A DNA stretch of 23,512 nt from a virus. Of this stretch, positions 1 through 23,512 are shown piece after piece (the first letter of the stretch is position 1; each line of letters begins with the position of its first letter). The position numbers and the translations under genes were made by a program. The notes below the pieces were generated by a model, which made no database searches, was not told where the DNA came from, and saw only the letters and a list, made by a program, of their open reading frames with translations. Location of the stretch: the IMG/VR virus record IMGVR_UViG_3300032397_000083, positions 1 through 23,512 of that record; one strand, given 5' to 3'.

Positions 1-305
1 GGGGTGACTTGAACTTTCCCCACTAAGCTACATAGAACTAGACACCGCATATACTGCATATTGTTTATATATAATATTTATCCTGTTTATTTTAGATGCT
101 TATTCTATATACTCCATATACTTTTTCAAGTCACCCTATCACCCTAAGGGGTTAAAAATGGAATATGATTGGTGTTTTTTGGTGGGTTACTGCTCCAATT
201 TCCGAGTCACCTTTTGCCACTTACATGTCACCCTAGCCCTATATTTTAATTTTTCTGCTAATTGACAACGTTAAACTACTTTTAGTGTGTAAAGTGAAAA
301 ACCGT
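1..305. other. candidate replication origin: AT-rich core with GTCACCC-type repeats
   Basis: No gene is visible here. The stretch from about 14 to 124 is very AT-rich and is flanked by short repeats of the form (G/A)TCACC(C/T): inverted at 2-8, direct at 130-136, 138-144, 206-211 and 227-233, with two more at 375-381 and 386-392 next to the primase stop. Established knowledge: D5/VapE-type phage and phage-satellite replication proteins (for example SaPI Rep) bind short repeats flanking an AT-rich region directly 3' of their own gene. This stretch lies directly 3' of such a gene, so an origin is inferred. More repeats may lie to the left, outside the window. Confidence 0.45.
2..136. repeat. 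12-bp perfect inverted repeat around AT-rich segment
   Basis: GGGTGACTTGAA at 2-13 is the exact reverse complement of TTCAAGTCACCC at 125-136. The 111 bases between them are almost entirely A and T. The arms include one copy each of the GTCACCC word that recurs through 1-400, so the repeat may be two outward-facing binding sites rather than a hairpin. Confidence 0.75.
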
Positions 306-344
306 AAAAAGAAAACCGGGCCGAATAATTAAATTTGAGCCCGG
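306..344 (-). terminator. intrinsic terminator of the primase unit
   Basis: Read leftwards, CCGGGC (344-339) pairs with GCCCGG (321-316), and a T-rich run follows (complement of 315-306, TTTTCTTTTT). The hairpin is about 60 bases past the primase stop codon, as expected for the end of that transcript. The stem is only 6 bp with a long AT loop, so strength is moderate. A T-rich stretch also follows on the + side (345-358), so it could work in both directions. Confidence 0.6.
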
Positions 345-402
345 ATTGATTTATTTTTAGAGAAGTGCCTACCTATCACCCCCCTATCACCCCCACCCCT
401 TT

Positions 403-2715
403 TTAGTCTTGCTGCTCAATTAAGCGCCACCACTTGCGCCCTTTTATGTACCTAACTTCTGCATGATTTTGCCGTAGCGCTTTGGCGGCGAATTGGAAGT
501 GTCGAGCGTTGGGGCGCCAACGGTCAAACGGCCCACCGGGCGAAAAAAGATTGACCAAGCTAAACCGGTCTTTGTCGAAAGTGCTATCCGCCTTTGCAGT
601 CTCTTTAGCTAAGAATGCCTCAAATTCATGCGACATAAGGGCGCTTTCGTCCTCTACCAGTTTTGCCGCTTGTAGCTCCTTAGCAACAATCACCGCCTGG
701 CCCTCTAGCTCAAGCGTTGCCTCTAGTTTGTTGTCGTAAATGAAAAGCGCTTCGGCCCATAGCTGGTCGCGCCACTTATGCAGGGCTTTAAAGTCTACCT
801 TGCCGCAAACGACCGGGTTAAAGCGCCTGTTACCCGTCGGGTCTTTTAGGTAGGCCCGCTGGTTAGTGGTGCCAAAAAACACCAATTGGCGCGGCACTTC
901 GATATTAACCCTACCGTAGGCCGGGCGGTATTTATCGACTTTCCTCGTTAAAAACGCCTTAATCGTCTCAACCTCGTGACGACTAAGGCTTTCTAGTTCG
1001 CCGAATTCGTGTACTCTCATGCCCCTAAGCTTAGAGGCCGCGTCCTTATCATGCATCGGCGGAAGCCAATCGTTAAAATACTGTTCCCCGAATAGAATTT
1101 CCCCAAACAATGATTTGCCAACGCCTTGCGCCCCCTCCAAAATAGGCATCCAATCGAATTTGGCGCCGGGGCGAAAAGTCCTCGTGATCGACGCCACTAG
1201 CCACTTGCGCATCACTTGGGCTAGGTACTCGCCGTCGCCCTCGGCCGCGCAATAGTCGCTTAACCACGTATCAAGGCGGTTCACCCCGTCCCAAGCGGGT
1301 AGCGCCCTTAGTTCGTCGATGACCGGGTGAAAAGCGTTCTTACGGCCGATATGGGTCACGGCCTCATAAACGGTGTTCACGGGGGGCTCAAAACGGTATT
1401 TTTGTGAAAGCCAGGTTTTTATATTGACAAAATCCGCATCCTCTACTATGCGCCCTACCGCTTTTTTGCCGCCTGTCCACGGGCCGTCCATGCCGTATAA
1501 ACAGCGGTCGCCTAGTTCGTCGTAACGAAAAGCCACTTTGCCGACCACATGACGCAGCACTAGCAGCGTATTTTTCAAGGTCGCCTTAGGTGTGCCGCCC
1601 TTATCCCTTTCTAGCTTGCCCTGCCAGGCTTCCTCGCCCCCGCTGGCTTCGGTGAGCTCGGCTGTTTGCTGTTTTGCCTCCTTGGCGCCAAGGCGGGGCA
1701 CTTGGTCGGCCTCGTCAAGTGGCAAGGCGCTGAACACCTTATTAACCCCTAGCTCTAGTTTGGCCTTAGCTAAGCAGTAGCGACTAACCCACGCCGCCGC
1801 CGATCGCCTAGACGTCGACTTGCAATGCTCGTAGGCCGCTTCACCAAGGTAGGTCGAACTATCGGTAAGAACGCTTAGAATTTCCTGATCTCGGTAATCC
1901 GCTTTGACCATGGCAAGTGCCACGCTAAAACATGCGGCCGAACGGTCATCGACGTTTTTGCCATTTAGGATCATGTCAACTATGCGGCTGCTGAGGCGCG
2001 ACGAAATTAAGTCTACTTCTACCGGTCTAAATTCAGTGGTGTTTTTAGCAAGTGGTTTTGCTCCTGATTTTTTCCCTTGAACGGCGCCCGAAACGAGCGG
2101 TATATTCCGCTGTGCCAGTGATACAGACCAGCGGTAAGGTTTTTTGGTGTCCGGGTGTATGGTCGGGGGCAGTACCACCTGCCGCCCGACACTCATTAGC
2201 TCTACTTCCCATGCTGTTTTTACCCTCCATCCCGCTTTAAGTTTTTCCTCGGTGATAATCCTTTTTTCAACGTAGGCTATCTGCGCCCTGTTTGCCGCTG
2301 CGTCGGACGGTGAAAACACCACGGCTAGCTCGCTTGAGCGTCCAAGCTTGCGCGATTCTACCGGCGCAGCCGTTTTGACCACTAGGCGAAAACCGTATCC
2401 CGTCTCAATAATCGGCGCTTTTTCCATGAGGCCCGGAAAGTGTTTTTCTAGTTCGGCCAGGGCCTCAACACGGTGGTGTTTTTCACCCGATTTTAAATCG
2501 ACGTCGATATTGGCTAGATAATTGCCGCAAGCGAGTTTTGACGCTTCGCCGGTTCTAACGCCAAGGCCGTAGCCGGGGCGGTAGGCTTTTTCAAGTGCTG
2601 GCCATTTATCTCTCGGCCCGGTGGTCCATTTTGAATTGAGCGGGGCTTTTGAATTTGGGCGCAGCCAGTGAACGGCGAAGCCTAAATCGTAAAGGCGTTT
2701 TGCTTCATTTAGCAT
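403..2715 (-). CDS. primase-polymerase / VapE-type (D5-like) helicase, phage replication initiator
   Basis: The 770-aa protein has two parts. The N-terminal third resembles bifunctional primase-polymerases: metal-binding D71-x-D73 in NIDVDLKSG, a third acidic motif at VEL (171-173), then a PPTIHP segment (183-188). The usual histidine of motif II appears replaced (GYGFRLVV at 106-113). The C-terminal part is a VirE/VapE-like SF3-type ATPase: Walker A GAQGVGKS (528-535), an acidic Walker B region HEFGELE (569-575), GTTN (615-618) and TGNRRF (627-632). It would prime and unwind phage DNA at the origin. The ATG at 2715 follows a GGGGG ribosome site and overlaps the upstream HTH gene by 11 bases, so the two are co-translated. 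An origin-like repeat region and a terminator lie directly downstream. It is transcribed away from the other replication genes. Confidence 0.9.
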   Translation of the reverse strand: MLNEAKRLYDLGFAVHWLRPNSKAPLNSKWTTGPRDKWPALEKAYRPGYGLGVRTGEASKLACGNYLANIDVDLKSGEKHHRVEALAELEKHFPGLMEKAPIIETGYGFRLVVKTAAPVESRKLGRSSELAVVFSPSDAAANRAQIAYVEKRIITEEKLKAGWRVKTAWEVELMSVGRQVVLPPTIHPDTKKPYRWSVSLAQRNIPLVSGAVQGKKSGAKPLAKNTTEFRPVEVDLISSRLSSRIVDMILNGKNVDDRSAACFSVALAMVKADYRDQEILSVLTDSSTYLGEAAYEHCKSTSRRSAAAWVSRYCLAKAKLELGVNKVFSALPLDEADQVPRLGAKEAKQQTAELTEASGGEEAWQGKLERDKGGTPKATLKNTLLVLRHVVGKVAFRYDELGDRCLYGMDGPWTGGKKAVGRIVEDADFVNIKTWLSQKYRFEPPVNTVYEAVTHIGRKNAFHPVIDELRALPAWDGVNRLDTWLSDYCAAEGDGEYLAQVMRKWLVASITRTFRPGAKFDWMPILEGAQGVGKSLFGEILFGEQYFNDWLPPMHDKDAASKLRGMRVHEFGELESLSRHEVETIKAFLTRKVDKYRPAYGRVNIEVPRQLVFFGTTNQRAYLKDPTGNRRFNPVVCGKVDFKALHKWRDQLWAEALFIYDNKLEATLELEGQAVIVAKELQAAKLVEDESALMSHEFEAFLAKETAKADSTFDKDRFSLVNLFSPGGPFDRWRPNARHFQFAAKALRQNHAEVRYIKGRKWWRLIEQQD

Positions 2716-2965
2716 TTACACGCCCCCTTTTCACTGCGACCGGGGCCTTTAGTTTTGGTTCGGTAGACGCGATAATTGACTCGAAAGTTAAATCACCACC
2801 GGATATTTCGATTAAATCCCGTATGTGATTTACCTTCGGCCAGCCCGTGGCTAGGTACCAACGCTTTACCGAACCATGATTTAATTTGAGGCGTGCGGCA
2901 ATGGCCGCTATGCCCCCGAATTTTGTAGCCCACTCTTGAAAGGTCAATGCTCGTTTTTTGGCCAT
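2705..2965 (-). CDS. small helix-turn-helix DNA-binding regulator
   Basis: The 86-aa basic protein contains a compact helix-turn-helix: FGGIAAIAARLKLNHGSVKRW, followed by GWPK and a C-terminal LTFESII segment, resembling YdaS/Cro-type phage repressors. The ATG at 2965 is preferred; the frame is open to a TTG at 2983, but that codon has no ribosome site, whereas GGAG lies 12 bases before the ATG. It is the first gene of the leftward unit and overlaps the primase start by 11 bases. It faces the replication operon across a 140-base region containing inverted GTGTAA/TTACAC words, so it probably regulates one or both divergent promoters. Target and sign of control are inferred. Confidence 0.7.
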   Translation of the reverse strand: MAKKRALTFQEWATKFGGIAAIAARLKLNHGSVKRWYLATGWPKVNHIRDLIEISGGDLTFESIIASTEPKLKAPVAVKRGRVNAK

Positions 2966-3019
2966 GAGTGCGGGGAGCTCCAATAGAGGAATGGGGAAAC
3001 AGCAAATTTTTCGGGGCCT

Positions 3020-3105
3020 AAAGTGAGTTATGGTTTTACTCCCAAGGCCGAGTGTGTGTAAAGTGCTGACTAGAAAAAGTTACACTTGACCCCCAAGCGG
3101 ACGTT
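3020..3105. promoter_or_regulatory. divergent control region between HTH regulator and replication operon
   Basis: GTGTAA (3056-3061) and TTACAC (3080-3085) form an inverted pair separated by 18 bases, suiting a dimeric regulator. The 12-mer GTGTGTAAAGTG (3054-3065) recurs exactly at 285-296 in the gene-free left end. A weak rightward promoter can be drawn as TTTACT (3035-3040), 18-base spacer, TAAAGT (3059-3064), which would place the -10 box inside the proposed operator. No convincing leftward promoter was picked out. Confidence 0.4.
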
Positions 3106-4434
3106 ATGAACACACCGGCCCATAAGCGTTTGCGCTTACTTGCGCACCAGCGCGATTCAGTAGCGTTTGCGTTGCCTAGGCGTGCTTGCTACCTGGGGCT
3201 TGATCCAGGACTAGGCAAAACGGCTACAGCGGCGTGCATACTCGCTAGCTGGGTGCTTCCTTCGGTGTACATAACACCACCCTTTTTAGTGCGAAACATC
3301 GAGGCCGAATTTCAAAAATGGGCGCCTTATTTATCGCTGCTAGTTTGGGCGCCAAAGGTTTTTGATTTTACCGGCGTTGACGTTTTAATTGTTCCCGATT
3401 CGTATTTAGACCACCCCAGGCTAGTGCCTTTTGTCTTAGACTATTTAGCTGCTCGGCCCGGTGCGCTGGTAGTGGACGAAGCGCATAGGTTTAAAGAGCC
3501 AAAATCAAAGCGCACCAGGGCCCTTTTTAGCAAGCTAGCCCCGCTGTTTTACCGGCGCGTATACATGAGCGGTACGCCCATGCCAAACCGGCCTATGGAG
3601 CTCTATACCGTCCTATCAAACGAGGCCCCAGATACCATTGAGTACATGAGCGTTTTTGACTTTGGGCGTAAATACTGCGCCGGGTTCAGGGGGCGTTTTG
3701 GTTGGGACTTTTCCGGGGCCTCAAACATGCGCGAGCTACAATGGCGCGTTCGCGGTATGCGCTGGCCGTTCATGCTACGTCTGAGAAAAGAGCTACTTAA
3801 CCTCCCGCCGATCACCGAGGAATTATTCATACTCTCGGACGATATGAGCCCCAAGCTAGCGGCGATGGACTTAGCCGTAAAGACGGCCCTTGGCGATAAA
3901 GGCCGCACGAAATTAAAAGAGCGAATTGCGCTAGCGGAAAATAAAACACCAGAGGCCCTGCATACCGCTACTTACCGGCGCCTAGTCGGCATGGAAAAGG
4001 TCAGGCCCTCGGCCGAGTACGTCAACGCAGTCTTGAGTGATTCGCGGGAAAATATTTTGCTGTTTGCCTATCATGTCGAGGTTATAGCGGCCCTGGCGGT
4101 GGCACTTAAAAAGTGGAAACCATTAATTATAACGGGAAGTACCCCGGTAAAAAAGCGGCATGATTTAGTAAATACTTTTCAGACCACCAATGCGCGTTTA
4201 TTTATTGGAAATTACCACGCTATGGGTGTAGGTTTTACGCTCACAAAAGCAAACCGGGTCATGCTAGTCGAATTCGACTGGGTCCCTGGTGTTAATGACC
4301 AAGCCGGCGGGCGGGCGCACCGGATTGGCCAGGATAAATCGGTGCTAGTTCAGTATTTTGTCTATAAAAATTCGGTAGACAAAAGCATGATCGAAGCGAT
4401 ATTAAAAAAGCGATCGGCTATTGAGCATATTTAA
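3106..4434 (+). CDS. SNF2-family DEAH helicase/translocase
   Basis: The 442-aa protein has the SF2 helicase motifs of the SNF2 family: a Q-like AHQRDSV near residue 13, Walker A DPGLGKT (33-39), Walker B DEAH (124-127), motif III SGTPMPNRP (155-163), and in the C-terminal lobe the motif V/VI block with QAGGRAHRIGQ near residues 398-408. It is close to the minimal phage version of the fold with no extra domains. It opens the rightward operon that also holds a Cas4-like nuclease, a ssDNA-binding protein and DNA polymerase, a combination repeatedly found in phages, so a role in replication fork remodelling or recombination is likely. The ATG at 3106 has only a weak AGCGGA ribosome site. Confidence 0.93.
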   Translation: MNTPAHKRLRLLAHQRDSVAFALPRRACYLGLDPGLGKTATAACILASWVLPSVYITPPFLVRNIEAEFQKWAPYLSLLVWAPKVFDFTGVDVLIVPDSYLDHPRLVPFVLDYLAARPGALVVDEAHRFKEPKSKRTRALFSKLAPLFYRRVYMSGTPMPNRPMELYTVLSNEAPDTIEYMSVFDFGRKYCAGFRGRFGWDFSGASNMRELQWRVRGMRWPFMLRLRKELLNLPPITEELFILSDDMSPKLAAMDLAVKTALGDKGRTKLKERIALAENKTPEALHTATYRRLVGMEKVRPSAEYVNAVLSDSRENILLFAYHVEVIAALAVALKKWKPLIITGSTPVKKRHDLVNTFQTTNARLFIGNYHAMGVGFTLTKANRVMLVEFDWVPGVNDQAGGRAHRIGQDKSVLVQYFVYKNSVDKSMIEAILKKRSAIEHI

Positions 4435-4452
4435 TTTTTTGGGGAATGGAAA

Positions 4453-5031
4453 ATGACGCTGCAAGTTTCACTTACTTTATCCGCATCGACTACCGACGAG
4501 AGTTTGACCCTGCTTAAAGACGTTAGCGCCGCTTTGACTTCCGGCGAATACCTTGGCGCCGCAAAACGCCAAGAGACACCACTCGGAAAAACTATTGACG
4601 TGCTGCCAAAGGGGGCCAAAGCAAAACTAGCCGAGGTCGATGATTTTAGCGAGGACGCGGGGCAGGACGCTGAAGCTGACTTCGAGGCCGAACCTGAGGC
4701 GCCGAAGCGCAGCCGGGGCCGTCCGCCTAAAACGTCCGCTGCGCCGATGGTCGCGCCCAAAGTAAAAAAGGCCCCGGTTATTGACGACTACGAGAGCGAG
4801 AGTGCCGACGAGAGTGAATGTGACGACGAGGCCGAAGCCGAGGACACTGCCGAGCTAGACATTGACGGCGATATTTTGCCAGCCCTCCATACTTACTCTA
4901 AGAAGTACGGGCGTGACGCGGCGGCGGGCGTTCTAGCGAAATTCAAGATTAAAGGAATTCGCGACCTACCAGAATCTAAGTTTGCAGCATTTTTAGTTGA
5001 GCTATCTAAAACACCACGGAAAGGTAAATAG
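4453..5031 (+). CDS. acidic protein with an AT-hook, unknown function
   Basis: The 192-aa protein is not recognised as a named family. It has an N-terminal segment (1-60) that could fold, a central disordered acidic stretch rich in Asp, Glu and Ala (about 62-80 and 112-140), an AT-hook-like RSRGRPPK between them, and a C-terminal helical segment (about 145-190) of roughly even charge. AT-hooks bind the minor groove of AT-rich DNA. It sits between the SNF2 helicase and a strongly basic AT-hook protein, with a GGGGA ribosome site before the ATG at 4453. Binding to the AT-rich origin and pairing with the next, oppositely charged, gene product are inferences. Confidence 0.75.
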   Translation: MTLQVSLTLSASTTDESLTLLKDVSAALTSGEYLGAAKRQETPLGKTIDVLPKGAKAKLAEVDDFSEDAGQDAEADFEAEPEAPKRSRGRPPKTSAAPMVAPKVKKAPVIDDYESESADESECDDEAEAEDTAELDIDGDILPALHTYSKKYGRDAAAGVLAKFKIKGIRDLPESKFAAFLVELSKTPRKGK

Positions 5032-5033
5032 CC

Positions 5034-5780
5034 ATGGGCAGACCAAAAAAGAAAAGGCGCGGCCGTCCGCCGGGCTCTAAGACGAAAAAGAAAAAGACTG
5101 TAAAAACCAAAAAGCCGGCGGCGAAAAAAGCCAAGGGTAAAACCGTAAAGAAAAAAGCCCGGTCGACGGCCGCTGCATCGACGCTTAAAAAGTCGAAAGC
5201 GTCAAGAGTGGTTGATCTAGTGACCGGCAAATTTATCGCCGTTAAAAAACCGGACGTGACCCAACCGATACCCGGCGTTGACGCGCTGGACAACCACGGC
5301 GAATTTAGCCGCGAGTTAGCAGCCAGTGAGTACCGGCTATTTAATTCGCGCATCGAAGCAGCCGAGGCCCTGGAAAACCATGTTGCTTTTTTGGTCGCTC
5401 GAAACAGCGGTGCCGGGTTTAACGAACCAGCGGCCGGGCTAGAGCATGACGTGCAGGTAGACGCCAAGGCGGCGGCGTTTAACGCCTTGGCCGATTTGTT
5501 TGACGTGGTGCCGGCGAGTACGGTGTTTGCCACTAGCTACGTGATCGAAGTGAACAACGCCGCGATACCGTCTCTAGCTTGGAAGCGCGAAGCGATCACG
5601 GTGAAAAAAGCAATTCGCATTGTCAGAGACGAAATTGCTGAACAGGTAAAAGATTTTAAGGCGAAATGGAAGGAATTCGAGGCCAAGGCCGAAACGGTGA
5701 GAAAAGAGCATTTCAGGGATATTAAGGAAGCGGAAAAAGCGCTTTCAAAATTCCTCGGGGCAACGGCAAAGTATGCGTAA
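5034..5780 (+). CDS. Lys-rich AT-hook (histone-tail-like) protein
   Basis: The 248-aa protein starts with a very basic tail (residues 1-55) dominated by Lys, Ala, Arg and Pro, including an AT-hook RRGRPPGSK near residue 8. The remainder is an ordinary mixed-charge domain (about 60-248) ending in a long Lys/Glu/Ala helix that could be a coiled coil. The tail resembles those of bacterial histone H1-like proteins, but the body is not recognised. The ATG at 5034 follows GGAAAGG and starts 3 bases after the preceding gene. The end overlaps the nuclease gene by 8 bases, which ties it to the replication operon. A DNA-binding or architectural role is inferred. Confidence 0.78.
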   Translation: MGRPKKKRRGRPPGSKTKKKKTVKTKKPAAKKAKGKTVKKKARSTAAASTLKKSKASRVVDLVTGKFIAVKKPDVTQPIPGVDALDNHGEFSRELAASEYRLFNSRIEAAEALENHVAFLVARNSGAGFNEPAAGLEHDVQVDAKAAAFNALADLFDVVPASTVFATSYVIEVNNAAIPSLAWKREAITVKKAIRIVRDEIAEQVKDFKAKWKEFEAKAETVRKEHFRDIKEAEKALSKFLGATAKYA

Positions 5781-7062
5781 CGTGAGGGCGGCACTAGACG
5801 CGGAGCTAAATGCTATATTGGCAAAAACGGTGCGTTCGGAAAAGGACGAAAAAAAGGCCCATGCTCTTTTTAGCGCGTCTGGTTCTAAGCGCTGGTTAAA
5901 TTGCCCTGGTAGCATAAACCTTTGTGAAAACTTGCCGCCCTTGCCCGAATCAGTGTACGCGGCCGAAGGTACTAAGGCCCATGCTTGCTTTGAATTTTTG
6001 CTTAAAAACTATGCGCAATTGCCGCAAGCTATGTCGATATCGAGGAAGCATTTTTCAGAGGAAATGATAAATCACGCCTTTGACGCAGTGTGTTGGATCA
6101 TGCAAAAAGCCCCGGAAGGGGCTGAGGTGATCTCTGAAAGGCGCGTGGACGCTTCGCTGTTCACCTGTTCAAAACAGTTTGGCACCGTCGACTCAGCGAT
6201 CATTGAGGACTTTGGCCGCCTAGTGGTGATTGATTACAAGTACGGGGCCGGCGTAGCGGTGGACGTCCATGACGATGACGGCCGCGCCAATTCGCAGCTA
6301 GCTTACTACGGCCTAGGGCTATCCTATGAGTACGGGCATAACTTTAGCGAAGTCGAACTAGTCGTAATTCAGCCCCGCGCTTTTCACCCGAACGGCCCCA
6401 TTCGCTCTAGGGTCATGCCCATGGCCGAAATCTTAGCGTGGAAGGATATATTTCGCGAAGGTGTTATGGCGACGGGCGACCGAAAAGCGCCCCTTAGGGC
6501 CGGCGATTGGTGCAAATGGTGCCCCGCTGGTGTTGTATGTCCCGAGCTCAAGGGCGGCGGGCTAGCAAAGGCGCAGGTAGTCTTTAGCGACATGAGCGGC
6601 ATCGAGGCCGTGCCCGAACTAAAAATGGTAGGCCAAAAAGACTTGGGCACCATCCTTGACGGGTGCGACCAATTAGAATCATGGATTGAAAAAGTACGTT
6701 CTTTTGCCATGAGCGAGGCCATGCGCGGTAGGGAGCCCCACGGCTATAAACTGGTAGAAAAGCGGGCTCAAAGGAAGTGGGCCAATCCCGATAAATCGGC
6801 CTCGATACTTAGGCGCCATTTAGGCGACGAAGCTTTTTCAAAGCCTAAACTCCTTTCGCCCGCGCAAATAGAAAAGCAATTTGACGGCATGAGCGACTGG
6901 CTGGCAATGCATACCGTTAAGGAGAGTAGCGGCGTGAACTTAGTTAAGGCCAAGGATAAACGGCCTAAGACTAATCCAATCGCTAATGTGTTTAGCGTTA
7001 TAGATATCGAAGTAGTTAAAACACCACCCGGAAGGAAAAAACAGCCATGGCAGAAAAAGTAG
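5773..7062 (+). CDS. Cas4/RecB-like exonuclease family protein (DUF2800)
   Basis: The 429-aa protein matches the phage DUF2800 family, a branch of the PD-(D/E)XK nucleases. Visible active-site elements are EGTKAH (H70), GTVD (D140), DYK (D154, K156) and the RecB-type QLAYY (Q175, Y179). Four cysteines at the expected places, C44 in WLNCPGS and C247, C250 and C256 in the C-x2-C-x5-C block, suggest an iron-sulfur cluster as in Cas4 and AddB. It probably resects or processes DNA ends during phage replication or recombination. It overlaps the preceding gene by 8 bases and the following ssDNA-binding gene by 16. Confidence 0.9.
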   Translation: MRNVRAALDAELNAILAKTVRSEKDEKKAHALFSASGSKRWLNCPGSINLCENLPPLPESVYAAEGTKAHACFEFLLKNYAQLPQAMSISRKHFSEEMINHAFDAVCWIMQKAPEGAEVISERRVDASLFTCSKQFGTVDSAIIEDFGRLVVIDYKYGAGVAVDVHDDDGRANSQLAYYGLGLSYEYGHNFSEVELVVIQPRAFHPNGPIRSRVMPMAEILAWKDIFREGVMATGDRKAPLRAGDWCKWCPAGVVCPELKGGGLAKAQVVFSDMSGIEAVPELKMVGQKDLGTILDGCDQLESWIEKVRSFAMSEAMRGREPHGYKLVEKRAQRKWANPDKSASILRRHLGDEAFSKPKLLSPAQIEKQFDGMSDWLAMHTVKESSGVNLVKAKDKRPKTNPIANVFSVIDIEVVKTPPGRKKQPWQKK

Positions 7063-7646
7063 ACCTACAGCTTCGCAAGGTGATCACTCCCGTTTTTCGC
7101 GTTAGTTTTCCAGCGATTTTAAAGCCCAAGGCTTTTGAGGGTAAGGAGGCCGAATATTCGGTGGTGATGTTATTTGATAAAGACATCGACCTTGGCAAGC
7201 CGGCCAAAGGTCAAAAGAATTCGCTCAAGCGTGCAGCGTTCTATGCGGCCGTGGAAAAGTGGGGCAAGGATAAAACGAAGTGGCCGCGTAACCTGAAAAT
7301 GCCGTTTAGAGACGGCGAGGAAAAATCGGACGTAGACGGCTACGAGGGTACCATTTTCATTACTGCCCGCTCTAAAACGCAGCCCAATTTAGTTGACCAA
7401 CGGCTACGGCCGATTACTAGCGAGGATGATTTTTATGCCGGCTGTTATGCCCATGCCGAGGTTATGGCGGCTGCTTTCGATAATTCAGGAAATAAGGGAG
7501 TTTCTTTTTGGCTGCAAAACATCCAAAAGGTGAGAGACGGCGAACCGTTTAGCGGCCGTTTGCCAGCCGATCAGGTTTTCGGCGCCCTGGAAAGCGACGA
7601 CGACGAGGAAACGGACGGCGAAGAGTCCTACGATTTAGGATTTTAA
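7047..7646 (+). CDS. single-stranded DNA-binding protein (DUF2815)
   Basis: The 199-aa protein matches DUF2815, phage ssDNA-binding proteins with an OB fold. Typical features are the opening segment FRVSFPAILKPKAFEGK (about 18-34), a central block ending in an aromatic FYAGCYAHAEV (near 128-138), and a very acidic C-terminal tail, DDDEETDGEESYDLGF, like the partner-recruiting tails of bacterial SSB. The ATG at 7047 follows GGAAGGA and lies inside the end of the nuclease gene. Its neighbours are the nuclease and, downstream, the family A polymerase, so it should coat ssDNA at the replication fork. Confidence 0.9.
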   Translation: MAEKVDLQLRKVITPVFRVSFPAILKPKAFEGKEAEYSVVMLFDKDIDLGKPAKGQKNSLKRAAFYAAVEKWGKDKTKWPRNLKMPFRDGEEKSDVDGYEGTIFITARSKTQPNLVDQRLRPITSEDDFYAGCYAHAEVMAAAFDNSGNKGVSFWLQNIQKVRDGEPFSGRLPADQVFGALESDDDEETDGEESYDLGF

Positions 7647-7651
7647 AACAT

Positions 7652-7738
7652 ATGAAGGAATTGGCACTAGATATACTTTTTGGCGGCGCTGTTGCCTTTG
7701 GAGTATTTATAATCGCGTGGGCGATAGCAACACGATAG
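7652..7738 (+). CDS. 28-aa single-span membrane peptide
   Basis: A short frame from an ATG at 7652 encodes 28 residues, most of them one hydrophobic span (FGGAVAFGVFIIAWAIAT) with an acidic N-terminus and an Arg at the end. An AGGA lies 11 bases before the start, inside the end of the SSB gene. It is the first of three consecutive tiny membrane-protein frames in this operon (7652-8053). The compact spacing and the shared character support it as a real gene. Function is unknown. Confidence 0.5.
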   Translation: MKELALDILFGGAVAFGVFIIAWAIATR

Positions 7739-7784
7739 GTTTTAGAAAACACCATGGAAAACCCTTAGACCCGGAATTGAAAAA

Positions 7785-7862
7785 ATGACGCTGCACGAAT
7801 TGTCATTTTTATTTGTGGGCATAGCACTTGGCATTCTTTTATATACTTGGATTAGGCGATGA
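7785..7862 (+). CDS. 25-aa single-span membrane peptide
   Basis: A frame of 25 residues starts at an ATG (7785) with GGAATTG just upstream. It is one hydrophobic span (LSFLFVGIALGILLYTWI) followed by RR, which places the C-terminus in the cytoplasm. Its TGA overlaps the ATG of the next gene (ATGA at 7859-7862), the usual sign of coupled translation. Function is unknown. Confidence 0.55.
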   Translation: MTLHELSFLFVGIALGILLYTWIRR

Positions 7863-8053
7863 CAAATAAAACACCAAAGCCGAACGGCCTAGCCCCCACC
7901 GTGATGCAGCGTAGGATAGTTACGCCGCGTCAACTAAAGCGCTTCGCCCGCGCTAACAAAGCATTTATGCTCGCCTGGGTTATTTGGATGCTACTTTGCT
8001 TTGCTAGCGTGGTGTTTAGTGCGTACCGAATTTATCTAAAAGATGGTAGTTAG
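7859..8053 (+). CDS. small one-span membrane protein, unknown function
   Basis: The 64-aa protein has a basic N-terminal half (to about residue 37) and one hydrophobic helix (about 38-57: AWVIWMLLCFASVVFSAY), then a short polar tail. By the positive-inside rule the N-terminus is cytoplasmic. Its ATG overlaps the stop of the preceding 25-aa frame by four bases. It follows the ssDNA-binding gene and precedes a Cys-rich gene, within the replication operon. No family is recognised. Confidence 0.65.
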   Translation: MTNKTPKPNGLAPTVMQRRIVTPRQLKRFARANKAFMLAWVIWMLLCFASVVFSAYRIYLKDGS

Positions 8054-8056
8054 AAA

Positions 8057-8470
8057 ATGAATCATACATGGGTCAATTCGTGGAAGGTAAATGGCGGTTG
8101 GCTAACTTGCTCAAAGTGCGGCATTGTATGCAGCGATTCTTCTCGCAATACCGTTTGCGGCCCTAGCACTTCGATCGACCCGCGCCTAGAGTGGGTCAAC
8201 GCATTCGCACACATCGCCTTTAGCGACGCCGAAAGGGCCCTCTACCATATGACACTCGGACCCGGAAAATACGATTATCAACTAAGCCAAGCGCTAAAAG
8301 ACGTCGATGCGAGGCAAGGGATATTAGTAGTGCTAGACGGCGCGAGGGGCCCTAGCTTTTGTATGCAGCTAGAACCGGCTAACGCTATTCTAGTGCCTGT
8401 CATGCTGCGCGACATAGCGGACAAACTAGACGCCGACATGTACAGGGCGGGTATAAAACGGAGTGACTAA
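8057..8470 (+). CDS. Cys-rich protein with possible zinc knuckle, unknown function
   Basis: The 137-aa protein begins with a compact Cys cluster, C18-x2-C21-x3-C25-x8-C34, which could bind zinc. The remainder is a mixed alpha/beta-looking domain (about 40-137) with no motif I recognise. It starts 3 bases after the preceding stop, with only a weak ribosome site. Its last 8 bases overlap the GTG of the methyltransferase locus, so it may be translationally coupled to it. Function cannot be assigned. Confidence 0.7.
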   Translation: MNHTWVNSWKVNGGWLTCSKCGIVCSDSSRNTVCGPSTSIDPRLEWVNAFAHIAFSDAERALYHMTLGPGKYDYQLSQALKDVDARQGILVVLDGARGPSFCMQLEPANAILVPVMLRDIADKLDADMYRAGIKRSD

Positions 8471-9395
8471 GGTGGAAGGGCGCATAAATGGTCTGGACTT
8501 ATTTAGCGGCATCGGCGGAAATACCCTTGCGCTTAGACCATCGCGTATTGTGAAGCAAGCGCCTACGCTCAATCTGTTCTTATATCACGAATTGCGGAAG
8601 GGCTTATCGAGCCCGCGCCCATATGGGATGACGTTCGAACGCTTACTAGATCTTTGCTTAGCGCCCCCATTGATATTATTATCGCTGGCTTTCCCTGCCA
8701 GGATATCAGCGTTGCAGGCAATGGTGCAGGCTTGGCAGGCGAGCGATCTGGATTGGTGTTTGAAGTATTCAGGCTCATCTCAGAAATACGCCCCCGGTTC
8801 GTTTTCCTTGAAAACGTGCCGGCGATTAGGACACGTGGCGGCGAACGAGTGGGGAAAGAATTGGCCGCGCTCGGGTATGATAGTCGGTGGGATATGCTAT
8901 CCGCTTTTGACGTGGGGGCGCCGCACAAAAGAGAAAGATGGTTTTTGTTGGGTTACGCCAACGGCGCGGGGCCGGGAGGAAAATTACGAGACATATCTAG
9001 CCCGGATGCAGGGGAAAACCGATCCAAAATCCAAAGGAAAAACACGGCCGACCTCTTTGGGAATGCAGGTGAATTGCCCCGAGTTTTTTCCAACACCAAG
9101 CGCGTCGAGTTACGGGACGAACCAGGGCGGCGGGGCGGGCCGCGTGGGCAAAGTGCGGCCGTCGCTGGAAACCATGGCCAAGCGCAATCTATGGCCAACG
9201 CCCACCACCGGGGATTGGAAGTCGGGCTCCCACGGCAACCAAGGCAATGCTCGGCCGTTATCGGAAAAGGTTGGTGGGAGTTTGAACCCGACGTGGGTAG
9301 AGTGGCTCATGGGGTTTCCGATCGGGTGGAGCGAATTAAATGCCTCGGTAACGCAGTGGTACCGGCCCAAGCGCGAGAAGCGTTCAAAAGACTAA
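8463..9395 (+). CDS. methyltransferase locus, frame A: motif I start plus overprinted phage Dcm-associated C-terminal domain
   Basis: This frame starts at GTG 8463 (or GTG 8472) and stays open for 310 codons. Residues 9-26 are motif I of a cytosine-5 methyltransferase (NGLDLFSGIGGNTLALRP, SAM binding). Residues about 27-105 are not recognised. The rest reads like the C-terminal domain of many phage Dcm-like proteins: WPRSGMIVGGICYPL, then RRT and TPTARG, FFPTPSASSYGTNQGG, WPTPTTGDWKSG and finally NPTWVEWLMGFPIGW. The catalytic motifs are not in this frame but in the -1 frame of the same bases (see 8537-9406). So either two proteins share this DNA, or a one-base deletion near 8537-8541 has moved the start into this frame. 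It overlaps the previous gene by 8 bases. Confidence 0.6.
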   Translation: MTKVEGRINGLDLFSGIGGNTLALRPSRIVKQAPTLNLFLYHELRKGLSSPRPYGMTFERLLDLCLAPPLILLSLAFPARISALQAMVQAWQASDLDWCLKYSGSSQKYAPGSFSLKTCRRLGHVAANEWGKNWPRSGMIVGGICYPLLTWGRRTKEKDGFCWVTPTARGREENYETYLARMQGKTDPKSKGKTRPTSLGMQVNCPEFFPTPSASSYGTNQGGGAGRVGKVRPSLETMAKRNLWPTPTTGDWKSGSHGNQGNARPLSEKVGGSLNPTWVEWLMGFPIGWSELNASVTQWYRPKREKRSKD

Positions 9396-9406
9396 TGGGG
9401 CTGTAA
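8537..9406 (+). CDS. methyltransferase locus, frame B: DNA (cytosine-5) methyltransferase catalytic domain lacking its own start
   Basis: This frame opens after TAG at 8534-8536 and contains every catalytic motif except motif I: TIAYCEASAYAQ (motif II area), APIWDDVRTL, the nucleophile loop GFPCQDIS (Cys codon 8696-8698), FLENVPAI (motif VI, Glu codon 8810-8812), GAPHKRERWFLL (motif VIII), a recognition region of about 115 residues and KCLGNAVVPAQAREAF (motif X). It would methylate C5 of cytosine in phage DNA. No ATG or GTG precedes the PCQ motif; the first TTG (8654) would omit motifs I-III. Motif I lies in the other frame at 8487-8540, so an intact enzyme needs a -1 shift at about 8537-8541. 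No classical slippery heptamer is seen. The stop abuts the polymerase ATG (TAAATG). Confidence 0.75.
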   Translation, partial: TIAYCEASAYAQSVLISRIAEGLIEPAPIWDDVRTLTRSLLSAPIDIIIAGFPCQDISVAGNGAGLAGERSGLVFEVFRLISEIRPRFVFLENVPAIRTRGGERVGKELAALGYDSRWDMLSAFDVGAPHKRERWFLLGYANGAGPGGKLRDISSPDAGENRSKIQRKNTADLFGNAGELPRVFSNTKRVELRDEPGRRGGPRGQSAAVAGNHGQAQSMANAHHRGLEVGLPRQPRQCSAVIGKGWWEFEPDVGRVAHGVSDRVERIKCLGNAVVPAQAREAFKRLMGL

Positions 9407-11554
9407 ATGATTGACTTTAAAAATGCGACGGCCCGCAAAAACCAAAAGTATTGCGTCATGGACTATGAGACTTATTCCGAAGCCGATCTAACGAAAGTGG
9501 GAGCTTATGAGTACAGTATCCATCCTTCTACTGAGATCTTATGCGTTGCTTGGCGAATCGGTACACTTGAAACTCTAAAGAGTGAGAGGACTTATTGCAG
9601 TAATTTTGGCGGGGCCATCGGGGACAAATTCACGGGATTTTTGCAGGCTCTTTTAGATCCAAGTATCATACTGGTCGCGCACAATGCGCTATTTGAGCAA
9701 GTGATAACTCGCAACGTGTTCGCCGTCAAGGATATGTATTCTAAAAGCAGCAAAATAAGAGCTATCCCGGTGAGCCGTTGGATATGTACGGCCGCGCTTT
9801 CGTCGGCCCTGGCACTCCCGCGCAAACTAGAGGGCGTGGCTAGCGCCCTTAAGCTATCGGTCCAAAAAGACGAAGCGGGACATAAGCTTATGAAAAAATG
9901 GTGTAAGCCCCGCAAGGCCAGTAAAAAAGACACCAACACCAGGCACTCAGACCCGTTAGAATACGCCCGGCTTATGGACTATTGCAGAACGGACGTAGCG
10001 GTTGAAACCGAGCTATTTTTGCTACTTCCGCCGCTTAGCCCGGTAGAGCGGAAAGTGTGGGAGTTAGACCAAATCATTAATTTGCGGGGCTTTAACGTCG
10101 ACCGAACGCTAGTTAAAAACGTGCTGGCCATGGTTGACGAGGAAACTAAAGCACTTGACGCCGAAACCGAAGAATTGACTTACGGCTATTTGACCACCAC
10201 AAAAAAGGTCGCCAAAGTCCTAGATTACTTGCGCCTCGAAAAGGTGGTGTTACCTGACCTAACAGCCCCCACCGTCGAAAAAGCACTTACGGTCGAACTA
10301 CCCGAAACGGCAAAACGCTTACTTGAAATTCGCGCTTCGGTGTCCATGGCGTCTACTGCAAAATATAAAGTGTTTGAACTACGTTCGCGCCATGACGGCC
10401 GGCTTCGCGATATCCTCGTATATCATAGGGCCTCAACCGGCCGCTGGGGCGGGGCGGGTATTCAGCCGCAAAACTTCCCGCGTGGCACTATTAAGAACAC
10501 CACTAAGGCATCCGAAATATTGGCCGAGGGTAGTTTAGATCTAGTCCGCATGTTTTATAAAAATCCGATGCAGGTATTTTCCAGCTGTTTGCGCAACATG
10601 ATTATACCGAGCAAGGGGGCTGTTTTTGACGTAGCCGACTATGCGGGTATCGAAGTGCGCGTACTGTTTTGGGCCGCTGGCCATAAGGACGGTATCCGCG
10701 CATTTGTCGAAGGCCGCGACCTTTATAAAGAGCTCGCATCAAAAATATACGGTTGCCCGCTAGACACCATAAATGAATCGCAGCGGTTTTTAGGCAAGGG
10801 CGCCGTACTCGGGTGCGGGTTTTCTATGGGCGTTGACAAGTTTCAGGTCACTTGCGCAAAGCAGGGAAATCCCGTTAGTCGCGAGTTAGCCGATGCGGCG
10901 GTGAAAACCTACCGAACCGAACACGCGCCGGTAGTCGTTTTGTGGCGGGCGCTTGAAAAAGCGGCGATTAGCGCCGTTCAACAGCCCGGTAAAAGCTTCA
11001 CCGCCGGGCCAACTAAGTGGACGGCCTCGGGGGGTACTAGGCCGTTTTTGTGGTGCCTGCTTCCAAGCGGTAGGCGCCTGGCCTATGCCTACCCTAGCGT
11101 AGTGCATGAGCCGTCGCCGTGGGGTAACGGCGATCCCCGGCCGGTGCTGTATCATTACGGCGAGGACGCTGTAACGCGCAAGTGGGTCAACGCCAAAACC
11201 TACGGCGGCAAGCTAACTGAAAACGTGATTCAAGCGATCGCCCGCGATTTAATGGCCGAGGCCATGCTACAGATCGAGGACGCGGGCCCATGGCGCATTG
11301 TGCTATCGGTGCATGATGAGCTCATAGCCGAACGGCCCATCGATGCTAAGTGGGCAAATCTTCAACAATTCTGCCAACTTATGGCCAATATCCCGGCCTG
11401 GGCGTCGGGGTGCCCGGTCAAGGCCGAAGGGTGGTCAGGCGACCGCTACCAAAAAGGCCGCGCTACACATAGCGCATCGGCCGCCACGCATCATGCCGAC
11501 CGGGCCAAGGACCACCACTTCCACCCGCTACCCGGCCTAAATTGTTCCATGTGA
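9407..11554 (+). CDS. DNA polymerase, family A (phage Pol I-like with 3'-5' exonuclease)
   Basis: The 715-aa replicative polymerase has a 3'-5' proofreading exonuclease first: Exo I MDYETYSEADL (D19, E21), Exo II AHNALFE (N93) and Exo III CRTDVAVE (D196). The polymerase part follows: STGRWGG with PQNFPR (343-358), motif A DVADYAGIEVR (D411, E416), motif B GKGAVLGCGFSMG (463-475) and motif C SVHDELI (H636, D637, E638). All metal-binding and dNTP-binding residues appear present. A polar His-rich tail (from about 688) extends beyond the fold. The ATG directly follows the methyltransferase stop. With the primase-helicase, SNF2 helicase, nuclease and SSB it completes a self-sufficient phage replication set. 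It is the last large gene before the repeat region. Confidence 0.96.
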   Translation: MIDFKNATARKNQKYCVMDYETYSEADLTKVGAYEYSIHPSTEILCVAWRIGTLETLKSERTYCSNFGGAIGDKFTGFLQALLDPSIILVAHNALFEQVITRNVFAVKDMYSKSSKIRAIPVSRWICTAALSSALALPRKLEGVASALKLSVQKDEAGHKLMKKWCKPRKASKKDTNTRHSDPLEYARLMDYCRTDVAVETELFLLLPPLSPVERKVWELDQIINLRGFNVDRTLVKNVLAMVDEETKALDAETEELTYGYLTTTKKVAKVLDYLRLEKVVLPDLTAPTVEKALTVELPETAKRLLEIRASVSMASTAKYKVFELRSRHDGRLRDILVYHRASTGRWGGAGIQPQNFPRGTIKNTTKASEILAEGSLDLVRMFYKNPMQVFSSCLRNMIIPSKGAVFDVADYAGIEVRVLFWAAGHKDGIRAFVEGRDLYKELASKIYGCPLDTINESQRFLGKGAVLGCGFSMGVDKFQVTCAKQGNPVSRELADAAVKTYRTEHAPVVVLWRALEKAAISAVQQPGKSFTAGPTKWTASGGTRPFLWCLLPSGRRLAYAYPSVVHEPSPWGNGDPRPVLYHYGEDAVTRKWVNAKTYGGKLTENVIQAIARDLMAEAMLQIEDAGPWRIVLSVHDELIAERPIDAKWANLQQFCQLMANIPAWASGCPVKAEGWSGDRYQKGRATHSASAATHHADRAKDHHFHPLPGLNCSM

Positions 11555-11579
11555 AACAATGCCCTATAAACTAATTTAA

Positions 11580-11689
11580 GTTTTTTCCCAATTATGCCGA
11601 TACGTTCCCGTATACGGGAAAAACAACGTATCGGCAATTTGAAAAAATGTTGTAAATAGGGCTAAAGTTTTCTCCTGATTATGCCGATA
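11580..11689. repeat. nested palindrome and direct-repeat cluster behind the polymerase gene
   Basis: TTCCCGTATACGGGAA (11605-11620) is a perfect 16-bp palindrome. It lies between perfect inverted 12-mers TGCCGATACGTT (11595-11606) and AACGTATCGGCA (11625-11636). A 23-base direct repeat (11580-11602 and 11667-11689, 20 of 23 identical, ending in ATTATGCCGATA) overlaps the left arm, so the GCCGATA word occurs three times. No T-run follows either side of the stem, so it is not an ordinary terminator. The stretch 11555-11746 carries no gene. A binding site for a replication, partition or repressor protein, or a recombination site, is possible. Confidence 0.7.
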
Positions 11690-11746
11690 AGGGTTAGGTA
11701 AGCAGGTAAGCAGCAATCAAGCTGACTACAAAGTTACGAGGCCCCC

Positions 11747-11902
11747 ATGAAACTTAAAATCGGCCAGAAAGTCCAGTTTGTCACCATGTACCCAGGTCAC
11801 GAGGGCGAGACGGTGGTGGGCACGGTTGTTTATGTGGGTGATTCGCGATTCCCATGTAACCCCCTCTATTACGACCGAATTTGGGCGTCACGAAAGTTTT
11901 AG
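11747..11902 (+). CDS. 51-aa protein, possible small beta-barrel
   Basis: The ATG at 11747 has GAGG five bases upstream. The 51-residue product begins MKLKIGQKVQF and alternates hydrophobic and polar residues with several Gly (VVGTVVYVGDSRF), a pattern suited to a small SH3-like beta fold, then ends in YYDRIWASRKF. It is the first gene after the repeat cluster. Similar short phage proteins exist, but no named family can be claimed. It is separated by 72 gene-free bases from the lipoprotein gene. Confidence 0.6.
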   Translation: MKLKIGQKVQFVTMYPGHEGETVVGTVVYVGDSRFPCNPLYYDRIWASRKF

Positions 11903-11974
11903 CTAAAAACCTCAAAGTGGTGTGAATCCGGGGGCATTTTGTGGGGCCAAGTGGGTTTAAATGGGGGTGAGCAA

Positions 11975-12565
11975 ATGAAACACCAAGTATTGACGCTGAT
12001 TCTTCTATTCCTTACCAGCGCTTGCGGCGTGGTCGAAAAAATGCCAGGCGCGTCGATCGACTCCCGCCTAGAAAAAATCTATTTTCGGTTTTTAGATGAC
12101 GCCGCTACCCGTGGTGTTGTCATTCCGCAAAAAGATCAAGACCGTTTAATCATCATGAAATTCGATAATGATATGGAATTTAAAAAGGACGCTGATCTAG
12201 CCAATGGTAGTAGCGATTCAAATGATAAAGACGTGCTAGGCATATGCCGCCAAGGCCAGCAAATTAATTCTGCTAATTTGAAAAAGCCAGTTACATGGAC
12301 GGAAATACATATCCTAGACCCACGGTTTTCTAGGTACGGGAAATACGACCCAGATAGCCCTTATGATTTGACGTTGACGCGCATCATGTATCACGAGCTC
12401 GGACACTGCTTATTGCACAAGGGGCATAGCACGACGGGCGGCGTGGACGTAATGGAAGCCGACCTAGCCCCGGTGTCAGATAGCACCGGCAATTTTTGGG
12501 AATTCAGCGTCGATCAATTATTTTCACCTTCATACTTGGCAGGTCTTCCCGGATGGAATCAGTAA
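11975..12565 (+). CDS. phage-encoded lipoprotein zinc metallopeptidase
   Basis: The 196-aa protein starts with a type II signal peptide (MKHQVLTLILLFLTSAC, lipobox Cys17), so it should be lipid-anchored outside the cytoplasmic membrane. The catalytic site is HELGH (140-144) followed by CLLHKGH (H151 as likely third zinc ligand) and a Met-turn-like DVM (158-160), a metzincin-like arrangement with spacing different from the classical HExxHxxGxxH. Such proteins are frequent as lipoproteins in bacteria. The ATG at 11975 is chosen because GGGGGTGA precedes it and the signal peptide begins there; the frame is open 12 codons further upstream. It is not part of the structural or replication sets, so a host-modifying (moron-like) role, or help in envelope passage, is inferred. 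Confidence 0.8.
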   Translation: MKHQVLTLILLFLTSACGVVEKMPGASIDSRLEKIYFRFLDDAATRGVVIPQKDQDRLIIMKFDNDMEFKKDADLANGSSDSNDKDVLGICRQGQQINSANLKKPVTWTEIHILDPRFSRYGKYDPDSPYDLTLTRIMYHELGHCLLHKGHSTTGGVDVMEADLAPVSDSTGNFWEFSVDQLFSPSYLAGLPGWNQ

Positions 12566-12589
12566 ATCAATTCTAAAAAGGACACCGCA

Positions 12590-12763
12590 ATGGCGACACT
12601 TAAGCCCGATGCATTTACACTAACGCAGTTAGTCCGTGCTATTGACGATTTAGCCCGTCGCGGCGGCGCTATTGAGCGGGAGTTAGTCATCATCAAAAAA
12701 CAACTAACCGATTTGCACCGGGAAGCCAGCGCCGTTTTGCAAACTTTGACGAAAGAGGACTAG
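12590..12763 (+). CDS. 57-aa helical protein, unknown function
   Basis: The ATG at 12590 has AAGGA eight bases upstream. The 57 residues form a likely amphipathic helical hairpin or coiled coil (LTQLVRAIDDLARRGG, then IERELVIIKKQLTDLHREA) without cysteines or membrane spans. It lies 24 bases after the metallopeptidase gene and 6 bases before the next one, consistent with one transcript. No family is recognised. Confidence 0.65.
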   Translation: MATLKPDAFTLTQLVRAIDDLARRGGAIERELVIIKKQLTDLHREASAVLQTLTKED

Positions 12764-12769
12764 CCCCCA

Positions 12770-13018
12770 ATGGTCATGATGTTTAAAATCGAAGCGCTTC
12801 GCGGCGGCAATTTAATGCTGACCCGGTTTTTAGTCTATAAAGTGGGGCCGGACGAATTCCAATGCTTTATGGAAACTCGCCCGGCCGTCGGAAAACCGTG
12901 GAACAAAAACCCGCTAGGCCAGCCGTTCATAAGCGCCCTGGCCGCCCTCCAAGCGTGCAGCTTGTACTCGGCCCGCTATTGGACACTGGCCAACCAACAC
13001 CACGCTACTGCGCCATGA
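12770..13018 (+). CDS. 82-aa protein, unknown function
   Basis: The ATG at 12770 is preceded by GAGGA; another ATG lies three codons in. The 82-aa product is a mixed sequence with two Cys and several aromatic residues (FLVYKVGPDEFQCFMETRP, then a helical Ala/Leu-rich AALAALQACSLYSARYW). It is the last rightward gene: the leftward lysis cassette ends only 23 bases away. No motif allows a function to be given. Confidence 0.6.
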   Translation: MVMMFKIEALRGGNLMLTRFLVYKVGPDEFQCFMETRPAVGKPWNKNPLGQPFISALAALQACSLYSARYWTLANQHHATAP

Positions 13019-13041
13019 TTAAGCAGCGCACTAAGAAAAGA

Positions 13042-13542
13042 TTAAAGCCCCCGCTGCGCCGTCGAGCCCTCTAGAGCCCGGCTAATGGTGTCGATCGCGG
13101 CAAGGTAGACCGGCCCGATACCGGGCACCGATTTGATCGCGTCTAAGAGCTCATGCAGGAATACCGCGCCGCCGCCCGCGACTACGTAGGCAAACACTAG
13201 GGCCGGTGTGATCGCCGCGCCGCCCGCTCCGAGGCCGAGGATACCGGCTAAAAGGCCGAGCGCAGGCGCTACCAGCACTTGCGCCCAACCGAGTTTTGAC
13301 CACACCGCTTGACGAAATACCCCGACTTTCAAGCTTGCTACTAGCAGCATAATCACTGCGCTGATTTTTGCAAAAAGTCCAAGCCCTCCAATAGTGCTGG
13401 CTACTGCGAGGACTTGCGCGAAAAAATCAGCCGACCCGTCGCCTTGCGTGAAAGCCATGGCCACGTCTGACATACCTAAGCAAAACGAAAAAATGCAAAA
13501 AATCGTCAACAAAAACTCTCTGAATTTCCCCATAAGTCTCAT
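13042..13542 (-). CDS. membrane protein of the lysis region, holin candidate
   Basis: The 166-aa protein has a signal-like first helix (about 6-30, ending in MSDVAMA before FTQGDG), a second hydrophobic stretch (about 43-75) and a Gly/Ala-rich hydrophobic region (about 88-132), ending in a soluble tail. Its ATG at 13542 overlaps the endolysin stop by four bases. The fourth codon is also ATG (13533) and sits at a better distance from the AAGGGGGC ribosome site. A position next to an endolysin suggests holin or another lysis role, but the protein is larger than most holins and no holin family is recognised. It is the last gene of the leftward transcript. Confidence 0.65.
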   Translation of the reverse strand: MRLMGKFREFLLTIFCIFSFCLGMSDVAMAFTQGDGSADFFAQVLAVASTIGGLGLFAKISAVIMLLVASLKVGVFRQAVWSKLGWAQVLVAPALGLLAGILGLGAGGAAITPALVFAYVVAGGGAVFLHELLDAIKSVPGIGPVYLAAIDTISRALEGSTAQRGL

Positions 13543-14078
13543 GCCCCCTTAAGCAAAAGTGAATAAGCGTTAACCCGGCTTTCCCAACCGGCTTGATACT
13601 TTTTACTTTTCGGCTGAATTTCAATAATGCGGGCGATACGTTTTAACAACAGCGCTTGAAAATGAGGGACCAAGCACGCGGCCGAAGTGGAATTAATCGC
13701 CGCAAGCGTGGTGCTACCTATCACACCGTCAAGGGCCGTTGGCTTGGCGCCGCACGCTATGGCCGCTTTTTGCGCAAACAGGGCGGAAGTGGCAACGCCG
13801 AATAAAACACCAGCGTCTAGGATTATCGTAGCTAGCGGGGGTACGGTGATCTTATCACACCGCAACGGTTTCCAAAAATACTCCTGGTAAATTGGTAGCA
13901 CGTCATAGCGGGTAAGTGCTTTCACGTCCTCGGGGCTGGCCGGGCGCCCAAGCCAAGTGCTTAAAGTTTCACGGGTTATGCCGTGATTTGTCGCACCGCC
14001 GCCGTCGTCTTTATCGTCGACGTAACCATCTTCGTTTTCTAAAACGTAAACTATGGCATTTTCAAAAAACTCGATCAT
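13539..14078 (-). CDS. endolysin, glycoside hydrolase family 108 with C-terminal peptidoglycan-binding part
   Basis: The 179-aa protein has the GH108 signature: catalytic Glu16 in the ENEDGYV segment, then DDKDDGGGATNHGIT. The family's usual E-G-G-Y reads E-D-G-Y here. The C-terminal half (ALDGVIGSTTLAAIN, and GWESRVNAYSLLL at the end) matches the PG_binding_3 region normally fused to it. It should cut host peptidoglycan glycan strands at lysis. The ATG at 14078 is chosen because it overlaps the preceding stop as ATGA, and family proteins begin close to this point; the frame is open 17 codons further upstream. No signal peptide is seen, so export needs a holin. Confidence 0.92.
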   Translation of the reverse strand: MIEFFENAIVYVLENEDGYVDDKDDGGGATNHGITRETLSTWLGRPASPEDVKALTRYDVLPIYQEYFWKPLRCDKITVPPLATIILDAGVLFGVATSALFAQKAAIACGAKPTALDGVIGSTTLAAINSTSAACLVPHFQALLLKRIARIIEIQPKSKKYQAGWESRVNAYSLLLKGA

Positions 14079-14428
14079 AATGGCGGCCCGTCCTCGTCGT
14101 CTAGTACGCGCTTTTTGATCCCCTCCCACTTTTCGCCGGCCAGCATTTTCAAAGCGGCATGAGTGCGCTTTAGCTCAAGCTTGAATTTCGGGCCGTTGGC
14201 TAGTCGCTGTTCGACTTCCTTTAGCCTACCGTCAAGCTTTTCGGTCGCGATGGTGTTAGACTTTACTGCATCAGATAGGTTTTCGATAACCGTCGCCGTT
14301 ACTTTGTCTTTATTCTCCCGAAATTGCCAAAAAAATTCAGCCAGTTTGGCCATAAGGTGCAAGGCACTCATGACCGTAACCGCTGAAAGCAGGCCCGCTA
14401 GACCGGTTGATTTTATAATTTCTTCCAT
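14075..14428 (-). CDS. membrane-anchored coiled-coil protein of the lysis cassette
   Basis: The 117-aa protein has one N-terminal hydrophobic helix (about 8-32, GLAGLLSAVTVMSALHLMAKL) followed by a long charged helical region (about 34-100) with coiled-coil character and an acidic end. This layout resembles haemolysin XhlA-type or inner-membrane spanin-like lysis proteins, but the sequence does not decide between them. It is the first gene after a strong terminator and is coupled to the endolysin by an ATGA overlap. The only purine-rich ribosome site, GGGG nine bases before the ATG, lies in the 3' arm of that terminator hairpin. Confidence 0.7.
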   Translation of the reverse strand: MEEIIKSTGLAGLLSAVTVMSALHLMAKLAEFFWQFRENKDKVTATVIENLSDAVKSNTIATEKLDGRLKEVEQRLANGPKFKLELKRTHAALKMLAGEKWEGIKKRVLDDEDGPPL

Positions 14429-14431
14429 ACC

Positions 14432-14475
14432 AAAAAACCCCGGTGCTAGTGGTTTGACACCATTTTACACCGGGG
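14432..14475 (-). terminator. strong intrinsic terminator between tail operon and lysis cassette
   Basis: Read leftwards, CCCCGGTG (14475-14468) pairs perfectly with CACCGGGG (14445-14438), and TTTTTT follows directly (14437-14432). An inner TGGT/ACCA pair can extend the hairpin. It lies about 30 bases after the GT9 stop codon and ends only 3 bases before the ATG of the first lysis gene, so lysis gene expression requires read-through, antitermination or a promoter within the 77-base gap. Confidence 0.9.
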
Positions 14476-14505
14476 CGGTATTTCAGAAAACCGGGCAAGC
14501 TTTGC

Positions 14506-15558
14506 CTAGCAGGGCCTAACCAAAGCGCCTGAAACAGCCGATAGCACTTCGGCCGGGCGCGGTAGCCAAGATATTAAAAGATCCTCGGGTACATTTTCGG
14601 CCTCTACTTTTTCGGCCTTATTCGGGCAATTGTCTAAAACTTCCCATATGCCGCCGCGCCCGAGGTTCACCATGCGCCAAGCCCAACGGCCACGCCGCCA
14701 ATGCGAAATAAAATCAGGATGCTTGCAGGTCGCAACGTAGAAAATCCAAGCGTCACCCGTCGCGGCCATATGGAGCGGGGCCGAATCGTTTGTAACCAGG
14801 GCGGGCATCATCTGTAGTAGTGCGACCGATTCCATAATGGACAATTTATTACGGGCGTCACACCAAACATTAGAGGCGTCCACGTCCACGGTGCCCCTGT
14901 TGTCATCGGTATCGCCGCCGATCAACACCACATTGAATTTTTCAGCTAGGCCGCCTATCGTATCGTCCCACCACGTTTTCGGAAAAGTCTTAGACTGCCA
15001 ATGCCGGCCGGCGTGGACGGCTACCGAAGCCGCGAGCGCATCGGGCTCGCCTAGTCTCGTTTTTCGCAAGGCGTTGTAAAAATCTAGCTCGCTAGGCTGT
15101 ATCGTCACTTCTTTTTGTTCGACGGGTATCTGACACCGAAAAGCACAAAGGGCCGGAAAGTCCACGGCATTAATCAGCATATGACTCATAAATTGCCATT
15201 GCAGGCTTTCGGGCGAACGTATCATTTCAAAAGCGTGGTATTTATCCCATAGTGGGGCGCCTTTGGTCAGATCGAAAACGTCTTTAAATTTTAAATGCTC
15301 GAATAGCTCTGGGTGATTAGTCGCAAGCGAAAACTCGCAGCCCTTGAACGTGCGCATAGCAAAACGGATGGTGGGCTCCGAGCAAATAACGTCACCTAGA
15401 CCGCCCCAAGTGACAAAAATTAAATTGCGCTCGGTGCCGCGTTCGATTGCGGCGGCCGTGCGAAACGAGGGAATTTCAAAGGCCGGTAGCGTTACAGTGT
15501 CGGCGGCTGATTTGAGTGGTGTTTTCATTGGTGCTTCGGTTTCCATCTTAGGCGTCAT
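14506..15558 (-). CDS. GT9-like (heptosyltransferase-type) glycosyltransferase in tail operon
   Basis: The 350-aa protein resembles GT-B fold family 9 transferases, which use nucleotide-activated heptose or similar sugars. Visible: an N-terminal Rossmann start FVTWGGLGDVICSEPTIRF (about 48-66), a central VVLIGG strand after VAVHAGRHWQSKTF, and the diagnostic MMPALVTNDSAPLHMAATG donor-site segment (about 258-276). The ATG at 15558 overlaps the preceding fibre gene by 11 bases; a second ATG lies at 15546. It is the last gene before the strong terminator. A role in glycosylating a fibre or a host surface sugar is inferred from its position; acceptor and donor are unknown. Confidence 0.82.
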   Translation of the reverse strand: MTPKMETEAPMKTPLKSAADTVTLPAFEIPSFRTAAAIERGTERNLIFVTWGGLGDVICSEPTIRFAMRTFKGCEFSLATNHPELFEHLKFKDVFDLTKGAPLWDKYHAFEMIRSPESLQWQFMSHMLINAVDFPALCAFRCQIPVEQKEVTIQPSELDFYNALRKTRLGEPDALAASVAVHAGRHWQSKTFPKTWWDDTIGGLAEKFNVVLIGGDTDDNRGTVDVDASNVWCDARNKLSIMESVALLQMMPALVTNDSAPLHMAATGDAWIFYVATCKHPDFISHWRRGRWAWRMVNLGRGGIWEVLDNCPNKAEKVEAENVPEDLLISWLPRPAEVLSAVSGALVRPC

Positions 15559-16984
15559 ACTCCAAAACTAGCTTAAAGTTTTTTGCGGGGCCGGCATAGA
15601 CGGGGACAATAACACCACTTGAAAAGTCAGTTAACCTGATATTGTTATCGACCACCGTAACGGTGTATGTGCTACCCGGCGTCACCGTAATATCGAGCTC
15701 AGCAACAAAATTTTCCCGTACAATATTGGTCGTAAAAGGTAGGGTAGACATTAGCGTTGGCGTGGACTTATCCGCCGTAGTCGCGCCGTTTGTCCCAAGC
15801 TGCGCGAAGCTATTATCACCGGCCCCGTATATAGCGGACCCACCGGGGCCCATAAAATACGCTGTACCCCGGCCGCTCACGGCGACGGGGCTTGCAATGT
15901 TGGCGCTATACCCCGCCATGGAAACGTGCACAAATTTCCCGTAGCCCGTTACTAGCGTTGGTGTTGAGCGGGGCACTACGTCGTTTTGCGCAAGCTGCCC
16001 GTTAGTGTTCGCCCCCCAAGTGTAAGCTTGGCTATCGGTCGCAAGTCCAACCACCGAGCCCGGCGCGGCCGATACCTCAAGCCACTTGAGCCCGCCCGAC
16101 ACTAAAACCGGCGATGAGCGAAACGTTACGCTACCGTCGCCTAGTTGGCCGTTGGCATTGTTGCCCCATGCATACATATCACCGGCCGTTGTAATCCCGT
16201 AGCACGACGGTGTAGAAGCGCCGTCGGTGGTCACATATTTGAAGGCTAGACCACCCACCACTAGGGTAGGTGAGGCGATCGGCGTAGTAGCACTACCCGT
16301 GCCAAGCGCCCCGGAAGTGTTGACGCCCCATGCGTAGGCGGCGCCGTTGGAAGCGTTGATCGCGAGGTTAGATGAGCCGTTGGCGGCGACAAATGAAAAT
16401 AGCTGCGCCGTGGCTATAAGTACCGGCGTACTACCAATAGACCCAAGCCCCGAACCGACCGTATTACCGCAGCCGTATAGATTGCCGGGGCCGTCGATAA
16501 ACAGCGAATACTGGTAGCCCGCCGCCACTTGCCGAAAGCGGTACCCGGTAACAACAGCCGAAACCGACTCAGCCCCGGTGGTGTTATTAGTGCCACACTG
16601 GCCAAAAACATTCGTGCCAAAAGCGTAGGCAGCACCACCGTTATCAAGTGCAATCGAATGGGAAAACCCCGACGAGTTAGCGCTTATTTGGGTGATAGTG
16701 GGAATGCTCGTAACTAGCAGCGGCGAACTACCGCCGCCCGTGCCGATACAGTTTCCAAAACCCACGTTTAAATTCGCGCTATGCCCGCACCCGAACCATG
16801 CGCTCCCTTGCGAAGCCGATATATAAGGCGAAGTGATCGCCATAAAATACCCCGAACCGCCAATTAATTGCGGGTAGAGCGCGGCATATACTTTGGCCCT
16901 AACAGTTTTGACACCACCTGGGGCCGTCCAATATTGGCCATTGATAATTGAAAATGATTTTCTAGTGAGGTTTTTCGCGCCCAT
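15548..16984 (-). CDS. tail fibre with seven RCC1-type propeller repeats
   Basis: The 478-aa protein is built of RCC1-like repeats of about 45-55 residues, each with a Y-x-W/F/C-G-x-N-x2-G-x-L-G core. I count seven: WFGCGHSANLNVG, YAFGTNVFGQCG, YGCGNTVGSGLG, YAWGVNTSGALG, YAWGNNANGQLG, YTWGANTNGQLA and YGAGDNSFAQLG, which is the number that closes an RCC1 propeller. A short N-terminal part (1-50) may attach to the tail, and a C-terminal beta domain (about 415-478) follows. It lies directly after another tail fibre gene. RCC1 propellers mediate protein or glycan contacts, so receptor binding is the likely role. The ATG at 16984 has GGGGCGGG upstream. Confidence 0.85.
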   Translation of the reverse strand: MGAKNLTRKSFSIINGQYWTAPGGVKTVRAKVYAALYPQLIGGSGYFMAITSPYISASQGSAWFGCGHSANLNVGFGNCIGTGGGSSPLLVTSIPTITQISANSSGFSHSIALDNGGAAYAFGTNVFGQCGTNNTTGAESVSAVVTGYRFRQVAAGYQYSLFIDGPGNLYGCGNTVGSGLGSIGSTPVLIATAQLFSFVAANGSSNLAINASNGAAYAWGVNTSGALGTGSATTPIASPTLVVGGLAFKYVTTDGASTPSCYGITTAGDMYAWGNNANGQLGDGSVTFRSSPVLVSGGLKWLEVSAAPGSVVGLATDSQAYTWGANTNGQLAQNDVVPRSTPTLVTGYGKFVHVSMAGYSANIASPVAVSGRGTAYFMGPGGSAIYGAGDNSFAQLGTNGATTADKSTPTLMSTLPFTTNIVRENFVAELDITVTPGSTYTVTVVDNNIRLTDFSSGVIVPVYAGPAKNFKLVLEYDA

Positions 16985-17002
16985 TATTTACCCGCCCCGT
17001 TT

Positions 17003-17698
17003 TTAAGTAGTCAAATACCAGTTTGTTCCGTCGCACAACCACTTCCATGCGCCGCCGTCGGCCGCTTCGGTGAAATTCGCGCCAACGCCTTCTAAGAGCT
17101 CACTAGCGGCGCGTTGAATGGTGATGTTATTAGTCGCTGCGTTTTGGTCTTTATCGACGGTTTGAAAACTGAAACTAGCAATTGCCGCCGGCAAAATAAA
17201 GGTCATAGCTGCGTTATTGGAGCTCACCAGGAAAGTTTTACCGTTGTCGGCCGCCGTCAGCGTGTAGGGCGATTGGGTGGACGGGTCAAGAGTGACCGAA
17301 GCGCTACCCGTGACTTTGCGCCATTTGGATGCGTCCGATAGCGCCTGGCCGGTGTTTGAGTCGATGAGCGAGGCGTAAATACCGCCTACACCGTCGCTGG
17401 CAAAACTACCGATATAATACGTCGTACCCGTATCCCATTCGGGTATGCCGCTTTGGAAACCGTAAGCAATTTGCCGCGCAAACAGATAACAAAGGGCGTT
17501 CATGTCCTCGATAGTCGGTGAGTAAGCGCCAACGGCGCCACCGAACCACCCGACTAGGTAATTGGATAGCCCCTGTATAACGTCCGGGTCAGTAGAAAAA
17601 ACTGGCGAACCGGCCGCTAGTGATCCGAATTGCGCTATCTGATTACCACCCGCCGTGCTGCCAAACACCAATTGAGTTTTTCGCGCTATTTTTGACAC
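17003..17698 (-). CDS. tail fibre protein
   Basis: The 231-aa protein is started at GTG 17698, because AGGGGAC lies at a good distance upstream and the residues before it (the frame is open to 17752) overlap the previous gene and look unlike it. Features typical of phage tail fibres are an N-terminal attachment-like region, DMNALCYLFARQIAYGFQSG, then WDTGTTYYIGSFASDGVGGI with LIDSNTGQAL (a short sugar-binding-like module), and a C-terminal beta-rich domain. It lies between the baseplate protein and the RCC1 fibre. It probably forms part of the receptor-binding apparatus. Confidence 0.8.
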   Translation of the reverse strand: MSKIARKTQLVFGSTAGGNQIAQFGSLAAGSPVFSTDPDVIQGLSNYLVGWFGGAVGAYSPTIEDMNALCYLFARQIAYGFQSGIPEWDTGTTYYIGSFASDGVGGIYASLIDSNTGQALSDASKWRKVTGSASVTLDPSTQSPYTLTAADNGKTFLVSSNNAAMTFILPAAIASFSFQTVDKDQNAATNNITIQRAASELLEGVGANFTEAADGGAWKWLCDGTNWYLTT

Positions 17699-17712
17699 GG
17701 TATGTCCCCTAA

Positions 17713-18642
17713 TTAAAAGCCGGCGGATTGTGCATAAGACAAAAACAGCCAATCGGTATGGTACGAGTTATAGCGGTTGAACGGTTCGCTATTAAATGCC
17801 GCTTGGAAGTAAGTGCCAAAACCAAAAAATTTATTGATGATAGGCGCGTAAATGACGCCCGCAAGCTGTACGCCCATGGGCCGGGGTAGCAGGCCCTCGG
17901 TCACAAATAGCTGGACTAAATCCTGCGAGCCGACCGCCGTTGAGATTAGATAGCTCATGTGCATGTTGGCGTAGTCAAACACCAGCACTTCGCCCGGAAA
18001 AAACCGGTATAGCAGATTTTGAATATCCGCTAAGGAGCTCCCGGCGCTATTTTTCACAGTCGCTAGTTGGATTAATTTATAAAAATCGGCGTCACTTAGC
18101 GTTATTTCGGTAGTAAATCCCTGGCCGGTGCGCGACACGCCCGCATATTTCCCAAGGGTATCTAGCTGCACACCCACGGCTAGGTTCGCCCCGGTGAGAT
18201 TAAATGCGTCCTGAATAGCAAAAGGTAGTGTTACGTCCGTTTCGGTGACGGTGCCAGTGACCGGAACGGCCGAGGCCGTGAGTGTGTTAGCAGCAATAGC
18301 GAGTGAATCGGCCGGGGGCACTACGCCGGTAAAAACGACGGTGAGCCCGGCGGCAATTGAGCCCGTAACGACCACGCTACCGAGCCCCGGAATAGCCCTT
18401 AGCCGTGTCTGTATTGTACCCGCCGAAGCGTTGTAAGCAATCGAAGCGGTAGAGTATATAGTCCACTCAAAGCTAAAAGCCCCCGCCGTTGGTGTTGCAG
18501 AAAACACCACCGATTGGACGGTCGTTTGCGGGGCGAGTACACCGGACGCAAAAGCGCCAACCGTCCCGGCCGCACGGCGCAGCCCGTTATATTGCAGGAT
18601 GAGCAAATTCGCGTAATATTGGACTAGCTCTAGTGGTGTCAT
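17713..18642 (-). CDS. DUF2612-type baseplate protein with inserted beta domain
   Basis: The 309-aa protein matches DUF2612 baseplate proteins of myoviruses in its second half: ALPFAIQDAFNLTGANLAVG-like block (about 138-158), QLDTLGKYAGVSRT, LSDADFYKLIQL, LADIQNLLYRFF, SYLISTAVGSQDLVQLF, LLPRPMGV and FFGFGTY. Family members are usually about 200 aa. The extra length is a beta domain (about 42-136) that splits the N-terminus from the rest. The same domain occurs in the baseplate J protein of this window. The ATG overlaps the glycosyltransferase stop (ATGA). It is expected to connect baseplate and fibre. Confidence 0.85.
   Translation of the reverse strand: MTPLELVQYYANLLILQYNGLRRAAGTVGAFASGVLAPQTTVQSVVFSATPTAGAFSFEWTIYSTASIAYNASAGTIQTRLRAIPGLGSVVVTGSIAAGLTVVFTGVVPPADSLAIAANTLTASAVPVTGTVTETDVTLPFAIQDAFNLTGANLAVGVQLDTLGKYAGVSRTGQGFTTEITLSDADFYKLIQLATVKNSAGSSLADIQNLLYRFFPGEVLVFDYANMHMSYLISTAVGSQDLVQLFVTEGLLPRPMGVQLAGVIYAPIINKFFGFGTYFQAAFNSEPFNRYNSYHTDWLFLSYAQSAGF
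18235..18519 (-). repeat. inserted beta domain, copy 1 (in DUF2612 protein)
   Basis: Residues about 42-136 of the DUF2612 protein read SFEWTIYSTASIAYNASAGT, then RAIPGLGSVVVTGSIA and VVFTGV. The same module is found at 19715-19993, where GLGSVVVTGSIA is identical over 12 residues and the DNA is also similar. It belongs to a class of Ig-like or beta-sandwich modules often repeated in phage tail proteins. Confidence 0.7.
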
Positions 18643-19409
18643 ATGTCCTTAAACGTGGTGGTGAATCCCACGCTTTCCTCGGTAGGGTTATAGATCATCC
18701 GACACCTATCATCCCAATGCGAGTGTATGTTATCAATCGCAAGCGGTATCCAATCTTTTTGAAGCACGTCTATAGAGGGCTTCGAGCGAAGTATTTTCGT
18801 TACCACGTCCGGGTAGCAAGCGGCGATCCAAGCGGGGCCGCTATCCATACCGATGAGCATTCGCGACCGCGAAATGACTTGGGCTAGCTCCCATAGCGAT
18901 TCGGTTCGGATATATGGAATATCAATTTTAGGGTCCGCTGCGCCGATCGCAAAAAGCTGGCCGGTCGCCCGGTACTTATGCAAAACGTGTTCTATAACGT
19001 GGTCCGGCATTCGCCCATGGCTTTTTCCGTCCACATGGAAAAGGATCATCGACCTTTCGCAAAAATCATAATCCTCGAAACGGTAGAGCCGAGGGCGATT
19101 TAGGCGTTGTGGAACACCAAAAACGGCCGCCCAAATTTCCGCGTTTGAGTGGTAGACTTGCGGTTGATGCGCTTGCCTTGGCCGGGGCCAAGGGTATTTA
19201 GTCGGGCAAAAATTCCATAGTTCAACTACTCTCTCGGGTATTATTTCGCCGTCCTCGGGTCTAAGTACAAAAGGATTAGCGTCGAAAAACCACGGCCGGC
19301 TAACGTCTACCAGTTTTAAGCCGGTCGCCCTAAAATAGTTTTCAGGCGCCGACGAAAATTGTATCCCGTCGCCTAGACCTATCCCGTGTTTTATCGAAAT
19401 ACCTAGCAT
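18639..19409 (-). CDS. glycosyltransferase-like protein (GT-B/GT9 type) inside baseplate operon
   Basis: The 256-aa protein begins like GT-B transferases (GISIKHGIGLGDGIQFSSAP) and carries near its end a GT9-like donor-site segment, SRSRMLIGMDSGPAWIAACYP (about 190-210), where the DSGP motif is typical. The middle part (WFFDANPFVLRP, FHVDGKSHGRMPDHV) is less familiar. It overlaps baseplate J by one base and the DUF2612 gene by four (ATGA), so it is made in step with baseplate proteins. It could modify a tail protein or a host glycan, but the substrate cannot be read from the sequence. It is shorter than most GT9 enzymes (300-350 aa). Confidence 0.7.
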   Translation of the reverse strand: MLGISIKHGIGLGDGIQFSSAPENYFRATGLKLVDVSRPWFFDANPFVLRPEDGEIIPERVVELWNFCPTKYPWPRPRQAHQPQVYHSNAEIWAAVFGVPQRLNRPRLYRFEDYDFCERSMILFHVDGKSHGRMPDHVIEHVLHKYRATGQLFAIGAADPKIDIPYIRTESLWELAQVISRSRMLIGMDSGPAWIAACYPDVVTKILRSKPSIDVLQKDWIPLAIDNIHSHWDDRCRMIYNPTEESVGFTTTFKDI

Positions 19410-21088
19410 TATGTCACCATAATAGTTGCAGTAGCCGTGTTGCCGAATGCGTCCGTTACCTTCACCGTATCGGTTACGCCCGTCACGGCCCCGGCGGTGT
19501 ATAGCCCCGACGAGGAATTAATAGAGCCCCCAGAGTTATTCGCGACAAAACTAAAGACGTTAGGGCCGTAGCCACCTAGAGCGGTGAAATTTTGGGTGGT
19601 AGCATGGACAATTAGGGAAGTGACCGGGAGTAGCTGCATTGGCAGTATAACTATTTTATCCGCCGTCACTACAAATTGATTACGCTTAGACGACGGTGTT
19701 AGCGTATTCGCATAGGCTTCGCTGAATGTAAGCGCTATGGCTACCGCGCCGCCGGTCAAGAGCGAATTGCTCGGGGCGGCAATAAGCCCTAGAACGCCCG
19801 TCGGGATAGTAAACACCACCGATTGCGAAGCAATTGACCCGGTGACGACTACGCTACCTAGCCCCGCTACTGCCCTGGCATTAGTCTGAATAGTCGCGGC
19901 CGAATCATTCCAATTAATCGCGGCCGAAGTATTTCCATTATACGATATGGTAAAAGTGCCGCTGGCTGCGACGGCCGAAAAGGCTAGAGTTTGAACTAGC
20001 CCCGTAGAAAATCCCGCGCCGGTTACTAGCGTATTAGAATCGGCCTTTTGTACCAGTGTTGCGAGGCCATTTATGTCCACTTCCTGGAATACGCCGGGCA
20101 CATAATTGGCGACTAGGTACGTCTTAATTGCGGCGATATTTGGTAGCGTGGTGCCATTAAGAGATGACACTGTAAAGGCGATAAATAGCGGCTGCGTTGC
20201 AACGCTATCCCAAAAAATAACGAACGGGCTGCCGTCGACTTGCGTTATCGTATAAGTGGTGCTACCAAACATACCGCATCCGGCATTACGCTTAGTGTAA
20301 ATAGCGTTAGCAATTGCGGAAGCGTCCGCCGTTCCGGCGATGATGACCCATATAGAGTGGCCCGGTACCCCGTCGCTATTGGTGTTGTCGGTAAGATTTT
20401 CATAAATATAGGCCGATGATACACCATTAATATTCGTGAGGGCCGCGAGTAGACCGGCGTAGTATCCTTGAGAGGCCAGTGATACCGATTTTTGCCGACG
20501 GATTTTTAGAACCGCGTCCGATTCCTCGTTAATCCCTAGCGTGGTATAAGTGGTAGGGTTATTGACCGATACCACTCCGAGTACAATTGTCACCGGTACG
20601 TTAATGGTGTTTGGTATCGTTAGCTGCGCACCGGGCACGGCCGCCCTAAAATCGTAAACGTGGGTGCCGCTATTGACGCCTAGTTGAGTGGTCGTTAGCT
20701 CCCACAAATTCCCTGCGTTGTCGGCAATGGTGTAAACTGGCTGCGCCGTTTGATCTAGGCCGTACAAGTTTAGCGATTGGTTAACGACAATGGTAATGGG
20801 CGTAACGGTATAAGTGCCCGCTTGACGCTGTATGCCATTGATCGCAACGCGCTGATCTAACACCACGCCAATGGCGTTGTCTGGGTCAAATGAATTAAAT
20901 ATCTGAGTTAGCAAGTCCAAAACGTCTATAGTCGCTTGCACAAAAACAGAAATTAATTGCCCATCGGGCGTATCGGAATCAACGTTAATATCGGCGCCGT
21001 AAATCTGCTTAAATTTTGTTTGCAGATCGGTGGTTAGTTCGGGCGCGGTGGTGGTCTGTAGCCCGAATGCGTCTAAAATGTTTGGCAT
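19409..21088 (-). CDS. baseplate J-like protein with C-terminal Ig-like domains
   Basis: The 559-aa protein has the baseplate J (P2 gpJ, T4 gp6-related) core in residues 1-365: SDTPDGQLISVFVQATIDVL, FDPDNAIGVVLDQRVAINGI, a Q/T-rich beta region and GINEESDAVLKIRRQKSV followed by SQGYYAGLLAAL. Two modules follow: the beta domain also found in the DUF2612 protein (366-458) and a C-terminal Ig-like domain (about 490-559, with GGSINSSSGLYTAG and KVTDAFGNTATA). The ATG at 21088 has AAGGG upstream. It should build the baseplate wedge periphery. The extra C-terminal modules could contact carbohydrates or other tail proteins. Confidence 0.92.
   Translation of the reverse strand: MPNILDAFGLQTTTAPELTTDLQTKFKQIYGADINVDSDTPDGQLISVFVQATIDVLDLLTQIFNSFDPDNAIGVVLDQRVAINGIQRQAGTYTVTPITIVVNQSLNLYGLDQTAQPVYTIADNAGNLWELTTTQLGVNSGTHVYDFRAAVPGAQLTIPNTINVPVTIVLGVVSVNNPTTYTTLGINEESDAVLKIRRQKSVSLASQGYYAGLLAALTNINGVSSAYIYENLTDNTNSDGVPGHSIWVIIAGTADASAIANAIYTKRNAGCGMFGSTTYTITQVDGSPFVIFWDSVATQPLFIAFTVSSLNGTTLPNIAAIKTYLVANYVPGVFQEVDINGLATLVQKADSNTLVTGAGFSTGLVQTLAFSAVAASGTFTISYNGNTSAAINWNDSAATIQTNARAVAGLGSVVVTGSIASQSVVFTIPTGVLGLIAAPSNSLLTGGAVAIALTFSEAYANTLTPSSKRNQFVVTADKIVILPMQLLPVTSLIVHATTQNFTALGGYGPNVFSFVANNSGGSINSSSGLYTAGAVTGVTDTVKVTDAFGNTATATIMVT
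19715..19993 (-). repeat. inserted beta domain, copy 2 (in baseplate J)
   Basis: Residues about 366-458 of baseplate J contain SGTFTISYNGNTSAAINWN, then RAVAGLGSVVVTGSIA and VVFTIPTGV. It is the counterpart of the module at 18235-18519; similar runs in the DNA (for example around 18358-18395 and 19845-19872) point to relatively recent duplication or recombination. Confidence 0.7.
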
Positions 21089-21099
21089 ATAGCGAGCCC

Positions 21100-21219
21100 T
21101 TAGGTGTAATGTTCCTCGATTATGATAATGCCGGCCGCGCCGTTTCCGCCGTTAGTCGCTCCACTCCCGCCGCTTCCAACGGTGTAGCTAATGGGGCTAG
21201 TTAGGCGAATTGATCGGAT
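21100..21219 (-). pseudogene. remnant of a Gly-rich tail-fibre C-terminus
   Basis: In the 108-base gap between the wedge and baseplate J genes, extending into the wedge gene's end, one frame reads ISYTVGSGGSGATNGG, then GAAGIIIIEEHYT and a stop (TAA at 21102-21100). This is the typical end of phage fibre proteins with Gly-rich repeats and a final I-I-V/I-E-E-Y/H-Y strand. The frame is closed upstream by TAA at 21222-21220 and has no start codon, so only about 39 codons remain. It overlaps the last codons of the wedge gene (21197-21219) in another frame. Confidence 0.65.
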
Positions 21220-21565
21220 TTACTAGCCCGGATATGGTGGAATAGATTGTTTTCGCTTTGTATTTAATCGTCAAATTTCGGTCAACGTCAAGGCCAATTA
21301 ATAGTTGCTGCAAGGCCGTTACGTTTTCGGTGTTGAGTATGACGGCACTAACGGCGAGGTTTAAAGCCGTTTGGTCGGTCACGTTCGACCCAAGGAAATT
21401 GAACCAGTCTAGCCCGGCGCCGATGTCGAAAAAGCAATCCCCTAGAAAGCTTTGCAGCCGGGTTTTGACGTTCTGCGCAATGGCGTCATTATTGGCATAG
21501 TAGTCGTTTAAGCCTTTGCCGAAAAGCCAGTCATTATCACCATCGACGGCGCGTACCTTCGTCAT
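21197..21565 (-). CDS. baseplate wedge protein, gp25/GPW-like
   Basis: The 122-aa protein resembles T4 gp25 / P2 gpW-type wedge proteins with an N-terminal VRAVDGDNDWLFGKG and the conserved TRLQSFLGDCFFDIGAGLDW (about 36-55), where a gp25 usually carries L..G.W..D...G..W. The C-terminal half is beta-rich (VDRNLTIKYKAKTI). It lies between spike and baseplate J, its usual place, and overlaps the spike gene by four bases. Its end overlaps a tail-fibre remnant in another frame. Confidence 0.85.
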   Translation of the reverse strand: MTKVRAVDGDNDWLFGKGLNDYYANNDAIAQNVKTRLQSFLGDCFFDIGAGLDWFNFLGSNVTDQTALNLAVSAVILNTENVTALQQLLIGLDVDRNLTIKYKAKTIYSTISGLVNPINSPN

Positions 21566-22554
21566 TCGAGTAAATTCCCTAGGCTAGTGGCAATGGTGCC
21601 GATCTGAGTACCTACCGCTGTTATGAGTGCCGCATTAATCGGGAGCGAACTCGGATTACCGGGAGCCGTACAGGTGACGGTGAGTAGCGCTATCTGCGTT
21701 GTCAAAGTCTGTAATTGAGTCATCAAGCTTTGCAACAAGGTGTTGAGATTACCCGACCCGTTATTAATCTTTATTTTGCTAGTGGCCGAATCCGCTTGGA
21801 CTACGGCCGTCCCGCCGGTCATTTTAACACCACTAGAATCAGCGACTAAAGTGTTGGACCCGTGCGCGACCGTTGCGGCCCCGGTGGTCGCGGTAAATTT
21901 CGAATTAGTCCCAAAGGCCAGACTAGCCGAAGTCCCGTCAAGCCCGCTAGTGGTGTTCCCTTGCGTCATGGCGATACCGGCCGCGTTAACGACTAGGGTA
22001 ACGTCGCCAAATTCAATTTCCACCGCGCTATCGCTTACCGCTACCTTGGCATTAGGGCCCGCTTGAAACACGGCCCTATCACCGTCAAACTGGGTCAGCA
22101 CGTTCGATAGCGACCGAAGCCCTACCAGCGCTATGCCGTCGGAAAACGAATGCAGGCGCCCGGTCGCGTTGGCGGCGGTAGAGCCCCCGCCTTGAAACCA
22201 GTTATCTAAATCCCGGTCGTTAAAAAACACCAGGCATTCGTCGCCCTTTTGCACGGGAAATGTCAAAGACGACGAACCGCCGCCAAGGAATATCACGGGA
22301 AAATCTAGGCCGGTCGGGTAGTCTAGCAGCGTTGGTACGTTGCCCTGAGTGACCGCATCATATTTAAAAATGGTCTTTTTATAATTTATCGTGATTTGCG
22401 CGGTTTGCGTTAGCGGATTAAACGATTGGATAGTACCAACGTGGTGTGAATTTAGATCTAGGTTGATCTCTTTTTTCAGTAAATTTAAAACGTCTCTAAG
22501 ACTTGGCTCGTTAGGTACGATATTGTTGCGGACGGTGGTTATGCTTATGCTCAT
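21562..22554 (-). CDS. baseplate puncturing spike (gp138-like)
   Basis: The 330-aa protein has an N-terminal OB-fold of the Gp138 type: LDFPVIFLGGGSSSLTFPV, KGDECLVFFNDRDLDNWFQGG, and RLHSFSDGIALVGLRSL (about 75-150). A repetitive beta region follows (about 165-255; AVEIEFGDVTLVVNAAGI, then GTNSKFTATTG and GSNTLVADSSGVKMTGG), typical of a trimeric beta-helix spike, and then a helical Leu/Thr-rich region (about 270-330) not usually the tip of such spikes. It pierces the host outer envelope on tail contraction. The ATG overlaps the hub stop (ATGA). Confidence 0.9.
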   Translation of the reverse strand: MSISITTVRNNIVPNEPSLRDVLNLLKKEINLDLNSHHVGTIQSFNPLTQTAQITINYKKTIFKYDAVTQGNVPTLLDYPTGLDFPVIFLGGGSSSLTFPVQKGDECLVFFNDRDLDNWFQGGGSTAANATGRLHSFSDGIALVGLRSLSNVLTQFDGDRAVFQAGPNAKVAVSDSAVEIEFGDVTLVVNAAGIAMTQGNTTSGLDGTSASLAFGTNSKFTATTGAATVAHGSNTLVADSSGVKMTGGTAVVQADSATSKIKINNGSGNLNTLLQSLMTQLQTLTTQIALLTVTCTAPGNPSSLPINAALITAVGTQIGTIATSLGNLLE

Positions 22555-23414
22555 GGTACCGGCGGCACTCCCACTAGAACACGGTCAAATAAGAATTCCC
22601 CGGTGGTGATAGCCGAACCACATACGGCGCCGGATATAACGCCCCGGTGCTTTACGCCCGTAACCTTATAAACACCGTTGTATGCTTCCTCGGTTTCGCT
22701 TTGCAGATTTATTTTTTGGCCTACGCTCAAGCGCGGCTCGAAAAGCATATCAAATCGCACCACCGACGGCTCGCGTATCGGCGTACCGAGTAAGCCTGAT
22801 TCAGTATTTATGACGGTGATATCGTTTGTTTCGGCTATGTACTCGTTAGAATTGAGTGCGTTAAAAATCCCATTGTCGATAAACGCCCCGCCGCCCGTGA
22901 GCTCATCTAGGATTTTCCCAGTGTTGCCGCTATAGGCGTTGCCCTTACTTAAAACACCAGGGTATGACCCAATGGCCCCGGTGCTAGTGTGCGGCAAGTC
23001 CTTAGATATTGCGGCGATCACCGATTTTTGCGCAACGCCGGCCGGAAATTGTTGGTTAGTAGTCCCATTGGCGAAAGCAAAACCACCGTCAAAGCATTCT
23101 ATTTGGCTAATAAAATTGACGCCCTCACGTACCGACCAAGCAATATTAATACCGCCGCTAAAGGCTATCCCTAAGTCCGAGCCGTATCCGGCCTCGAATT
23201 TTAGACCGCGAAAAATCCCGGTGTCAAACACGTTAAAGCGTATCTGGTTACGGTTTTCAGGCGATAAATTGTAGACACGAAATTGCGCAACGTTAGCCGA
23301 GGTTAGCGTATTTCGCGTTATATCAAATTCGACCGTGAAAGGCGGCCCGATCTTAATCGTTTTGCCGCTTGCGGTTTCAATTGATAGTAAGTAATTTCGC
23401 CCAAATTTAATCAC
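22551..23414 (-). CDS. baseplate hub protein
   Basis: The 287-aa protein starts at GTG 23414, overlapping the upstream stop (GTGA). The N-terminal FTVEFDITRNTLTSANVAQF and RVYNLSPENRNQI (about 26-58) are the familiar opening of phage hub proteins (gp27/gp44-type), followed by a split beta-barrel region and a C-terminal RLSVGQKINLQSE and VYKVTGVKHRGVISG (about 229-262). It should carry the spike encoded next, to which it is coupled by a four-base overlap. Confidence 0.82.
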   Translation of the reverse strand: MIKFGRNYLLSIETASGKTIKIGPPFTVEFDITRNTLTSANVAQFRVYNLSPENRNQIRFNVFDTGIFRGLKFEAGYGSDLGIAFSGGINIAWSVREGVNFISQIECFDGGFAFANGTTNQQFPAGVAQKSVIAAISKDLPHTSTGAIGSYPGVLSKGNAYSGNTGKILDELTGGGAFIDNGIFNALNSNEYIAETNDITVINTESGLLGTPIREPSVVRFDMLFEPRLSVGQKINLQSETEEAYNGVYKVTGVKHRGVISGAVCGSAITTGEFLFDRVLVGVPPVP

Positions 23415-23512
23415 TTCGTTAGGTATTCCGCATATGCCGCTACTTCGGCTGCACTAAGGATATATAGCTGAGAGGCCCCCGAGGAAAAATCCTTTTGCTG
23501 GCTAGGCTCCCT
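23411..23512 (-). CDS. C-terminal end of an upstream tail gene (partial)
   Basis: The frame is open from the window edge to TGA (23413-23411), giving 33 residues including SQLYILSAAEVAAYAEYLTK. The stop overlaps the GTG of the hub gene by four bases (GTGA), as between the other genes of this operon. Too little remains to identify it; its start lies beyond 23512. Confidence 0.55.
   Translation of the reverse strand, partial: REPSQQKDFSSGASQLYILSAAEVAAYAEYLTK

Follow-up and report, generated by a model that had tools for sequence, protein, structure and literature searches.

The window, meaning the whole 23,512-base stretch of DNA analysed here, is a tailed-phage fragment from IMG/VR in which genes for a helicase, exonuclease, ssDNA-binding protein, DNA polymerase, baseplate, tail fibre and endolysin surround a methyltransferase (MTase) locus. 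Two overlapping reading frames were open at this locus on the plus strand, frame A from 8463 to 9395 (310 aa) and frame B from 8537 to 9406 (289 aa), with frame A at +1 relative to frame B. The DNA polymerase gene lies directly 3' of the locus (9407-11554, +; phrog_17, 1.3e-104) and the 137-aa ORF immediately 5' of it (8057-8470, +) had no match in PHROGs. Elsewhere in the window an RCC1-type repeat protein (15551-16984, -; phrog_4219, 1.3e-23) adjoins the tail genes. Frame B matched Pfam PF00145 (8.7e-32) over residues 30-158, covering only model positions 47-177, and phrog_363 (1.6e-58). Frame A had no match in Pfam and matched phrog_1008 (1.3e-17) as well as phrog_26627 and phrog_27243. This agrees with the earlier note on this DNA, which had reported two overlapping open frames that each resemble known families, and the base correspondences that it quoted between the frames were correct.

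Frame B (8537-9406, +) reads as the alpha-like subunit of a C5-cytosine methyltransferase (C5-MTase) with motifs II-VIII and X. Catalytic motif IV (FPCQDIS) was found at 8690-8710, motif VI (FLENVP) at 8804-8821, motif VIII (GAPHKRERW) at 8915-8941 and motif X (KCLGNAVVP) at 9338-9364, all on the plus strand, and the PF00145 signatures PCQ (IV), ENV (VI), RxR (VIII) and GNxV (X) were all present in this frame. Motif IX was absent from frame B. The earlier assignment of motifs IV-X to frame B held for IV-VIII and X and failed for IX, which was located in frame A. The target-recognition region (TRD) and motif IX, which belong between motifs VIII and X, are thus present at the locus, but in frame A. 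The TRD (8949-9278, +) runs WVTPTARG...FFPTPSASSYGTNQGGGAGRVGKVRPSLETMA...LWPTPTTGD, a sequence type carried in frame by the actinophage MTase L405, and motif IX follows at 9279-9338 (+) as SLNPTWVEWLMGFPIGWSEL, with LNPTWVEWLMGFPIGW at 9282-9329. Across the motif IX DNA frame B reads WWEFEPDVGRVAHGV (9272-9316, +). The WPRSGM motif of frame A (8862-8879, +) overlies motifs VI-VIII, within an open and weakly constrained leader part. The likely beta subunit, with ATG 8628 as candidate start, would span 8628-9395 (+).

In the window the frame-A ORF (8463-9395, +) also contains motif I (GLDLFSGIGG, with LDLFSGIGG at 8493-8519, +), which relatives read in frame with motifs IV-VIII. Alignment demonstrated that 13 nt present in the four closest relatives (L081, L082, L084 and L085) are missing from the window between motifs I and II, at a junction at 8532-8537 (+) just upstream of 8537. 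Because these 13 nt are missing, motif I is out of the MTase frame and inside the frame-A ORF, where it is joined at about 8536 to the beta-like frame with the TRD and motif IX. Motifs I and IV lie on one chain in all four relatives but not in the window. Frame B had no obvious start, the first remaining start codon being TTG 8654, and frame-A ATG 8628 had no clear Shine-Dalgarno sequence. The alpha (large) chain of the window is broken as assembled, and intact relatives exist. Either a real lesion or an error of assembly could account for the 13-nt difference; the conclusions at the level of the family are independent of it. Indels within the overlap were also seen at L091, L102, L259, L261 and L101, giving ORFs that are MTase at the start and frame A at the end, or the reverse, like the window.

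Across IMG/VR, GTDB MAGs, phages, plasmids and E. coli, frame A was found at +1 of the MTase in 396 of 412 MTase loci. Scanning with frame A gave at least 592 IMG/VR relatives, and the same configuration was recovered by scans that used the MTase frame alone. The nested arrangement was found in phages of Paenibacillus, Lacticaseibacillus, Acinetobacter, Microcystis and Synechococcus. Phage-like plasmids from Salmonella, Citrobacter and Lacticaseibacillus also had it, as did E. coli chromosomes, where it lay at sites containing phage genes. Stop codons were compared with synonymous codon shuffles in which the MTase protein was held fixed. In 130 loci picked by the MTase frame only, the overlap contained 8 stops at +1 against 343 expected, and no depletion was seen at +2 (1235 observed, 1246 expected), in line with the claim of the earlier note that the overlap is more than coincidence. 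Over whole MTase matches there were 304 +1 stops against 644 expected by codon shuffle. Depletion at +1 extended from just before motif IV to after motif IX: window frame B residues 61-260 had 3 +1 stops against about 320 expected, with the ends at expectation, and frame A was stop-free from about ten codons before the PCQ motif.

In Paenibacillus phage Bloom (L110) the overlapping frames at 1414-2469 and 1616-2320 are both annotated as 'DNA cytosine methyltransferase', and the same doubling (x2) occurs in many related phages. In E. coli strain EC20 (L152, 1357-2526) RefSeq gives the MTase as two incomplete pseudogene pieces. The MTase frame there runs on without a stop and the +1 ORF is open alongside it, and the pseudogene call looks like an annotation artefact.

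Selection on the two frames was assessed with pN/pS from codon alignments in frame A for two clades of relatives, which gave the same picture. Over motifs IV-VIII, pN/pS was 0.16 and 0.23 in the MTase frame and 0.82 and 1.06 in frame A, and the fastest position was the third position of the MTase frame; as sequence pairs share ancestry and are not independent, these and the following values are descriptive. From the first [LW]xTP motif to motif IX the values were 0.22 and 0.23 in frame A and 1.26 and 1.30 in the MTase frame, with the third position of frame A the fastest. At the first xxTP motif, A3 (=B1) replaced A2 (=B3) as the fastest codon position. A third clade (L100) changed in the same direction, less sharply. 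Strong protein-level selection acts on frame A in the recognition part only. Where it overlies motifs IV-VIII, frame A is stop-free with little amino-acid constraint and looks like a translated leader. A frame A that is no more than the shadow of a conserved MTase, and that annotators have called as a gene, would fit the pN/pS of 0.82-1.06 over motifs IV-VIII, but this reading, to which we give almost no credence, is ruled out by the stop-codon and pN/pS tests, that is, by the near absence of +1 stops (8 against 343 expected) and by a frame-A pN/pS of 0.22 across the TRD and motif IX with frame-A third positions fastest. The earlier note had raised the possibilities that frame A lacks homologues after residue 105 or has only shadows without selection; neither was the case, and the outcome favours frame A. 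Its further suggestion, which derives the widespread C-terminal domain from an alternate frame of the catalytic domain, found no support, since constraint in frame A begins only past the catalytic domain, at the first xxTP motif.

The identity of frame A was evident from relatives that carry its sequence in the MTase frame. In L405 one ORF carries motifs I-VIII followed by YLPTPSAVSYGSNQGGAAGRTGEVRHSLESMARLELLPTVTARD, LAAAFSEWLMMLPEGHL (motif IX) and GNGVVPLQA (motif X), in that order. The corresponding part of window frame A is FFPTPSASSYGTNQGGGAGRVGKVRPSLETMAKRNLWPTPTTGD, and frame A matched L405 by BLASTP at 5e-15. Frame-A sequence was in frame at the TRD/motif IX position in L405, L332, L346, mycobacteriophage Tweety and L104, and Tweety, L332, L346, L104 and others have this type of motif IX in frame with motif X. 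A profile of 105 frame-A proteins aligned LNPxWVEWLMGFPxGW to LSPRFVEWMMGLPPGW of L104. L371 and L145 have LNxDWVEWLMGxPxxW in the MTase frame and matched PF00145 almost end to end. The alignment of L371 to PDB sequences covered motifs I-VIII only, with motif IX outside it, and neither frame A by itself nor its profile matched anything in a PDB sequence search. In the AF2 model of L405 the catalytic part was confident, the motif IX/X part had pLDDT >90 and the xxTP repeats had pLDDT <50. This model superposed on M.HhaI (2z6q_A) with VIA Z 24.6, 247 residues being aligned across 1-379 at rmsd 3.0. AF2 of frame A alone gave pLDDT 60 and pTM 0.30.

Because of these single-frame MTases, the extents of the PF00145 matches and the L405 model, we read frame A as the enzyme's own recognition region (a predicted TRD) together with its motif IX. 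An unrelated accessory protein overprinted on an ordinary MTase would also give a conserved open +1 frame and would suit a frame A that has no Pfam family. However, frame A is not a foreign protein, because single-frame MTases (L405, L332, L346, Tweety and L104) carry its TRD and motif IX in frame, and the MTase frame lacks motif IX and is unconstrained where frame A encodes it. Overprinting of this kind is highly improbable and, given the single-frame relatives, can be set aside. The overlap proposed in the earlier note is thus genuine and conserved, with frame A under purifying selection, but it does not consist of an unrelated domain.

The single-frame relatives had further features of their own. 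L104 (1297-3507) is a 737-codon MTase with about nine xxTP repeats in the +1 frame, after which motif IX is back in the MTase frame, and the number of repeats differs among its relatives. In Propionibacterium phage B22 gp50 (L154, 1177-3276) an intein-like insertion splits catalytic motif IV (GGSPC-FVAGTSVLTHDG...FIAAGIVVHN-CQDLS).

The layouts of motifs IX and X were counted over distinct loci using regular expressions, which left some loci unclassified. Motif X was in the MTase frame and motif IX in frame A at 205 distinct loci, both were in the MTase frame at 27, and motif X, or IX and X, was in the A frame at about 16. The Peaches gp77/gp76 and Sebastisaurus 34/35 pairs belong to this last group, with motif X (and IX) in the second chain, an AquI-like split. 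Motif X also reads in the A frame in L085, a close relative of the window, which shows the step between layouts itself.

Together these data suggest that the locus is very probably a naturally split phage C5-MTase in which the small-subunit gene is nested at +1 inside the large-subunit gene. The computations establish dual coding, the change of the selected frame, the correspondence of frame A to TRD plus motif IX and the place of this sequence in single-frame relatives; the production and assembly of both chains, internal initiation and enzymatic activity are inferences. The alpha (large) chain would provide the catalytic domain with motifs I-VIII plus motif X, and the beta (small) chain the target-recognition region and motif IX. 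Beta would most likely be started internally just before motif IV, pass motifs IV-VIII as a stop-free leader and continue into the recognition part. The two chains would then assemble into one enzyme that methylates a cytosine in a short target, presumably for protection of phage DNA or as an orphan MTase. Assembly and DNA methylation are expected by analogy with M.AquI, M.EcoHK31I and the fragment complementation of M.SssI (PMC3404938).

Near motif IV, 181 of 284 loci had an in-frame frame-A ATG after the last stop (92 expected), and 32 of 300 had a strong Shine-Dalgarno sequence with a frame-A ATG (9.5 expected; for example aAGGAGGtacaacgATG in L061). By this strict rule only about 10% of loci had a strong Shine-Dalgarno sequence before a frame-A ATG. 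Programmed ribosomal frameshifting, in which ribosomes from the MTase start shift into frame A and make a fusion with the TRD and motif IX, would place the change of frame where selection changes, between motif VIII and the first xxTP motif. Natural single-frame fusions exist, and shifting could also be promoted by the Shine-Dalgarno-like sequences close to where frame A starts. However, a shift at motif VIII would leave frame A free to acquire stops over motifs IV-VIII, where they are nearly absent; the stretch just upstream of motif IV is enriched in frame-A ATGs and Shine-Dalgarno-ATG pairs; and a single shift would lose motif X, which is kept in the MTase frame in 205 loci. We consider frameshifting unlikely, and we favour internal initiation because frame A would have no need to be open over motifs IV-VIII if ribosomes shifted at the domain boundary.

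Two-polypeptide C5-MTases are already known from M.AquI and M.EcoHK31I (PMC3404938). The open-access literature searched contained no account that describes the nesting as general among phages. The apparent novelty lies in how widely phages carry the arrangement, in the clear assignment of the recognition region to the nested frame, in the precise point at which selection changes frame and in the range of layouts, from split to nested to fused. The arrangement looks common in phages and usually mis-annotated. It is reasonably likely that a large share of phage and prophage 'orphan Dcm' genes are obligate two-subunit MTases with their catalytic and recognition halves in different frames, and that repeated indels shift motifs IX and X from one chain to the other or join the chains. 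If this is true, the choice of frame would be an evolvable way to split and rejoin an enzyme. Gene callers that avoid long same-strand overlaps would drop one frame, so that the records of many phage MTases lack the recognition half; alternatively the two halves are recorded as rival 'DNA methyltransferase' calls, as in Paenibacillus phages. Target-site assignment, cloning and testing of such enzymes would fail without expression of both frames. The loci would also form a large natural data set on overlapping genes, with two constrained frames, a sharp switch at a domain boundary and fused forms as controls.

The ShiLan element, in which an HNH gene is hidden in a methylase insertion (PMC11855218), is a different case. 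The fused form resembles M.HhaI and the canonical C5-MTases in its fold (Z 24.6) and in PF00145, but these are single chains in a single frame. The single-chain actinophage C5-MTases (Tweety gp72, Propionibacterium phage B22 gp50 and L405) share the catalytic domain, the xxTP-type recognition region and motifs IX and X; they differ in that L405 has everything in one frame and several others keep part of the xxTP repeats at +1. M.EcoHK31I (YGGCCR) has a large chain with motifs I-VIII and X and carries motif IX on the smaller chain, and its predicted TRD was assigned to the large chain (PMC3404938). Compared by motif layout, the 205 distinct loci with motif X in the MTase frame and motif IX in frame A are like it. 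The small gene of M.EcoHK31I reportedly lies inside the large gene in another frame (Lee, Kam and Shaw, 1995), which would match the nesting seen here, at +1 in 396 of 412 loci. The TRD is where the two differ: it is predicted in the large chain of M.EcoHK31I, whereas selection and the single-frame relatives place both TRD and motif IX in the small chain here. M.AquI (CYCGRG), whose small subunit holds motif X (PMC3404938), has its break in a similar place, after motif VIII and before the recognition region. Peaches, Sebastisaurus and L085 share with M.AquI a motif X on the small (second) chain; the window differs in having motif X in the large chain (frame B) and a small gene nested deep inside the large gene.
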